Below, in pieces: positions 1 to 63,072 of a DNA stretch of 63,072 nucleotides (position 1 is the first letter of the stretch; the number at the start of each line of letters is the position of its first letter). The translations under genes and the position numbers were made by a program. The stretch is from assembly GCA_020444175.1 (NCBI GenBank), contig JAHLLM010000034.1, positions 1-63,072 of the forward strand. The letters are read 5' to 3'. Below the pieces are notes generated by a model. It was given only the letters and a program-made list of their open reading frames with translations, had not been told where the DNA came from and did not search any database. Source of the stretch: Desulfobulbaceae bacterium. GTDB lineage: Bacteria; Desulfobacterota; Desulfobulbia; Desulfobulbales; SURF-16.

Positions 1-210
1 TTTATTGAAAGAATTGAAAGGAAAGGAAATTTACAGAAAAGATGTTGCTTTATCTTTTTTTGTCCTGGCCCAATCATTTTCAATCTTTCCTTAATTCATC
101 ACAGTAATTTAATTTTTTGTTTGTAACAGATATTTATTCTTGATAAATACAAATTAGTAATTAATTAAACCCTTACCACGCTGTGGTCAATGATTTGAGG
201 AAACAGTATC

Positions 211-1521
211 ATGCAAATTGGTCATGCAATATTGAATGATCGTCCAAAAAAAATTGAGCTTTTATTCCCTTCTTTCATTTCAGTATTTTTCTTTTTTACA
301 GAAGCTGCTGCAGGTTCATACACGGAATCGGCTCATGGCAGCAGTACCAGCGGGGTAATGCGAAACGACACTGCCCTGGCAGATTATTCAAAAGGGAACT
401 GCTCCCATTGTCATGAACAGCATGGGAGCATTAACGGCACAGAACCGTCTCCTGCGTCGGGCTCAGTCTCTCCTTTTGCAGTTTTTGCCGATAATTTTAA
501 CACAGGGGCTATCCTCAATACCTATTTGCAGAGTGATAATTTCTGCTTTTACTGTCACGCGAATGCTTCCTCTCTGCAATCAGGCGGCATAGAAAATAAA
601 GATTATAGTGCAACATTTGCAGGATACTCCACAAACTCTCCCCTGGGTATTTTCGAAGCCTTTAATCAGCATTCTTATCATAATCTTTTTGACATAAAGG
701 ATTTCGCCGAAACATCCTTCAGCAGCACCTTCACTTCCGAATCAAACCCTTGCGTGGCATGCCATAACCCGCACATGGCCAAACGAAATAAGGCCAATGT
801 GCAGGATCCGTCATACACTGTTTTGTCTAAGCCGTCAGATCATGGGAATCTCTGGGGCGACGATAGTACGGAAAGAATGGATTCAAACCCCTCTTACAGC
901 CATCAGTCTCCACTCTATTATGGTTCCTCAACGACATATGAACCCGGGGGAACCTCCTATGATGACGGGTCGCTGACCCCGGATTACAATGCCTTTTGTA
1001 CGGACTGCCATAACACAACAAACACGATTTACAGCACAACCCTGGAAAGAAATCTTATAAAGATAGACTGGTACACACTTGGCGGTGACGGAATAAGCAC
1101 CGGTGATAAACATGGCAGAAACAGCGCCACTGTCGATGGAACAACGATTATTCCATATAACGGGACAATTGATCTGGTGCTTTCGTGCCTCGATTGTCAT
1201 GAACCCCACGGATCGCCAAGTTCCTTTCTGATCAGGCGTGAAGTCAATGGCGCCGTGACAAGTGGGGACGTGCATACTGCGGCGACATCTCCTTCCTCAA
1301 CATCGACGTTGAAATTGTTATGCGAAAAATGTCACCTCCCTAACTGGTCCGGTATTCATCATGGCCCAGGAGCAGGAGATCCTCCGTATGATAAGGATAT
1401 GACATGCAGCTGCCACGGCGTGAAGCCTCCTGTCCCCATCCCCTGCGAACAATGTCATTACCATGGAGCTACAGTAAGTAATTGCGACAAAACTACTCCC
1501 GCTATTCGTAAAACGTTTTAA
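211..1521 (+). CDS. multihaem c-type cytochrome, seven CXXCH motifs
   Basis: The 436-residue product has seven canonical haem-binding CXXCH motifs, starting near residues 64, 112, 181, 263, 326, 371 and 412. An eighth, shortened site (C399-S-C-H) lacks one spacer residue. Several motifs are followed by PH (CVACHNPHM, CLDCHEPHG), as in the doubled-CXXCH and related multihaem families. A hydrophobic stretch at about residues 17-34 fits a Sec signal, so the protein should be periplasmic or exported and carry electrons. GAGGAAA about 9 nt upstream supports the start. The exact redox partner cannot be inferred, because no other respiratory gene adjoins it. Confidence 0.85.
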   Translation: MQIGHAILNDRPKKIELLFPSFISVFFFFTEAAAGSYTESAHGSSTSGVMRNDTALADYSKGNCSHCHEQHGSINGTEPSPASGSVSPFAVFADNFNTGAILNTYLQSDNFCFYCHANASSLQSGGIENKDYSATFAGYSTNSPLGIFEAFNQHSYHNLFDIKDFAETSFSSTFTSESNPCVACHNPHMAKRNKANVQDPSYTVLSKPSDHGNLWGDDSTERMDSNPSYSHQSPLYYGSSTTYEPGGTSYDDGSLTPDYNAFCTDCHNTTNTIYSTTLERNLIKIDWYTLGGDGISTGDKHGRNSATVDGTTIIPYNGTIDLVLSCLDCHEPHGSPSSFLIRREVNGAVTSGDVHTAATSPSSTSTLKLLCEKCHLPNWSGIHHGPGAGDPPYDKDMTCSCHGVKPPVPIPCEQCHYHGATVSNCDKTTPAIRKTF

Positions 1522-1783
1522 TTTGCATGGAGTAAACCAGAGGCTTTTACTGTTTGTGGTCCCGAAAAAATAAAACAAGAAAAGATTCAGGTCTTGATAT
1601 ATAAGAAAGTTTCCTGTTGGAAAAAGGTTACTTGAAGGGATTTTTTGATGCGAAAAATGAGCTTAGATTTTTTTGAAATCCTTATATAGTACTGGTTCCC
1701 CTTTAAAAAGGTCTTTTGTGATGGTAACAGGAGGAACGGAGTCCCATTGAGTCATTGATATCTGTAAATTTAAAGGACAAAGG

Positions 1784-3217
1784 ATGCAGGAAGTAATAGA
1801 CAAATTTATTGAAATAAGCAGTATACCCCGCTGTTCGAAAAGGGAAGAGAAAATACGTGAATTCATGCAGCAGTGGGCAGAAGGGGCTGGGTTTCCAGTA
1901 AAGGCTGACAAGGTTGGCAATCTGCTTATAACGGTTCCGGCCGGTACGGGGCAGCAGGAAACGCCGACAATTGTCCTGCAGGGGCACCTTGACATGGTTT
2001 GCGAGAAAAATCAGGACAGCGGCCATGACTTCACAAAAGACCCGATCAAACTTGTTTTTGATGGCGATTGGTTGAAAGCCGACCAGACCACACTTGGAGC
2101 CGACAACGGGGCAGGGCTGGCAATTGCCATGTTTCTGGCCGAGGACAAAACACTTATTCATCCTCAGCTGGAAATACTGTTCACGGTTGATGAAGAAACC
2201 GGTCTTACCGGAGCGAGTGCTTTGCCGGCCGGTTTCCTGTCCGGCAAGGTGCTGATCAACCTTGATTCGGAAGATGAAGGCGTTTTTACCATTGGCTGCG
2301 CCGGTGGTAGGGACAGTGAAATTATTTTTCCGTTGGTTTATGAAAAGTGCCCGGCTGCAAGCGTGCATTACGAGGTCAAGGTGCATGGCCTCCAGGGCGG
2401 TCATTCCGGCGTCAATATCGGAGAGCAGAGGGCAAATGCAAATGTGCTGCTTGGCCGCCTGCTTTGTCGCTTGCAGGAACTGCCTGGTGTAAATATTGCA
2501 GATGTCTGGGGGGGAAGCGCCCATAATGCCATTCCACGGGAATCTTTTGCCGTTATCGCCGCACAGGGAGAAAATGTGACCGAGCTGGAATCTCTCATTG
2601 CCGAGTTGCAGGAAGAGTTTCGTGAGGCGTATAAAAATGAGCCGTCACTGGCCATTACACTGAGGAAAAAAGATGAACAGCTCAAAAAAATTATTTCATC
2701 TGGACAGGCAAAAAGACTTGTCGATCTCTTTCTGGTCGCACCTGACGGAGTAATGGCCCTGTCTAAAGAGGTGGAGGGGCTGGTGGAGACATCGGTGAAT
2801 TTTGCTACCATCAGGCGTGAAAATGGAAAACTGAAACTGCTTTTCAGCCAGCGGAGTGATAAGGCGCAAAGTAGAGACTGGCTGACAGCGAGGATTGAAT
2901 CTTTGGCACGCCTGGCCGGGGCTGAGGTAAGCAGTGGAAACGGCTATCCAGGCTGGCAGCCTGATATGGATTCCGATCTCCTGGCAAGGGCGCGGGAGGT
3001 GTATGGTAAATTATTCGGCAAAGAGCCGCTCATTGAGGTTATCCACGCCGGACTTGAGTGTGGCATTATCGGCGCGGCAAATGAAGGGATGGATATGATA
3101 TCCATAGGACCAACCATTAAAAATCCACACTCTCCGGAAGAAAAACTGCACCTTCCTTCACTTGGAAAAGTGACGCAATTTGCCAGAGAACTTATCCGTT
3201 CATATTGTGTTCAATGA
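1784..3217 (+). CDS. pepD: aminoacyl-histidine dipeptidase (peptidase D, M20 family)
   Basis: The 477-residue protein is a cytosolic dizinc dipeptidase that cleaves Xaa-His and other dipeptides. The M20 metal-site signatures are visible: GHLDMVC (H68, D70), LGADNGAG (D107), DEETGL (around E137/E138), NLDSED (D161) and a C-terminal HAGLECG histidine. The length matches PepD, which carries a large lid domain inserted between the catalytic halves. An AAAGG run lies just before the ATG. The gene stands alone, with the convergent OsmC-like gene downstream. Confidence 0.93.
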   Translation: MQEVIDKFIEISSIPRCSKREEKIREFMQQWAEGAGFPVKADKVGNLLITVPAGTGQQETPTIVLQGHLDMVCEKNQDSGHDFTKDPIKLVFDGDWLKADQTTLGADNGAGLAIAMFLAEDKTLIHPQLEILFTVDEETGLTGASALPAGFLSGKVLINLDSEDEGVFTIGCAGGRDSEIIFPLVYEKCPAASVHYEVKVHGLQGGHSGVNIGEQRANANVLLGRLLCRLQELPGVNIADVWGGSAHNAIPRESFAVIAAQGENVTELESLIAELQEEFREAYKNEPSLAITLRKKDEQLKKIISSGQAKRLVDLFLVAPDGVMALSKEVEGLVETSVNFATIRRENGKLKLLFSQRSDKAQSRDWLTARIESLARLAGAEVSSGNGYPGWQPDMDSDLLARAREVYGKLFGKEPLIEVIHAGLECGIIGAANEGMDMISIGPTIKNPHSPEEKLHLPSLGKVTQFARELIRSYCVQ

Positions 3218-3296
3218 AAAATCAATTGATCGCTAAGTTGATCTTGTGTTATTCAAATGAAGCGGAATAAAACACAGGGAATTTCATTCCAGGCAG

Positions 3297-3325
3297 GTTC
3301 CGGCCAGGCCTTCTGGGCCTTGGCC
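3297..3325. terminator. strong hairpin between pepD and the OsmC-like gene
   Basis: CCGGCCAGGCC pairs with GGCCTTGGCCGG around a short loop, with one bulged base. It lies between two convergent genes and probably ends one or both transcripts, but no clear T-tract follows on either strand. Confidence 0.45.
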
Positions 3326-3347
3326 GGTAAGTGAATATTGGAAACGC

Positions 3348-3941
3348 TTAGCTTTTATCAAGTTTGGTTGTAACAGAGGTTTTATCGGCAAATACCGTAT
3401 TGAAAACCGGTGAATACTTTTTGCCCATCTCGATCAGCTCCTCTTTTTCTTTATCCGAAAGATCTGCATCAATTTTAAAAGAAATCCTGATCTCTTTGTA
3501 CCCTACCGGGACTTCCTCGGAGATTCCTAAAAAGCCGCGCAGGTCAATGTCGCCGTCAACTTTTGATTCTATCCCGCGAATTTCAATGTTTCGTGCTGCT
3601 GCATGGTAGACAATTGAGCTCGTCACGCACGCCGTCAAGGCATTGAGGAGATATTCAACAGGATTTGGTCCCACGTCTTCACCGAGAAGCACCTGCGCTT
3701 CGTCAGCCTCAAGCACGAACGGCGGAGTGTGTTTGTGCGTTTCTTTGGCCCCATAAAAGTCCCTAATTGTGGTTCTGTTATTCCCTCCGTTGATCCATTT
3801 GTTGGAGATGCGAAAGTTGAATTTTGCAATCTCAGTATCCTCTTTTACAGCATCGATCGTTCCATATAACTTATCAACTGGAACACCGTTTATCATTCTT
3901 TCCTCTATCTTTTCAGCTGTTTGTGTTGTCATTTGGTTCAC
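3348..3941 (-). CDS. OsmC family protein
   Basis: The 197-residue protein has the OsmC/Ohr fold signature: the central helix NALTACVTSSIVYHAA and the following beta-rich half ending in YSPVFNTV. OsmC/Ohr enzymes reduce organic hydroperoxides using two cysteines. Here the first (in TACVTS) is present, but the second, normally in a CPV-type motif near the C-terminus, is replaced by serine (YSPVF). Peroxidase activity by the usual two-cysteine mechanism is therefore doubtful. A G-rich Shine-Dalgarno (AGGGGGGTG) precedes the ATG. The gene appears monocistronic. Confidence 0.88.
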   Translation of the reverse strand: MNQMTTQTAEKIEERMINGVPVDKLYGTIDAVKEDTEIAKFNFRISNKWINGGNNRTTIRDFYGAKETHKHTPPFVLEADEAQVLLGEDVGPNPVEYLLNALTACVTSSIVYHAAARNIEIRGIESKVDGDIDLRGFLGISEEVPVGYKEIRISFKIDADLSDKEKEELIEMGKKYSPVFNTVFADKTSVTTKLDKS

Positions 3942-4548
3942 CCCCCTACAGGGAAATTTTTATTCCTTTGTGCCATGTATAAAAGGTAAGCACTGCCTTG
4001 CTAATATCTAGATTTAAAATGAGTGTTTAATGAAAAGATGAAGGATTTTGAGAGGAAATAATCGATACTGAAAAAAAAAAAAATGCTGCTCAAGTTCGAT
4101 ATGGTGCTTTGGTTGAGTTCAACATTGCAGGATTACAGAAATTATTTGTTTGTTTGCCGGAACGCTGCCGAGCAAATTGCCATTCCTGCTTTCAGTGCAA
4201 GATGGTGTTGCTAAATTTGTAGGAATTTGGTAATTAATAAAATAATTAAAAGCTTTACGCTGAGGGCTTTTAATTATTTCAGAGTTGACTCCATCATCTT
4301 CTGACTTGCCGGCAGGAGGACTGTTAAGGTCCTCCTGTCTGCTTTCTATGTGCCGAAACACACGGTAGCTTTGTTGAGATTTTCTTAAGGAGGCTTTCAG
4401 GTTGATCCTGTTTCCCCAAGGCCTTCTGGGAGGGGTTTTTCAAGGCCGGTGAGGCGTTCTGTTGAGCCGGTTCTTGAAAAACGGGATTACCCGTTTTTTA
4501 TTTTGCCCATCATGTATTGGATCCCTTCAGGGCAACCACTCTGAAAAG
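3942..4548. other. 607-base spacer with three perfect hairpins, no gene recognised
   Basis: The spacer holds a run of 13 A near 4075 and three perfect inverted repeats: 4240-4279 (14-bp stem, AT-rich), 4313-4337 (CAGGAGGAC paired with GTCCTCCTG) and 4477-4499. Short reading frames exist on both strands, but none resembles a known family. A small RNA is possible and unproven. Confidence 0.5.
4477..4499. terminator. bidirectional intrinsic terminator
   Basis: AAAAACGGG, loop ATTA, CCCGTTTTTT forms a 9-bp stem with an A-tract on one side and a T-tract on the other. It lies about 50 bases past the stop of the minus-strand rimB-rimK-aspartoacylase operon and can work in either direction. Confidence 0.8.
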
Positions 4549-5592
4549 CTACACCGTCTTGTCGATATTAAGAATATTCTCCATGTTTAATTCTTCTGCA
4601 AAATCTTCATGGGTCAAATGGTCGCGGCCCGATATTTTTTCAAACGGCGCAATATGAAAAAGGGCATCTCCCTTATGAACAAGGGGCAGTTGCAGGGTGC
4701 CGATAATGATGCCGTCCACCGGAGAAATGACTTTTTCTTCGTTTTCGCCAAATGGATCATAAATGCTTGCCAGTACCTCATCCTTTTTAATGGTGGCCCC
4801 CAATCCGAAGAGCGAGTAAAAAATACCGCTTTTAGGGGCGCGAACCCATGATGTGCCCTCGACCACTATAGGTTCTCGGAGTCTTTTCCCTTCTTTTTTC
4901 CTTTTGGGCAGCATGCCCAGTTCCCGCATGACTGATATTATGCCTTTAAGGCCGAACTGGATTGCATGTTCATTGAAACGCAGACATTCTCCCGCCTCGT
5001 AGGTAATTATAGGAATTCCCTTTTCTATCACTGCTTCGCGCAGGGAATTGTCCCGCATGAGGGCGTTAATTATGACAGGTGCGCCAAAGGCAAGGGCAAG
5101 TCGCTCCACCTCAGGGTCATCAAGAAATACCCGAAGCTGAGGCAGATTGGCGCGATGATTGGCACCGGTATGTAAATCAATGCCATGGGTGCACTTGCCG
5201 ACAATTTCATCCATGAAAAGTCGGGCAATGTTGGAGGCCAGCGAGCCCTTGTATGACCCTGGAAATGATCGATTCAGATCCCTGCGGTCGGGTAAATAGC
5301 GTGATTTGTTGATAAAACCGTAAACATTGACTATGGGAATGGCAATCAGAGTTCCTTTTAACTGTTTAAGCAGTTTAAGCCGAAGGAGTCTGCGGACGAT
5401 TTCAACGCCGTTTATCTCGTCGCCGTGAATGGCGGCACTGACAAAAAGACGAGGACCCTCTTTTTTTGCATGGATGACATGAACCGGCATGGTCATGTCA
5501 TTGTGGCTGTAGAGGCGGGCAATAGGCAGGTCTATGGTCCGCCTTTCTCCAGCTTTTACGCTTACGTCGCCTATTGTGATTGCCTGGCGCAT
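4549..5592 (-). CDS. succinylglutamate desuccinylase/aspartoacylase family metallohydrolase
   Basis: This zinc carboxypeptidase-like (M14 fold) protein has the metal ligands in HGDEINGVE (H56, E59) and a later DLHTG histidine (H141). It also has the substrate-binding RDLNRSFPG motif and a C-terminal biotinyl-lipoyl-like beta domain. I start it at the ATG at 5592 (347 aa) because AAAGG lies upstream. A GTG at 5628 would overlap rimK and add 12 residues. It follows rimK by 5 bases and shares its operon, so it may remove or process glutamyl or related amide-linked groups. The substrate is not predictable from sequence. Confidence 0.88.
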   Translation of the reverse strand: MRQAITIGDVSVKAGERRTIDLPIARLYSHNDMTMPVHVIHAKKEGPRLFVSAAIHGDEINGVEIVRRLLRLKLLKQLKGTLIAIPIVNVYGFINKSRYLPDRRDLNRSFPGSYKGSLASNIARLFMDEIVGKCTHGIDLHTGANHRANLPQLRVFLDDPEVERLALAFGAPVIINALMRDNSLREAVIEKGIPIITYEAGECLRFNEHAIQFGLKGIISVMRELGMLPKRKKEGKRLREPIVVEGTSWVRAPKSGIFYSLFGLGATIKKDEVLASIYDPFGENEEKVISPVDGIIIGTLQLPLVHKGDALFHIAPFEKISGRDHLTHEDFAEELNMENILNIDKTV

Positions 5593-5597
5593 GGGAA

Positions 5598-6503
5598 TTA
5601 ACCTTTGCCCCTGGTACTTGTTTTCCACTGCTTGGCGTTCTTTTCGATAAACTCAATAATCATGCCGGCAACATCTTTTTGGGTCGCTTTTTCAACACCT
5701 TCAAGTCCGGGTGAAGAGTTGACTTCCATGACAACCGGTCCATGATTTGAACGCAGAATATCAACACCTGCAACATTAAGACCCATGATTTTGGCCGCCC
5801 TGATAGCAGTAGAACGCTCTTCCGGGGTAATTTTTATGGGCTGACTCGTGCCGCCGCGGTGCAGATTTGATCTGAACTCTCCCTCTTTGCCGGTGCGCAT
5901 CATTGCCGCTACAACCTTATTGCCGATCACCAGGCAGCGGATATCTTTGGCGCCCGCCTCCTTGATGAATTCCTGGACAAGGATATGGGCGTCCAGGCCT
6001 CGGAAGGCTTCAATAACACTCTCAGCCGCTTTATCTGTCTCTGCCAGAACAACGCCTATTCCCTGCGTTCCCTCCAGCATTTTAATGACAAGGGGGGCGC
6101 CGCCAGCAAGGTTGATGAGGTCATTGGTATATTTTGTTGAATGGGCAAAACCGGTTACCGGCATGCCGATGCCTTTACGGGCAAGGAGCTGGTAGGCTCG
6201 GAGTTTGTCCCTGGATCTTGAGATCGCAACGGATTCATTAATGCTGTAAACACCCATCATCTCAAATTGCCTGACAACTGCGGTGCCGTAGAAGGTGATT
6301 GAGGCTCCAATGCGGGGAATGATTGCGTCATATCCGTCCAGTGCCTCTCCTTTATAAAAAACAGACGGGTGATGCGAGGTGATGTTCATGTAGCAGAGGA
6401 GAGTGTCAACTATGCGGACCTCGTGGCCTCGTTCTTCTGCCGCCTCCACAAGTCTTTGGGTGCTGTACAGCTTACGGTTGCGTGACAGGATCGCTATTTT
6501 CAT
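5598..6503 (-). CDS. rimK: RimK-type glutamate ligase (ATP-grasp)
   Basis: The 301-residue ATP-grasp ligase resembles RimK, which adds glutamates to the C-terminus of ribosomal protein S6, and related enzymes that add glutamate to other acceptors. Visible features are the N-terminal Rossmann-like MKIAILSRN strand, the [15 protein letters not shown] loop, VQEFI, and the magnesium-binding [12 protein letters not shown] motif. The ATG at 6503 is preferred because AAGGAA lies 8 bases ahead; an upstream ATG at 6512 has no such spacing. It sits 5 bases after the rimB-like gene and just ahead of an aspartoacylase-like hydrolase. Confidence 0.9.
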
Positions 6504-6508
6504 TGGTG

Positions 6509-6991
6509 TCATTTCCTTTTCTTCAGTTTTTTTCCATATGCATTTCTGAGTTTGCGTCCGCTGAGATAGGATGCTTGCGGGTCGACAAGAATCTTCCCTT
6601 CCAGTGCAGTTCGTCCGAGAAGCATACGGAACCGCATGGTTTCGCGGTCCGTCAGGGTGATTTCAATATCCCACGTTGTTGTGCCGATACATACGGGAGT
6701 TTTAATAACGTAACGCATTTCATAATGGCCTCCGGAGTCACTGACTCTCCGATAGTCAATAATTTCAGCATTGCAGATGAGGGCGACATCTGATCGTTTC
6801 TGCAGGGGATGAAGAGCAAAACGGACCATATGTCTGCCGTTATTTTTGTGGGTTTCAAGTTGAAAAGCATGGAGGGCTGAGGACCTAGCCCCGGTATCAA
6901 TTTTTGCTTTGATAGCGGGGATGTTAAGTCCAGGCAGGCTTAACCATTCCCGCCAGCCGAGCACAAATTTTTCATCTGTTACCGAAAGCAT
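6509..6991 (-). CDS. RimB-like retropepsin-fold protein (putative ATP-dependent zinc protease family)
   Basis: The 160-residue protein is of the DUF785/RimB type, with a single aspartyl-protease-like DTG motif ([14 protein letters not shown]32-T33-G34) in a compact beta fold. The family is often annotated as ATP-dependent zinc protease although the fold is retropepsin-like. It is the first gene of a three-gene minus-strand operon with rimK and a zinc hydrolase. This association is known from the rim clusters of other proteobacteria and points to regulation or trimming of poly-glutamyl modification. Confidence 0.85.
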
Positions 6992-7250
6992 ATGTTTTCT
7001 CCGCCGTATAGTGTGGTCAAGGGCGTGATCTTTTTCTCAAAAATCATAACATGTTGTCGATGTTAAACAAAATAGTCTTTTAAATATTACAGTCCGCGGC
7101 AGTCTTTACATAAAAATATCTGCCCTTTCGTGGGAATGTAATTATTCTCTGCTGGACGCGGAACAATGCATGCTCTCCTGCTTTTGCTGAAAACTTCAAT
7201 ACGTCTGTTATCCGCAAGAGGTTAAGCGGGAATAATTCTTTTGTTTATAT

Positions 7251-7432
7251 GATTACCACTCATCTTCAGCCTTTTTATACGTCATTCCCGCGGAGGCGGG
7301 AATCTAGGCGGACTAGCCAACTACTCTGGATTCCCGCTTTCGCGGGAATGACTCTTGTGTAGACAGTATTTCTTGAATTTTTAATGCATTGCAGTACCTG
7401 CTGCAAGACTGGCTGAGTTTCAGTGGTAATCA
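7251..7432. mobile_element. MITE-like element, diverged copy A
   Basis: The left end ATTACCACTCATCTTCAGCC is matched in inverted orientation by GGCTGAGTTTCAGTGGTAAT at the right end. The same ends bound two better-preserved copies at 41979-42172 and 59778-59953. The interior differs from those copies and holds a second inverted repeat, GTCATTCCCGCG paired with CGCGGGAATGAC. There is no transposase inside it. Confidence 0.6.
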
Positions 7433-7619
7433 CATTTGTTTATGAATAAAAGAACAAAATACCTGAAAGTATGAAGAGCCCAGCGGAATACTCCAAAGTT
7501 CAGTTTTTTGGTATATAAAAATGGGAAATAATAAAAAAAAATCCCCCTGCATATTTTTACTTGATTTCCTTCATTGCTGAACTTATAAGGGCTGTATAAG
7601 CACTCTGAAAATTCTGCGT

Positions 7620-7680
7620 GCTGCCCCTTGGGCAGCGACCGGGGTCAGGGAGCCGTGGAGGCAGTCTAGGACAGGCTGCC
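7620..7680 (+). promoter_or_regulatory. structured leader of the kamA operon (two hairpins)
   Basis: Two hairpins lie in the 100 bases before kamA. GCTGCCC, loop CTT, GGGCAGC occupies 7620-7636. GGCAGTCT, loop AGGAC, AGGCTGCC (one G-U pair) occupies 7660-7680. The sequence does not match the lysine riboswitch core as I know it. It may be a cis-acting RNA or an attenuator; there is no direct evidence for a ligand. Confidence 0.4.
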
Positions 7681-7715
7681 GAAGTTTAACGCCGTTTTTT
7701 ATAAGGAAAAAAACA

Positions 7716-9017
7716 ATGCAACAGGTAATCGAGAACTGCGAAACAGAGGAGCCTCCATCTCTTCTTGCTGAAATTATTGATGAAGAAGAGGACCCCCCAG
7801 ACCAATCGGCCAGGGATCTGATTCTTAAACAACCCCAACCCACCGTCTTCCCGACAATTGTCCCTTTTCCTCTCCACCGAAGACCCCTTGTTCGGAAAAA
7901 TCAAAAGTCCAGGCAATTTCGAAAAAAATACTATCCCCACGTCAGCAGCAGGGAGTGGAATAACTGGACCTGGCAGGTCGCTAACCGCATACGCACCGTT
8001 GACCGTCTGAAATCAATGCTTTCCCTCAGTGTTGAGGAGGAGCTGGCCCTGTCACGAGACGGCATTAAATTGCCTTTTTCCGTAACGCCTTATTACATGA
8101 GCCTCATTCCGGCTGATGAACCAACGCATCCCCTTCGACGGGCCGTTGTGCCTACAGTCAATGAACTGTTTAAAGGGCCAGGGGAAGAAGATGATCCTCT
8201 TGGCGAAGATTCCCAAAGTCCTGTGCATGGCCTGGTGCATCGCTATCCGGACAGAGTGCTCCTTCTGGTTCATGATTTCTGTTCCACCTACTGTAGATAT
8301 TGTACCCGTTCACGGGTGGTGGGACATGGTGCAGTCAATGCCGGACAGGCTCGTCTGGAGCGGGCGATTCAGTATATCGCTGCCAATCCTGCGATCAGAG
8401 ACGTGCTTCTGTCCGGTGGTGATCCTTTGCTCTTGAATGACGACAAGCTGGAATGGCTCCTGGCCCGTTTGCGGATTATTCCTCACGTTGAGATAATTCG
8501 CATCGGCACCAAGATACCGGCTGTGCTTCCCCAGCGGGTTACACCGAAGCTGGTGCGCATGCTCAAACGCTATCATCCTCTGTGGATGAGCCTGCATTTC
8601 ATGCATCCGGATGAATGTACTCCGGAAACCAATCGGGCCTGCAGCATGCTGGCAGATGCCGGAATCCCCCTGGGCTCCCAGACTGTGCTGTTAAACGGCA
8701 TTAACGATGATGTCGACACCATGAAAAAGCTGATGCACGGCATGATGAAAATGCGGGTTCGGCCTTACTATCTGTATCAGTGCGACCCAATCAGCGGCTC
8801 TTCCCATTTCCGGACATCCGTGGCCAAGGGACTGGAGATCATTAAGGGGCTGCGGGGACATACCAGTGGCTATGGAGTTCCTACTTACGTTATCGACGCC
8901 CCCGGGGGAGGAGGTAAGATTCCTCTTATGCCGGAATATGTTGTTGGACGTGAAGACGATAATCTGCTGCTGCGCAATTATGAGCAGCGCTGTTTTCGCT
9001 ACCCGGATGTCTGTTAA
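7716..9017 (+). CDS. kamA: lysine 2,3-aminomutase (radical SAM, PLP)
   Basis: The 433-residue protein interconverts L-alpha-lysine and beta-lysine. The radical-SAM cysteines are C189, C193 and C196 (CSTYCRYC), the SAM-binding SGGDP follows at about 233-237, and the PLP lysine is K401 in DAPGGGGK. The two acidic residues that bind the lysine side-chain amine in the clostridial enzyme correspond to D357 (YQCDP) and D394 (VIDAPG). Both are kept, favouring lysine over glutamate as substrate. The N-terminus is longer and acidic/proline-rich compared with classic KamA. AAGGAAAA precedes the ATG. It heads a four-gene operon with two ATP-grasp ligases and a GNAT enzyme. Confidence 0.93.
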   Translation: MQQVIENCETEEPPSLLAEIIDEEEDPPDQSARDLILKQPQPTVFPTIVPFPLHRRPLVRKNQKSRQFRKKYYPHVSSREWNNWTWQVANRIRTVDRLKSMLSLSVEEELALSRDGIKLPFSVTPYYMSLIPADEPTHPLRRAVVPTVNELFKGPGEEDDPLGEDSQSPVHGLVHRYPDRVLLLVHDFCSTYCRYCTRSRVVGHGAVNAGQARLERAIQYIAANPAIRDVLLSGGDPLLLNDDKLEWLLARLRIIPHVEIIRIGTKIPAVLPQRVTPKLVRMLKRYHPLWMSLHFMHPDECTPETNRACSMLADAGIPLGSQTVLLNGINDDVDTMKKLMHGMMKMRVRPYYLYQCDPISGSSHFRTSVAKGLEIIKGLRGHTSGYGVPTYVIDAPGGGGKIPLMPEYVVGREDDNLLLRNYEQRCFRYPDVC

Positions 9018-9066
9018 CAAAAGAGAGCATTGCTACGATTGTAGCTGCTGGTGGGAGTCTGTCAGA

Positions 9067-10053
9067 ATGAATATTGGTATTACCTACGACCTGCGCTCGG
9101 AATATCTGGCCATGGGCTTCAGCGAGGATGAAACCGCTGAATTTGACCGCGACGATACCATTGTCGCCATTGAAAATGCTTTACAGGGGTTGGGGCATGA
9201 AACAGAGCGCATCGGCCATGTCAAGCAGCTTGCTGCTGCCCTGGTTGCCGGCAGGAGCTGGGATCTTGTTTTTAATATTGCCGAGGGTATGTTCGGCATA
9301 GGCCGCGAGGCCCAGATTCCGGCCCTGCTCGATGCCTACGCCATTCCCTATACCTTTTCCGATCCTCTGGTTATGAGTCTTACCCTGCATAAAGGCATGA
9401 CAAAGAGCGTGCTTCGTGATGCCGGAGTCGCCACCAGTGATTTTCTGGTGGCGTCTGATGCGGCCGGAGGTGAAAATATAAATTTTCCTCCGCCCTATTT
9501 TATCAAACCAATTGCAGAAGGCACCGGCAAGGGAGTTACCCCGGCCTCCATTGTCAGGGACAGGGAAGGGCTTGGCAAAGGCGTGGAAGACCTTGTTGCA
9601 ATATATAATCAGCCGGTACTGATCGAGCCGTATCTTTCCGGACGGGAGTTTACCGTGGGTATTGTCGGCACCGGAGCGGAAGCCGAGGTGGTCGGATCAA
9701 TGGAAATTGTTCTCATGGACAAGGCCGAGCAGGGTGTCTATTCCTACGTGAATAAAGAAAACTGCGAAGAGCTGGTGGAGTATCACCTTGTCTCGGCTGC
9801 GGACGATGCTTTGGTTGCTGAAGCTGAGCGGATTGCTCTTAGCGCCTGGCGTGTTCTCGGCTGCCGGGATGCCGGACGGATAGATATCCGTTGTGATGGT
9901 GGCTCGCAGCCTCTTTTTATGGAAGTAAACCCTTTGGCTGGAATTCATCCGGAGCATTCCGACCTGCCCATAATCTGCACCAAAAAGGGAATCAGCTACT
10001 CCTGGCTCATGGAGCGCATCATCAACTCTGCGGCAAAGAGGATCAGCTCATGA
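9067..10053 (+). CDS. ATP-grasp ligase, D-alanine-D-alanine ligase-like (first of two)
   Basis: I start this 328-residue protein at MNIGITYD, 49 bases after kamA; an upstream in-frame extension overlaps kamA and looks non-coding. Ddl-type hallmarks are DLVFNIAEG, LHKGMTK, IKPIAEGTGKGV and the metal-binding FMEVNPLAGI. In true D-Ala ligases the last motif is usually EVNTxPG, so the substrate is probably not D-alanine. The stop overlaps the next start (ATGA). Its place behind lysine aminomutase suggests that it joins beta-lysine or a related amino acid to an acceptor. That is inference. Confidence 0.85.
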   Translation: MNIGITYDLRSEYLAMGFSEDETAEFDRDDTIVAIENALQGLGHETERIGHVKQLAAALVAGRSWDLVFNIAEGMFGIGREAQIPALLDAYAIPYTFSDPLVMSLTLHKGMTKSVLRDAGVATSDFLVASDAAGGENINFPPPYFIKPIAEGTGKGVTPASIVRDREGLGKGVEDLVAIYNQPVLIEPYLSGREFTVGIVGTGAEAEVVGSMEIVLMDKAEQGVYSYVNKENCEELVEYHLVSAADDALVAEAERIALSAWRVLGCRDAGRIDIRCDGGSQPLFMEVNPLAGIHPEHSDLPIICTKKGISYSWLMERIINSAAKRISS

Positions 10054-11051
10054 AAATTATCATTGTTCACAATCAGGTCAGCAGCCAGGATAGTGCCGAT
10101 GCCCGCGATGTGCTGTTTCAGGTTGAGGCGGTTTCAGGTGCCATGAACAATCTTGGCCATCAAGTTGAAACGCTGGCCTGTACTCTGGATCTGGAAAACA
10201 TGGGGAGGACGCTGACTGAAAAGCGGCCTGATTATGTCTTTAATCTGGTTGAAGACATTGCCGGACAGGGGCGCCTTATTCATCTTTTCCCGTTTTTGCT
10301 TGATTCCCTGGGGATTGCCTATAGCGGTTCAGCGGCGGAATCGATTTTTTTGACTTCCCATAAAATCATGGCCAAGGAAAGAATGATTTTTTCCGGGCTG
10401 CCGACGCCGGACTGGAGAGGACCCTGTCCGTTTCGAGGACCAGGGAGGGCTTCAGGGGGTTGCAAAGGAGTGGGGAAATGGATTGTCAAGTCGCTGTGGG
10501 AGCATGCCTCTGTGGGGCTTGATTCCGGTTCTGTGCTGGAGACCGATTCTTTTGCAAGGCTTATGGGGGAAATGGAGAGTCGGCTTGTTAGTCTTGGCGG
10601 GGCCTGTTTTGCTGAGGAGTTCATTGACGGTCGTGAGTTTAACCTGTCTCTTCTGGAAAGTGACAGCGGTGTCGAAGTGCTGCCGCCGGCAGAGATTGTT
10701 TTTGAGGGGTATTCAAAGGATATGGTGCGTATCGTGGATTACCAGGCCAAATGGGAAGATGATTCTTACGGCTACCATCATACCAACCGGTGTTTTGATT
10801 TTGCTGAAGAGGACAAAGGGCTCCTGCAGAATTTAATTGGCCTGGCCCGCAAATCCTGGGAAGTTTTTGCTCTGGCAGGTTACGCACGGGTGGATTTCCG
10901 GGTGGATGACTCTAATCGTCCTTATATTCTTGAGGTCAATGCCAATCCTTGTCTCTCACCGGATGCTGGTTTTGCCGCTGCTCTTTCCCGGGCAGGGCTC
11001 AGTTTCGGGCAGGCTGTGCAACGAATCATCAGCGCGGGACGTGTTGCATGA
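10050..11051 (+). CDS. ATP-grasp ligase, D-alanine-D-alanine ligase-like (second of two)
   Basis: The 333-residue ligase has an N-terminal domain with DYVFNLVEDIAG, a central AEEFIDGREFNLS segment and the C-terminal magnesium site YILEVNANPCLSP. It is clearly a paralogue of the gene before it but strongly diverged, and its ATP loop differs (WIVKSLWEHASVG). It overlaps that gene and the following GNAT gene by four bases each, so translation is probably coupled. Two consecutive ligases suggest two successive amide bonds, or a two-subunit enzyme. The substrates are unknown. Confidence 0.85.
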   Translation: MKIIIVHNQVSSQDSADARDVLFQVEAVSGAMNNLGHQVETLACTLDLENMGRTLTEKRPDYVFNLVEDIAGQGRLIHLFPFLLDSLGIAYSGSAAESIFLTSHKIMAKERMIFSGLPTPDWRGPCPFRGPGRASGGCKGVGKWIVKSLWEHASVGLDSGSVLETDSFARLMGEMESRLVSLGGACFAEEFIDGREFNLSLLESDSGVEVLPPAEIVFEGYSKDMVRIVDYQAKWEDDSYGYHHTNRCFDFAEEDKGLLQNLIGLARKSWEVFALAGYARVDFRVDDSNRPYILEVNANPCLSPDAGFAAALSRAGLSFGQAVQRIISAGRVA

Positions 11052-11527
11052 AAATACGTGAAGAGGTGGAACCAGCCGATGTGCAGCGCGTTGCGAAACT
11101 GGTGGAAAGCACAGGTTTTTTTCGTGAGGCCGAGGTAGAGGTTGCCGTGGAACTGGTGCGTGACAGACTGGAAAAAGGGGAGGCAAGCGGCTACTCTTTT
11201 CTGCTTAGCGATGGTCAGGATAGATTGGCGGCATACAGCTGCTACGGACCCATTGCCTGTACCCTTACAAGTTTTGATCTGTACTGGATCGTTGTTCATC
11301 CTGACTATCAGGGACAGGGCATGGGCAAAGGGATTTTACGCCTGACGGAACAAAGGGTTGCCGGGGCAGGCGGTGAGCGTCTTTATGTGGATACTTCCCA
11401 GTCTGCTCAATATGCCGGTACCAGGGCCTTTTACGAACGCTGTGGTTACCGTCTGGAAAGTGTTCTTGCTGATTTTTACGGCCCGGGGGACGGCAAGGTT
11501 GTTTACTGCAAAAAGCTTGAAAAGTAG
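11048..11527 (+). CDS. GNAT family N-acetyltransferase
   Basis: The 159-residue protein has a single GNAT fold. The acetyl-CoA loop is seen in VVHPDYQGQGMGKGIL, and a C-terminal RAFYERCGYR is typical of the family. I use the ATG at 11048, which overlaps the stop of the second ligase, instead of an in-frame start inside that ligase. It is last in the kamA operon. It is much shorter than AblB, the beta-lysine acetyltransferase paired with KamA in osmolyte synthesis, so it may acylate the product of the two ligases. That role is inferred from position only. Confidence 0.85.
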   Translation: MKIREEVEPADVQRVAKLVESTGFFREAEVEVAVELVRDRLEKGEASGYSFLLSDGQDRLAAYSCYGPIACTLTSFDLYWIVVHPDYQGQGMGKGILRLTEQRVAGAGGERLYVDTSQSAQYAGTRAFYERCGYRLESVLADFYGPGDGKVVYCKKLEK

Positions 11528-11549
11528 ACTCTGAGGTTGCCTCAACCTG

Positions 11550-12917
11550 CTACGCTGCAACAACGCTCAGACCTGGTGCGCCTTTAATCAGATTTTTCGG
11601 ACTGTTTTTATGCATCAGGTAGATGCCGATGACAAAGGTCGCCAGCTCTGAAAGGGGAAGCACAATAAGTATAGAGTCATAACCGATGAGTACCTGAATA
11701 ATGAAGAGGAAGAAAACAGGCAGGAGAAGATTTCTTGCCAGAATGATGAGCGTTGAATCAAGTGACCGGTGCATTGCCGTTAAATAGGCAGCCAGCACAA
11801 TATTAATGCCGTTTACTATAAAAACAGGCCAGATCCTTGAAATAAAGAGGTTGGCCAGTTCTCTGGTTTCTCTGTCGGCGGAATTGATAAAGAGATTTGA
11901 AACCGTGTGCGGGGTGGTAACAAGCAGGATGCTGATAGCAATTCCTGCGGCAAAAACCGAAGCAGTTGCCAGAACCATAAATTTTCTGATGCGCTTATGT
12001 TTCAAGGCACCATAATTCTGACTGATAACGGGCTGCAACGAATCACTGATGCCGTAGCTTATAACCATGCCGGCAAGAGTCATGTAATTAATGATGGCAA
12101 ATGCGGCAATTCCGCTTTGTCCCAGTTTTTCCATAATAATCCAGTTGAAAATATACATGATGATACCAATGGAAAATTCATTGGAAAATTCCGGAAATCC
12201 TTTGGTTGAGGCCTTTAAAACCTCTGAAAAATCTTTTTTCCGCCAGTAAAATTGCAGTGTCCCCTGTTTTGCCACAAATGGGGCACATAAGAGTAAAAAT
12301 GTTACCATTTCAGCAAGTCCGGTACCCAGGGCTGCCCCTTTGTGCCCCATCTGGAAGTGAACAACAAAAAGCCAGTCTAAAATAATATTTACAAGACTTC
12401 CCGCGATCATTGCCGCTGAAGCCCAGACAGGAAGATTGGCTACCCTGATAAAATAAGACAGGCTGACAGCTCCAAGTTGAAAAATACAAAAAAAGAGCAG
12501 GATGCTCAGGTACTCGGCCACTGACGGTGCCAGTGTTTTGTCGGCCCCAAGCAGAAAAACAAGCTGGTCCATGAAGATCAGGCCAAGTGCGGTAACGGCA
12601 ATTGACAAACAACAAACAAAAACAATGATCTGGGAAAAACTTGCATTAGCGGCTTTGAGGTTACCGGCTCCGAGATGCTTGCCGCATCTGATAGCACCGC
12701 CGACGGAGAGCATTAAGGTCAGACCGAATAACAAACCGGTCGCTGGAATAGTGAGATTCACAGAGGCCATGGAGGTCGTTCCGGCGTAATTGCCAAGAAA
12801 TAAACCATCAACAACGACCGCACACGACATGGCCAGCATGCCTATGACTGAAGGAACTGCATAGCAGACGAAAACGGGAAAAATTTTGCCGGTTACCGGA
12901 TCAAGATCTCTGGTCAC
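11550..12917 (-). CDS. MATE family efflux transporter
   Basis: The 455-residue integral membrane protein has about twelve hydrophobic segments in two similar halves, typical of MATE (NorM/DinF-like) antiporters. These expel cationic drugs or metabolites using Na+ or H+. It opens with the family-like DLDPVTGKIFPVFVCYAVPS segment. It lies downstream of a TetR-type regulator on the same strand, so drug-responsive control is likely. The substrate cannot be told from sequence. Confidence 0.92.
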   Translation of the reverse strand: MTRDLDPVTGKIFPVFVCYAVPSVIGMLAMSCAVVVDGLFLGNYAGTTSMASVNLTIPATGLLFGLTLMLSVGGAIRCGKHLGAGNLKAANASFSQIIVFVCCLSIAVTALGLIFMDQLVFLLGADKTLAPSVAEYLSILLFFCIFQLGAVSLSYFIRVANLPVWASAAMIAGSLVNIILDWLFVVHFQMGHKGAALGTGLAEMVTFLLLCAPFVAKQGTLQFYWRKKDFSEVLKASTKGFPEFSNEFSIGIIMYIFNWIIMEKLGQSGIAAFAIINYMTLAGMVISYGISDSLQPVISQNYGALKHKRIRKFMVLATASVFAAGIAISILLVTTPHTVSNLFINSADRETRELANLFISRIWPVFIVNGINIVLAAYLTAMHRSLDSTLIILARNLLLPVFFLFIIQVLIGYDSILIVLPLSELATFVIGIYLMHKNSPKNLIKGAPGLSVVAA

Positions 12918-13167
12918 AAAGGTGCCTCATATTATGGTCCTGCAGAGCTTTCCGGGAATGACTTTGTCGCTTTTATGGGGGCAGATGTCCCAGGGCGACG
13001 CGTCGTTTAGAAGTCTCATGGGCTCCATATGGAGAATGGGCCTCAGCTTCAAACTGGCTCGTTGCAGGCATATTAAATTGCCAAGGTCACATAGAAGCAG
13101 CCAGCGTGAAACCGCTTACTGTTTCAGTTAATCGTGGACCTCAGATTATTGATAAAAGAAGAGAAGG

Positions 13168-13189
13168 TTGCCGAATTGTTATTCGGCAA
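13168..13189 (-). terminator. hairpin just after the tetR stop
   Basis: TTGCCGAAT, loop, ATTCGGCAA is a perfect 9-bp stem beginning three bases beyond the minus-strand tetR stop. It is followed on that strand by a pyrimidine-rich run (CCTTCTCTTCTTTT). It may attenuate read-through into the MATE gene. Confidence 0.5.
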
Positions 13190-13191
13190 AG

Positions 13192-13779
13192 CTAGACGGG
13201 TGATAAGCCGTTCAGGAAAGAATGGAGCACCAGGCCTGGGGCATCATTTCGAGCAATGTCGCCCTCCGAGACAGTCACCCAGGCGGTGTAGATCAGGTTG
13301 TCCAACACTGCCGCTATCCAGACTGGAGGGATATCCGCAGCGACAACTTTTTCTTCCCGTAATTTTGTTGAGAGTTCTTTTAAACGCACGAGCTGATTCC
13401 TGTAAAGATCCTCAATTCCGGAACATTCCGAGTAAATTTGTTCAGAACTGAGAAAATGAAAGCTTGCTCCAAGAGGGACAAGGACTTTTATATATTCTTC
13501 CAGGGTGTCCCTGGCAGTAAGCTTTTGCTCGAGAATTGGTTTGGTCGCGTTTTCAAGTTTTTGGTCGGCTTCCACGACAAGTTCGTGAATGAGCTGTTTC
13601 CTGGATTTAAAATAACGGAAGAGGGTGGCTCTGCCGATTTCTGCAGCCTCAGCAATTTCGTTGAGCGAAGCTTTTGGTTTTTTGGCAAGGACGTGCATTG
13701 CCAGGTTGAGTATTTTCTCCCTTGTTCGCTTTTGTCGATTATTTGACTTTGATTCCTCTGAATTATGAGGCTTTTCCAT
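13192..13779 (-). CDS. TetR/AcrR family transcriptional regulator
   Basis: The 195-residue regulator has an N-terminal helix-turn-helix: TREKILNLAMHVLAK, then LNEIAEAAEIGRATLFRYFK at about residues 40-60. An all-helical ligand-binding domain follows. The basic, asparagine-rich first 20 residues are a short tail before the HTH. It lies upstream of and parallel to the MATE exporter gene, 274 bases away, and probably represses it together with its own promoter. Confidence 0.9.
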   Translation of the reverse strand: MEKPHNSEESKSNNRQKRTREKILNLAMHVLAKKPKASLNEIAEAAEIGRATLFRYFKSRKQLIHELVVEADQKLENATKPILEQKLTARDTLEEYIKVLVPLGASFHFLSSEQIYSECSGIEDLYRNQLVRLKELSTKLREEKVVAADIPPVWIAAVLDNLIYTAWVTVSEGDIARNDAPGLVLHSFLNGLSPV

Positions 13780-13830
13780 GCTTGTATGTAGGGTTGGTCT
13801 TTGGTGTCTTTTCTGGATCTTGGGAGTCTG

Positions 13831-13843
13831 TAATGAGACATTA
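13831..13843. promoter_or_regulatory. possible TetR operator
   Basis: TAATG-AGA-CATTA is a short perfect inverted repeat about 50 bases upstream of the tetR start. It is a reasonable autoregulatory site but too short to be sure. Confidence 0.3.
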
Positions 13844-13891
13844 TAGTATCATGTGGGATAATGGATGTCAAGAATGTTCTTTTAGCAGCAG

Positions 13892-14221
13892 TTAAACATC
13901 CGTACATTGAGCCCCGCGAATTATCAAACTTTTAAACCACAGGAATTTTGTAATGCCAATTTCGATGATTCCATTAATTTTCTCGCTTTGCACATTTTTT
14001 AACTGCCAGACCGTAATGTCCTGGGTACTGAACGTGGCGTAGTTTGTCATACTGCTCTCATCGGGTTTGCCCGTGCGTACCGCAGGGGTTGGATAACTGG
14101 CTCATCAGCCAAGTCCGCTGGGGCGTTGTTCAAGGTAAATTGTTATGACATTGCCTTTTTTTTTGATGAGCTTAAGGGCTTCAGGATGAATGCGGATTTG
14201 CGTTTCTTTTTGTGTTGTCAT
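13892..14221 (-). CDS. candidate selenoprotein with adjacent Sec-Sec, CC/Se motif family
   Basis: Reading two consecutive in-frame TGA codons (14105-14107 and 14102-14104) as selenocysteine gives a continuous 109-residue protein, starting MTTQKETQIRIHPEAL and ending at TAA. Sec would be residues 39-40, in LEQRPSGLG-UU-ASYPTPAV. The flanks on both sides look like one protein: an IHPEALKLIKKKGNV start, PAVRTGKP in the middle and KFLWFKSLIIRG near the end. As I recall the small CC/Se motif (seleno)protein family of Desulfobacterota, a CC pair sits at this place. A hairpin with a GUA loop begins 13 nt after the second TGA. No good Shine-Dalgarno is visible. Function is unknown; redox chemistry is expected. 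The alternative is a dead gene, but stops exactly at the CC position argue against that. Confidence 0.75.
14070..14088 (-). promoter_or_regulatory. candidate bacterial SECIS hairpin
   Basis: On the minus strand CCCCTGCG, loop GTA, CGCACGGG forms an eight-pair stem with one mismatch. The loop starts with G and lies 21 nt after the second TGA (24 after the first). This falls in the 16-37 nt window and small-loop-with-G rule described for bacterial SECIS elements. Confidence 0.6.
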
Positions 14222-14421
14222 GGCAGTAAAGGGAGTAAGGTGAGCAAAATAGAATTTTCACACATTTTAATAAGAACTCAGTGTTTCTGCTTCCCAATTT
14301 GTATTTTTTGGGGAGCAGTATGAATTGGGACCCGGAGATCTTTCCATGGCGATTACTGTGCCTCTTTTTTAATTCATGTGAAAAAAAAATCTATTTATTT
14401 CTAATTATTAAAAAAACGTAT

Positions 14422-14572
14422 CTATTCAGCGAGGGCTCGCAATGGGCCTCAACTCCAGGCCGTACTATTCAGATGTACCTTAGATTTGGACAGGTAAGCG
14501 AGCTTGCGAGACTCCGATAGCCCGTCTATGTGAGCAGGTCTGATCGTTCAAAGATGAGGTGCAACTGAATAG
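14422..14572. repeat. dispersed repeat family D, copy 1
   Basis: The repeat runs from CTATTCAGCGAGGGCTC to GCAACTGAATAG, with 8-9 bp inverted ends (CTATTCAG/CTGAATAG). The same sequence recurs at 19999-20167 with an extra block of about 18 bases. It has no coding content and looks like a non-autonomous mobile element. Confidence 0.7.
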
Positions 14573-14885
14573 TCACAAACAAACAATGATGCTCAGTGGG
14601 GTAAGGCGACAGACAGGTTGTTTCCATTATAGAAAAGTCCTTTTCTTCGCTAAGGTTTGTTCTATGCCGAGGGGATGACAAAATTGCTGAGAGATCTCTT
14701 TTTTTTCTGCCTCTGTTGTTGTATGATTACTACTTTTCAATAATGGAGGGAAAGGGAGAGGTGGCCTGATCCAAAACCAGCTTGTTCGAGAATTACCATT
14801 TATGTGTTATGTCCTTGAGGTTGGCGAAGGTCTTGGCTTTAACTTTTGTAATTTCAAGTTGCAAAAGTTGTCAATAAATCTTATT

Positions 14886-14897
14886 ATTACTAGTAAT
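14886..14897. promoter_or_regulatory. palindrome upstream of the Fur/PerR-type regulator gene
   Basis: ATTACTAGTAAT is a perfect 12-bp palindrome 29 bases ahead of the regulator start. Its core ACTAGTAAT recurs before fprA at 16436-16444. It is a candidate operator for autoregulation and for the oxygen-defence cluster. Confidence 0.5.
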
Positions 14898-14926
14898 CAT
14901 TTTCAATTACTGGGAGGACACACACC

Positions 14927-15340
14927 ATGACTGAAGAACACAAACTGCGCATGACCAAACAACGGCAAATAATTCTTGAGGAATTACGAGCTGTTAAAAC
15001 GCATCCAACAGCTGATGATATGTATCAGATGTTGCGGAAGAGGATGCCCAAAATCAGTCTCGGAACTGTTTACAGAAATCTGGAGATTCTTTCCGAGTCT
15101 GGAATTATCCAGAAGCTTGATGTCGGGGGGACCCAGAAAAGATTTGATGGTGACATCAGCATTCACTCCCATGTACGATGTGTTGAATGCGGCTGTGTGG
15201 GTGATATTGATGTAAAGCCAAAATACAACCTGGAAGAGGAGGCCCAGAAAATGACGGACTTTGATATTTACCGTCATCGTCTTGAGTTTACGGGAATGTG
15301 TCCGAGTTGTAAGCAAAAGAAAAAGGTTGGCCAGGCTTAG
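14927..15340 (+). CDS. Fur family transcriptional regulator (PerR-like)
   Basis: The 137-residue Fur-fold repressor has the winged-helix segment HPTADDMYQMLRKR...SLGTVYRNLEIL and two CxxC pairs (CVEC, CPSC) that bind structural zinc. A histidine-rich regulatory site, DISIHSHVRC, lies between them. It is the first gene of a run with desulfoferrodoxin and ferritin, followed by fprA, which is typical of PerR-type peroxide control in sulfate reducers. GGGAGGA precedes the ATG. PerR and Fur cannot be told apart with certainty from sequence. Confidence 0.9.
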   Translation: MTEEHKLRMTKQRQIILEELRAVKTHPTADDMYQMLRKRMPKISLGTVYRNLEILSESGIIQKLDVGGTQKRFDGDISIHSHVRCVECGCVGDIDVKPKYNLEEEAQKMTDFDIYRHRLEFTGMCPSCKQKKKVGQA

Positions 15341-15393
15341 TTTGGCAATTTGTTGTTGTCTAATCGCAAAAAATACGAGAAAGGGTGAGGGAA

Positions 15394-15768
15394 ATGGCAA
15401 AACAGCTTGAGGTGTATCGGTGCGAATTGTGTGGAAACATTGTTGAGGTGCTGCATGGCGGAGCAGGCGAACTCGTCTGCTGTGGGCAGCCCATGACACA
15501 TTTAGTTGAAAATACGGTTGATGCTGCTAAAGAAAAACATGTCCCTGTCATTGAAAAAATTGATGGGGGTTATCTGGTGAAAGTTGGAAGCGTTCCTCAT
15601 CCAATGGAAGAAAAACACTATATCGAATGGATTGAACTCCATGCAGGCGGCAAGGTGCAGCGTCAATTCCTGCAGCCTGGAGATGCCCCGGAAGCAAAAT
15701 TTGCTTCCGATGAAAAAGATGTGTCAGCCCGTGAGTATTGTAACCTTCATGGATTATGGAGGAGTTAA
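15394..15768 (+). CDS. dfx: desulfoferrodoxin (two-iron superoxide reductase)
   Basis: The 124-residue protein reduces superoxide to hydrogen peroxide without making oxygen. The N-terminal desulforedoxin centre uses C10, C13, C29 and C30. The catalytic iron ligands are H49, H69, H75, C116 and H119, and E47-K48 sit beside the active site, numbering that matches classical desulfoferrodoxins. I use the ATG at 15394, since GTGAGG just before it serves as Shine-Dalgarno; a GTG nine bases earlier is possible. It follows the PerR-like gene by 53 bases and precedes ferritin by 3. Confidence 0.95.
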
Positions 15769-15771
15769 GGA

Positions 15772-16278
15772 ATGTTGAATGCCAAGATGGAGAAAGCTCT
15801 TAATGAGCAGGTGAACTGGGAACTCTACTCCTCTTATTTCTATCTTTCCATGAGCTCTTATTTTGAGTCAATCAGCCTGCCCGGCTGTGCTGCCTGGATG
15901 AAAGCCCAGGCCCAGGAAGAACTCTTTCATGCCATAAAACTTTATGGCTTTATTAATGAAAGAGGCGGGAGGGCCATTATGGAGGCCATCGGCAAGCCAC
16001 CTTCTGAGTGGGATTCGCCCCTTGCCGTTTTTGAAGATGTGCTGGCCCATGAACAGAAAGTGACCGGGCTTATTAATGATCTTGTTAATCTTGCCCTTGA
16101 TGAGCGCGATCATGCCAGTAATATATTTCTGCAATGGTTTGTTTCGGAACAGGTTGAGGAAGAGGCAAGCGTCGGTGGAGTCCTGGATAAATTCAGATTA
16201 ATTGGTGATGACAAGGGCGGTCTGTTTGCCATGGATCAGGAATTGGGACAGAGGGTCTTTACTCCGCCTGCAAAATAG
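15772..16278 (+). CDS. ftnA: ferritin
   Basis: The 168-residue non-haem ferritin stores iron as Fe(III) oxide. Ferroxidase residues E17, E50 and H53 are in the same places as in E. coli FtnA, with later acidic residues in the EQVEEEAS helix. It starts three bases after the desulfoferrodoxin stop, so the two are probably co-translated: superoxide is removed while free iron is locked away from Fenton chemistry. A strong terminator follows. Confidence 0.94.
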
Positions 16279-16333
16279 CCGTTGTGCAGGCTGAATTGCA
16301 GGCCGCACTTCCTTAGTTGCTTCTTGAAAATTG

Positions 16334-16373
16334 AAAGCCGCTATGACACATCGAGGTCGTAGCGGCTTTTTTT
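16334..16373 (+). terminator. intrinsic terminator after ferritin
   Basis: AAAGCCGCTATGAC pairs with GGTCGTAGCGGCTTT (14 pairs, one G-U) and is followed by a run of T. It closes the regulator-desulfoferrodoxin-ferritin transcript. Confidence 0.9.
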
Positions 16374-16427
16374 ATGTCCACGACTTTTTGAAATTGCGAT
16401 TGACATAATGAGATGATAAATGTTTTT

Positions 16428-16445
16428 AATTATCAACTAGTAATA
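16428..16445. promoter_or_regulatory. candidate operator upstream of fprA
   Basis: The AT-rich segment has ACTAGTAAT (16436-16444), the same core as in the palindrome before the PerR-like gene. It lies about 140 bases upstream of the fprA start. Shared regulation is a guess from this match. Confidence 0.35.
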
Positions 16446-16582
16446 AAGACGACCAGCATCATTATAAACGAGCTTTGAAAGATTTACGAACGTCGATCCC
16501 TGTGTTTGGGAACTGGGCACAGCAGACGGCGGGCAGAGTTGAGATTTTTGGCGACTTCATCATAATTCAAGGGAGGAATAAA

Positions 16583-17773
16583 ATGGGTGCATTTCAGATT
16601 AAGGAAAATGTTCACTGGGTTGGCGCGATTGATTGGAATATCAGGGATTTCCACGGGTATTCGACCTACAAGGGTACAACCTATAACTCTTTTCTTGTAA
16701 TGGATGAGAAGATTACCCTCTTTGATACCGTTAAAAAGCCTTTTAAAAATGAATTGCTGCATCATATTAACCAGCTGACCGATCCAACCAAAATTGATTA
16801 CCTTGTAGTCAATCATGTGGAGATGGATCATTCCGGATGTCTGCCGGAAATGATTGATATCATCAAGCCGGAAAAAATATTCTGCTCACCCATGGGGGAA
16901 AAGGCGATTCAGGCCCATTTCCATCCAAAGGACTGGCCCCTTGAAGTGGTTAAGTCGGGTGATACCCTCAGCCTCGGCCAGAAGACGGTTCATTTTCTGG
17001 AGACCAAAATGCTGCATTGGCCGGACAGCATGTTCTCATACATTCCGGAGGATAAACTGCTGATCTCAAGCGATGCCTTCGGCCAGCACTGGTCCACCTC
17101 CGAGAGATTCGACGATGAGGTCTCTGAGGCCGAATTGATGGATCACGCCGCAAAATATTATGCCAATATTTTGATGATTTTTTCGCCAAACGTGCAGAAG
17201 CTGCTGCAGAAGGTTGCGGAAATGAATCTCGATATTGACATGATTGCCCCGGACCACGGTCTGATCTGGCGCAAGAATCCCGGCAAGATCATTGATGCCT
17301 ACGCGGATTGGAGCCATTATAAAAGCAAGGAAAAAGTTGTCATTGTCTATGATACCATGTGGCAAAGCACTGCCAAGATGGCCAAGGCGATCAGTGAGGG
17401 TCTGTTGAGAGAGGGAGTCAGTGTCAAGATGATGGATCTCAAGGTTAATCACCGCAGTGACATTGTAACGGAAATCCTCGATGCCAAGGGGGTTCTGTTT
17501 GGTTCTCCGACTTTAAATAACGGCATGCTGCCGACAATGGCTGATCTGCTTACCTATTTGAAGGGCTTGCGTCCAAAACAGAAAGTTGGTGCGGCTTTTG
17601 GCTCGTTCGGTTGGTCCGGTGAGGCCGTAAAGCACATGAACGGCTATATGGAAGATATGGGGATCAATATTATTGACCCGGGAATCAAAGTGAAATACGT
17701 GCCCACCCATGAAAACTATCAAACGTGCTTTGATCTGGGAATAAAGGTTGGCCAGGCTGTGAAAGAAAAATAG
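16583..17773 (+). CDS. fprA: FprA-type flavo-diiron protein (rubredoxin:oxygen oxidoreductase)
   Basis: The 396-residue enzyme reduces oxygen to water (or NO to N2O) in anaerobes. The N-terminal metallo-lactamase-like half carries diiron ligands in NHVEMDH (H78, E80, D82), with later SSDAFG and APDHGL motifs. The C-terminal flavodoxin half begins VVIVYDTMWQSTAKMA. I use the ATG at 16583 because GGGAGG precedes it; an in-frame upstream extension lacks family similarity. The DVU0298-like gene follows after 7 bases. The electron donor rubredoxin is not encoded in the window. Confidence 0.94.
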   Translation: MGAFQIKENVHWVGAIDWNIRDFHGYSTYKGTTYNSFLVMDEKITLFDTVKKPFKNELLHHINQLTDPTKIDYLVVNHVEMDHSGCLPEMIDIIKPEKIFCSPMGEKAIQAHFHPKDWPLEVVKSGDTLSLGQKTVHFLETKMLHWPDSMFSYIPEDKLLISSDAFGQHWSTSERFDDEVSEAELMDHAAKYYANILMIFSPNVQKLLQKVAEMNLDIDMIAPDHGLIWRKNPGKIIDAYADWSHYKSKEKVVIVYDTMWQSTAKMAKAISEGLLREGVSVKMMDLKVNHRSDIVTEILDAKGVLFGSPTLNNGMLPTMADLLTYLKGLRPKQKVGAAFGSFGWSGEAVKHMNGYMEDMGINIIDPGIKVKYVPTHENYQTCFDLGIKVGQAVKEK

Positions 17774-17780
17774 GATAGCG

Positions 17781-18470
17781 ATGAAGGAACGGGCGATCAA
17801 GAAGAAACTCACACCTGTTCTGCAGGGAAACGATGTTGCTTCTATCCTGGCAGAGGTGAGGCGTTTTCCTCCCCAGCGTGTCATCTCCACATTGATGTCC
17901 GGGTTATACCAGACCAATGAACGGATGAAGTGGAACTGTGTTACGGTTATTGGCCAGGTTATGGATGACCTGGCCCAAAGCAATGTGGAAGCGGCGCGGG
18001 TGATTATGCGCCAGATCCTCTGGAACCTCAATGAGGAATCCGGAGGCATTGGGTGGGGAATGCCGGAGGCAATGGGGGAGATAATGGCCGTTAATGAACA
18101 GTTGGCCAATGAATATGCCCATATGCTTGTCTCTTATATGCGTGAAGAGAATTATCTTGAGTTGCCGGCCCTGCAGCACGGTCTGTTGTGGGGGCTTGGG
18201 CGCCTGGCCCTTGTGCGTCCTGAATTGCTTTTAAAAAATAATGCCGATGGTTATATGTCTCTTTATCTGGAATCCCCTGATAAAGTGGTACTGGGGCTGG
18301 CCAGCCGCAATTTCGGCATACTTAAGGTCAAAGAGGCCATTCCCTATATTCGTGGTTTTGTAGAGATTGATCAGCCGGTCAATCTCTACCAGGATGGCCA
18401 ACTCGTTGCCACAACTGTGGGGGCGTTGGCAAAAGAGGCGCTTGAAAGGCTGGGCGAGCAGTCAACCTGA
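17781..18470 (+). CDS. DVU0298-type protein, HEAT-like helical
   Basis: The 229-residue soluble protein is built of helical pairs resembling HEAT/armadillo repeats, with no catalytic motif visible. It resembles the conserved Desulfovibrio family named after DVU0298; that match is from memory. It lies 7 bases after fprA and before a terminator, so it is co-transcribed with the oxygen reductase and may be a scaffold or partner in oxygen defence. Function unknown. Confidence 0.7.
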   Translation: MKERAIKKKLTPVLQGNDVASILAEVRRFPPQRVISTLMSGLYQTNERMKWNCVTVIGQVMDDLAQSNVEAARVIMRQILWNLNEESGGIGWGMPEAMGEIMAVNEQLANEYAHMLVSYMREENYLELPALQHGLLWGLGRLALVRPELLLKNNADGYMSLYLESPDKVVLGLASRNFGILKVKEAIPYIRGFVEIDQPVNLYQDGQLVATTVGALAKEALERLGEQST

Positions 18471-18540
18471 CTTGGGCAGGAGGCACTGTCTCCGATCTCC
18501 CTGTTAAGGGTTTATAAACAGACCAACTAACCGCGATTAC

Positions 18541-18560
18541 ACTCTCGTTGAGAGTTTTTT
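18541..18560 (+). terminator. intrinsic terminator after the fprA operon
   Basis: ACTCTC, loop GTT, GAGAGT followed by TTTTT, 70 bases after the stop of the DVU0298-like gene. Confidence 0.75.
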
Positions 18561-18583
18561 AAAAAAGATTGCCTCTGTTTCGG

Positions 18584-19315
18584 TCATGAGGGTAAAAAAA
18601 CTTCCCTGGCTATTTTCCTGCCTGTGTCAGTGAGAAATGATTTGTTTATGATTTTCTCAAGATGTTCCCTGGGAGAGGGGGATTCTTTCTGTTTATCGTC
18701 TAAATTAACGATGAGATCCGCATCGTATAGTACCTTGAAGTTCAGGGTTTCTTCCTCTCTGGGACTGTGATGGTGACCTATGATATCACAGACTTCATCA
18801 ATCAATGTTTCATCCGCCTTCAGTCGTTCCAGTATTTCCCTGGCTACCGGCGGTCCTTCCTGGTGCTGATAGCGGGCTGAGCTGCTGTTGAATTTTCTTT
18901 CCGCCTCTTTGATGCCGATGTCATGCAGGTAAGCGCAGATAAGAATAACGGCCGGGTCACCTTGTTCGGTTCGATTTATCTCTTCGGCATAATGGGCAAC
19001 TTTTCTGGCGTGGCCAATTCGTTTGAAATCCGTACCGAAATATCGTTTCATCTCAATGCCAACTCTGTCTTTCAGTGGTTGACTTGCTGATGCTTTCAGT
19101 TCATCGGGCAGAGTCCCCAGGCACTGCTCGGCATGGGGGCAGTAAGCGGCACATCCAAAATCAATTTTGGGATTAAGCATGCGATGGCCGCATTTACCGC
19201 AGGCTCTGGTACTGTCATCCTTGAAAAATTCGATAAGGTTGCTGCATCGAGGACATTTAACTTCGAAAATTGCAGCTCCTTCCCAGTAGCGGCTGTCTTG
19301 TCCGGGGCATTTCAT
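18584..19315 (-). CDS. HD-domain phosphohydrolase with N-terminal zinc-finger region
   Basis: The 243-residue protein has many cysteines in its first 65 residues (CPRC at 21-24, CGKC at 39-42, then C55, C59, C65), forming a zinc-ribbon-like region. The HD domain follows: H102, the H131-D132 pair (AYLHDIGIKE) and GHHHSPRE near 190. HD enzymes hydrolyse nucleotides or other phosphates; the substrate is not evident. AAGGAG stands 7 bases before the ATG. A CRP/FNR-type palindrome at 19450-19463 lies upstream. Confidence 0.85.
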   Translation of the reverse strand: MKCPGQDSRYWEGAAIFEVKCPRCSNLIEFFKDDSTRACGKCGHRMLNPKIDFGCAAYCPHAEQCLGTLPDELKASASQPLKDRVGIEMKRYFGTDFKRIGHARKVAHYAEEINRTEQGDPAVILICAYLHDIGIKEAERKFNSSSARYQHQEGPPVAREILERLKADETLIDEVCDIIGHHHSPREEETLNFKVLYDADLIVNLDDKQKESPSPREHLEKIINKSFLTDTGRKIAREVFLPS

Positions 19316-19449
19316 GAGGTGCTCCTTGGTGCTTTTGTTGCAGTCTTATTTCTCGCTGGCAAGTGCTGAGACGCATGTTAAATAGCAGGCAATCTCTGCA
19401 AGAGAACGTAACGTTTACTAGAAGATAGCAAAACTCCGCATAGCCGGCC

Positions 19450-19463
19450 TTGACTTAGGTCAA
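19450..19463. promoter_or_regulatory. CRP/FNR-type palindrome, HcpR-like
   Basis: TTGACTTAGGTCAA is a near-perfect palindrome (one mismatch to TTGACC-N2-GGTCAA), the type described for HcpR sites in Desulfovibrionales. It is about 135 bases upstream of the minus-strand HD-domain gene. Confidence 0.45.
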
Positions 19464-19487
19464 AAAGGGAGAAGTTAATTGCTTTAT

Positions 19488-19955
19488 TTAGTAGATAATT
19501 TTATTTTCAAGTTGTTCCCAGTTTGAAAAAACAGCAAGTGCCTTTTTCTGCAGGCATTGTTTCATGGGAATTTTTCTTTGGGAAAGTGGGCGCGATATTT
19601 CCTGGTAAATGAAATCATCGGCAAAACCCAGGTTGGCAGCATCCTTGCGTGTAGCGGCATAGTAAATTTTATCTATTCCGGCCCAGTAAATGGCGGAAAG
19701 GCACATGGGGCAAGGTTCACAGCTGATATAGATAGAACAGCCTTTCAGGCTGTAGTCGTTTAACGTGCGGCATGCATCACGGATGGCAACCATCTCGGCG
19801 TGGCAGGTGGGATCGTTATTGATGAGTACCTGGTTCCAGCCGCGGCCAATAATTGTGTCATCCCGAACGATGACAGCACCAAAAGGACCGCCCTCACCAG
19901 CAAGGGATTTTTCCAGAGAAAGCTGAATCGCTTCTTCCATAAAAGAATGTATCAT
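19488..19955 (-). CDS. nucleoside deaminase (cytidine deaminase superfamily, guanine deaminase-like)
   Basis: The 155-residue zinc deaminase carries HAE (H52-A53-E54) and PCPMC (C82, C85), which hold the catalytic zinc and the proton-shuttling glutamate. The overall pattern (GPFGAVIV near 23-30, NDPTCHAEM) is closer to guanine deaminase and nucleoside deaminases than to TadA, which needs additional tRNA-binding features. It probably salvages purine bases. It is monocistronic on the minus strand. Confidence 0.87.
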   Translation of the reverse strand: MIHSFMEEAIQLSLEKSLAGEGGPFGAVIVRDDTIIGRGWNQVLINNDPTCHAEMVAIRDACRTLNDYSLKGCSIYISCEPCPMCLSAIYWAGIDKIYYAATRKDAANLGFADDFIYQEISRPLSQRKIPMKQCLQKKALAVFSNWEQLENKIIY

Positions 19956-20304
19956 TTTTTTCAGCGGTTAATTTTTTTGAATGGGGAAGATGTAGTATCT
20001 ATTCAGCGAGGGCTCAAAATGGGCCCCAACTCATGATCGTAACTGTTCAGATGTGCCTCAGATTTGGACAAGCTGGCCTGCGAGGCAGGTAAGCGAGCTT
20101 GCGAGACTCCGATAGCCTGCCTATGTGAGGAGGCCAGATCGTTCAAAGATGGGGTGCAGCTGAATAGTTACAAGATTTATTATAAACAATCTGGTATAGA
20201 GTTGGGGAAAAATGAGTGCGTGTCCGCCCATATTGCGCAAAAAAAGCTTACAACATTAGCACGTGCTGAGAATAATACATAGCCATATTACAAATTTTAC
20301 GACA
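19956..20304. other. 349-base spacer largely filled by a repeat element
   Basis: About half the spacer is repeat D copy 2 (19999-20167). The rest precedes plsY and shows no gene and no clear Shine-Dalgarno. Confidence 0.5.
19999..20167. repeat. dispersed repeat family D, copy 2
   Basis: This is the same element as at 14422-14572, from CTATTCAGCGAGGGCTC to GCAGCTGAATAG. It has an extra block (AGCTGGCCTGCGAGGC) before the shared GGTAAGCGAGCTTGCGAGAC segment. That segment also appears inside the MITE copy at 59778-59953. Confidence 0.7.
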
Positions 20305-20892
20305 GTGAACTATCTTATCATATTTATCTCATACTTGGTTGGCTCAATTCCTTTTGGACTGGTGTTGGGAAAACTTTCCGGTGTTGATATCAGAAAAGGG
20401 GGGAGCGGCAATATCGGCGCAACCAATGTCAGCCGATTGGTTGGCAAGAAAATCGGCGCTGCAACCCTGCTGCTTGACGCGGGTAAAGGGTTGGTGCCCA
20501 TGGTTGTCGCGAGTAGTCTGGGTTTTTCCGCAAACATTGTCATGTTCTGCGGTGCCGCGGCCTTCTTAGGGCATCTTTTTCCTGTTTATCTGAAATTTAA
20601 AGGAGGAAAAGGGGTTGCCACGGCTCTTGGCGTGTTTCTCTACCTTTCTCCTTTTGCCCTGCTTTTAAGCATAGGTGTTTTTGCGGCTGCCGTGGCACTG
20701 TCCGGCTATGTCTCGGTGGGGTCCCTTCTTTCTGCTGCATTCATGCCTATGGTGATCTGGACCCAGCAGGGAAGCGGCAGCTGCCTGTATCTTGCTCTTT
20801 TTATCAGTTTTCTTATTTGGATCAAGCACTGGAGTAATATTATCCGGCTTGTGAAGCATGAGGAAAAAAGCTGGAAAAAGAAAAATGACTAA
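20305..20892 (+). CDS. plsY: glycerol-3-phosphate acyltransferase PlsY
   Basis: The inner-membrane enzyme makes lysophosphatidic acid from acyl-phosphate and glycerol 3-phosphate. Family motifs are GSIPFG, GSGNIGATNVSR and FKGGKGVATALG, among about five hydrophobic segments. I take the GTG at 20305 (195 aa, MNYLIIFISYLVGSIPFG) as start because PlsY proteins begin just before this helix; a GTG at 20263 would add 14 residues. No clear ribosome site is seen for either. It overlaps the J-domain gene that follows. Confidence 0.92.
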   Translation: MNYLIIFISYLVGSIPFGLVLGKLSGVDIRKGGSGNIGATNVSRLVGKKIGAATLLLDAGKGLVPMVVASSLGFSANIVMFCGAAAFLGHLFPVYLKFKGGKGVATALGVFLYLSPFALLLSIGVFAAAVALSGYVSVGSLLSAAFMPMVIWTQQGSGSCLYLALFISFLIWIKHWSNIIRLVKHEEKSWKKKND

Positions 20893-21205
20893 AAAAGACT
20901 GGCAGAAAATAGAGGCGGCAAGAGAGCTTCTTGCCCTTGGAGAGAAGGCCACACTGGCTGAGATTAAAGATGCCTATCGGCGTATGTCAAAAAAATATCA
21001 TCCTGATTTGGCCAAGAAGAATCGGGTGAGTGAAAATCGTATTCATATGCATGAGGTCACAGAGGCATACCGGATTCTCATTCGGTACTGCCGGAACTAC
21101 CGATTTCCTCTCGTCAAACAGGATGATGAGCAGCTTGAGCCGGAAGACTGGTGGTTTGACCGCTTTGGTCAGGATCCATTGTGGGGTAAAAAGCAGGAGG
21201 AATAA
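20885..21205 (+). CDS. J-domain (DnaJ-like) protein
   Basis: The 106-residue protein is little more than a J-domain, with helix II YRRMSKKYHPD and the HPD triad at residues 39-41 that stimulates Hsp70 ATPase. The C-terminal 40 residues are acidic and aromatic (DWWFDRFGQDPLW). The Gly/Phe and zinc-finger regions of full DnaJ are absent, so it is a specialised co-chaperone. The ATG overlaps the plsY stop; an ATG at 20858 would add nine residues. Confidence 0.83.
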   Translation: MTKKDWQKIEAARELLALGEKATLAEIKDAYRRMSKKYHPDLAKKNRVSENRIHMHEVTEAYRILIRYCRNYRFPLVKQDDEQLEPEDWWFDRFGQDPLWGKKQEE

Positions 21206-21304
21206 AGGTTGTTTCCCCGCACGCCTTTATTCCGCAGAAAGGGCGGGCCTTGTGTTTCCTGCCCGATCTGCGGGAAAGCCGTTATCTCTTGGCAGAGACT
21301 CTAT

Positions 21305-23182
21305 CTAGTTCAGATATTTCTCATTCACTGTAACCTTGGCCTGTTTCATGAGGTGATTGATCCAGGCATCCATAATTGCACTTTGTTTTTCCTTGGTAAG
21401 TTTGGCCTGAAAGGCCTCCTGGCTTTGGTTGTCTTCTTTGTTTGCTTCCTTTTTGTCTTTGAAACGATAGAGGTAAAAGGAATTGCCTGAAGCAACAGTT
21501 TCTTCCGGGTAAGGAGAATCTGCTGTCAGGTTGAAAGCCTTGTCAAGGAGATCCGCCGGAAGGTTGTTTGCCTGCCTGTTATTGCGGGAAAAGTAATTCG
21601 AGATGAGAACCGGTTGGCCGGCCTCTTGTAATTTTTCTGTAAAATCGGCTCCTTCTCGAATGGCGGCAAGTGTTTCATTAGCCGCTTTTTGTGCCATTTC
21701 CCTGGCTTGTTCGGCAATGAAATCTTTTTCTACTTTCTCTTTTACCGTGGCCATCTCCGGAATCTCCGGATCTTTGACATCATCAACAAAAAGAATAAAA
21801 TAACCCTCAGGCGTATCCAGTAAAGAACTGAGCTCTCCTTTTTTCAGCGTGAAGGCTGTGCTGATGAGGGACGGATCATTGCGTAATGTCTCGGGAGGTG
21901 ATGCCTGGGGGAAGAAGTCTGTTTCTGAAAGCGATGCTTCAAATTTTTCTGAATATTTTGCAAGGCTCCCTGCAAAAATAATTTTTTCATAGGCCTCATT
22001 GGCTTTTTCAAAGGCGGCATTCCGGGCAAGCTGCTGTTTTAATTTATCCTCGATAACGCTCTTAACCTCGGCAAGTGGTTTTATGTCAGCCGGCTGAATG
22101 TCAACAAGTTTGATTATATGGTAGCCGAACTGTGTGGTAACAACGTCGCTGATTTCTCCTTTCTGCAGGGAAAATGCGGCATCTGCAAAGGGCTTCACCA
22201 TCTGCGCCCGACTGAAAAAACCAAGATCTCCGCCCCGGGAAGCGGATCCGTCTTCTGAGAATTCTTTGGCAAGGGCAGCAAAGTCCTCCCCGTCTTTTAT
22301 CCGCGTAAGAATATTGTCTATTTCAGCTTTGCGCGTATCATGGTCCTGTGGAGTTGTTTTGAGCAGGATGTGGCTTGCCTGTCTTTTTTCCGGTTGGCCA
22401 AATTCGCTTTGGTTTTTGGTGTAATAGTCGTTTATTTCATTTTCCGGGATTGTTATATTTTCTTTTTCCTGGTCGTACAGAAAGGAAAGATATTTGAGTT
22501 TGACCTGGGGGGCGGTTTTGTATTTTTCCTTATTTTGGTCAAAATATTCCGCTAAGGCCTCGTCTGTGACTGTAACCTGATCGGTAAAGTCCTCGGTTTT
22601 GAAAACAGCGTAATCCAGTCTGTATTCATCGTTATCAAATCCAAAACGGTCATCAAGTTCAAAAGGAACCACTCTGCCAAAACCGGAAACAGCAGAGGCA
22701 ACCTTGGTGGCCAGGAGGTCGGTACGCAGACCGTTCTCAAATTTTGTCGGGGTAAGACGGGATCCTTTCAGTACCTCTTTATAGCGTGAAACATCAAAGA
22801 CACCGTTGTTTTGGAATACCGTCATTTCCTTGATAGCATTTTGGATTTCCTGGTTGCTGACATAGAGACCCATTTCAGCACCGCCTTGGAGGAGAAGGGA
22901 TCTCTGGATAAGCTGGTTGAGCACCTGATGTTTGACATCCAGGGCTTCCAGGAAACCTTTTGGCAGGGAGCCGCCGAACTGGCTGCTGTACTGGTCGATG
23001 GTTCGTTTATACGCCTGGTCGTATTCGCCAAGCGTGATGGGCTCTCCATTAACCGTGGCAACAGCGTTGCGGACTCCGCTCTGGTTTGCGCCAACTCCCC
23101 AGAAAACAAAAACAATGATAATAATAAGCACAGTTGCCTGCAGATATGGTGACTGCGCCTTACGGCGTAAGAGGTCGAGCAT
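21305..23182 (-). CDS. ppiD: SurA/PpiD-like peptidylprolyl isomerase
   Basis: The 625-residue periplasmic chaperone is anchored by one N-terminal membrane helix (residues about 15-35, VLIIIIVFVFWG). A SurA-type N-terminal chaperone domain follows, then one parvulin domain (RQASHILLK to FGYHIIKL, roughly residues 260-360) and a C-terminal helical domain. The layout is that of PpiD, which helps outer-membrane proteins leave the Sec translocon. The ATG at 23182 has AAAGGAG seven bases ahead; 25 further in-frame residues upstream are unlikely to be translated. Confidence 0.92.
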   Translation of the reverse strand: MLDLLRRKAQSPYLQATVLIIIIVFVFWGVGANQSGVRNAVATVNGEPITLGEYDQAYKRTIDQYSSQFGGSLPKGFLEALDVKHQVLNQLIQRSLLLQGGAEMGLYVSNQEIQNAIKEMTVFQNNGVFDVSRYKEVLKGSRLTPTKFENGLRTDLLATKVASAVSGFGRVVPFELDDRFGFDNDEYRLDYAVFKTEDFTDQVTVTDEALAEYFDQNKEKYKTAPQVKLKYLSFLYDQEKENITIPENEINDYYTKNQSEFGQPEKRQASHILLKTTPQDHDTRKAEIDNILTRIKDGEDFAALAKEFSEDGSASRGGDLGFFSRAQMVKPFADAAFSLQKGEISDVVTTQFGYHIIKLVDIQPADIKPLAEVKSVIEDKLKQQLARNAAFEKANEAYEKIIFAGSLAKYSEKFEASLSETDFFPQASPPETLRNDPSLISTAFTLKKGELSSLLDTPEGYFILFVDDVKDPEIPEMATVKEKVEKDFIAEQAREMAQKAANETLAAIREGADFTEKLQEAGQPVLISNYFSRNNRQANNLPADLLDKAFNLTADSPYPEETVASGNSFYLYRFKDKKEANKEDNQSQEAFQAKLTKEKQSAIMDAWINHLMKQAKVTVNEKYLN

Positions 23183-23358
23183 GGATGAGGCTCCTTTTAC
23201 GTTGTGATAATTGATGAACCCGCAAAAAATAGTAACGCTGGTTAGTCGTGGACGCAATGCAAAATTAGTGAAGCGCGCATCTGGGACTCAGCGTTATTTG
23301 CGAGACCTTTAAGGTTGAGTTTCGTTTATTCTTGTTGAGAGTTCGATTAATGGAATCA

Positions 23359-23395
23359 TTATCAATTGTCAATTATCAATTGTCAATTATCAATT
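23359..23395. repeat. short tandem repeat abutting the polA stop
   Basis: A 14-base unit (TCAATTGTCAATTA) is repeated about 2.6 times and runs into the polA stop codon. It resembles the other short tandem arrays found directly after stop codons in this window. Confidence 0.6.
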
Positions 23396-26075
23396 ATTTT
23401 GTTTCAGCCAGGTTGTTCCCGGAAGAAAGGTTTACATGAAGCGGGACGGAAAGGCTCATGACGCTTTCCATGGCCTCTTTTACCAGGTTGCTTGTTTCAT
23501 CAAGTTCCTGTTGAGGGACTTCAAATACCAGTTCATCGTGAATCTGCAGGAGAAGATCGGCCTTAAGGCCGGCCTCGCGCAGCATGCGATCCGCCTCAAG
23601 GGTGGCAAGTTTTATGACGTCGGCCGCTGTCCCCTGAATGGGAGTATTCAGGGCAGTGCGCTCGGCAAATTCGCGTCTTGTCTTATTCGTGCTTGTAATG
23701 TCAGGCAGGTTCCTGCGGCGGTGGAGCAGGGTGGTAACATAGCCGTCTTTTCTGGCTTGTTCAATAATTTCCGCCATGAATTTTTTAACCCCGCTGTAAA
23801 GGTCAAAGTATCTATTTATAAAGGTTTGGGCTTCCTTGCGGCTTAGGTTGAGCTGACCTGCCAGGCCAAAGGCACTCATGCCATAAACAATGCCGAAGTT
23901 GATGCTTTTGGCAACTCGCCTCATTTGCGGGGTAATAAGAGCGCTGTGCACTCTGAAAATTTCAGCAGCAGTCTGACTGTGGATGTCCTTTCCTGATATA
24001 AAGGCATCCAGAAGTGCCTTGTCCTGGGAGTAATGGGCAAGAATGCGTAAATCAATCTGGGAGTAGTCCGCAGCCAGCAGGGTCTTGCCTTTTTCTGCGA
24101 TAAAGGCCTCTCTGATGCGCTGGCCCTCCGGGGAGCGTATGGGAATATTCTGGAGATTGGGGTTGCTGCTGCTCAGCCGGCCAGTGGCGGTCACAGTCTG
24201 ATTAAAAGAGGTGTGGACTCGTCCTGTTTTCGGATGGATAAGTGTGGCAAGCTTGTCAACATAGGTTGACTTTAATTTGCTTAACGTCCGATGCTCAAGA
24301 ACTGCAGCCGGAAGATCGTGATAAGAAGAAAGTTTTTCAAGCACCTTCACGTCGGTGGAGTAACCTGTTTTGGTTTTCCGGCCATGGGGCAGCTGTAATG
24401 TTTCAAACAGGATAACGCCAAGCTGTTTGGGGGAATTGATATTAAATTCTTCACCGGCAAGATCAAATATTCTGCTCTCAAGTACTTGCAGTTTTTGCGA
24501 AAATTCGCAAGACATGTCGGCAAGGATCTCGTTATTCACCAGTATGCCTGTCTCCTCCATTTTGGACAGTATGGGAACGAGAGGCATCTCAAGCTTTTCA
24601 AAAAGGTCCATGAGATTGAGATCCTGAAGCTGCGGGGCGAAAAAATCCCAGAGTTTCCAGGTGGATGCCACATCTTCACAGGAGTAGTTTTTGGCCTTTT
24701 CCGGTTCCACGAAACTGAAGGCGTCCGGACGTTTGTCTTTTTCAGTTACCTCTTCAAAGGTGGTGAGCCGCAGATTGAGATGCTCCTTGGCCAGGTCGTC
24801 GAGCTTGTGACTGCGCCGGGAAGGATCAAGCAGATACGATGCTATCATGGTGTCCCGAAGCGGGCCACGAAGAATGAGGCCGTGCGTTTTCAACACGGCA
24901 AAGTCGTACTTGATGTTATGCCCTGTTTTGATAATGGCTGGGGTTTCAAGGCAAGGACGAAGAAAGGAAAAAACCTCGTTAACAGAAAATTGTCCCTTGA
25001 CCAGAATGCCCGTTTGGTCCCGATGGGCAATGGGAATATAGAAAGAATCTCTGTCATCGATACAGATGGAGATCCCAACAAGGTCGGCTGTCAACGGGTC
25101 AAGGGAAGTGGTTTCCGTATCAAGCACAATGACCGATGATTTTTGCAGTTTGCCGGCCAGTTTTTTGAGTTCTCCTTCACTTGAAACAAGGAAAAAATTC
25201 TTGGTTGCCATGCCTTCGGCAGGGGATTCGTTTTTGAGAAGTCTTGAAAACTCAAGTTCAACATAGAGAGCGTGGAGTTTTTTGTTATCAGGTTCTGGAA
25301 TTTTGTAGGACTCAAGCCTGTCTGGAACAGAAACATCCTCTTTGAGGGCGATAAGCTTTTTTGAAAGGATAGCCTGGTCATGGAATGAGGTCAGATTCTC
25401 TTTGAGTTTCTTTTTGGTGATAGTGTCTATCCGCCTGTAGATAGTATCCAGGCTGCCAAATTCATTGATGAGCTTTTCTGCCGTTTTAGGACCTATACCG
25501 GGAACACCCGGGATATTGTCGGACGTGTCGCCAATCAGGGCAAAAAGGTCATTCAGTTTCACTGGGCCGACATTATATTTGGCCATTATTGCAGCAGCGT
25601 CCATCAGTCGGTCGGACATCGGGTCCCACAGAACAATTCGTTCATCCACCAGCTGCAGGAGATCCTTATCGCCCGAGACGATGACAACAGAATTTCCTGC
25701 CTCAGAAAGACGACGGGCTGCCGAGGCAATCAGATCATCGGCTTCCATGCCTGCTTCTTCGAGGCAGAGGATATTCCTGGCCTGCACGATTTTTTTTATA
25801 TAGGGGATCTGGCAGCTCAGGTCTTCCGGCATGGGAGGGCGGTTTGCCTTATAGGCATCATAAATTTTGTGCCTGAAAGTCGGCCCCTTCAGGTCAAAGG
25901 CAACGGCCATGTAGTGAGGGGTTTTTTCTCTGATAACCCTGAGGAGAATATTGGTAAATCCGTAAACAGCATGGGTCGGCAGACCATTCCTGTTTGACAA
26001 TGGGGCAATGGCATGGTAGGCACGGTAAATGTATGCACTTCCATCAATAAGATAAATCGGTTCTTGTGTTGACAT
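23394..26075 (-). CDS. polA: DNA polymerase I
   Basis: The 893-residue enzyme has three domains. The 5'-3' exonuclease domain spans about residues 1-290 and contains GDKDLLQLV and GIGPKTAEKL. The 3'-5' proofreading domain keeps its metal ligands (VLDTETTSLDPL, NIKYDFAVL, YSCEDV). The family A polymerase domain has DYSQIDLRILAH, RRVAKSINFGIVYG and QIHDELVFEV. It fills repair and Okazaki-fragment gaps. Its length is normal and no lesions are visible. It is transcribed away from the flagellar block. Confidence 0.96.
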   Translation of the reverse strand: MSTQEPIYLIDGSAYIYRAYHAIAPLSNRNGLPTHAVYGFTNILLRVIREKTPHYMAVAFDLKGPTFRHKIYDAYKANRPPMPEDLSCQIPYIKKIVQARNILCLEEAGMEADDLIASAARRLSEAGNSVVIVSGDKDLLQLVDERIVLWDPMSDRLMDAAAIMAKYNVGPVKLNDLFALIGDTSDNIPGVPGIGPKTAEKLINEFGSLDTIYRRIDTITKKKLKENLTSFHDQAILSKKLIALKEDVSVPDRLESYKIPEPDNKKLHALYVELEFSRLLKNESPAEGMATKNFFLVSSEGELKKLAGKLQKSSVIVLDTETTSLDPLTADLVGISICIDDRDSFYIPIAHRDQTGILVKGQFSVNEVFSFLRPCLETPAIIKTGHNIKYDFAVLKTHGLILRGPLRDTMIASYLLDPSRRSHKLDDLAKEHLNLRLTTFEEVTEKDKRPDAFSFVEPEKAKNYSCEDVASTWKLWDFFAPQLQDLNLMDLFEKLEMPLVPILSKMEETGILVNNEILADMSCEFSQKLQVLESRIFDLAGEEFNINSPKQLGVILFETLQLPHGRKTKTGYSTDVKVLEKLSSYHDLPAAVLEHRTLSKLKSTYVDKLATLIHPKTGRVHTSFNQTVTATGRLSSSNPNLQNIPIRSPEGQRIREAFIAEKGKTLLAADYSQIDLRILAHYSQDKALLDAFISGKDIHSQTAAEIFRVHSALITPQMRRVAKSINFGIVYGMSAFGLAGQLNLSRKEAQTFINRYFDLYSGVKKFMAEIIEQARKDGYVTTLLHRRRNLPDITSTNKTRREFAERTALNTPIQGTAADVIKLATLEADRMLREAGLKADLLLQIHDELVFEVPQQELDETSNLVKEAMESVMSLSVPLHVNLSSGNNLAETK

Positions 26076-26487
26076 GGCGCTACTCTACCAGTCCGGCGTC
26101 TATTCGCCAAGATGAAAAAGGGCAACTGTTTCGGAAGCCTGGTACTGAATAAATTTGGTAAGTTTGCAGTATCTCGATATGAAGAGCAGCCGAGTAGGGC
26201 AACTCAGAAATAAAACAGAATGTGTTGCGAATTTAGGAATGAATTTAACTTGTTGTCTGGGGTTGTTTGTTATCGCTGAATTCCTTACAAAAGAACATAG
26301 CTTGGGACATGAGGTGGTTGAATGAATGTTGCGGCGCCGAAAAATAAAAAAATATGTGCTCTCCATGTTTTTTTTTAAGTTTGAGAAAAGAATGTCGATA
26401 TGGTAATTAGAAGAGGATGTGTAATTGATACGAACATGCAGTATTGCCCCCCCAAGAAAATGGAATTTGGGTTGAGAGGAGCTGGTC
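26076..26487. other. 412-base divergent spacer between polA and flgM
   Basis: Apart from the sigma-28 promoter of flgM near its right end, nothing recognisable is seen. A C-rich run (TTGCCCCCCC) lies near 26445. Confidence 0.5.
26375..26401 (+). promoter_or_regulatory. sigma-28 (FliA) promoter of flgM
   Basis: TTAAGTTT, an 11-base spacer, then GTCGATAT match the FliA consensus TAAAGTTT-N11-GCCGATAA at 7/8 and 6/8 positions with exact spacing, 86 bases ahead of flgM. Confidence 0.75.
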
Positions 26488-26796
26488 ATGAAGTTAACGG
26501 ACGTCATCTCACAAGTCAGGACAGAAAATAAGGTTGAGGTTAAAAAATCCCGCAAAGTTGAAGGTGAACTTGGCGGCGCTGGTCCCGTTTCTTCTGATAA
26601 GGTGCAACTATCAAGCAATTCCAGGGATGTCCAGAAAATGCAAGAGATACTATCCCAGACCCCGGAAATGAGAATGGAAATGATTGAAGCTTTGAAACAA
26701 CAGATTGATGCCGGCACCTATAAAGTGGATGCCCGGGATATTGCAGATAAAATGATGGATGATCTGCTTGCGGAAGAGGACATTCTGCTGCAATAA
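26488..26796 (+). CDS. flgM: anti-sigma-28 factor FlgM
   Basis: The 102-residue, mostly disordered protein has the FlgM C-terminal sigma-binding region (VSSDKVQLSSNSRDV, then helices to KVDARDIADKMMDDLL). FlgM holds FliA inactive until the hook is complete and is then exported. AGAGGAG precedes the ATG. It has its own FliA-type promoter, giving the usual feedback loop. Confidence 0.9.
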   Translation: MKLTDVISQVRTENKVEVKKSRKVEGELGGAGPVSSDKVQLSSNSRDVQKMQEILSQTPEMRMEMIEALKQQIDAGTYKVDARDIADKMMDDLLAEEDILLQ

Positions 26797-26823
26797 TAAC
26801 TCAATCTTTTTATATTTATTGTG

Positions 26824-26857
26824 AAAAAAGTCGGCCTTTAAAAGCCGACTTTTTTTG
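26824..26857. terminator. bidirectional terminator between flgM and fliW
   Basis: AAAAAAGTCGGC and GCCGACTTTTTT form a 12-bp stem. It ends flgM on the plus strand and the csrA-fliW transcript on the minus strand. Confidence 0.88.
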
Positions 26858-26890
26858 TGGTTTTACAGACTTGGACAACCTGCAAAAAAA

Positions 26891-27370
26891 TTATTTCTGA
26901 GGAAAAAGGGGCCAGCATGGGTCGTATTTTCTTGGATCAAGCACGACCTGCACGGCCAGCCGTTTTCTGCTGTTGACCACCACAGGGCCCAAAAGATTTG
27001 CCGTCATCTCCTGGGGGTTATCTTTGGGGATAGTCAGAATGAGGAGCAGGTCCTGCTCTTCGACAGAGTCTATCTTCAACTCTTTGGTGAGCTGCGGCGG
27101 GATCTCCGGGATGTAATGGGGAGCCAGAAGTTTTGCCGTTACAACGACAAAAGCCAGCTTCGGATTATCCAGCGACTGCAGCCACATAAATGGGGAGTTG
27201 GGACTATGGGGTCGCAGAAAAAAGTGAAGAGACTCGGGAAAGCCCAGAAAAGAGCGGGTCATGGTAATCACCCTGTCTTTGTCAACGGCAATTTCCCCAA
27301 AGCGGCTGGTCTGAACCTTGATGGTTTTTTCCGAATCTAACTGGTCCGTATCCTGATTTAATGCATTCAT
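26891..27370 (-). CDS. fliW: flagellar assembly factor FliW
   Basis: The 159-residue FliW has typical segments: TSRFGEIAVDKDRVITMTR, FLGFPESLHFFL and LLLILTIPKDNP. FliW binds both flagellin and CsrA, coupling flagellin level to flagellin translation. It starts five bases after csrA on the same strand, the standard csrA-fliW pair. Confidence 0.94.
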   Translation of the reverse strand: MNALNQDTDQLDSEKTIKVQTSRFGEIAVDKDRVITMTRSFLGFPESLHFFLRPHSPNSPFMWLQSLDNPKLAFVVVTAKLLAPHYIPEIPPQLTKELKIDSVEEQDLLLILTIPKDNPQEMTANLLGPVVVNSRKRLAVQVVLDPRKYDPCWPLFPQK

Positions 27371-27375
27371 TATCT

Positions 27376-27615
27376 TTACTCTTTGTTGTTCAAAGAAAAA
27401 ACATCAGACAGTGCTGAAAGATCGTCCGGGGTTTCCATGGCCGCTCTTTTATTCTCTTCAAGAATTCGTAAATAGACTTCCTCGCGATGAATCGTTACCT
27501 CGTCAGGGGCATCAACCCCAAGTTTAATCAAGCCCCCCTTGTTTTCCAAAACCCGGACTTTGATGTTGTCGGCAATGATAATCGCCTCGCCAACCTTTCT
27601 GGCAAGGATCAGCAT
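27376..27615 (-). CDS. csrA: carbon storage regulator CsrA
   Basis: The 79-residue RNA-binding dimer begins MLILARKVGEAIIIAD and has the conserved REEVYLRILEEN helix. It represses translation by covering GGA motifs in leaders, typically of flagellin mRNA. I use the internal ATG at 27615, since GGAGAG stands just ahead of it and CsrA proteins start there; 13 extra in-frame residues upstream are rejected. It is followed directly by fliW. Confidence 0.95.
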   Translation of the reverse strand: MLILARKVGEAIIIADNIKVRVLENKGGLIKLGVDAPDEVTIHREEVYLRILEENKRAAMETPDDLSALSDVFSLNNKE

Positions 27616-27709
27616 GATGTTCTCTCCGTTCGTGCCTGTTTTCTGGGTAGACACGAGTTACGTGTCGCAGTAAGTAAAGGTAGATTTACAGACACCTTAA
27701 CATTTCCTG

Positions 27710-30700
27710 CTACAAATAATCAACCAGGCTGAGTTGCATGGTTTTGGCTGCAGCGCTCAGCGCTGCCTGATAGGCAACTTCTTTGGCTTGAAGCTGCATG
27801 ATGGCCTCAATCATATCCGTATCCTGCACTTCGGAAAGATTTTCCTGGTTGGTTAAATCAAGTTTTTCGTAGATCTGCGTCTGGACCTGGATACGATTGG
27901 CCCGAGCCCCGAAGTCAGATATGCGGGCGCTTAAGTTTTCCTGCAATGCGTCATAATTGTCAAGAGCCTGCTCAATAGCCTGATCCTGCATAAATTCAAA
28001 CGATGTCCCTGTTGCCTCAAGGAAGTTGCTGCTGTCGTTTTCCAGGGAAATGGTGTAGCGATCTGAATCGGTAGTGGAGATTTTCAATTCCCCATCCGCT
28101 GTCCATTCAGCATTAACGTAGGGTATGCCATTAATTTTCTGGGCCACTGATTCCAGGGTGTCATACTCGGTATTGACCGGGATCGTCATACCTGTCATGC
28201 GCGGCGGGGAATAATCATGGTCTGCTATGTTCACTGTAAAAGAACCATCTCGGAAGAGATTTTCGTCAGGCAGCAGGGTTTCCGGTTCCAGCCCGGTGTC
28301 CCTGCTGTTGAGAAGAGCACTGGTGTCCGTAGCCTGATGGGCGCCGGTGACCGTGAAAAAATTTTTGCCCCGTAAGGCGTCGGCAAATTTCTGGGTTGTG
28401 GTGAAGACCTCGGCCTCGGAAATTGCTTCCTGGCCATTCTGGCCGACTTCTATAGTGCTTGACTGACCAACTTTAATCTCCAGATTGTTTTCCCTGTCTC
28501 CCGTGTAGCGGACAGAGCCTTCCTGGTCGTGGATACTGAAGACGTCAATCTTGCCGTCTCCGGCAATATCATCCGGTTCACCGGTAAGTGACTCCCCACC
28601 TGCCATGCCGATTGTCGCAAGGCCAGGTTCGTAGAGATTGGGAAGAGGCCCCGGTGTTGTCTGCAGAGTGAAGCGACGATCCGAATAGAGTTGCAGGCTG
28701 CCGAAATAAACCTGGTTCTGGCTGCCGCCGTTTAAGTGCGTGACGCTTTCTCCCTGCGTTGAAGTCTGTATGTGAAGATTGCGACCATCGACAGCGGTCA
28801 GTAAAAGTTTGCCGGCTGTATTGACTGTAGCCTGTATCCCGGTCTGGTCTGTTTTGGCATTAATGGCTGTGACCAGGGCGTTTGACTTGTCTTTGGCAAG
28901 AATGGGTGTGGATGTATCGAATATATCGATCCCATTAATAATTAAATCGTTTTCGTCAAGAAATTCGGGTGTTGCACCGCTTGTCAGTTGGCCAGTGCCT
29001 GTTCCTGCTGTTCCGTATATAAGCCCGTCGCCTGCAGTGTCTGAGTAGCCGATGGAGCCTCCGCCCAGGCCGAGTTGGGTCAAGAACGTGTCGTCAAGTG
29101 TGGTGGGGCTTGAAAGATCAAAGGTCTGGGCCGATGTGATGGTGATTTCGCCGGAATTATGGGTGGCATCTGCGCTAACGGGTCCAAAATCCGTAAAGCC
29201 AAGATCGTTATTGCCACTGTTTACTGTTAGTGATGAAACTGATATGGCCGATTCATCGCCGGGCTCGGCATTGCGAAAGACAACGGAATTAAGTGCTCCT
29301 CCGTTGGCGCCGTCTCCTGCAAAGGCCTCGACCCCGGTCTGGGAAGTAACAAGATTTATGGCATCAACCGCAGCCTGGGCAACGACATCCGGCCCGTCTC
29401 CTGCGTTTGTGGTGACGTTGATCTGTTGTCCATTCAGGTAAAAGGTGACGTCTGAATCAACCAGGGAGTTGGCTGCCGCACCACTGCTGGTCAAGGTGGT
29501 CAGGTTGACGGTGACGCTTGGGTCGGCGTTTTCAATTTCTGTGGCAGCGGCCGCAGCCATGGCCATATTAACGCCATTTGTTGGGGCGCCGTTAATCGCG
29601 CCAGTGATGGGGTAGCCGTTTACAGCAAGCTCACCCGCAGCAATCCCTGCCAGTGCTCCGGTGGGCAGTGTTGCCGTAAGTGTTGAGCCTGCTCCCACAC
29701 CGTCAGCGCTTTCAGAACTGAGTCCGAGTTCGTTTAAGATCATGTCGGCGCCCGGACCTGTTGTCGGGCTGCTGACTGTAAAGGCCAGGTCAGAGGCCAG
29801 CGAAATTTCACCGGTATTATGGGTAATGTCTGCCGCCTGGCTGTGATTGGTCAAGCCGGTGAGGGCGGTTTCCGCTGCACTGAGGCCTGCCAAGGTAATG
29901 GCCGCTTCGTTGCCTTTGACAGCGTTGCTGAGGATGATGGAATTGTCAATGCCGCCGTTGCTGTCATTGCCTTTTGTTGCTGTAACGCCGGTGATGTCAC
30001 TCATGGCGTTAATGGCGTCCACAATAGAATTAGCCGTGTCATTTGCAGATATTCCACCGGCGCCGAATGTGATCGTTTCTCCGTTAATGGTGAACTCAAC
30101 AGGAGTGACTGATGCCCCGGCAGTTGCCGCCACGGTTCCTCCTGTAAGGGTTGTCAGAGAACCGGTGACATTGGTGGTGCCGCTAACTGCATTGATTGCC
30201 GTTCTGGCATTAGAGGCCTTTTCCATGTTCAGTCCGCGGGTGACTGCCCCGGGGTTGATTGTGCCCAGCGGTGTGTCGTTGATGGCCAGGTCCCCTGCAA
30301 GTATAACGGTGTTTGTCACCAGGCCGGTCAGTCGGCTGTTCACGGTTCCGCCTTCCACGGAAGCCGATCCGTAATGTTCCACCGGCGTCACATAGGCAGA
30401 AACTCCGGTCTGGTCTGCCACGGAATTGATGGCTGCGGCCTTGGCTGCCGCCGAAGCATTGGTGTAGAGATTGGTTGCCGGAGCGGTTGTCAGCCCGTCA
30501 TCCGCGGCTGCTGGGACGGCCAGACCGTTAATAAGCAGGTCCCCTGTGTCAAGCTGGTAGCCATTGACAAGAGAGCCGTCGCCGGCATCGTCGACGTAGC
30601 CGACACCGCCTCCGCCAAGCCCGAGCAGATCAAGAATTGTGTCGTCATTGTGATTAGGGCTGGTGAGCGTATAGGCCTCTGTGGAGTAAAGGGATATCTC

Positions 30701-31777
30701 TCCCGTGTTGTGAGTGGCATCGGCCGTTTGGGCAATCGGAACTGCGCCTTGAAAACCAGGGGTGGCATCTCCCTGGGTGAGGACGTAATTGTCGATGTTA
30801 ATAGCTGATTCATCCCCGGAAATTACATTGCGGAAGACAACAGAGTCGGCAATCCCTCCGTTGGCTCCTGTGCCGCGTTCGGCGGTAACACCTGTGACGT
30901 TGCTGGCTGCGGCAACGGCCGCTGCGGTCAGGGTGGCTGTTTGGGTGGCGGTGGAGTTGTCGGGAATAGTGACCGAAATTGTTTCGCCGTTCACGTCAAA
31001 GCTGAAAACCGTGTCTGTGGCGTCAGCGGTGTCCGCAGTTGCGGCCGGCCCGGCATAAAGGGTGGTGAAGCGGGCGGAAACATTGCTTGTGGCGCTCTGG
31101 GCGTTTATGGCTGTGCGCAGGTTGTCGGCGCTTCCCATATTCAGACCGTAGTCTGCCGGGCCTGCCGCAATATTTAAAGCTACCGGACCAATGTTGACAC
31201 CGTTAATAAGCAGGTCTCCATCGGCAATATCAGCGCTGTTGTCGATGGTTCCCGTCAGCAGGGCATCGCTAAGAGGAGAAAGGGTTGTGCCGTTGATCCA
31301 GTGGCCATTGCCTTTATCTTGAATAAATGGTGCCGGTTCTTCAACTGTATAGCCTGTCGTGCGGAGGCCTCCGAAGATAAATTTGCCTGCCTGTTGACTG
31401 TTGCCAAGGGTTATGGACTGCTGCAGAAGGGTGTCGACCTCTTCTGCGATCTGGAGCAGGTTTGCCTGGGTCATGCCGGCGTTCCCGCTTTGAAGTGCCA
31501 GCGTCTTACCTCGAATGGCCTGTTCCTTTATTTGGGTAAGCGCACTTTCCGATGAGGTGATGATGGTATTGCCATAGTTGATATTTTTGACATACTGGTC
31601 AATCTGGGCAAGGGTTGTGCGATACCCAAGGGCGTTGACAAGGTTGACCGGATTATCAGAAATTGTCGACATCTGCCGCCCTGAGGAGAGCTGGTTGTTA
31701 ATGCGCAGCATGTCGGTGGTAATTCTATTAAGATTACTGTTGATGGAGCTGTAAATGGTGTTTAAGGTTGTTCTCAT
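27710..31777 (-). CDS. flgL: flagellar hook-associated protein FlgL, enlarged by repeated modules
   Basis: The 1355-residue protein keeps normal FlgL ends: N-terminal coiled region to about residue 150 (MRTTLNTIYSSINSNL, QLSSGRQM) and a C-terminal helix (QLQAKEVAYQAALSAAAKTM). Typical FlgL is 300-500 residues. The extra bulk is three long related modules at about residues 185-402, 493-698 and 712-917. Each runs from a Flagellin_IN-like LINGV...AINA segment through NGGI-NSVVFRN and GDESAI to a THNTGEISL motif and LGLGGG. Two partial IN repeats lie at 412-465 and 944-985. FlgL forms the hook-filament junction, so the modules probably project from the surface. It starts one base after flgK ends. 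Confidence 0.9.
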   Translation of the reverse strand: MRTTLNTIYSSINSNLNRITTDMLRINNQLSSGRQMSTISDNPVNLVNALGYRTTLAQIDQYVKNINYGNTIITSSESALTQIKEQAIRGKTLALQSGNAGMTQANLLQIAEEVDTLLQQSITLGNSQQAGKFIFGGLRTTGYTVEEPAPFIQDKGNGHWINGTTLSPLSDALLTGTIDNSADIADGDLLINGVNIGPVALNIAAGPADYGLNMGSADNLRTAINAQSATSNVSARFTTLYAGPAATADTADATDTVFSFDVNGETISVTIPDNSTATQTATLTAAAVAAASNVTGVTAERGTGANGGIADSVVFRNVISGDESAINIDNYVLTQGDATPGFQGAVPIAQTADATHNTGEISLYSTEAYTLTSPNHNDDTILDLLGLGGGGVGYVDDAGDGSLVNGYQLDTGDLLINGLAVPAAADDGLTTAPATNLYTNASAAAKAAAINSVADQTGVSAYVTPVEHYGSASVEGGTVNSRLTGLVTNTVILAGDLAINDTPLGTINPGAVTRGLNMEKASNARTAINAVSGTTNVTGSLTTLTGGTVAATAGASVTPVEFTINGETITFGAGGISANDTANSIVDAINAMSDITGVTATKGNDSNGGIDNSIILSNAVKGNEAAITLAGLSAAETALTGLTNHSQAADITHNTGEISLASDLAFTVSSPTTGPGADMILNELGLSSESADGVGAGSTLTATLPTGALAGIAAGELAVNGYPITGAINGAPTNGVNMAMAAAAATEIENADPSVTVNLTTLTSSGAAANSLVDSDVTFYLNGQQINVTTNAGDGPDVVAQAAVDAINLVTSQTGVEAFAGDGANGGALNSVVFRNAEPGDESAISVSSLTVNSGNNDLGFTDFGPVSADATHNSGEITITSAQTFDLSSPTTLDDTFLTQLGLGGGSIGYSDTAGDGLIYGTAGTGTGQLTSGATPEFLDENDLIINGIDIFDTSTPILAKDKSNALVTAINAKTDQTGIQATVNTAGKLLLTAVDGRNLHIQTSTQGESVTHLNGGSQNQVYFGSLQLYSDRRFTLQTTPGPLPNLYEPGLATIGMAGGESLTGEPDDIAGDGKIDVFSIHDQEGSVRYTGDRENNLEIKVGQSSTIEVGQNGQEAISEAEVFTTTQKFADALRGKNFFTVTGAHQATDTSALLNSRDTGLEPETLLPDENLFRDGSFTVNIADHDYSPPRMTGMTIPVNTEYDTLESVAQKINGIPYVNAEWTADGELKISTTDSDRYTISLENDSSNFLEATGTSFEFMQDQAIEQALDNYDALQENLSARISDFGARANRIQVQTQIYEKLDLTNQENLSEVQDTDMIEAIMQLQAKEVAYQAALSAAAKTMQLSLVDYL

Positions 31778-31778
31778 G

Positions 31779-34319
31779 TTACACCGCCTGCAGTAAAGTC
31801 TGCATCATTTCGTCAGATGTGGTTATCAGCTTTGCCGCCACTGAATAAGCCTGCTGGAATTTTAAGAGATCAGCCATCTCTTCATCCAGAGAGACTCCGG
31901 ATGTTGCGTCTTTCATGGCGCTCAGCTGGTCGGTGATCAGGGAGTTATATTCAAGGTCTCTGGAAACCGTACGTCCTTTGAGGCCAATATCGCTCACCAG
32001 GGTGTTGTAAAAACCATCCAGAGTGTCCGTGGGGCTGCCGGTGAAGCGCACATATTCATAGGTCTGAATATTGCTGATGGCTAAAGAGTTAGATGAGTCT
32101 CCTCGGAAAATTTCTCCATGCTCATTCACGGTTCCTGCGGCAATATAGTCAAGGTTGTCGCTGACCGTACTGTTTATGCCGATGGAATCAGCGCTGTATC
32201 CGGTAAAAAAGGTGTTAATTCCTGCTGTGGCAAGAAAGTTGGAAGTATCTCCTCCAAAGGCAAATTGATGGTCCCCGTCAGGAGTCAGCACAAGTTTATT
32301 GTTCTGGACAGTGGCGTAGACCCAGGGGACGCTATCCCCTGTGGCGTTTGTGATGGAAATATTGATGGCATCGGCAACATCATACAGGTCATAGGCCCTT
32401 TCCATTGAAACTTCGACTGCTTGAGGATAGGCCAGCGTGTTGTCGGCATCGGTGTTGTAGAGCCAGATTTTAAAAGAGCCGCCGTCAGTTATCAGTTCGT
32501 CGGAGTATTCATAACCCCGCATGGATGCCAGGACCTGTCCATCTTCTGCGGTATAGGCAATCTGGCCGTCACCGCCTTCATCTGAAGCGCTTATGCTTCC
32601 TCCGCCAAGGCCAAGTTGGTCCAGGTACTGATCATCGACTCCGGCGTCAATATTTATTTCTCCGGCAGTTGCAAAGAGAGAAAGTCGACCTGTGTTGTGA
32701 GTTTCGTCGGCAACATAGGTGCCGTCCGTCAGGCCAAGCTGCTGTTCAAGCGCCGTATCTTCGGCTCCGGATAGAATTATTCTGGATTCATCGCCGAGAT
32801 TCGTGTTTCGTAAAATGATGGAGTTTGCCGCACCTCCGTTCGTTCCATCGCCGACAACCGCTTCTATGGTTATTTTCGGGATATTGCCCGGATTCAGAAC
32901 CGGATCATTGTAAGTGGTCAGGGCTGCGTTAATGGCATCGACCACATTCTGGGCAAAGGTCTGGTCTGTTCGGTCATCAAAGGGAGGACCTGGAAAAGCG
33001 CCGGACGTGGTATCAACCGTATAGCTGACATTAACGCCGTTCACTTGAAATGAAAGTGTACTGCCGTCGTCAGCAGGGGTCATTGGTGTGACAGCATTGC
33101 CTGAAACCTGTGTGGTCAGTTTGGCTGCTACTCCGGCAATGGCATCGTTAATGGCCTGGGCTGCATTATAGGTTTTCTGCATGGCAACCCCCTGGACTGC
33201 AGTGGCGCCTTCAATGATGCCTACGTCTCTGTTGTTGATAGTTATAGAGCCTGCAGGGATGGATTCCGTGGCTGTGGCGACATCAATGGTGCTCGTTAAT
33301 AAGGCTGTGTTTGCTGCGGCATCGGTACTGGTTACTTGTTCGGCAAAACGTATCAGTCCAACACCCTGGGAATGCTGTTGATTCACTTCACGGATCATGG
33401 CATTGGCCAAGGCGTCGAGGCGACCCATATAATTTTCCGCCTGACCTGGAACCAGTTCGTTATAAATTTCAACCCAGCCGCCCATTTTGCCGCCAAGCTC
33501 GTCACCTTCAGCAAGGGGGCTTTTTGTCTGGACTCCGTCGGATGCTGTACTGACCCATTGCAGCCTGTCATCAAGCCAGTCAATTTCCCAACTCTCATTG
33601 TTTTCAACCAGGGTATGGCCGTCAGCCATGAGAATTGTATAAGAGCCGTTGCCCACTTCAAAATAGTTGACCTCCATAAATCCGGATAAATCCTTAAGGA
33701 GACGGTCCCTTTCGTCACGAAGGTCATTTTGCTGTTTCAGGTCGCTTTCGGATGAAGCAATTTTTACATTAATATCAGCAAGCTGCCGGGTTAGTACATT
33801 GATATCATTTACAGCCGTGTTAATGCGGACACTGATGTCGGTTCGGGTTTGGGTGATTTCCCGGGTCATACTGTGCAACTGATCAATGAGAATTTGTGCC
33901 TGCTGCACAGTGGCTTCTCGGGTGGCAAGGGTTTCAGGATAGTCGGACAAGGTCTGCCATGTCGCCCAAAGTTCGCTCATCAGTTCATTGACGGCAAGGC
34001 CCGGAGCCTCGTTAAATGAGGTTTCCACAAGCCGCATGGCTTCTTCCTGGGCTTCAAGATTTGTCAGAGTGGCGTTCTGGCTGACCAGCCTTTTGACCAT
34101 GAATTGGTCGTAATGACGGGATATTTCCATGCCCTTGACGCCATTGCCGAAGAAACCTGCAGCTTCCGGTGATGGTGTTGATGTCTGGAGACGGAGGGAT
34201 TGACGGCTGTAACCCTGGGTGTCGACGTTGGCGATATTGTGACCAGCCACGGAAACCGACTGCTGATGGGTCAGCAGGGCATCTTTGGCTATGTTGAGTA
34301 CCTGTGAAATTCCGCCCAT
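31779..34319 (-). CDS. flgK: flagellar hook-associated protein FlgK, with one inserted module
   Basis: The 846-residue hook-associated protein 1 is larger than the usual 450-650. The N-terminus has the rod/hook motif HNIANVDTQGYSRQ, and the C-terminus ends with the FLG_C-type LLKFQQAYSVAAKLI. Between about residues 344 and 586 is one copy of the module also found three times in FlgL: TINNRDVG...AINDAI, DGTNGGAANSIILRN, ADETHNTGRLSL, LGLGGGS. It lies between flgN and flgL in the order expected for a hook-junction operon. Confidence 0.93.
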   Translation of the reverse strand: MGGISQVLNIAKDALLTHQQSVSVAGHNIANVDTQGYSRQSLRLQTSTPSPEAAGFFGNGVKGMEISRHYDQFMVKRLVSQNATLTNLEAQEEAMRLVETSFNEAPGLAVNELMSELWATWQTLSDYPETLATREATVQQAQILIDQLHSMTREITQTRTDISVRINTAVNDINVLTRQLADINVKIASSESDLKQQNDLRDERDRLLKDLSGFMEVNYFEVGNGSYTILMADGHTLVENNESWEIDWLDDRLQWVSTASDGVQTKSPLAEGDELGGKMGGWVEIYNELVPGQAENYMGRLDALANAMIREVNQQHSQGVGLIRFAEQVTSTDAAANTALLTSTIDVATATESIPAGSITINNRDVGIIEGATAVQGVAMQKTYNAAQAINDAIAGVAAKLTTQVSGNAVTPMTPADDGSTLSFQVNGVNVSYTVDTTSGAFPGPPFDDRTDQTFAQNVVDAINAALTTYNDPVLNPGNIPKITIEAVVGDGTNGGAANSIILRNTNLGDESRIILSGAEDTALEQQLGLTDGTYVADETHNTGRLSLFATAGEINIDAGVDDQYLDQLGLGGGSISASDEGGDGQIAYTAEDGQVLASMRGYEYSDELITDGGSFKIWLYNTDADNTLAYPQAVEVSMERAYDLYDVADAINISITNATGDSVPWVYATVQNNKLVLTPDGDHQFAFGGDTSNFLATAGINTFFTGYSADSIGINSTVSDNLDYIAAGTVNEHGEIFRGDSSNSLAISNIQTYEYVRFTGSPTDTLDGFYNTLVSDIGLKGRTVSRDLEYNSLITDQLSAMKDATSGVSLDEEMADLLKFQQAYSVAAKLITTSDEMMQTLLQAV

Positions 34320-34320
34320 T

Positions 34321-34887
34321 TTATACCTCTCTGCTCACAAGAGCCGGGGCAGAGCTTGCTTTCCCCTTACCCCCGCGGGTGCCGTAAAGGGGGACTTCTG
34401 CAATTTTACCGCAGATAAGGGAAATGGCATCGTTGATGTAGCCAAGAGTATCACTGGCAAAGTGTTTGTTTACCAGGTTGTTTCTTGTGATTTTTTCACG
34501 AAGGGCAGCAAGCTGGTCACGAAAATTTTTCATGGTCAGCGTTTGCTCCCGCGTCATGAAGGGGATAAGTTCGGCAAGTTTAATTATCCTGTTTTGGCCG
34601 TTTTCAGTGGTAACAATCTTGCCGGCCACCTCTTGAAGGGAGTGGTCGAGCTGGGCTATTTTTTTTAATTCCAATTCTTTTCTTTTGGTTAAATGGATCA
34701 AGGCATTCATGTCCATATTGATCAGTGCTTCCTTTTCAGCCTGCAGGAGCGCAAGAAAACCGGTGGAAATGGCTATCTGGCGTTTTAATATATCAAGAAT
34801 CAGAGGTAATGGGATTTCCTGATGCTTCTCTGTCTTGTTAATCCGGGGTGCTGTCTGTGCACTTTGTCTTTCTGTTTGTCTATTCAT
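34321..34887 (-). CDS. flgN: FlgN-like flagellar chaperone
   Basis: The 188-residue, highly helical protein has the FlgN pattern: LILDILKRQIAISTGFLALLQAEKEAL and LTKRKELELKKIAQLD. FlgN guards FlgK and FlgL before export. It is placed directly before flgK and overlaps flgJ by eight bases. A basic glutamine/arginine-rich N-terminal tail and a C-terminal tail are unusual but small. Confidence 0.82.
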   Translation of the reverse strand: MNRQTERQSAQTAPRINKTEKHQEIPLPLILDILKRQIAISTGFLALLQAEKEALINMDMNALIHLTKRKELELKKIAQLDHSLQEVAGKIVTTENGQNRIIKLAELIPFMTREQTLTMKNFRDQLAALREKITRNNLVNKHFASDTLGYINDAISLICGKIAEVPLYGTRGGKGKASSAPALVSREV

Positions 34888-35236
34888 TTTGAGAGTCCCC
34901 GTTTACAGGGTGTTTGGTGGTATCAAAAGCACTTAACTGCTCATAGAGAAGTTCACTGAGTCCGATTCCCTTTCCGTGTGCCATTTGTTTTGTCATTTCT
35001 TCATCAAGCATGGATTGATAAATTTTTTCCCCATAACTTTTTTCAAAGAGGCCCCCTTCCGGGATCATCTCCCGCATGGAGGACAGTATTTTGTTGAGTA
35101 GAATAGCCTCAAAATCCTCACAGGCTTCTTTGAGTTTTTTATTTTCAACCTTGTCGGTAAATTGCTTCTCTTTCATTTTATCGACAGACTGAAGACTTTC
35201 CTGAAATTGAAATGCGGCAGGTGAAATATTTCCCAT
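34880..35236 (-). CDS. flgJ: rod-binding protein FlgJ (N-terminal domain only)
   Basis: The 118-residue protein corresponds to the rod-capping half of FlgJ: LKEACEDFEAILLNKILSSM and the MTKQMAHGKGIGLSELLYEQL end. The muramidase domain present in enterobacterial FlgJ is absent, as in many Desulfobacterota, so peptidoglycan opening must come from another enzyme. It shares one base with the end of flgI and overlaps flgN. Confidence 0.88.
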   Translation of the reverse strand: MGNISPAAFQFQESLQSVDKMKEKQFTDKVENKKLKEACEDFEAILLNKILSSMREMIPEGGLFEKSYGEKIYQSMLDEEMTKQMAHGKGIGLSELLYEQLSAFDTTKHPVNGDSQNE

Positions 35237-36315
35237 CAGATAATCTCCAGGTCGGCATCAAGAGCTCCGGCAGCCTTTATTGACTGCAGGATGGCGATAA
35301 GATCCCTTGGGGTGACCCCGATTACATTTAAGGCTGTGACGAGCTCGCCAAGGGTTGCGCCGGGATTGACAGGCACCAGCTGGTTGCCTTGATCCTTGGC
35401 AATGACATTAAACTTGTCCAGAGGTGAAGTGTTTCTTTCATAGGTTTCCACTTCAACGTTTAAATTCCCATGGGCTACGGCAAGGGGCTTGAGTTGAACA
35501 TCCTGTCCCATGACCACGGTGCCTGTTCGTTCATCAATGATGACGCGAGCGGCAACGTCAGGCGTGATCTCAATATTTTCCAGAGTTGCCATCAGCATGA
35601 CTTCATTGTCGGCAAATTCTTCCGGCACGAGAATATTAACCGTGGCACTGTCTTTCGCCTTGGCATACTTTCCTGCAAGTTGGTCGTTAATGGCATTAAC
35701 AGCACGGCTCATGGTGGTAAAATCAGGCGAGTTGAGATGAAGCACGATTTCTTCCTTGCCAAGAAAAGTTGTTCCTGTTTCCCTTTCAACACTTGCGCCG
35801 TTGGGAATGCGGGCAACCGTAACGTGATATTGCTGACTTCGTCCCGCTCCTGTTTCAGCCTCAAAACCGCCAATACTGACCGGTCCCTGGGCCACGGCGT
35901 ACACCTTGCCGTCAAGGGCCTTTAATGGTGTGGCAACAAGGGTGCCGCCCTGCAGAGAGTTTGCATCTCCAAGTGCGGAAAGAGTGACATCGATGGATTG
36001 TCCGGGTTTGCTGAAAGGTGGGAGAGTGGCTGTTACCATGACTCCGGCCACGTTTTTGACCTTCACGTCGTTTTTGTCAATATGCACGCCCATGTTTTCG
36101 AGCATGTTTACCAGGGCTTGACTGGTAAAAGGGGATTTGTTGCCGTCGCCCGTACCGTCAAGACCGACTACCAGGCCATAGCCTACAAGTTGGTTGGTGC
36201 GTACTCCTTTTACCGAGGCAACGTCTTTGAGCCGGACGGCATCTGCCCGGTTCAAGGGGGATAAGAGAAAAGCACTCAGGGTAAAAAGAAAAAGGAGAAC
36301 TCGTGTACGATTCAT
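35236..36315 (-). CDS. flgI: flagellar P-ring protein FlgI
   Basis: The 359-residue periplasmic P-ring protein has a cleavable signal (TRVLLFLFTLSAFLL) and then the conserved RLKDVASVKGVRTNQLVGYGLVVGLDGTGD in the mature start. I use the ATG at 36315, since AGGAAA precedes it and a sigma-54 promoter lies 66 bases upstream. An 85-residue in-frame extension would have to cross that promoter and is rejected. It is first of the flgI-flgJ-flgN-flgK-flgL run. Confidence 0.95.
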   Translation of the reverse strand: MNRTRVLLFLFTLSAFLLSPLNRADAVRLKDVASVKGVRTNQLVGYGLVVGLDGTGDGNKSPFTSQALVNMLENMGVHIDKNDVKVKNVAGVMVTATLPPFSKPGQSIDVTLSALGDANSLQGGTLVATPLKALDGKVYAVAQGPVSIGGFEAETGAGRSQQYHVTVARIPNGASVERETGTTFLGKEEIVLHLNSPDFTTMSRAVNAINDQLAGKYAKAKDSATVNILVPEEFADNEVMLMATLENIEITPDVAARVIIDERTGTVVMGQDVQLKPLAVAHGNLNVEVETYERNTSPLDKFNVIAKDQGNQLVPVNPGATLGELVTALNVIGVTPRDLIAILQSIKAAGALDADLEII

Positions 36316-36380
36316 TTTTAGTTTCCTGTGTTTCTGGAAAAGAGGTTTAGTAAAAAAAATTGCTCTGACTTTGATAAAAG

Positions 36381-36397
36381 AGCAAAGGCTGTGCCAC
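36381..36397 (-). promoter_or_regulatory. sigma-54 promoter of flgI
   Basis: On the minus strand TGGCAC-AGCCT-TTGCT has the invariant GG and GC exactly ten bases apart, as RpoN promoters require. It lies 66 bases before the flgI start and should drive flgI and the genes after it. Confidence 0.8.
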
Positions 36398-36530
36398 GAG
36401 TTGCTGCTGCTGGCTGAATAAGGCATGTGTCGGGTAAAAAGCTGTATAATCAGGTAGATGTGATGGTGTGCATCGCCTCCGGCAAAATTACGGTCCGCAT
36501 AAATAAGAGGGAAAAATATTCCTACCCGCA

Positions 36531-37247
36531 CTAAAAAGGCCAGAGAACATCTAGTCCCCTGGCAAGCCATCCTGGTTGCTGTTTTTCGCTGATAACACCT
36601 GTCCCGCTGTATTCAATCCGTGCGTTGGCAATGTAGGAGGATTTAATGGAGTTGTCAGGGGAGATATCGCGGGGACGAACAATTCCGGAAACAACAAGAA
36701 ACTGGGTTTCATTGTTTACCCTGATTTCTCGGTAACCCTGAATAACCAGGTTGCCCTCCATGGTTACATCAATAACCCTGGCAGATAATGTTGCGGTAAC
36801 CGTGCTGTTTCTTTCAGTTTCGCCTTTACCTTCAAAATCGTTGGTGCTGTTTGCCTGGAGGCTTGTGGCTGATGGGGTGAAGTTTGCATTTTTAGCGGAA
36901 AGCCATTTTTCAAAACCGAAAAACTGGGTTATACCGGCTTCAACAGTTGCTTCTCTTTCTGTCTTGGTCCTTGCTGATTTTTTGCCGTTTGAAGTTTCCA
37001 CAACTTCCACCATGATGATATCCCCAACCTTACTGGCCCTGCTGTCCTTGTAAAGGTCCATGGCCTGATCACTGTAGAGAGATCCTTCCGTGGGCGAAGT
37101 TTGCTGAGGTCGAACCTCGGGCATGGCAAAGCGGTCAGGCATGGTGCTCTTCTTCACTGTGTCCGTTTTTGCCGAACATCCTGCGACAAGCAGGATGCCA
37201 AGTAAAAGGAGAGGGAATTTTCTAAAAGAATATCTTTTTGTTTTCAT
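36531..37247 (-). CDS. flgH: flagellar L-ring lipoprotein FlgH
   Basis: The 238-residue outer-membrane lipoprotein has a lipobox LLVAGC (C24). The FlgH core includes SLYSDQAMDLYKDSRASKVGDIIMVEV and the C-terminal LVIQGYREIRVNNETQFLVVSG segment. It forms the outer-membrane bushing with the FlgI P-ring. It lies between flgA and flgI; the 215-base gap to flgI holds that gene's own promoter. Confidence 0.95.
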   Translation of the reverse strand: MKTKRYSFRKFPLLLLGILLVAGCSAKTDTVKKSTMPDRFAMPEVRPQQTSPTEGSLYSDQAMDLYKDSRASKVGDIIMVEVVETSNGKKSARTKTEREATVEAGITQFFGFEKWLSAKNANFTPSATSLQANSTNDFEGKGETERNSTVTATLSARVIDVTMEGNLVIQGYREIRVNNETQFLVVSGIVRPRDISPDNSIKSSYIANARIEYSGTGVISEKQQPGWLARGLDVLWPF

Positions 37248-37323
37248 GTGTTACCTCTGCTGTGGTCGCGTCGATTCTTGCAAGAACGTCAAATTTTAAT
37301 TTATGGCAATCAGGATTGTGCAT

Positions 37324-38064
37324 TTATAAATCGACCTGTACATGCCCCTCGTCAATAACTCGTGCGTGGAGAAGTCTGTGGCTTGTCAGGTTTTTTACGC
37401 GGACAATCTCACCAAGCGAGCCGTCTGATCGGACTTCACCCTTGGTTGTGACGCGCAGGGATTTGTTTTGCGCCACAATGGTCACCATGTCTCCGCGTTT
37501 GACCAGAAGGGGATTTTGCAGCAGTTTGCCGTAAAGGATGCTTCCTGGTTGAAGTGATTTTTTCAGTTTCTTGCCAATAGCATCTTCCGTCCGACGGATA
37601 ATGTCATTCCCCAGCATGGAAATGTCACGAAAGTCCGGCTCCAGATCATGTGCATCAATAATTTTGTCTGCCGGCAGAGAGTCTGCCAGGCAAATTACAG
37701 TACCCCAGAAGTGAATGGTCCCATTCATGCGGATAGTGACGTATTCTTTGCCATTTACAGAGAGAGATGCCGTAATAAATTTTTTGCCCGGAGAGTTTAC
37801 TTTGGGTTCCCGAATGAGATGATAGCTGATATTTCCATATGGCAGTCTGACGCTTTCCGGTTGCACAGCAAAGTCTGTCACCGTTATTTCCTCCGCATCC
37901 TCCGTATTCAATTTGGTGATGGTTTCTGAAAAAAAATCCTGAAAGTCTGCTCTTGAAAGAATTATTTCTTTGCTTATGCCAATCGGAGGAGACGCAAAAA
38001 CGCTTTGGGCCCAGAGGAAAAGGCAGCAAAGCAGAGTGATACAGGAAATATTGTTGCGTGTCAT
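37324..38064 (-). CDS. flgA: flagella basal body P-ring formation protein FlgA
   Basis: The 246-residue periplasmic chaperone for FlgI has a signal peptide (ISCITLLCCLFLWAQSVFA) and a C-terminal SAF-like domain (GSILYGKLLQNPLLVKRGDMVTIVA ... VRVKNLTSHRLLHARV). It begins two bases after the flgG stop and precedes flgH, the usual flgF-flgG-flgA-flgH order. Confidence 0.9.
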   Translation of the reverse strand: MTRNNISCITLLCCLFLWAQSVFASPPIGISKEIILSRADFQDFFSETITKLNTEDAEEITVTDFAVQPESVRLPYGNISYHLIREPKVNSPGKKFITASLSVNGKEYVTIRMNGTIHFWGTVICLADSLPADKIIDAHDLEPDFRDISMLGNDIIRRTEDAIGKKLKKSLQPGSILYGKLLQNPLLVKRGDMVTIVAQNKSLRVTTKGEVRSDGSLGEIVRVKNLTSHRLLHARVIDEGHVQVDL

Positions 38065-38066
38065 TT

Positions 38067-38849
38067 TTACCGTACCAGGTTATTGGATATCTCAAGGAGC
38101 TGGTCAGCTGTTGTTACGCCCTTGGAGTTTGATTCAAATGCTCTCTGGGTGATGATAAGGTTGACCATTTCCTCGGTCACATTGACATTGGAGGCTTCCA
38201 GGAAGCCCTGGGAAAGGGTGCCCATGCCGTTTGTGCCAGGGTTTTCCTCGCGGGGGTCACCTGATGCCTCGGTGGGAAGAAAGTTATTGCTCCCCACAGC
38301 TTTAAGCCCGGCCGGGTTGATAAAGTCGTGCAGGGTGATCTGTACAGAGGCAATGGTGTCCTGTGCCGCATCGAGCGCTGACAGCATGCCGTTTGAGTCT
38401 ACTTCAATGGCAACGGTTTCATCTGGAACGGAAAATTCCGGCTGTATTCTGTCCCCATTGCTGGTGACAATGTAGCCGTCACTGTCAATTTTAAAGGCTC
38501 CGGCCCGGGTGTAATACTCCACTCCGTCTCTGATGATCTGGAAGAAGCCCCTTCCTTCAATTGCCCAGTCGAGCTCGTTGCCGGTGTTTGCATAGTCTCC
38601 CTGGGTAAAGACTTTATAAACCGCTGTGGGGCGTACACCCATACCTACCTGAACACCTGTCGGGACCTGACCTCCGCCAACGGTTTCAGCGCCAACCGCA
38701 CGCATGGAATTGTAAAAAAGGTCTTCGAATTGGGTCTGGCTTTTTTTGAAACCGCCGGTATTGACGTTGGCCAGGTTATTTGAAATAACATTAAGCTGTA
38801 TTTCCTGGGCATTCATGCCGGTGGTGGAGGAATAAAGTGCGCGAATCAT
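38067..38849 (-). CDS. flgG: flagellar distal rod protein FlgG
   Basis: The 260-residue distal rod protein has N-terminal MIRALYSSTTGMNAQEIQLNVISNNLANVNTGG-type motif (rod/hook signature SNNLANVNT) and a C-terminal VTEEMVNLIITQRAFESNSKG segment. The length is exactly that of canonical FlgG. AAAGGAG stands ahead of the ATG. flgF lies 145 bases upstream on the same strand. Confidence 0.96.
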   Translation of the reverse strand: MIRALYSSTTGMNAQEIQLNVISNNLANVNTGGFKKSQTQFEDLFYNSMRAVGAETVGGGQVPTGVQVGMGVRPTAVYKVFTQGDYANTGNELDWAIEGRGFFQIIRDGVEYYTRAGAFKIDSDGYIVTSNGDRIQPEFSVPDETVAIEVDSNGMLSALDAAQDTIASVQITLHDFINPAGLKAVGSNNFLPTEASGDPREENPGTNGMGTLSQGFLEASNVNVTEEMVNLIITQRAFESNSKGVTTADQLLEISNNLVR

Positions 38850-38994
38850 GGGGTCTCCTTTATTTGACTAATGCAAGTGAGAGTGTCTCAAAGCCGATCA
38901 ATCATGATTTTGTAATAAAGTATTTTTGAGTGGAATTTTTTCTGCCGCTCTCTTTTAAAGAATAATTTTCTGCGGAAAAGAGTCAAAAAAGTGG

Positions 38995-39726
38995 TTATCC
39001 AGTCAATTTCCCGACGGTGTTAATTGCTCTTCCGTCAATATCGTCAAAGGTACGGATTATCTTCTGCTGTGTTTCATAGGCCCGGTGCAGGTCAAGCATT
39101 GTGGTCATTTCCGTGACCAGAGTAACGTTTGAGGCCTCCAGAAAACCTTGTCGTATTGTGAAGTCTGCAGCGGGTATTTCCGGGGCCGCTCCTTCCTTGA
39201 GGCGGAACAGGTTTGTTCCCTCTTTTTCAATGCCTGTAAGGTCATTGAAGGTGGCAATGTCAAGAGCGCCTGCTTCATTTCCGTCAACATTTATGGTTCC
39301 GTCTCTGCCGACGGCTACATTCTGTCCTTCGATGACAATGGGGCCTCCATCGCCTAAAACAAGGTAGCCGTCGGGGTTGACAAGCTGCCCTTCATTGTTG
39401 ACGTTAAAGTTCCCGGCCCTTGAGTAACGGACGCCAAGCGGAGTTTGAAGTTTGAAAAATCCATCGCCGCTGATGGCGAAATCAAATTGATTGCCCGTGC
39501 TTTTTACAGATCCTTCCTGCTGATTTGTCAGTATTTTTAATGCCTTGCCAACCCGTTGCCGGTCTTCGTTTGTTTTGTAAAGCATCTCCCAGAATGTGAT
39601 GTCTTCTTTCTTGTATCCAGGAGTATCAACATTGGCCAGATTGTTGGAAATCTGGTTTAAGCGCTGGCTTTGGGCAAGCATTGTCTCAGTGCCTTCAATG
39701 AGACCGAGTCGATTTTGAATAAACAT
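38995..39726 (-). CDS. flgF: flagellar proximal rod protein FlgF
   Basis: The 243-residue flagellar hook-basal body protein has the rod signature ISNNLANVDTPGYKKED and a C-terminal TTMLDLHRAYETQQKIIRT. The order before flgG and the similar length favour FlgF. A sigma-54 promoter is found 33 bases upstream of the start, and CGGAGG precedes the ATG. Confidence 0.92.
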   Translation of the reverse strand: MFIQNRLGLIEGTETMLAQSQRLNQISNNLANVDTPGYKKEDITFWEMLYKTNEDRQRVGKALKILTNQQEGSVKSTGNQFDFAISGDGFFKLQTPLGVRYSRAGNFNVNNEGQLVNPDGYLVLGDGGPIVIEGQNVAVGRDGTINVDGNEAGALDIATFNDLTGIEKEGTNLFRLKEGAAPEIPAADFTIRQGFLEASNVTLVTEMTTMLDLHRAYETQQKIIRTFDDIDGRAINTVGKLTG

Positions 39727-40035
39727 AAACCCTCCGAAAAAGTATTTTTTTCTATTTTGTGCAACTCATGTGCCAAGCGGGTGAGGTTGAAGGAGTGGCT
39801 TCATTTGAAAAGACAAATGAAAAGCTTGAAGTGGCTCCGGTAGGGGAATGAGCAAATGAAAGAATGCAACATGGTAGGGGAGATATATTGGGGGACTGAG
39901 CGGAAGGAGTATTTTTGAACGGCATAGGGGGGGGAAGATTTTTCCCAGTGCTTTTTGGCGCGATCAGAGAAAGGTCACTTTCGATCTGAAGGAAGTCTGA
40001 TTGAGTTACAGTTATTTTTGTTTAAGCAATGTGTT
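39727..40035. other. 309-base spacer upstream of flgF
   Basis: It contains the flgF sigma-54 promoter near its left end. The remainder, G-rich around 39930, shows nothing recognisable. Confidence 0.5.
39759..39776 (-). promoter_or_regulatory. sigma-54 promoter of the flgF operon
   Basis: The minus strand reads TTGGCACATGAGTTGCAC: TGGCAC and TTGCA with GG and GC ten bases apart. It is a close match to the RpoN consensus just upstream of flgF. Confidence 0.85.
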
Positions 40036-40329
40036 TTATTTGAATTTCTGATTGGTCCTGTAGACAAAAGCCAGGATCTCTGCAACAACGAAGTAAGTTG
40101 ATTCCGGTATTTCATCGTTTATTTCAAGCTTGGAGAGAATTTCCACAAGATCAGCATCCTGGTGGATGGGGATGCCGTGCTCATGGGCCAGTTCCAGCAG
40201 TTTTTCGGCGAGATGGCCCGCCCCCTTGCCGATGAGCTTCGGAGAGCTATCTTTTTCCTGGTCATAACGGAGAGCAACCGCCTTTTGTCGTTTGATCTCC
40301 GAGGCTGATTTTTTTTTACCTGTGGTCAT
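40036..40329 (-). CDS. FlhB C-terminal-like protein (EscU/YscU/FlhB switch family)
   Basis: The protein corresponds to the cytoplasmic tail of FlhB, the substrate-specificity switch of the flagellar export gate: KAVALRYDQEKDSSPKLIGKG, then LAHEHGIPIHQDADLVEILSKLEINDEIP. The membrane part is missing, and the self-cleaving NPTH motif expected just before AVAL is replaced by KRQK. Stand-alone FlhB-tail proteins are known and can partly replace the FlhB tail. The ATG at 40329 (97 aa) is the likely start; an in-frame extension to 40437 lacks support. Confidence 0.82.
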   Translation of the reverse strand: MTTGKKKSASEIKRQKAVALRYDQEKDSSPKLIGKGAGHLAEKLLELAHEHGIPIHQDADLVEILSKLEINDEIPESTYFVVAEILAFVYRTNQKFK

Positions 40330-40529
40330 TGCTTTGGGCTTTAGAGATATTTTTTTTGTGTTAAAATGAAATGCAATAATATTGCAAAAAATCCCGCAAC
40401 TGGCCATCCGCCAATGCAATGTCAACAACGGAAACATCTTTCAGCGGCGGTTGAGCGGGTTTTTATCTTTTGAGAGCAGAAAGCTCAACTCGTCTTTTCC
40501 CATTGGAACGGAAACACATATAATTTTCA

Positions 40530-41222
40530 ATGAAATTTAATAATCTCCTTTCGGGTAGATTCATAAAGCGCTATAAACGTTTTCTTGTTGATGTTGAGCT
40601 TGATGATGGTTCTCTGCTGACTGTCCATTGTCCCAACACCGGGAGTATGAGGGGCTGTCTCGATCCCGGAAATCCTGTACTTTTATCGCACTCAGACAAC
40701 CCTAAGCGGAAGTATGCCCACACCCTGGAGATGATCCAGGTGAGAGGAATTTGGGTTGGCATCAACACCGGTCGTACCAATCATCTGGTTCGCGAAGCAA
40801 TTGAAAATGGTGTGGTAGCTGATTTTGGCAGCATTGATACGATAAAGGCTGAGATCAAGGTGTCTGCTAAGAGCAGGCTGGATTTTTTGCTCACGAGAGG
40901 TGGCGAAAAGATATATATAGAAGTAAAGAACTGTACACTGGTCGAAGATAAAAAAGCATTTTTCCCTGATGCAGTAACCAGTCGTGGCACGAAACATTTG
41001 CAGGAGTTGATGGAGCTAAAGGAAAATGGGCATGAAGCGGCTATTTTTTTTTGTGTTCAGCGTATGGATGCTACGGTTTTTTCTCCTGCATGGCACGTAG
41101 ACCCTGTTTATGCCAAAACGCTTAAGAAAGCCCAGGAGTCCGGTGTGATGGTGCTGGCTTATGAGGCTTCTGTTCAACCTGGAGAAATTTCAGTCAGTCA
41201 CAGGTTGCCCGTGGAATTATAG
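40530..41222 (+). CDS. sfsA: SfsA family DNA/RNA nuclease (sugar fermentation stimulation protein)
   Basis: The 230-residue protein has an N-terminal OB-like part ([27 protein letters not shown]) and a PD-(D/E)XK nuclease core (RLDFLL...[11 protein letters not shown], then [16 protein letters not shown]). SfsA was first described as a maltose-gene regulator in E. coli and binds or cleaves nucleic acid. Length and motifs are canonical. It precedes queC by 35 bases. Confidence 0.94.
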
Positions 41223-41257
41223 GGGCAGTTGTTCCTGCCTTTTTAAAAAAAATATTT

Positions 41258-41971
41258 ATGTGTGACACAAAGGATATGCAAAGCAACACAAAAAAAGCAG
41301 TTATCTTGTTAAGTGGAGGCCTTGATTCTACTACAGTACTGGCAATGGCAAAAAATGAAGGTTTTTTGTGCCATTGCCTGAGCTTTTCTTATGGGCAGCG
41401 TCAGACAGTCGAGCTTGAAAAAGCACGAAATACTGCAAAAAAAATGGGGGCGGAAGCGCATCTTGTATTGCGCCTTGACCTGGACAAAATCGGCGGGTCT
41501 GCACTCACTTCCGATATGAATGTGCCCAAGGAAAGAAGCGAAGCAGAGATGGAGGCCTCTATCCCCGTAACGTATGTGCCCGGTCGAAATACCATATTTC
41601 TCTCCCAGGCTATGGCTTGGGCTGAAGTTTTGGGAGCTTTTGATATTTTTATCGGCATAAATGTTCTTGATTACAGTGGTTATCCCGACTGCCGGCCTGA
41701 ATATCTCACGGCTTTTGAAAGGGTTGCAAACCTCGGTACACGAGCCGGGGTAGAGAGTGGTAAGCATTTCACCATACATGCGCCCCTTATGCATTTAACC
41801 AAAAAAGAGATTATCCGGAAAGGGACAGAGCTTGGTGTTGATTACAGTACCACTCATAGCTGCTATGATCCGGATGAGAGAGGACGGGCCTGTGGTCAGT
41901 GTGATGCCTGCCTCTTGAGGTTGAAAGGTTTTAGAGAGGCAGGACTCGTTGATCCTGTCTCGTATCAATAA
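41258..41971 (+). CDS. queC: 7-cyano-7-deazaguanine synthase QueC
   Basis: The 237-residue ATP-dependent enzyme converts carboxy-deazaguanine to preQ0 on the way to queuosine tRNA modification. The pyrophosphatase P-loop is SGGLDSTT (from residue 19), and zinc-binding cysteines occur in [19 protein letters not shown] near the C-terminus. Neither of two possible starts (41258, 41276) has a good ribosome site; the longer is given. No other queuosine gene is adjacent. A MITE copy begins eight bases after the stop. Confidence 0.93.
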
Positions 41972-42302
41972 ATTATGTGATTACCACTCATTTTCAGCCA
42001 AGGTTATAGCTGTATGTTAATTTCCCTTGTCATTTCGAACGGATCTGAGAAATCTTTATTGCGATGGAGTCAGATTTCTCACATCCGTTCGAAATGACAA
42101 CATTGGTCGTATTGTAGACAAGTCATTAGGTTACATGCAACTTGGTAACTATGGCTGAAAATGAGTGGTAATGAAAATAAATAATGAGAAAGAGTTTTTT
42201 GGGCGTGTATTGGGCGAGCCATGTTTTTCCGGCGGAAAAGGTTTTCCTTCCTTTGTCTGGGTTTGCACGCAAAGAACGCAAAGTGCGGTTTTGGAGAAAT
42301 GA
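41972..42302. other. 331-base spacer mostly occupied by a MITE copy
   Basis: Besides the element at 41979-42172, the right part holds a short tandem 9-mer (ACGCAAAGA ACGCAAAGT near 42268-42285) just before nagZ. No gene was found. Confidence 0.55.
41979..42172. mobile_element. MITE-like element, copy B
   Basis: Perfect 21-bp terminal inverted repeats (beginning ATTACCACTCATTTTCAGCC) bound about 190 bases. These contain a second inverted pair, GTCATTTCGAACGGAT against its complement. The element is the reverse of the copy at 59778-59953, with which it shares most of its length. It has no coding capacity and depends on a transposase elsewhere, if still mobile. Confidence 0.8.
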
Positions 42303-43301
42303 ATGACGCAGTCTTTTAAGCAGTTAGGGCAGCTTTTTATGGTGGGGTTTGCGGGAAAGGAGATTGATCAGTCTACATTAAACCTTATTAAAGAGCTGGG
42401 CATTAATCATTTTATTATATTCAAGCGGAATGTTGAGAGCCCTTCACAGTTAAAGAAATTATGCTTTGACCTTAAAGAGGCCTGTCGGAGCTATGGTCTG
42501 CCTCCCCCTTTGATTTCCATTGATCAGGAGGGAGGGACGGTTGCCCGATTACCTGAGCCATTCAGCCAGTTTCCAGATGCCAGATTCCTTGCCGAATCAG
42601 AAAATCCTCTGCACGCTCTTTCCGGCTATGCCCGAAAATGTGGCTTAGAACTTGCCGAAGCGGGCATTAATATGAATCTAGCTCCTGTTCTGGATGTGTG
42701 CCCTGTTGGTGAAGGGTTTTTCATGGAAAAACGATCATTAGGGGCTGATCCTGAGATTGTCGGGAAATATGGGTGCCATATAATAAAGGAACTGCAGAGT
42801 CTTGGTGTCGCTGCCTGTGCCAAGCACTTTCCCGGCCTTGGTGCGGCAAAAATCGACCCTCATCTGCTTTTGCCGGTTGTTTCTCAGTCGCGCCAGGCAA
42901 TAGAAGAAGTTGATTTGCCGCCATTTCAGCAGGCAATTTCAGCGGGTGTCGCTTCCGTCATGACATCTCACACAATTTATGAAAATCTGGATTCCTCCAA
43001 TATTGCCACATTGTCAGCTTCTATATTAAAAGACCTTCTCCGCGATAAGCTTGGATTCGATGGATTGGTTATTACCGATGATCTTGAAATGGGAGCAGTC
43101 GAGAATGAAAGGTCGGTGGCAGAGGCTGCTGTTCTGTCTTTTGTTGCCGGAGTTGATCTGCTTTTGATTTGTCACGACCATGAAAAAGTCAGGGCGGCAT
43201 ATGGCAAGCTGCACAAGGCTGTCCTGAGCGGCAATGTCAGCAGGGAAGAATGTGAAGAGTCCCTGAGAAGGGTGGATGTTGTACGGGATAAATTTGCCTA
43301 A
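42303..43301 (+). CDS. nagZ: beta-N-acetylhexosaminidase NagZ (GH3)
   Basis: The 332-residue glycoside hydrolase family 3 enzyme removes N-acetylglucosamine from muropeptides during cell-wall recycling. The key motifs are SIDQEGGTVARL, AKHFPGLG with the following DPHLLLP histidine (general acid/base loop) and VITDDLEMGAV with the nucleophile aspartate. The usual GHG glycine-histidine in the KHFPG loop is GLG here, a small change. A single-domain, cytosolic enzyme with no signal peptide. Confidence 0.93.
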   Translation: MTQSFKQLGQLFMVGFAGKEIDQSTLNLIKELGINHFIIFKRNVESPSQLKKLCFDLKEACRSYGLPPPLISIDQEGGTVARLPEPFSQFPDARFLAESENPLHALSGYARKCGLELAEAGINMNLAPVLDVCPVGEGFFMEKRSLGADPEIVGKYGCHIIKELQSLGVAACAKHFPGLGAAKIDPHLLLPVVSQSRQAIEEVDLPPFQQAISAGVASVMTSHTIYENLDSSNIATLSASILKDLLRDKLGFDGLVITDDLEMGAVENERSVAEAAVLSFVAGVDLLLICHDHEKVRAAYGKLHKAVLSGNVSREECEESLRRVDVVRDKFA

Positions 43302-43483
43302 TTGTCTTGATTTTTAAATAGTTATGCATAAATTCTAAAGTATGGAAGAACTATGGTGCGAAAAGAAATTGTATGATAAGATAAAATCGTACTATGTGCC
43401 CGGTTTCTTTAAATGAGGAGCTGGGAAGTCGTTCCATGGTCGCACTGAATGCAGTGCGGTAAAAATTAAAATGGAGGACGTGT

Positions 43484-44014
43484 ATGGAGCTACAGGTTGA
43501 AGGCCGTAATCTCGATGTAAGAAAATCTTGGCAGGAAAAAATTCAGGAGGAAAAAGAAAGGCTGATGCGACATCATCCCGGACTTATTCTTAACCTCCGT
43601 GTAACCATTGAAGAAACATCAAGCCACAAGCAGGGAGGCAATGAAGTTCGCCTTGTAGCTGCTGTGCCGAATGATACAGTGGTTGTCAAGAAGAAGGGAG
43701 ATTCGGTGAGACCGTTACTTGTTGATGCCTTTGATAAGCTAGGCTTACAGCTGAAAGAGTTGCAGCGTAAAAGACGGCAGACTGTAAAGGTTCCCGAAGT
43801 GGCAGGTGAAATATCCGGAACAGGGGTGATTAAAAATCTTTCACCGTTTGAGTCCTATGGTTTTATCGTCTCCACTGAAGGACGTGAAGTCTATTTTCAT
43901 GAAAACGCATTAAAAGACCTTGTGATGGATGACTTAACTGAAGGTGATTCCGTTTCTTTTGGTGTTACCGAGGGAGACAAAGGTCCCCAAGCAACCTGGG
44001 TTCGCGCCAGCTAA
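43484..44014 (+). CDS. HPF/RaiA-type ribosome-associated protein with cold-shock-like C-terminal domain
   Basis: The 176-residue protein joins two domains. Residues 1 to about 105 resemble ribosome hibernation factors: MELQVEGRNLDVRKSW, HPGLILNLRVTIEE, RPLLVDAFDKLGLQL. Residues about 117-176 form a cold-shock-like OB fold: GTGVIKNLSPFESYGFIVSTEGREVYFHENAL, DDLTEGDSVSF. The combination suggests an RNA- or ribosome-binding stress factor rather than a plain hibernation factor. AATGGAGGAC precedes the ATG, and a terminator follows. Confidence 0.88.
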   Translation: MELQVEGRNLDVRKSWQEKIQEEKERLMRHHPGLILNLRVTIEETSSHKQGGNEVRLVAAVPNDTVVVKKKGDSVRPLLVDAFDKLGLQLKELQRKRRQTVKVPEVAGEISGTGVIKNLSPFESYGFIVSTEGREVYFHENALKDLVMDDLTEGDSVSFGVTEGDKGPQATWVRAS

Positions 44015-44040
44015 TAAAAAAGACAAATAAAAGTAATGTT

Positions 44041-44073
44041 AGGGCTTATTGATTCAAATAAGCCCTTTTTTTT
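44041..44073 (+). terminator. intrinsic terminator after the HPF-like gene
   Basis: AGGGCTTATT, loop GATTCA, AATAAGCCCT, then a T-run: ten perfect pairs, ending 22 bases before nadA. Confidence 0.9.
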
Positions 44074-44094
44074 ATTGTTATTGAGAAAAAAGAT

Positions 44095-45162
44095 ATGACT
44101 GAAAAGAATAAAGAAATGGACAAGGGGGCTGTTTTTGAAAAAATAACAGCCAGAAAAAAGGAGCTGGCTGGAAAGGTTCTTATTCTGGCGCATCATTACC
44201 AGCAGGAGGATGTTTACCAGTTTGCTGATTTTACAGGAGATTCCCTTAAACTTGCCCGTCAGGCGGCAGAAGCGGATTCTGAATATATAATATTTTGCGG
44301 TGTTCATTTTATGGCAGAATCAGCGGATGTTTTGACATCTGCAAAACAGGCGGTCATTCTGCCTGATTTAAATGCCGGGTGCCCCATGGCCGATATGGCA
44401 ACAGTTGAAGAGGTTGAGTCTGCCTGGCACGAATTGACAGAGGTGTGTGGCGATCAGAAAATTATTCCAGTAACCTATGTCAACTCTTCAGCTCGTATCA
44501 AGGCTTTTGTTGGGACACATGGCGGAGCGGTTTGTACTTCATCAAACGCTGAAAGAGTGCTGTCCTGGGCACTGTCGCAAGGAGATAAGGTTTTTTTCTT
44601 CCCGGATGAGCATCTTGGCAGAAATTCCAGCAAAGCGCTCGGCATAGACGATGAAGAGATCGTTTTATGGCGGCGTGGTGAGAGATTTGGTGCCAATAGT
44701 GACGAGAAACTGAAAAATGCAAAAACAATTTTGTGGCAGGGATATTGTCATGTGCATCAGGAATTTTCTGCTGACTTGGTCCGCAGGTGGCGGGAGAAGG
44801 TTACTGGGATTCAAGTCATCATTCATCCTGAAAGCCCATTTGAAGCTGTTGCCGCCGCAGATATGTATGGTTCCACTGAGGACATTATCGCTGCGGTAAG
44901 AGATGCTGCTCCCGGAACCTCTTGGGCAATTGGTACTGAAGTGAATTTGGTTAACCGGCTTAAAGCGCAGTATCCGGATAAAAATATTCATCTCCTGGCT
45001 GATACTGCCTGCACCTGCAATACCATGAGTTGTATAACCCCAGCTAATTTATTGTGGGTACTTGATAACCTGGCCGCAGGAAAAGTGGTCAATCAGATTA
45101 CCGTTGAAAGGGAAACGGCAGCAGGGTCGAAATTGGCGCTGGATCGGATGCTGGAGATATAG
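44095..45162 (+). CDS. nadA: quinolinate synthase NadA
   Basis: The 355-residue [4Fe-4S] enzyme condenses iminoaspartate with dihydroxyacetone phosphate in NAD synthesis. Typical segments are LAHHYQQEDVYQFADFTGDS, FCGVHFMAESADVL, VTYVNSSARIKAF, CHVHQEF and the C-terminal TCNTMSCITPANLLWVLDNL. Its iron-sulfur cysteines lie in FCG, GYC and CTCN segments. It stands alone; nadB and nadC are not in the window. Short tandem repeats start three bases after its stop. Confidence 0.95.
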   Translation: MTEKNKEMDKGAVFEKITARKKELAGKVLILAHHYQQEDVYQFADFTGDSLKLARQAAEADSEYIIFCGVHFMAESADVLTSAKQAVILPDLNAGCPMADMATVEEVESAWHELTEVCGDQKIIPVTYVNSSARIKAFVGTHGGAVCTSSNAERVLSWALSQGDKVFFFPDEHLGRNSSKALGIDDEEIVLWRRGERFGANSDEKLKNAKTILWQGYCHVHQEFSADLVRRWREKVTGIQVIIHPESPFEAVAAADMYGSTEDIIAAVRDAAPGTSWAIGTEVNLVNRLKAQYPDKNIHLLADTACTCNTMSCITPANLLWVLDNLAAGKVVNQITVERETAAGSKLALDRMLEI

Positions 45163-45165
45163 AAG

Positions 45166-45298
45166 GAAAGTGACTAAAGTGACTAAAGTGACTGGAGTGA
45201 GCTAAAGTGACTAAAGTAGGTGTGTTGCGCTGTCACTTTGGTATTGGGAACCAATCAAACCAACCAAACTAATTGAACTAATTAAACCAATCAAACCG
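45166..45298. repeat. two-part tandem-repeat spacer, copy 1
   Basis: The first part (45166-45217) repeats AGTGACTAA-like 9-mers. The second (45247-45298) repeats AACCAAYCAA-type units. The same two-part arrangement lies at 54814-54940, again starting right at a stop codon. The first part recurs before the four-helix-bundle gene at 62582. Confidence 0.75.
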
Positions 45299-45301
45299 CC
45301 C

Positions 45302-45946
45302 TTAAACACTGACAAACTCCATATCCGGCAGGATAAGGCAGGTGAGCTTGCCCCCATACACGGCTCCGGTATCAATGCCGATTCTATTTTTTGTTACCAG
45401 AGGTTGGTCAAAAGGGGTATGTCCAAATACGACTGTTTTGCCAAAATCGTAATCTGTGCGCAAAAATTGTTCTCTTGCCCAGCAGCACCACCTGGGAGAC
45501 TGCTGACTTAAGTGAACATATGGTTCCAGTCCGGCGTGGACATAAATGTAATTTTCATCTTCCCACAGCAGTAAGAGATCATGAAAAAAATGGATATGGC
45601 TGATCGGGATTGAGCTTGCTATATGGCCGGAAAAGGGTGGCTTTATTCCGTAGCTCTGCAGGGTTTCGCCCCCCCCCATCTTGAGATAAAAATTTCTTTT
45701 CTCGCCAGCCAGAGAGGCCAGAAATACCTGCTCGTGGTTTCCCATTAAAGGTATAATTTTGCCAGGTGCCTGCTCCTGGAGTCGTAGGATAAAAGAGACA
45801 ACTTTTTTTGAGTCAGGGCCCCTGTCGATATAGTCCCCTAGAAAAACGATTCTGTCACTTGATAAATCCGGCGCAACTTTATAGAAAAGTTCCAATAAAG
45901 CATCGTGACAGCCGTGAATATCACCTATAACAAATGTGCGACCCAT
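45302..45946 (-). CDS. PPP-family metallophosphatase (ApaH/PrpE-like)
   Basis: The 214-residue calcineurin-like phosphatase has all metal-site motifs: GDIHGCHDAL, GDYIDRGPDS, MGNHEQ and later VFGHTPF and DTGA. Proteins of this size act as serine/threonine phosphatases or diadenosine tetraphosphatases; which one is not clear. It follows the TPR lipoprotein gene by eight bases on the minus strand and may share its transcript. Confidence 0.9.
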   Translation of the reverse strand: MGRTFVIGDIHGCHDALLELFYKVAPDLSSDRIVFLGDYIDRGPDSKKVVSFILRLQEQAPGKIIPLMGNHEQVFLASLAGEKRNFYLKMGGGETLQSYGIKPPFSGHIASSIPISHIHFFHDLLLLWEDENYIYVHAGLEPYVHLSQQSPRWCCWAREQFLRTDYDFGKTVVFGHTPFDQPLVTKNRIGIDTGAVYGGKLTCLILPDMEFVSV

Positions 45947-45954
45947 GAGAATTT

Positions 45955-48261
45955 TTACTGTTGCACGGCCTTCCAGTCGCTCAAAAGCTTTTCAGCTTCC
46001 TGTCGTTCAGGAAAATCCGCATTCTCATCCAGGCTCTCCTGCAATTCGCTAATCGCCTCGCTATCTGCTCCCTGGGCTTTAAGGGAAAGTGCCAGGTGGT
46101 AGCGGATTGTTGGCTGGTTGGGTTGTGAGATAAGGGCTTCCCTGAACTGGGGGGTGGCCAAATCAAAAGAGCCTCTCTTGTAGTGGATAAGTCCCAGGGT
46201 ATCTGTGATATTCGGATCCCTGGGTAAACGTTCTTTGGCAACGAGAGCCAGACGGAGGGCTTCGCCCAGATCGGGGTTCTGGTCATGGGTCAGAATCCAG
46301 GCCAGATTGTTTGCTGCAGGGGCAAACTGCGGATTGATTTCCAGGATCTGCTGGTAGATTTTTTTGGCTTCCTCTGTCTGGCCTGATTGTTCAAGAAGTG
46401 GCCCTAAGCCCATAAGTGCCTCGAGTGAGTCAGGTTGTTTCTGGAGCAGTGATCTGTATTCCGAGATTGCCTGATCGCTTTTCCCCTGTTTTTGCATGAT
46501 ACGGGCAAGCATCACGTAGGGTTTGGGGTTTTCCAGAGACTGCTGACGAGCTTTTTGAAAGGCTTCATAGGCTTCATCAAGAAGATTCTGGCTGTAAAGC
46601 AGGTCCCCGAGAAGTAAAAGGTTTCCGGTTACTTTCGGGTTGGCATCAATCTCTTTGCGTACTCTTTGAATGGCGCTATCAGGTTGTTTATTGCGAACAT
46701 CAATTGCCGCAAGCGTTGCAAGGGCAGGTGTAAAGTCGGGCTTAAGCTTTAAGATGTCTTCAAGCAACGGCTTGGCTTCATCAAACTCTTTTCGTGCTAA
46801 CCTTGTCAGGGCAAGATTATGCAGAACGTCAATGTGTTGCGGAAGAAGTTCCTGCATTTGCAGGAAGACTTTCAGGGCATTGTCTGTATTGCCGGAATAA
46901 AGGAAGCTCTGGCCGAGGATGATAGCGGCTCGGACGTTTCGAGGATCAAGACGCAAAGAAATTGCTGCCTCCTGTTGGGCGTTGTCAAACTCTCTTTTCC
47001 GCAGGTGGTGATGGGCAAGCAGAGTATGTGCCTGTGAGTTGTTGGCAAGAAGTTTCACTGCCTCTGCTGCAGCTTTCTGTGACAGTTCCAGATTTCCCTT
47101 GTTTAAGTGAGCAAAAGCAAGTTGAAGATATGCCTGGCCCCATCGTGGGTTTTGGTCAACAAGCTTATCTAATATAGTAATGGCCTCATCGTTTTTCCCA
47201 TCATGAATAGCAAGTTTTGCTTTCACGAGTTGAGCCAGAGGAAGCTTGCTGTTCTCCTTGAGGAGCTGTGTAACGAGCTCAGAGGCTTTTGCGTAATTTC
47301 TCTGGTCAAAATAGAAATCAGCCAGCATGCTCTGTGGAGCTGAAGGGGTGTCACTTTTTGCTATGGCCTGCAGAAAGGTCTCTTCTGCCTTTTTGCTATT
47401 TTTTGTGTTTTTATAGAATTCCGCAAGATATATGAGAAGATTTTCATTTTCAGGCTCAAGGTCAATGGCTTTCAAAATGCTTTTTTCAGCATTTACATGA
47501 TCTTGCTTATTCATATAAAATGATGCAAATGCAAGCAGTGGCTGAGGTGAAGAGGGGAATGCCTTGATTGTTCTCTGCAGCATTTCTTCTGTTTTTCCGT
47601 CATCTTTTTGACTGGCATAAAAGGAGGTGAGCGCCTGATAGTTTGAGATTTTCTCAGGATTAAGTTCAAGGGCTTTTAAAAGGGATTCTTCCGCCTTAGA
47701 AGGCATTTGCTGAACGGCGAAGATTCTTGCCTGCAAGGTGTAGAGGCGATCTAGGTTCGGTTTGCTGGTCAGGGCTTTTGTGATGGCTTCCTGGGCCTTT
47801 TCAATGTTGTTTTCTGCAAGCTCAAGGTTGGCAAGGACTGCCAGGGCTTCAGCATGGTCTGGTTGGACTTTCAGGATTTTATCGATTTGCGCTCTGCTTT
47901 CCTCAAATTTTCTGGAAAGCAGCAAAAATTCGGCTGTTTTAAGGCCGGCATCTAGGTTGGAAGGATCAAGACTGGCTGCCCGCTGCAATTCTTTAAAGGC
48001 GTTCTGTGCCTCGCCTGTTTTTAGATAGGCGAGGCCAAGTTGGTAGCGGGCATGGGCAAATTTGGGATCAAGTTGAATTGCATTGCGGAATTCAATAATC
48101 GCCGCCTTGGGTTGTTCCTGTTCCATGTATTGCATTCCTTTATCGTAATGCGCCTGTTTTTTTACTTCTGGGTTAGAACAGGCGGAAAGAAATACAATTG
48201 CAAGTAAGAGAAAGAGAACGGAGGAATAAAAACGTGGAAAATGAAACATGCAAAACCTCAT
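45955..48261 (-). CDS. TPR-repeat lipoprotein of the exopolysaccharide locus (PrsT-like)
   Basis: The 768-residue protein has a lipoprotein signal ending FLSACSN and then about twenty tetratricopeptide repeats through to the C-terminus (for example AIIEFRNAIQLDPKFAHARY). It resembles the PEP-CTERM/exosortase-associated TPR protein PrsT. It is divergent from the polysaccharide export gene and probably helps assemble or localise the secretion complex in the periplasm. Assignment to PrsT is by architecture and location. Confidence 0.85.
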   Translation of the reverse strand: MRFCMFHFPRFYSSVLFLLLAIVFLSACSNPEVKKQAHYDKGMQYMEQEQPKAAIIEFRNAIQLDPKFAHARYQLGLAYLKTGEAQNAFKELQRAASLDPSNLDAGLKTAEFLLLSRKFEESRAQIDKILKVQPDHAEALAVLANLELAENNIEKAQEAITKALTSKPNLDRLYTLQARIFAVQQMPSKAEESLLKALELNPEKISNYQALTSFYASQKDDGKTEEMLQRTIKAFPSSPQPLLAFASFYMNKQDHVNAEKSILKAIDLEPENENLLIYLAEFYKNTKNSKKAEETFLQAIAKSDTPSAPQSMLADFYFDQRNYAKASELVTQLLKENSKLPLAQLVKAKLAIHDGKNDEAITILDKLVDQNPRWGQAYLQLAFAHLNKGNLELSQKAAAEAVKLLANNSQAHTLLAHHHLRKREFDNAQQEAAISLRLDPRNVRAAIILGQSFLYSGNTDNALKVFLQMQELLPQHIDVLHNLALTRLARKEFDEAKPLLEDILKLKPDFTPALATLAAIDVRNKQPDSAIQRVRKEIDANPKVTGNLLLLGDLLYSQNLLDEAYEAFQKARQQSLENPKPYVMLARIMQKQGKSDQAISEYRSLLQKQPDSLEALMGLGPLLEQSGQTEEAKKIYQQILEINPQFAPAANNLAWILTHDQNPDLGEALRLALVAKERLPRDPNITDTLGLIHYKRGSFDLATPQFREALISQPNQPTIRYHLALSLKAQGADSEAISELQESLDENADFPERQEAEKLLSDWKAVQQ

Positions 48262-48637
48262 TGTTATGGCAATTTAAAAAGGTGATTAATGGCAAGACTC
48301 ATGAGAATTTTTTAATAAAAATCAAATTCTTTATTAAGAAGCATAATATTTGTTTTAAAAATGATAGGCGTAAAAATTTAAAAAATACTTTGTGGTAACT
48401 GAATCAGGTGGAAGCAAAGAAAGCGTGAAACAAGAAGGAATGTGCAACTCTGATCAGTACATCTGAATTTCTAGTAAAGAATAGAAGAAAGCATTGCAAA
48501 AGGCAAATGGAAAGAAGGCTTATCCTGTTAACTCTTATTCTGAACCGCCTTAAAACATTTATAATATTGTTGCCTTTTTGGGTGGCAACGCATAACATGT
48601 GTAAGTTAGATATTTTGTTATTTTTCAGGAGGTTTGA
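48262..48637. other. 376-base divergent promoter region
   Basis: This AT-rich spacer separates the minus-strand TPR gene from the plus-strand export operon. A short hairpin, GTTGCC ... GGCAAC (48569-48589), lies about 50 bases before the export gene. No sigma-54 promoter with proper spacing was found. Confidence 0.5.
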
Positions 48638-49240
48638 ATGGAAATGATGGTGTTCGGAAAGTTGAATAAAGATTTATTTGTTATTTTAGTTTTTGGGGTA
48701 CTTTCTTTTTTGTTATGGCCGCTCAGTTTGTCTGCCGGCCAGTTGGCTGAGATGGGTAATGATTATTTGATTGGTGTTGGCGATGTGATCGAGGTCCAGG
48801 TATGGCAGGAGCCAGATTTGTCTCGAACCGTAACTGTCAGACTTGATGGGAAAATTTCTTTGCCGCTGACCGGCGATGTTGAAGCTGTCGGGAAAACGAC
48901 AACAGAACTGGATGTATTCCTTGAAAAACGCTTGTCCGAACTGGTCACGGAACCTGCGGTTTCGGTTATACTTGCTGAGAGTAAAAGTAGACGGTATTAT
49001 GTGGTTGGGCAGGTCGGGCAGCCCGGAGAATTCCCAATCGATTATCCACTCAGTATCTTGCAGGCTATTGCCCGAAGTGGTGGGTTTCTGGAGTGGGCCA
49101 AGCGTGAAGAAATAAAGGTTGTCCGGCGTAAAAGTGGAGCGGACGAGTTTTTAAGCTTCAACTATGAATCTTTTGTTAAAGGACGTAACCTGGAACAAAA
49201 TGTTCTGATTCAGCCTGGAGACACCGTGATTGTTCCGTAG
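48638..49240 (+). CDS. polysaccharide export protein (Wza/OPX family)
   Basis: The 200-residue outer-membrane polysaccharide export protein has an N-terminal hydrophobic segment (about 12-33) and a Poly_export domain: YLIGVGDVIEVQVWQEPDLS, VRLDGKISLPLTGDV. An SLBB domain follows (YYVVGQVGQPGEFPI, LQAIARSGGF). It is short, as in the exosortase-linked class that lacks the large Wza barrel, and probably works with the beta-barrel encoded next. TCAGGAGG precedes the ATG. Confidence 0.92.
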   Translation: MEMMVFGKLNKDLFVILVFGVLSFLLWPLSLSAGQLAEMGNDYLIGVGDVIEVQVWQEPDLSRTVTVRLDGKISLPLTGDVEAVGKTTTELDVFLEKRLSELVTEPAVSVILAESKSRRYYVVGQVGQPGEFPIDYPLSILQAIARSGGFLEWAKREEIKVVRRKSGADEFLSFNYESFVKGRNLEQNVLIQPGDTVIVP

Positions 49241-49375
49241 TGCCCGTTTGTCCTAATTCTGTATTAGTTTTCTTGAGTCGACTTTGTAATATCCGAAGGC
49301 CTAATGAGAATTAAAATTTCATTAAAAAGGCTGAAGATAAGCGGAAATTCTAAAAAAATTAGTTAAAATAACATC

Positions 49376-50866
49376 GTGAAAAAAAAATTATTTGTAATCT
49401 GTGTGAGCTTCCTCTCTTTCATAGTTCTGAGTTCAAATCCGGCTCGCTGCCGGGTGACCACCCTTTCTGCCAGTATGACTTTGCAGCAGGAATATGATTC
49501 CAACATCTTCCATGAAGATGATGAGGAAGAGCAACAATGGACAACCATTCTTTTGCCGGTGCTGACATTGGAATCTGTTGGCAGTGAAGATGTTTTTTCG
49601 TTTATAGTTGGATCTGATTTTGATGGGGATTGGATGGGTCAGGATGATACAATAGGTTTTACCTGGGACCAACGCAGAGACGAGAGAAATTTTGAACATA
49701 GTCTTTCTTTTTCCGGAAGCAAGCAGCTTTCCCGCCACTTCCTTATGCTGCTGTCAGACAATTTTTCATATACAGATGATTCCCCTCGTGCTGATTTTGA
49801 TCCTGTGCTAAACACAACCCAGCGTTTTCAGAGGGCGGGAACATATGAGCAAGGTGAGGTTGTGCGGCTTCTTTTTCCCGAATTGAATTATACGCGAAAC
49901 GATTATCTTTTTGTTTTGACCGAAATTGAGGCACGATATGCCCAGGCACCTCTTTCTATTCAGGAGGAGGTAAATCGTTATCTTTCAAATACCCCGGATA
50001 ATGCACGCCGGCGCTCATGGGAGAATGAACTTTCCATTGGCGCAGAGTATGAGTTTGCCCTGGACAGTATGCTTTCCTTTGGTTATTCCTACTCAACCAA
50101 CGATGACAGGTCTGCCGATATTACAGAATTTGATGAGCATACCCCATATGTCAACATATCATATCGTTTTAATCCTAGGTGGCTTGCTTCTGTAAATTAT
50201 GAATTCAACAGATCCCTGTTTGACAGGTCAAATAATTCGAGAAGCAATGATACCGTTTGTTCATTAAATTACACATTGGACCAGTCAGATCGACTTTCTC
50301 TTACCTATGGATATAATACCACAAGCTATGAAGGGGACAGTGAGGATATAATTGATCAAACTGCAACTTTTGGCTGGAGCCATGATTTTAGTTCTCACAC
50401 GCATATGAACGCATCTTTGGGTGGGAATTATCTCGCCAGAGAATACACGGGGGATGAAAATGGTTTAGAGTTCACTTTCGGCGTGAGGAGCGCTATTCAA
50501 AGAGGAGAAATTTCTTTGGGGGCTTCTGGGTCAATGGATCAGTTAAAAGAAGGAGATTCCTGGGAAGATGTGAGGGAGAGTTGGTCGCTTGATGGCGGTA
50601 TCAACTACGAATTGATGCAGTATTTAAATGGCAGTTTAAACGCTTCCTATGAAAAAAGATACGATTGGTCGACCGCCGGCAGCAAGGCCTCATATGATGA
50701 TTATGAAGCCTCTGCTTCTCTTGAATATGCCTTTTCCCGCTGGGTTATCGTGACCTGCAGCTATACTTACAATAAGCTTGCCAGTTATAATAGTCCTGTG
50801 GAAGATTATGATGAGCATCGTCTTATGTTGCAACTCGCGATGACTAAGGAGTTTTTCAGGTGGTAG
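49376..50866 (+). CDS. outer-membrane beta-barrel protein of the exopolysaccharide system
   Basis: The 496-residue protein has a signal peptide (KKKLFVICVSFLSFIVLSS) and a body of alternating aromatic/polar strands (LSYGYSYSTNDD-like patterns, repeated Y-x-Y-x-F). It ends in a phenylalanine-aromatic (FFRW) typical of outer-membrane barrels. It fits the PEP-CTERM-associated barrel proteins and EpsL-like proteins found between OPX and Wzz genes. It may be the outer-membrane pore for the polymer. Confidence 0.8.
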   Translation: MKKKLFVICVSFLSFIVLSSNPARCRVTTLSASMTLQQEYDSNIFHEDDEEEQQWTTILLPVLTLESVGSEDVFSFIVGSDFDGDWMGQDDTIGFTWDQRRDERNFEHSLSFSGSKQLSRHFLMLLSDNFSYTDDSPRADFDPVLNTTQRFQRAGTYEQGEVVRLLFPELNYTRNDYLFVLTEIEARYAQAPLSIQEEVNRYLSNTPDNARRRSWENELSIGAEYEFALDSMLSFGYSYSTNDDRSADITEFDEHTPYVNISYRFNPRWLASVNYEFNRSLFDRSNNSRSNDTVCSLNYTLDQSDRLSLTYGYNTTSYEGDSEDIIDQTATFGWSHDFSSHTHMNASLGGNYLAREYTGDENGLEFTFGVRSAIQRGEISLGASGSMDQLKEGDSWEDVRESWSLDGGINYELMQYLNGSLNASYEKRYDWSTAGSKASYDDYEASASLEYAFSRWVIVTCSYTYNKLASYNSPVEDYDEHRLMLQLAMTKEFFRW

Positions 50867-50941
50867 ACGCTCTTTTTTCCGGCGGTTTGCAAACCCGCCA
50901 ACGTGATCAATCGAACAAATAAAATCATATAACCAGCATCC

Positions 50942-52534
50942 ATGGATCAACAACAGAGACAGCTCATAAAGAAATATCTCGATATTATTCTCAGGAGAAA
51001 GAAAGTAATTGTTTTCTTTCTCCTTCTCGGCCTTGCTGGCGGTCTGGGACAGTATTTATCCACTCCCAAGGTGTATAAATGTACGTCACTCATTAAGTAT
51101 CAGAAGCAACGCATTAATCCGACAGCCATGTCCCCGGATGATATCCGCTCACGCACACAGGAAGCTGTGGCAACGATCAGTCAACAAATCACCAGCCGCA
51201 GCAGTCTTGAGAATATGATTAAAGAATTCGATCTTTATCTCGGAATGCGAACTTCATTGCCCATGGAAGATGTTGTCGATGTTATGAGGAATAAGCACAT
51301 TGAGATAGGGCAACAAGGAAAGGGGGATATCTTCGAGGTTTCTTATCAGGGCAAAAATCCTAAAAAAGTGCTGTTAGTAACGAACGCATTGGCTGCAAAA
51401 TTTATTGAAGAAAATTTACGCTTCCGTGAGGAGCGGGCCTCCGAAACTTCGGCTTACATTCAAGATGAATTGAAAATGGCCAAAGCCGGTCTTGATAAAA
51501 AAGAGGCCATTATGCGCGATTATAAGCTTAAATATTATAATGAGATGCCGGAACAGCGACAAAATAATATGAATCGGCTCAATGCCTTGCAGGATCAGTA
51601 CCAAAATAATCAGAGTAGTATTCATGACCTGGAGCGAACAAAAATTATGGTGCAGGAGCAGATTTCACTGCGTGAAGAGCTGCTTGCCCAGCAGTTAAGC
51701 GGAGTTGACAACGGAGAAGAAGTAGCTGCCGTGAACCGGACTGAAAGGGGAGAATCAGAAATAATACGGTTGCGCAGGGAATTGCAAGCTCTTGAAGCAA
51801 GATACACCGGTAAACATCCTCAAGTAAAAAGGATAAAAAAAACACTCCAAGAGCTGGAAGCAAAGCGTGCTGGTATTGCTGCTGATGAAGATTCAGGTGA
51901 AGAAGGTGCTGAAGATCAAATGGCTAGGCATGGTTTCCTGGATTTGCAGACAGAGCAATTAAAAAATCAGCTGCAGGATATGGAGTATAGTATTGCCCGT
52001 TTAAAAAAAGACAGAGAGGAGATAGAGAAGCAGATAAAGAAATTTCAATCATGGGTAGAAGCGGCTCCGGTAAGGGAGGCAGAATGGGCCGCCTTGACCC
52101 GAGATTATGAACAGTTGAATGAGCATTATCAGGCTCTTGTCGCTCAAAGTCTGCAGGCAGAATCAGCCTACAGTCTGGAAAAACAACAAAAAGGAAGTCA
52201 ATTTAAAATTGTAGACTCAGCTCATCTGCCGGAAAAACCTTTTAAGCCGGATTTCAGAAAAATTATGTTGATGGCCATTGGCCTGGGGCTTGGTGTTGGT
52301 GGTGGACTCGCATTAGGACTTGACCTGCTTAATACTTCTTTTAAGGAGCCGGATGATCTGGAGGCCTATTTGAATGTTGCCGTTGTTTGTGCCATTCCTT
52401 CAATTCTCACCAAAAAAGAGGAGAGGAAAAAGAAAATCTGGCAGGCGCTACTTTGGGCTGTGCTTGTCATCTTGCTGGTGGTCATTGGAGGAGCATTTGC
52501 TTATTTCTGGAAGCAGGGAATGATAATTTTATAG
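50942..52534 (+). CDS. Wzz/GumC-type chain-length determinant
   Basis: The 530-residue polysaccharide co-polymerase has a first membrane helix near residues 20-40 (KVIVFFLLLGLAGGLG), a long periplasmic coiled-coil section to about residue 420 and a second helix pair (IMLMAIGLGLGVGGG and LLWAVLVILLVVIGG) at the end. It controls polymer length and partners the tyrosine autokinase encoded ten bases later. The kinase is separate and not fused here. Confidence 0.92.
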   Translation: MDQQQRQLIKKYLDIILRRKKVIVFFLLLGLAGGLGQYLSTPKVYKCTSLIKYQKQRINPTAMSPDDIRSRTQEAVATISQQITSRSSLENMIKEFDLYLGMRTSLPMEDVVDVMRNKHIEIGQQGKGDIFEVSYQGKNPKKVLLVTNALAAKFIEENLRFREERASETSAYIQDELKMAKAGLDKKEAIMRDYKLKYYNEMPEQRQNNMNRLNALQDQYQNNQSSIHDLERTKIMVQEQISLREELLAQQLSGVDNGEEVAAVNRTERGESEIIRLRRELQALEARYTGKHPQVKRIKKTLQELEAKRAGIAADEDSGEEGAEDQMARHGFLDLQTEQLKNQLQDMEYSIARLKKDREEIEKQIKKFQSWVEAAPVREAEWAALTRDYEQLNEHYQALVAQSLQAESAYSLEKQQKGSQFKIVDSAHLPEKPFKPDFRKIMLMAIGLGLGVGGGLALGLDLLNTSFKEPDDLEAYLNVAVVCAIPSILTKKEERKKKIWQALLWAVLVILLVVIGGAFAYFWKQGMIIL

Positions 52535-52544
52535 GAGAGTTCGT

Positions 52545-53423
52545 GTGGGAAAGGTTTCCAAAGCTCTGTCAAAGGCAGGCGAAGATATTTTGCCTGCAGC
52601 AGGAAAACATGTTGACTCTGATCTGGGAGCCCGTAGTCCCGGTGCCCAGGCTAACAGCGTAAGGGATATCGAAAAAGAAAAAAAATCCAGATCGCATGCC
52701 GGAAATAACATAAATTGGTCAACTCGGGGGTGGGATGAGCGACTTGTGTTAGCATCGAGCAACTATAGTGGTGTGGCGGAGAGCATCCGGAGGTTGCGGT
52801 CAAGGATCTTACATCCCGTTGATGGAAAGCAGGTTAAGAGTATTTTGGTATTAAGTGCTTCCCAGGCTGAGGGGAAAAGCTTTGTGTGCGCAAACCTTGG
52901 AGTAATTATGGCCCAAGGCGTTGGGCAGCATGTCTTGATGGTTGATTGTGACTTGAGAAGACCGTCTCTGGCTGGTCTTTTTGGTGTAGAAAACAATAAT
53001 GGCCTGGTTGATCATCTCCGAGATGAAGTGGATCTTTCGGAATTAATAAGAAAAACAGGCCAGGAAAAACTCTCCATTATTCCGGCAGGAAATCCACCTG
53101 AAAATCCTTCAGAACTACTGGAATCCGAGAAAATGAATGCCCTGGTGACTGAAGTTGTCAGTCGTTACCCTGATCGTTTTGTCCTGTTCGATAGTCCTCC
53201 TGCATTAGCGGCATCGGAAACCACGGTTCTTGCCCAGCACGTTGATAAGGTTGTGTTGGTTGTCCGGTGGGGTGGTGCCGGACGGGAGCAGGTGAAAAAG
53301 CTTGTGGAGCAGCTTGGGCGGGAGAAGATTATTGGCGTAGTCTTTAATGCCTTTGAGATGAATGTCCTTGATAAGAAAATGAAAAATGAAGGATATTACA
53401 ATTATTATTCTGACAAATACTGA
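52545..53423 (+). CDS. tyrosine-protein kinase (BY-kinase, CpsD/CapB-like)
   Basis: The 292-residue cytosolic bacterial tyrosine kinase has Walker A in SASQAEGKS (about 104-112), Walker A' MVDCDLRRP and Walker B FVLFDSPP. It ends in a tyrosine cluster, GYYNYYSDKY, for autophosphorylation. With the Wzz-type protein before it, it cycles phosphorylation to control polymerisation. The start is GTG at 52545, seven bases after AGGAG. Its basic N-terminal 60 residues resemble exosortase-linked (XrtA-associated) kinases. Confidence 0.92.
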   Translation: MGKVSKALSKAGEDILPAAGKHVDSDLGARSPGAQANSVRDIEKEKKSRSHAGNNINWSTRGWDERLVLASSNYSGVAESIRRLRSRILHPVDGKQVKSILVLSASQAEGKSFVCANLGVIMAQGVGQHVLMVDCDLRRPSLAGLFGVENNNGLVDHLRDEVDLSELIRKTGQEKLSIIPAGNPPENPSELLESEKMNALVTEVVSRYPDRFVLFDSPPALAASETTVLAQHVDKVVLVVRWGGAGREQVKKLVEQLGREKIIGVVFNAFEMNVLDKKMKNEGYYNYYSDKY

Positions 53424-53428
53424 TAATA

Positions 53429-54817
53429 ATGCCTTTTCTTTTTAAAAAATATTATCCGTCCAGAAATGTATTCTTTTTCCTGGGAGAAGGTCTCCTGATC
53501 TTCCTAGTGATTAGCGGAGTCTACTTTTTTTTTAAAGGTTCGCAATTGTTTTGTGATGCTGTTTTGCTTTACGGACTGCGGGCTCTGTTTGTCACCTTGA
53601 TATTTCAGCTTTGTCTTTACTTTTTTGATCTTTATGATCTCAGTGGCGTGTCAAGCCAGGCTGAAGTCTATGCCCGTATTGTGCAGGCCTTTGGTGTTGG
53701 TTGTGTAATGCTTGGTGTTGTCTACTTTTTTGTGCCGTTTATTTTGATTTCATCCCAGGTATTCTGGACAGCATATGTGGCAATATGTGTAACTGTTTTT
53801 GCCTGGAGATTTCTCTATAATTTTGTTCTGGACAGAAGGATGTTCTCCCAGTCCATCATCGTTTTGGGCACCGGAAAACTCGCCGCTGAAATTGCAAATG
53901 AGATTGAGAATGCGCGTGATAGCGGCTACAAAATTGTCTTCTTCGTTTCAAGTAAAGAAGCGCTTTCTCCTGAACTTCCTGCCAATGTACCGGTACATTC
54001 TGAGATCGGCGATATTTTGAGTCTCAGTAAAAAGCACAGAGTGGAAAAAATAGTTGTTGCTCTTGATGATCGACGAGGAAAAACACCTATACCCGAGTTG
54101 CTGCAATGCAAGATGCAAGGTATTTCAATAGAAAATGGTATAACTTTTTATGAGGGCGTCACTGGAAAAATTCTTGTTGAAAATGTGAATCCATCCTGGC
54201 TTATTTTTTCAGATGGATTCCGGAAAAATCCTATCTGTAGTTTGGGGAAACGCTTTCTGGATATCGTCTTTGCGGCAGTGGGATTGCTGGTTGCCTCTCC
54301 GGTTATGCTGATTAGCGCCATTATAATAAAACTCGAATCACCTGGAACAATTTTTTATAGTCAGGAAAGATTAGGTGAAAGGGAAAAAGTTTTCAAGGTA
54401 ATCAAATTTCGATCAATGGGGTGTGATGCAGAGAAGGACGGGCCTGTGTGGGCCATGCAAAACGATTGCAGGGTGACTCGATATGGCGGCTTTATGAGGA
54501 AGGTGCGTATCGATGAGATTCCCCAGATGTTGAACGTGTTGAAAGGTGAAATGAGTTTTGTCGGGCCTCGACCGGAACGCCCTGTATTTGTGGAAGAACT
54601 TGCTAAAAAAATACCTTACTATTCATTGCGACACAGCGTCAAGCCCGGTATTACAGGCTGGGCCCAGATATGCTACCCATACGGGGCTTCCGAGGAAGAC
54701 GCACTGCGCAAGCTTGAATATGACCTTTACTATATTAAAAATTTATCACTGCCGATTGATCTTTGGATTGTTTTCCAGACAATTAAGACAGTTCTGTTTC
54801 AAAAAGGATCACGGTGA
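53429..54817 (+). CDS. exopolysaccharide initiating sugar transferase (polyprenyl glycosylphosphotransferase)
   Basis: The 462-residue membrane protein has four to five N-terminal helices, a CoA-binding-like middle (SIIVLGTGKLAAEIANEIE) and a C-terminal bacterial sugar transferase domain. That domain has KRFLDIVFAAVGLL, YSQERLGEREKVFKVIKFRSM, RIDEIPQMLNVLKGEMSFVGPRPERP and KPGITGWAQ. It transfers the first sugar phosphate to undecaprenyl phosphate. It belongs to the type found in exosortase/EpsB-linked loci and starts five bases after the kinase stop. Confidence 0.94.
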   Translation: MPFLFKKYYPSRNVFFFLGEGLLIFLVISGVYFFFKGSQLFCDAVLLYGLRALFVTLIFQLCLYFFDLYDLSGVSSQAEVYARIVQAFGVGCVMLGVVYFFVPFILISSQVFWTAYVAICVTVFAWRFLYNFVLDRRMFSQSIIVLGTGKLAAEIANEIENARDSGYKIVFFVSSKEALSPELPANVPVHSEIGDILSLSKKHRVEKIVVALDDRRGKTPIPELLQCKMQGISIENGITFYEGVTGKILVENVNPSWLIFSDGFRKNPICSLGKRFLDIVFAAVGLLVASPVMLISAIIIKLESPGTIFYSQERLGEREKVFKVIKFRSMGCDAEKDGPVWAMQNDCRVTRYGGFMRKVRIDEIPQMLNVLKGEMSFVGPRPERPVFVEELAKKIPYYSLRHSVKPGITGWAQICYPYGASEEDALRKLEYDLYYIKNLSLPIDLWIVFQTIKTVLFQKGSR

Positions 54818-54940
54818 AAGTGACTAAAGTGACTAAAGTGAGCTAAAGTGACTGAAGTAAGGTGGACTGTTTAAGCTTATAGTAGTGGGTAAAATCAATG
54901 GAACCAACCAAACCAATTGAACTAATAAAACTAATTAAAC
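54814..54940. repeat. two-part tandem-repeat spacer, copy 2
   Basis: AGTGACTAA-type 9-mers (54814-54858) overlap the sugar-transferase stop. AACCAACCAAAC-type repeats (54900-54940) end just before glmS. The order and orientation are the same as at 45166-45298. Confidence 0.75.
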
Positions 54941-54950
54941 GAGGAATCCT

Positions 54951-56789
54951 ATGTGTGGCATAGTTGGTTATATTGGGCAGCGTCGAGTTGTGCCCATTAT
55001 CCTTGAAGGACTGAAAAGACTTGAGTATCGGGGGTATGACTCTGCAGGACTCGTTTTTTTACAGGATGGCAGTCTGCATAAACATCGATGCGAAGGGAAG
55101 CTTGTCAATCTTGAGGAGATGATGGATAAGGTCGTCACGGACAGTCATATCGGTCTGGGACATACCCGATGGGCAACTCATGGGCCACCTTCCGAAGCAA
55201 ATGCTCATCCTCACAGCGATTGCAGTGGAGATCTTGTTGTTGTCCACAATGGCATTGTTGAAAATTATCAGACACTTAGGGAGACGTTGATCGCAGAAGG
55301 TCATGTGTTCAGTTCGCAGACCGATACCGAGGTCCTTGCTCATCTCATTGAGGAATATCTGCAGGATGATCTCGCTGAAGCTGTACGCGCTGCAGTGAAG
55401 GTGGTCGAAGGGTCCTTTGCTCTCGGGGTAATGTGGAAAAAACAGCCGCATCTGCTTGTTGCGGCCCGCTACCAGAGTCCATTGGTGCTAGGTGTGCAGG
55501 AAAATGGCGGGTCTTTTATGGCGTCTGACATTCCGGCCTTGCTGCCATATACCCGGGATGTCATCTTTCTTGACGATGAAGAGATGGCTGTGCTTAAAGC
55601 AGATTCTTTGCAGGTTTATCGTCTTGATGATGGAGCTCCCGTCCAGAAAGAAATCCAGACAATAAATTGGAATGCCGGGATGGCGGAAAAGGCAGGATAC
55701 CGTCATTTTATGCTGAAGGAAATCTTTGAACAGCCCCAGGCCATTTTAAATACTTTTCGGGGCCGCATTGATGCAGAAACAGGAAAAGTGAATCTTCCTG
55801 AAATTGGGTTGAGTAATAAAGAGTTGTGTTCAATAAAACGCATTTCTCTGGTGGCATGTGGTACATCCTGGCATGCGGCTCTTGTGGCAAAATACTGGCT
55901 GGAAAAATGGGTGGGTATTCCTGTTGAAGTAGATATTGCCTCAGAGTTTCGTTATCGACGATTGCTGCTTGATTCGGAAGTTATGGTGATCCCTATTTCA
56001 CAATCCGGAGAAACTGCCGATACCCTTGCCGGGCTTCGATTGGCCAAAAAGCTTGGCGCAAGAGTTATTTCCATCTGTAATGTCGTGGGCAGCACCATAA
56101 CCCGTGAGTCAGATGGAACAATTTATACCCATGCAGGTCCGGAAATCGGCGTTGCCTCCACAAAGGCTTTTACCAGCCAACTTACGGCTCTTTTTCTTTT
56201 TACGCTTTTTCTTGCTCAGGTTCGTGATTCAATGACTGATGAGCAGAGTAAGCAACTTGTAAAGGCGCTGCTGGAGCTCCCGTCACTCATTGAAGAAGAG
56301 CTGCCTCGGCTTCAAAAATCAATGAATTATCTTGCCGAGGAATTTTCTCGAAGTCGAGATTTTCTTTATCTCGGAAGAGGGGCGAATTTTCCCATTGCCC
56401 TGGAAGGAGCGCTTAAACTGAAAGAAATTTCCTATATCCATGCAGAAGGCTATGCTGCCGGAGAACTCAAGCATGGGCCAATTGCTCTGATTGACAGGGA
56501 TATGCCGGTGCTTGCGCTGGCTCCGAAAGATAGCGTGTACGGCAAATTGATATCAAATGTTGAGGAAGTGAAAGCTCGCCATGGCCGCATGATTTTGGTG
56601 GGAAGTGTTACTGATGACCGTCTTGATGAAATGAGTGATTATGTCATTAAGATGCCGGATACCCATGAGGAATTAACCCCACTACTCTATACAATCCCAC
56701 TTCAACTTCTTTCCTATCAGATTGCAAATCTAAGAGGATGTGATGTTGATCAGCCGAGGAATTTGGCGAAAAGCGTCACTGTTGAGTAG
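54951..56789 (+). CDS. glmS: glutamine-fructose-6-phosphate aminotransferase
   Basis: The 612-residue enzyme makes glucosamine 6-phosphate. It has a class II glutamine amidotransferase N-terminus, with the catalytic cysteine after Met (MCGIVGYIG) and HTRWATHG. Two SIS domains follow (ISQSGETADTLAGL, LGRGANFPIALEGALKLKEI), and it ends QPRNLAKSVTVE, as in canonical GlmS. Its place supplies UDP-GlcNAc to the polysaccharide locus. GAGGAATCC precedes the ATG. Confidence 0.97.
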   Translation: MCGIVGYIGQRRVVPIILEGLKRLEYRGYDSAGLVFLQDGSLHKHRCEGKLVNLEEMMDKVVTDSHIGLGHTRWATHGPPSEANAHPHSDCSGDLVVVHNGIVENYQTLRETLIAEGHVFSSQTDTEVLAHLIEEYLQDDLAEAVRAAVKVVEGSFALGVMWKKQPHLLVAARYQSPLVLGVQENGGSFMASDIPALLPYTRDVIFLDDEEMAVLKADSLQVYRLDDGAPVQKEIQTINWNAGMAEKAGYRHFMLKEIFEQPQAILNTFRGRIDAETGKVNLPEIGLSNKELCSIKRISLVACGTSWHAALVAKYWLEKWVGIPVEVDIASEFRYRRLLLDSEVMVIPISQSGETADTLAGLRLAKKLGARVISICNVVGSTITRESDGTIYTHAGPEIGVASTKAFTSQLTALFLFTLFLAQVRDSMTDEQSKQLVKALLELPSLIEEELPRLQKSMNYLAEEFSRSRDFLYLGRGANFPIALEGALKLKEISYIHAEGYAAGELKHGPIALIDRDMPVLALAPKDSVYGKLISNVEEVKARHGRMILVGSVTDDRLDEMSDYVIKMPDTHEELTPLLYTIPLQLLSYQIANLRGCDVDQPRNLAKSVTVE

Positions 56790-56796
56790 GGGAATT

Positions 56797-57246
56797 CTCT
56801 CACAGAGGCGCGGAGCGCACAGAGTTTTTTTATGTTGATGCACGAATTGGACACTATTTCATCGCGAATTATTGAGGCTTCGATAAATGTTCATAGAGAA
56901 TTGGGTCCAGGATTACTTGAATCAGTATATCAGACTTGTCTTGCGCTTGAATTACAGGGAATGGGTATGTCTTTAAGGACTGAAGTTGCCGTTCCAATTA
57001 TATATAAAGGCAAAAAGTTAACCCAGGAATTTCGTATGGACTTGTTGGTTGAAGAACAAGTTGTAGTTGAGTTGAAATCCGTAAAAGAAGTGCAGGATAT
57101 ACATAAAAAGCAGTTGTTGACCTATCTCAAGCTTGCAAAAAAAAACTTTAGGTTTATTGATCAACTTTAATTCTACACTGCTTAAACATGGGATTTGTCG
57201 AATAATTAATACGTAAAACTCTGTGCACTCTGTGCCTCTGTGAGAG
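56797..57246. mobile_element. inverted-repeat cassette carrying a GxxExxY gene
   Basis: Inverted repeats of 32 bases (56797-56828 and 57215-57246; 29 of 32 match) enclose one short gene almost exactly. The repaired reading frame stops within the right repeat. The repeat contains CTCTGTG-type units. A third copy of the right repeat stands alone at 58558-58589. Confidence 0.75.
56832..57170 (+). CDS. GxxExxY protein (PD-(D/E)XK-like), frameshifted at the C-terminus
   Basis: The 112-residue product shows the naming motif GPGLLESVY and a nuclease-like core RMDLLVEEQVVVELKS, a D...E-x-K pattern. A run of nine A at 57137-57145 shifts the end of the frame. With eight A the protein would continue KTLGLLINFNSTLLKHGI... 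to a stop at 57214-57216, which is how this family normally ends. So the gene is slightly damaged, carries a sequencing error, or is read with slippage. It lies exactly between inverted repeats. Confidence 0.85.
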   Translation: MLMHELDTISSRIIEASINVHRELGPGLLESVYQTCLALELQGMGMSLRTEVAVPIIYKGKKLTQEFRMDLLVEEQVVVELKSVKEVQDIHKKQLLTYLKLAKKNFRFIDQL

Positions 57247-57250
57247 AACA

Positions 57251-58546
57251 ATGAAAAATATAATGAATTCAACTGTTGCTGTAGTCGGACTTGGCTATGT
57301 CGGTCTTCCGCTGGCTGTTACATTTGGCAGAAAACTTGCGACCATTGGTTTTGATATTAAAGAACAGGCGATAGCAAGCTATAATAAATGTTTTGACCCC
57401 AATTGCGAAGTGGATAAGGATTCTTTTGAAGAAGCAAAAAATATAAAATTCACATCTGATCCTCATGAAATTAACGAGGCCGATTTCATTGTTGTTGCTG
57501 TTCCAACACCTATAGACTCAGCTCGGCAACCCGACTTATTTCCCCTGAAAAGTGCAACTCGGACAGTTGGAGCAAATATGAAAAAAGGAGCGATTGTCAT
57601 ATTTGAATCGACGGTTTACCCTGGGACAACTGAGGAAGAGTGCGTGCCGATACTGGAACAAGAGTCCAGCATGGTTTGGAAACGCGATTTTTTTGTAGGA
57701 TATTCACCGGAAAGAATTAATCCTGGAGATAAAGAACATACCTTGACGAAAATCGTCAAGGTCGTCTCCGGGGATACTGAAGAAACTCTTGAAAAAGTTG
57801 GTGGGCTCTATGCTTCGATTATTGACGCAGGGGTTTATCCAGCCTCAAGTATTAAAGAGGCTGAGGCTGCCAAGGTAATTGAAAATACCCAGCGTGATCT
57901 GAATATCGCCCTCATGAATGAACTTGCAGTAATCTTTGATCGATTGGGAATTGATACGTTGAATGTCCTCAAGGCAGCTGGTACAAAATGGAATTTTTTA
58001 CCTTTTCGTCCTGGCCTTGTTGGGGGACATTGCATAGGCGTTGACCCATATTATCTCACGTATAAAGCTGAGACAGTTGGGTATCATCCTGAGGTAATCC
58101 TGGCTGGCCGACGTATTAATGACGGCATGGGAAAATTCATCGCTGAAAAAACAGTCAAATGTATGCTTGCAGGTGGTTTAAACCTGCAAACGACAAAAAT
58201 AGGCATATTGGGTCTTACATTTAAAGAAAATTGTCCGGATCTTCGTAATTCAAAAGTTTTTGATATAATAAATGAACTGAAGACTTTTGGTATTGAAATT
58301 CTGGTCCATGATGCTCGAGCAGATGGGGAAGAGGCACATCGGTTCTTTGGGGTAAATCTTTGCCGGCTAGAGGAAATGACCGATCTTGGGGCTTTAATTT
58401 TTGCTGTTCCTCATATGGAATACCTTGATGAGGCGGTGTCGGATCTTGTTAAACGAATTTCAGCCGGAGGCTGCCTGATAGATGTAAAATCGGCACTGGA
58501 TATAAAAGAGCTTCAAAAGTCAGGAATAGCTTTTTGGCGTTTATAA
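57251..58546 (+). CDS. nucleotide sugar dehydrogenase (WbpA/TviB type)
   Basis: The 431-residue NAD-dependent UDP-sugar 6-dehydrogenase has Rossmann motif GLGYVGLPLAV, the ESTVYPGTTEE segment, GYSPERINPGD, active-site region FRPGLVGGHCIGVDPYYL (catalytic cysteine in GGHC) and GLTFKENCPDLRNSKV. The pattern fits UDP-GlcNAc or UDP-GalNAc oxidation to uronic acids, as in WbpA/TviB. The Shine-Dalgarno (GAGAGA) comes from the end of the adjacent inverted repeat. The epimerase that follows is its usual partner. Confidence 0.93.
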   Translation: MKNIMNSTVAVVGLGYVGLPLAVTFGRKLATIGFDIKEQAIASYNKCFDPNCEVDKDSFEEAKNIKFTSDPHEINEADFIVVAVPTPIDSARQPDLFPLKSATRTVGANMKKGAIVIFESTVYPGTTEEECVPILEQESSMVWKRDFFVGYSPERINPGDKEHTLTKIVKVVSGDTEETLEKVGGLYASIIDAGVYPASSIKEAEAAKVIENTQRDLNIALMNELAVIFDRLGIDTLNVLKAAGTKWNFLPFRPGLVGGHCIGVDPYYLTYKAETVGYHPEVILAGRRINDGMGKFIAEKTVKCMLAGGLNLQTTKIGILGLTFKENCPDLRNSKVFDIINELKTFGIEILVHDARADGEEAHRFFGVNLCRLEEMTDLGALIFAVPHMEYLDEAVSDLVKRISAGGCLIDVKSALDIKELQKSGIAFWRL

Positions 58547-58557
58547 AACTACTTAAA

Positions 58558-58589
58558 AAAACTCTGTGTTCTCAGTACCTCTGTGAGAG
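58558..58589. repeat. solo copy of the GxxExxY-cassette inverted repeat
   Basis: This 32-base copy has the same orientation as the cassette's right repeat (28 of 32 match). It lies just before the epimerase and supplies GTGAGAGA as the likely ribosome site. Confidence 0.7.
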
Positions 58590-58595
58590 AAATAA

Positions 58596-59627
58596 ATGGC
58601 AAATCAATACAAGAAAATACAAGAGCATCTTAAGCAATACCCTCAAAAATGGCTTGTTACTGGTGTCGCCGGTTTTATTGGGTCAAATTTACTTGAAACA
58701 TTGTTGAAATTAAACCAGGAAGTTGTTGGCCTGGATAATTTTTCCACTGGTTTTCAGCATAATTTTGACCAGGTGCAAAAGCTTGTCAGCGCGGAACAGT
58801 GGCAACGATTTACTTTTGTTGAAGGTGACATCCGAAATCTTTCGACGTGCAAGGAGGTGTGTGGGCAAGTCGATTATGTGTTGCACCAGGCAGCCCTAGG
58901 GTCAGTGCCACGTTCAATCGATGATCCAATTTTAACCAATGAAAACAACCTGACCGGTTTTCTTAATATGCTCGTGGCTGCCCGTGATGCAAAGGTGAAA
59001 CGCTTTGTCTATGCCGCATCGAGTTCAACCTATGGTGATCATCCCGGCTTGCCAAAGGTTGAAGACAGTATAGGAAATCCTTTATCTCCCTATGCTGTCA
59101 CCAAGGTTGTGAATGAGATCTATGCTGATGTTTTTGCCCGCACCTATGATTTTAAAACAATAGGGTTACGCTATTTTAATATTTTCGGTAGACGCCAGGA
59201 TCCGAATGGTGCCTATGCTGCTGTAATGCCGAAATGGTTTCTTGCCCTTATCAAAGGGGAGGAGCTTTTTATAAATGGCGATGGGGAGACAAGCCGTGAT
59301 TTTTGCTATATAGATAACTGCGTGCAGGCTAATCTGCTTGCCGCTTGTGCGTCAAAAGAAGATGCCTTGAACCAAGTTTATAACGTTGCCTTTGGCGAGC
59401 GAACGAGTTTGAATGAGTTGTTTCGGATGATTCAGGAAAGGGTGCGAAATATTCTCCCAGACATCAATGACATTACTCCGACATATCGTGATTTCAGGGC
59501 AGGGGATGTACGCCATTCTTTGGCTGATATTAATAAGGCCCGTAGTCTGCTAGGCTACAACCCCGAGTTTTCTGTGCGGGCTGGTCTTGATGAGGCAGCA
59601 GCTTGGTATGTTTCCAATTTGTCATAG
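58596..59627 (+). CDS. UDP-sugar 4-epimerase (WbpP/TviC-like SDR)
   Basis: The 343-residue extended SDR has the NAD loop [13 protein letters not shown], the active-site YAVTK (tyrosine/lysine of YxxxK) and [16 protein letters not shown]. The N-terminal extension [20 protein letters not shown] is typical of WbpP/TviC, which interconvert UDP-GlcNAc/GlcNAcA and GalNAc/GalNAcA. Paired with the dehydrogenase before it, it would supply GalNAcA-type residues for the polymer. Confidence 0.92.
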
Positions 59628-60045
59628 CAGTATTGGCGGGAAAGGTTTCCCGCCCTACATGAAAAACTGCTCTGTGTGTGATAGGTCACACGCCATACCA
59701 ACAAGAAACGGACATTTTCGTTAGTTGGAAATGTTGCCCTTGCCCCATAGTAATACGGAATAGGTAAAGTTGAATTTGATTACCACTCATTTTCAGCCAT
59801 AGTTGCCAAGTTGCATGTAACCTAATGACTTGTTTACAATACGACCAATGTCGTCATTTCTCACATCCGTTCCGGTAAGCGAGCTTGTGAGACACCGAGA
59901 TGACAAGAAAAACTAACATACAGCAATAACCTTGGCTGAAAATGAGTGGTAATTATAAAGTTGAATGTAGGTCGGCAACCCTTTGCCGACAACAACTTCA
60001 CGATTTGAGTTAGTTATAGAAAAAGAATAAAAGGATATTCATTAC
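59628..60045. other. 418-base spacer with a MITE copy and two hairpin repeats
   Basis: GGCGGGAAA/TTTCCCGCC (59635-59654) and GTCGGCAA/TTGCCGAC (59971-59990) are perfect hairpins next to CTAC or GTAG, like REP-type palindromes. They flank the MITE copy at 59778-59953. No gene was found. Confidence 0.6.
59778..59953. mobile_element. MITE-like element, copy C
   Basis: The 21-bp terminal inverted repeats are identical to those of copy B, and the interior is mostly the same in reverse orientation. An internal GGTAAGCGAGCTTGTGAGAC segment is shared with the D repeats. Confidence 0.8.
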
Positions 60046-61059
60046 GTGAAATTAAAAAAAATTCTCATCACAGGAGCTGCTGGGTTTATCGGCTTCTTTT
60101 TGTCAAAAAGACTATTGGCAGATGGACTGCAGGTCGTTGGGCTTGATAATCTTAATGAATATTATGATCCTGGATTAAAGAAAAGTCGTCTGGACCAGTT
60201 AACGTCTTTGCAAGGGTTCACTTTTGCCCAAATTGATATGGCTGACAGGCAGAAGGTTGCAGAGCTTTTCGCACAACATAAGTTTGATGCTGTCGTCAAT
60301 CTGGCAGCCCAAGCCGGGGTTCGCTATTCATTAGAGAATCCTCACTCATACGTGGACAGCAATGTCGTTGGGTTTGTCAACATCCTTGAAGGCTGTCGCC
60401 ATAACGATGTCAAACATTTAGTTTTTGCATCATCCAGCTCTGTATATGGCGGCAATACCAAAATGCCTTTTTCTGTGCATGATAATGTTGACCATCCTGT
60501 TTCGCTCTATGCTGCCACCAAAAAATCAAATGAGCTCATGGCTCATGCCTATAGCCACCTTTATGGATTACCGACAACAGGTTTACGATTTTTTACAGTC
60601 TATGGGCCTTGGGGACGACCAGATATGGCCTATTTTCTATTTACCAAGGCTATTTTGTCTGGTGAACCAATTAATGTATTCAACCAGGGCAAGATGCTGA
60701 GAGATTTTACTTTTATTGATGACATCATCGAGGGAGTGGTAAGGGTCATTCAAAATGTCCCGCAAGCAAATCCTGGATGGGACAGAGAAAATCCTGATCC
60801 GGCCACGAGTTATTGCCCTTATCATATTTATAATATTGGTAATAATCACCAGGAAACACTCATGCATTTTATTGAGGTCCTTGAGCATTGTTTAGGCAAA
60901 AAGGCGGAAAAGAATTTTCTTCCCATGCAAAATGGTGATGTCCCTGCAACCTATGCCAATGTAGATGATCTTGTCCGTGATGTTGATTTTAAACCAAGTA
61001 CATCTATTGAGGAAGGGTTGCAGAAATTTGTATCGTGGTATCAAGAATATTACAGCTAG
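60046..61059 (+). CDS. UDP-glucuronate 4-epimerase-like SDR
   Basis: The 337-residue extended SDR has [34 protein letters not shown] (characteristic of UDP-GlcA 4-epimerases such as LpsL/Cap1J), [14 protein letters not shown] and a YAATK catalytic pair. It would turn UDP-glucuronate made by the next gene into UDP-galacturonate. The start is GTG, with AAAGGA upstream. It is isolated from its neighbours by repeat-filled spacers. Confidence 0.92.
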
Positions 61060-61101
61060 GATGATGATTACATAACTTGAAGAGTTGTTTCAGGTTTAGT
61101 G

Positions 61102-61208
61102 TCATGTCAAGCTTCAATTGTCGTGTCGGTCGCCATACCCATGGCGACTCTTCAGTGTCGGGAAGGGGTTCCCGACCTACGATAAGCGTCAAAGGTTATT
61201 TGACATGA
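61102..61208. repeat. REP-like nested palindromes between epimerase and dehydrogenase
   Basis: Outer ends TCATGTCAA and TTGACATGA enclose two perfect hairpins, GTCGCCAT/ATGGCGAC (61129-61148) and GTCGGGAA/TTCCCGAC (61157-61176). The second is followed by CTAC, as in the repeats near 59650 and 59980. Confidence 0.65.
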
Positions 61209-61270
61209 TATTAGGGTGGAATGTTTTTTTAAGCTCTTCTTCGAGTGTCAGATAGGAGTTAGGTCGACCC

Positions 61271-62578
61271 ATGAACATAACAATGATTGGTACAGGCTAT
61301 GTCGGCTTGGTAACAGGTGCTTGCCTTGCAGAATTTGGTCACAGCGTTATCTGTATGGACAAAGATGAGTCCAAGATTGAAAAGCTGCGACAGGGTGAAA
61401 TCCCAATTTATGAGCCAGGTCTGGACGCCTTAGTGGCTAAAAACGTAACTGATGGACGGCTATCATTCTCAACCGACATGGGTGAAAGCGTCCGTTCTGC
61501 CCAAGCTGTTTTTATTGCCGTGGGAACGCCATCCTCTCGCCGAGGCGACGGCTATGCGGATTTAACATATATATATGCTGCAGCCAGAGATCTTGCTCCT
61601 TATTTACGTGATTATACTGTGGTGGTAGACAAAAGCACGGTTCCTGTGGGCACGGCTCGCCAGGTTGAGCGAGTGGTGCGTGAAGCTAATCCCGATGCAG
61701 AATTTGATGTGGTTTCTAATCCTGAATTTTTGCGTGAAGGAGCAGCAATTAATGATTTTATGCGTCCGGACCGTGTGGTGTTAGGTGTTGACTCGGTAAG
61801 AGCTGCTGAAGTGATGAAAGATGTTTATAATCCACTTTATCTCATATCCACTCCATTCGTTATCACAGGCCTAGAAACGGCTGAACTCATCAAGTACGCA
61901 TCAAATGCCTTTCTTTCTTTAAAAATTTCTTTTATTAATGAAATGGCAAACGTGTGCGAGGCTGTTGGGGCAGATGTTATTGATCTGGCTAAAGCGGTGG
62001 GGCTTGATGGTCGCATTGGAGGGAAATTCCTTCATGCCGGGCCAGGTTATGGCGGTTCATGCTTCCCAAAGGATACTCTTGCCTTGCTTCGAATTGCCCA
62101 GGAAAACGGCGTTGCGGTTCGCTCTGTTGAGGCTGCTGTGGAGATCAATGCTGCCCAGAAAGCAAGAATGGTGAAAAAAATTCGAGATGCCTTGGGTGGA
62201 AGTGAGGCAGGCAAGACAATCGCGGCCCTGGGGCTCACATTTAAGCCGGAAACGGACGATCTGCGGGATTCTCCTGCTTTAACAATTTTGCCTCCCCTCC
62301 TTGAAAAGGGCGCAAGAATTCAGGCCCATGATCCCCAGGGCATGAAGGAAACTGCAAAAATGTTTCCGGATTTTATTTATGTTAAAAATGCTTATGAAGC
62401 CTGCGAAAATGCAGATGCAGTTGTTCTTTTTACAGAGTGGAACCAGTATCGTGCTCTTGACCTTCAGGAGTTGAAATCGCGTATGAAATCTTCTATATTT
62501 ATAGATTTGCGAAACGTTTATTCGCCCAAACAAATGAAAGATGCTGGATTTGAGTATTTTGGGGTGGGGAGAGGTTGA
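61271..62578 (+). CDS. ugd: UDP-glucose 6-dehydrogenase
   Basis: The 435-residue enzyme makes UDP-glucuronate. Motifs: GTGYVGLVTGACLAE (NAD), VDKSTVPVGTA, SNPEFLREGAA, GPGYGGSCFPKDTLAL (catalytic cysteine) and GLTFKPETDDLRDSP. It is a full-length single enzyme. Together with the preceding epimerase it gives UDP-glucuronate and UDP-galacturonate for the exopolysaccharide. Confidence 0.95.
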   Translation: MNITMIGTGYVGLVTGACLAEFGHSVICMDKDESKIEKLRQGEIPIYEPGLDALVAKNVTDGRLSFSTDMGESVRSAQAVFIAVGTPSSRRGDGYADLTYIYAAARDLAPYLRDYTVVVDKSTVPVGTARQVERVVREANPDAEFDVVSNPEFLREGAAINDFMRPDRVVLGVDSVRAAEVMKDVYNPLYLISTPFVITGLETAELIKYASNAFLSLKISFINEMANVCEAVGADVIDLAKAVGLDGRIGGKFLHAGPGYGGSCFPKDTLALLRIAQENGVAVRSVEAAVEINAAQKARMVKKIRDALGGSEAGKTIAALGLTFKPETDDLRDSPALTILPPLLEKGARIQAHDPQGMKETAKMFPDFIYVKNAYEACENADAVVLFTEWNQYRALDLQELKSRMKSSIFIDLRNVYSPKQMKDAGFEYFGVGRG

Positions 62579-62581
62579 AAA

Positions 62582-62622
62582 AAATGACTAAAGTGACTTG
62601 AGTGAGCTAAAGTGACTAAAGT
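62582..62622. repeat. left 9-mer array of the four-helix-bundle cassette
   Basis: Units of the AGTGACTAA type (AAAGTGACTTGAGTGAGC among them) stand between ugd and the four-helix-bundle gene. They match the first part of the spacers at 45166 and 54814. Confidence 0.7.
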
Positions 62623-62630
62623 TATTGCTT

Positions 62631-62984
62631 ATGGATAATAAGGAGTTCTCCAAGAAACTGGAAAAGCGGACACGTCAGTTTGCAGGTCGAATAATTAAAT
62701 TGTCTGCACTGCTTCCTGATAGTCAGGAAGGGAGAGTGATTAGAAATCAGATAACAAAATCTGGAACTTCGGTCGGGGCAAATTATAGGGAAGCAAACCG
62801 TCCAAGAAGTCGGGCGGATTTTAAAAGCAGAATTAAAATATGTGCAAGTGAAGCCAGTGAAACCTTATATTGGCTTGAGGTTATTGTCGAAGCAGATTTT
62901 CTCCTTTTGGAGAAAATAAAAGCGGAATATGAAGAGTGTAGTGAATTGTTGGCAATATTCACAACGATAGGCAAAAATACTTGA
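62631..62984 (+). CDS. four-helix-bundle protein (23S rRNA intervening-sequence type)
   Basis: The 117-residue helical protein is of the S23/IVP family: FAGRIIKLSALLP, IRNQITKSGTSVGANYREANRPRS and SEASETLYWLEVI. Relatives are encoded in 23S rRNA intervening sequences, and the Avd protein of diversity-generating retroelements has the same fold. A TTG at 62625 could add two residues. No ribosome site is evident. It is bracketed by 9-mer arrays in opposite orientation, suggesting a small cassette rather than a gene of the polysaccharide locus. Confidence 0.85.
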   Translation: MDNKEFSKKLEKRTRQFAGRIIKLSALLPDSQEGRVIRNQITKSGTSVGANYREANRPRSRADFKSRIKICASEASETLYWLEVIVEADFLLLEKIKAEYEECSELLAIFTTIGKNT

Positions 62985-63009
62985 TATTTTAAAAATGAAT
63001 TTTACTATT

Positions 63010-63072
63010 AGTCACTCTAGTCACTCTAGTCACTCTAGTCACTCTAGTCACTCTAGTCACTCTAGTCACTCT
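63010..63072. repeat. right 9-mer array, seven exact units, running off the window
   Basis: AGTCACTCT is repeated seven times without change up to the last base of the window, so the full length is unknown. It is the reverse complement type of the left array (AGTGACT core). Confidence 0.9.

Follow-up and report, generated by a model that had tools for sequence, protein, structure and literature searches.

A 2026 catalogue covers 119 prokaryotic selenoprotein families or subfamilies (PMC13188914). In the accessible part of it, the family NF041239 is listed with a single Sec in a CxxU motif, and the bacterial proteins with two Sec residues that are named are a UxxU Prx-like protein, a ferredoxin-thioredoxin reductase (CxU), and MbdU (CU) (PMC13188914). 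No row of that part carries a UU motif, and the rows that give no motif, including one with two Sec residues, cannot be judged in this respect (PMC13188914). Consecutive Sec residues have been described for the algal protein PDI_e, which has the motif GUGUU and which, in the accessible part of the report, its authors call the first selenoprotein with consecutive Sec residues (PMC7539508). Bacterial Sec-Sec is not named in the accessible parts of PMC2398784, PMC5029168, PMC1794560, and PMC2874816, and a term search of the accessible text of PMC12013277 for Sec-Sec gave zero matches. In the open-licence papers that were searched, no earlier bacterial candidate for a vicinal Sec-Sec pair was found.

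A-type Fe-S carriers have three Cys ligands, the last two of which form a C-terminal CxC. HesB-like selenoproteins (TIGR01911/NF038090) are A-type carriers with Sec at the first ligand position and a GGU[SA]GP motif, and most of the sequences examined have a Cys-rich tail.

The window analysed here is the whole stretch of 63,072 nt of contig JAHLLM010000034.1 (assembly GCA_020444175.1, Desulfobulbaceae bacterium), which belongs to a genome of 5.4 Mb. Its minus strand contains, at 13892-14221, the coding sequence of a candidate double-Sec protein of 109 residues, translated with TGA as U and followed by a TAA stop codon (13892-13894). Codons 1-109 (13895-14221) form a single frame with TGA at codon 39 (UGA 1, 14105-14107) and at codon 40 (UGA 2, 14102-14104), both of which are putative Sec codons. 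Read from 14221 to 13892, the minus strand spells M...GLG-TGA-TGA-ASYPTPAVRTGKP...CTDV-TAA. An initial annotation of this DNA had claimed such a continuous 109-residue frame through codons 39 and 40, and translation confirmed it. The motif of the window protein is GUUAS, i.e. U39-U40 followed by Ala-Ser. By eye, no ribosome-binding site is evident upstream of the ATG.

Tandem TGA codons with at least 30 open codons on each side occur at two places in the window, so that the bare pattern was discarded as evidence and only its conservation was counted. The second place, at 37013 on the plus strand, has 39 open codons before and 68 after the pair and resembles a non-coding reading. Since the bare pattern also arises by chance, as at 37013 (+), the weight of the TGA pair at codons 39 and 40 lies in homology and conservation. 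TGA serves as an ordinary stop codon in the window, where it ends 7 of the 28 open reading frames of at least 250 aa, and a variant genetic code was discarded for this reason.

The window protein was compared with the NCBIfam profile NF041239 ("CC/Se motif family (seleno)protein", Moor_selen_rel), which has a curated cut-off of 40 bits. It scored 51 bits with C and 47.4 bits with X at the TGA codons, and the TGA-TGA pair was aligned with the U/C of the relatives at the motif. The segment before the pair alone scored 17.6 bits (E 0.003) and the segment after it 25.5 bits (E 1e-5). The initial annotation had placed the pair at the CC motif of a small CC/Se family and had taken the parts before and after it for a single protein; the first claim agrees with the family match and the position of the TGA codons, and the second with the separate match of each half. 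NF041239 was the only NCBIfam family matched at E up to 1, and no Pfam family was matched at E up to 10.

The catalogued CC/Se family has one Sec in a CxxU motif, whereas the window protein would have two adjacent Sec residues (PMC13188914, accessible part). The algal PDI_e shares the two consecutive Sec residues, but according to the accessible part of its description it is eukaryotic, PDI-like, and has its own predicted SECIS (PMC7539508). It is unrelated to the window protein, which has GUUAS instead of GUGUU and lacks a Pfam match at E up to 10. The UxxU Prx-like protein, ferredoxin-thioredoxin reductase, and MbdU resemble it in combining two Sec residues with a redox or metal motif (PMC13188914, accessible part). 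We agree with the initial annotation that a vicinal Sec-Sec pair is very unusual, though it is not without precedent because the algal PDI_e has consecutive Sec residues (PMC7539508, accessible part). As far as the literature searched extends, the comparison supports the view that the NF041239 family and algal Sec-Sec are known and that a bacterial vicinal Sec-Sec candidate is new.

Searches with NF041239 matched 7 of 58 relatives, 6 of them with two TGA codons, 10 of 257 genomes of the order (at E up to 0.01), and 13 of 395 genomes of the phylum. A second profile was built from eight proteins (six UU, one CU, and one UC) and matched 12 of 257 genomes of the class, eight with both TGA codons and four with one. 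The UU genes were those of the window genome (G000), G001, G006, G007, G014, G019, G020, and G531; seven of these eight genomes belong to the taxonomic family of the window and G531 to another family of the same order. The single-TGA genomes of the class were G021 (CU) and G478, G549, and G565 (UC). Eight of the 12 family-bearing genomes thus have TGA at codon 40, and a ninth, G021, has TGA behind a Cys codon. The UU pair is retained in proteins that are 31-43% identical to the window protein. G007 was recovered only with the UU-based profile and not in the NF041239 genome searches, though its protein scores 42.3 bits, and G021 was recovered among the 58 relatives and in the class, but not in the order.

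Outside the order, the phylum sample contained 11 genomes with 13 matches. Eleven of these had UC, UA, UR, UG, or UK, in contrast to the UU of the window protein, and the remaining two were CC in G113 and neither motif type in the low-scoring G187, so that a single TGA is the usual state of relatives in the rest of the phylum. CC, CU, UC, and UU, the combinations to be looked for at the aligned position according to the initial annotation, were all found among the homologues. Ten of the single-TGA members (L009-L012, L014-L017, L020, and L021) all come from one other family of the phylum and have a Cys near the C terminus (e.g. AACSF, AACAV) that is not conserved in the UU members; it may be a selenylsulfide partner there.

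In a named genome collection, two peptide patterns retrieved 59 stretches, of which eight encode relatives (5 UU and 3 UC). Their records are labelled Deltaproteobacteria, Proteobacteria, Desulfocapsa, Syntrophaceae, and Desulfobacteraceae. Among these relatives, the UU loci correspond to those of G006, G014, G019, G020, and G531, five genomes that are metagenome assemblies. The search for UU genes in other phyla consisted of the two peptide patterns. A pattern scan of viral contigs gave one match (L090), which was discarded as a chance match with a frame full of stops and no likeness to the family.

A tree of 26 sequences placed the UU genes among the UC genes. Because of this nesting, the sequences suggest that the UC form preceded UU. 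The deep nodes of the UU/UC group have support values of 34-61, and one UC gene (UC_L053) stands beside the window gene, so that a single origin of UU is tentative.

The occurrence of the pair in eight species speaks against a sequencing or assembly error, which was discarded as an explanation. The same observation bears on a further explanation, i.e. that the locus is a decayed gene, or that it contains two frames, one for a 38-residue product that ends at UGA-UGA and one for a downstream product from an internal ATG. This is exactly what standard gene callers would report, and the relative G021 does look broken. Its CU gene (L044) has a short upstream duplication that shifts the frame, and for this reason it may represent a decaying gene or an assembly fault. 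However, the frame around the same pair is unbroken in eight species, and the predicted single domain crosses the pair (see below). Moreover, the internal ATG of the window gene, codon 58, is not common to the relatives: in G014, the stretch from the pair to codon 70 is free of Met.

Ratios of dN/dS were determined for seven UU genes (G007 and G021 were left out). For the closest pair, G014/G019, dN/dS was 0.06 after the UGAs and 0.35 before them. Among the remaining 20 species pairs, silent sites downstream of the UGAs were saturated in 8, and the ratio in the other 12 lay between 0.16 and 0.73, which limits the evidence for selection. The frame downstream of the pair is under purifying selection in one close species pair, G014/G019, which also argues against decay or two separate frames, and we consider that explanation very improbable. 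The initial annotation had made its proposal dependent on homologues across both TGA codons and on conservation of the downstream part. Homologues do align across both codons, and the downstream part is conserved in the alignment, in dN/dS, and in its own 25.5-bit match. Ordinary gene finders, and screens that permit one UGA only, would overlook such genes, eight of which were found in one class.

The source genome contains selA (621.9 bits), selB (367.8 bits), selD (379.1 bits, with an in-frame TGA of its own), and tRNA-Sec (67.2 bits, anticodon tca). All of selA, selB, selC (i.e. tRNA-Sec), and selD, the absence of which the initial annotation had regarded as fatal for its proposal, are therefore present. 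The same genome also encodes an IscA/HesB-type protein with one in-frame TGA and the motif GGUAGP (L075, G000:C54; NF038090, 106 bits).

In bacteria, the SECIS directly follows the UGA within the coding sequence and is considered to work over a limited distance. According to the accessible part of the catalogue, the bSECIS model has a loop of 3-9 nt with a G in the first two positions, an upper stem of 4-16 bp, a distance of 16-37 nt from the UGA, and an energy of at most -7.5 kcal/mol (PMC13188914). Folding predicted a SECIS-like hairpin, CCC.UGCG-GUA-CGCA.GGG, at 14070-14088 of the minus strand (-9.0 kcal/mol). Its apical loop GUA (14078-14080) lies 24 nt after UGA 1 and 21 nt after UGA 2, and the loop, the four-pair upper stem, both distances, and the energy agree with the model. 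Hairpins also follow the UGAs of the selD and HesB-type genes of this genome, with the loops GGA and UGGAU at distances of about 20 and 25 nt, respectively. Of three places matched by the SelD motif, only the one in the selD frame was considered.

The hairpin of the UU genes is formed by the TPAVRxG codons and reads CCC.NGCG-GUN-CGNN.GGG, with a loop that begins with GU. All seven stem pairs are formed in 14 of 14 sequences, including the window gene. This set comprised 7 UU, 1 CU, and 6 UC genes (13 of the 14 sequences are distinct), while G007, the single-TGA members without a TPAVR-type motif, and the CC member were outside the count. G007 folds the same hairpin. Two pairs have compensatory changes on both sides, and five cells are changed on both sides. 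None of 500 shuffles reached the covariation score or the share of paired cells, with the caveat that kinship among the sequences can inflate such scores. Weaker covariation measures were reached more often, i.e. by 53 of 500 shuffles for pairs changed on both sides and by 12 of 500 for further pair types. The chance that the peptide gives all seven pairs was estimated at 0.001-0.0075 per sequence, based on the codon usage of the window and on species that are not independent. A further point against the hairpin is its overlap with the conserved peptide TPAVR.

The folding energy of the region was not unusual compared with shuffled sequences (z between -0.59 and +1.33 for six sequences), and the hairpin of G531, with -7.0 kcal/mol, is weaker than the model limit of -7.5. 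The case for the hairpin rests on conservation and covariation because the energies are unremarkable and G531 does not reach the limit of the model.

A single evident hairpin with a SECIS-like loop is also compatible with the decoding of one UGA only as Sec. The other UGA would then be read by near-cognate suppression (as Trp, Cys, or Arg) or act as a partial stop, and the full product would be rare. The SECIS of bacteria is regarded as sensitive to its position, which would favour the use of one of the two codons. In addition, each of the two spacings is seen alone in relatives with one UGA, i.e. 24 nt in a UC gene and 21 nt in the possibly broken CU gene; in the UC relatives, the spacing is 36 nt, or 24 nt in one of the six. 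UGA 1 aligns with the U of the UC-type relatives as well as with that of HesB-type selenoproteins, and UGA 2 with the Cys of the UC-type relatives. Codon 40 is thus Cys in the nearest single-UGA relatives but UGA in eight species, which is the usual Sec/Cys exchange, and a leaky stop would hardly be retained where Cys would do. We therefore regard the use of only one UGA for Sec as unlikely.

The frame is intact in eight species, the downstream hairpin is kept, and the Sec machinery of the genome is complete. The claim about the polypeptide and its decoding is strong, and the product of the gene is very probably a bacterial protein in which two Sec residues are adjacent. The preferred reading, to which we assign a probability of about 0.8, is a small CC/Se (NF041239) selenoprotein with U39-U40 that would depend on one SECIS hairpin and would be a degenerate A-type carrier with a metal/Fe-S or redox role. 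SelB and Sec-tRNA would decode the two UGAs one after the other by means of this hairpin, the loop of which is 24 and 21 nt away.

If this is true, it would be a selenium site of a kind not found described in prokaryotes, and the pair would represent a vicinal diselenide that occurs naturally in a protein of bacteria. Two UGAs before one hairpin make the distance tolerance within one message directly testable, and adjacent UGAs also make the reloading of SelB between neighbouring codons testable.

The proposed carrier likeness comes from the predicted fold. AlphaFold2, run on 24 aligned sequences, gave a mean pLDDT of 89.1 and a pTM of 0.80, with a single domain that spans the pair and a strand directly after it. 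Six of the ten best PDB hits of Foldseek were IscA or SufA chains. The other four were a putative Fe-S biosynthesis protein, AQ_1857, HI1723, and an ODPA-YNER model, the last three of which we take to be A-type-like, a point on which their titles are silent. Among these ten, only the first had an E value below 0.001 (SufA, E 7e-4), and the TM-scores to the query were 0.36-0.50. VIA-align gave ten entries with Z between 8.4 and 4.9, including SufA and DsrR, followed by a next entry with Z 2.5; the top entry was IscA (Z 8.4, 84 residues, 2.8 A), and Z values under 8 can reflect merely a common arrangement.

A profile comparison with the HesB-type proteins of the relatives scored 27.2 (probability 45%, P 2e-4) and paired U39 with the Sec of HesB, while the best of 200 column shuffles scored 15.4. 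A search of PDB sequences with the family profile retrieved four chains at E up to 10, none of them A-type (best E 0.3).

The predicted fold thus resembles IscA and SufA, but the window protein has neither a Pfam match nor the C-terminal CxC ligands. No conserved C-terminal Cys was present in the UU members in the structure alignment (G007 and G021 left out). As both the sequence-family comparison and the ligand comparison fail, the protein was not classed with the A-type carriers, and the carriage of a cluster is doubtful because the CxC ligands are missing. In contrast to the HesB-like selenoproteins, it has no Cys-rich tail, no match to the corresponding HMMs (TIGR01911/NF038090), and the motif UUAS instead of UxGP. 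The model resembles an A-type carrier in shortened form, in which the first ligand loop is kept and the C-terminal CxC has been lost. Because the HesB-type gene L075 has an in-frame TGA, two selenoproteins of A-type fold may coexist in the genome.

According to the predicted fold, the protein would be a degenerate A-type carrier (IscA/SufA/HesB-like fold) with the first cluster-ligand loop only. This loop would present a vicinal diselenol or diselenide, which would most likely bind a soft metal(loid) or an Fe/Fe-S species; alternatively, the pair may act as a redox switch of very low potential. It is likely that a true vicinal Sec-Sec is made at the two UGAs from a single hairpin and that, on a reduced A-type scaffold, the pair provides a diselenolate ligand or works as a diselenide switch. 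The chemical role of the pair is a guess that is right perhaps one time in three.

The decoding claim is shared by a further explanation, so that the odds of the two overlap. In this explanation, Sec-Sec is made, but it serves a thiol-redox or peroxide-reducing enzyme instead of a metal or Fe-S protein, and the A-type fold is only a scaffold. The missing C-terminal ligands of A-type carriers fit such an enzyme, and uncharacterised selenoproteins are mostly thought to be redox-active, as stated in the accessible part of the catalogue (PMC13188914). The window gene also adjoins desulfoferrodoxin, ferritin, and flavodiiron genes. However, genes of the Fur, desulfoferrodoxin, ferritin, or flavodiiron type were not recognised by eye beside the listed UU relatives, and a thioredoxin-like fold was absent from the Foldseek and VIA-align matches listed. 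A redox enzyme is thus a tentative possibility, and the preferred reading remains the degenerate A-type carrier with a metal/Fe-S or redox role.

The genes mentioned form a row at 14927-17773 on the plus strand, which is divergent from the UU gene and encodes a Fur-family regulator, desulfoferrodoxin, ferritin, and a flavodiiron protein (Pfam matches); it resembles an oxygen or oxidative-stress cluster. On the other side, the downstream neighbour is a TetR-type regulator (13192-13779, minus strand; PF00440), and the genes downstream of the window gene are TetR and MATE. No shared operon that would indicate a function was found in the neighbourhoods of the window gene and its relatives. The genes downstream of the relatives encode Nramp (G019, and G021 by likeness), an Na/H exchanger (G014), and an MnhE antiporter subunit (G001). 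The window, G001, and G531 have neighbours other than a 6-phosphofructo-2-kinase/histidine phosphatase gene. Such a gene lies near the family gene in six genomes of the window's family, i.e. G006, G007, G014, G019, G020, and G021 (L041-L045 and L083), and is absent beside the window gene; it was identified with Pfam for the copies of G014 and G006 and by likeness for the others.
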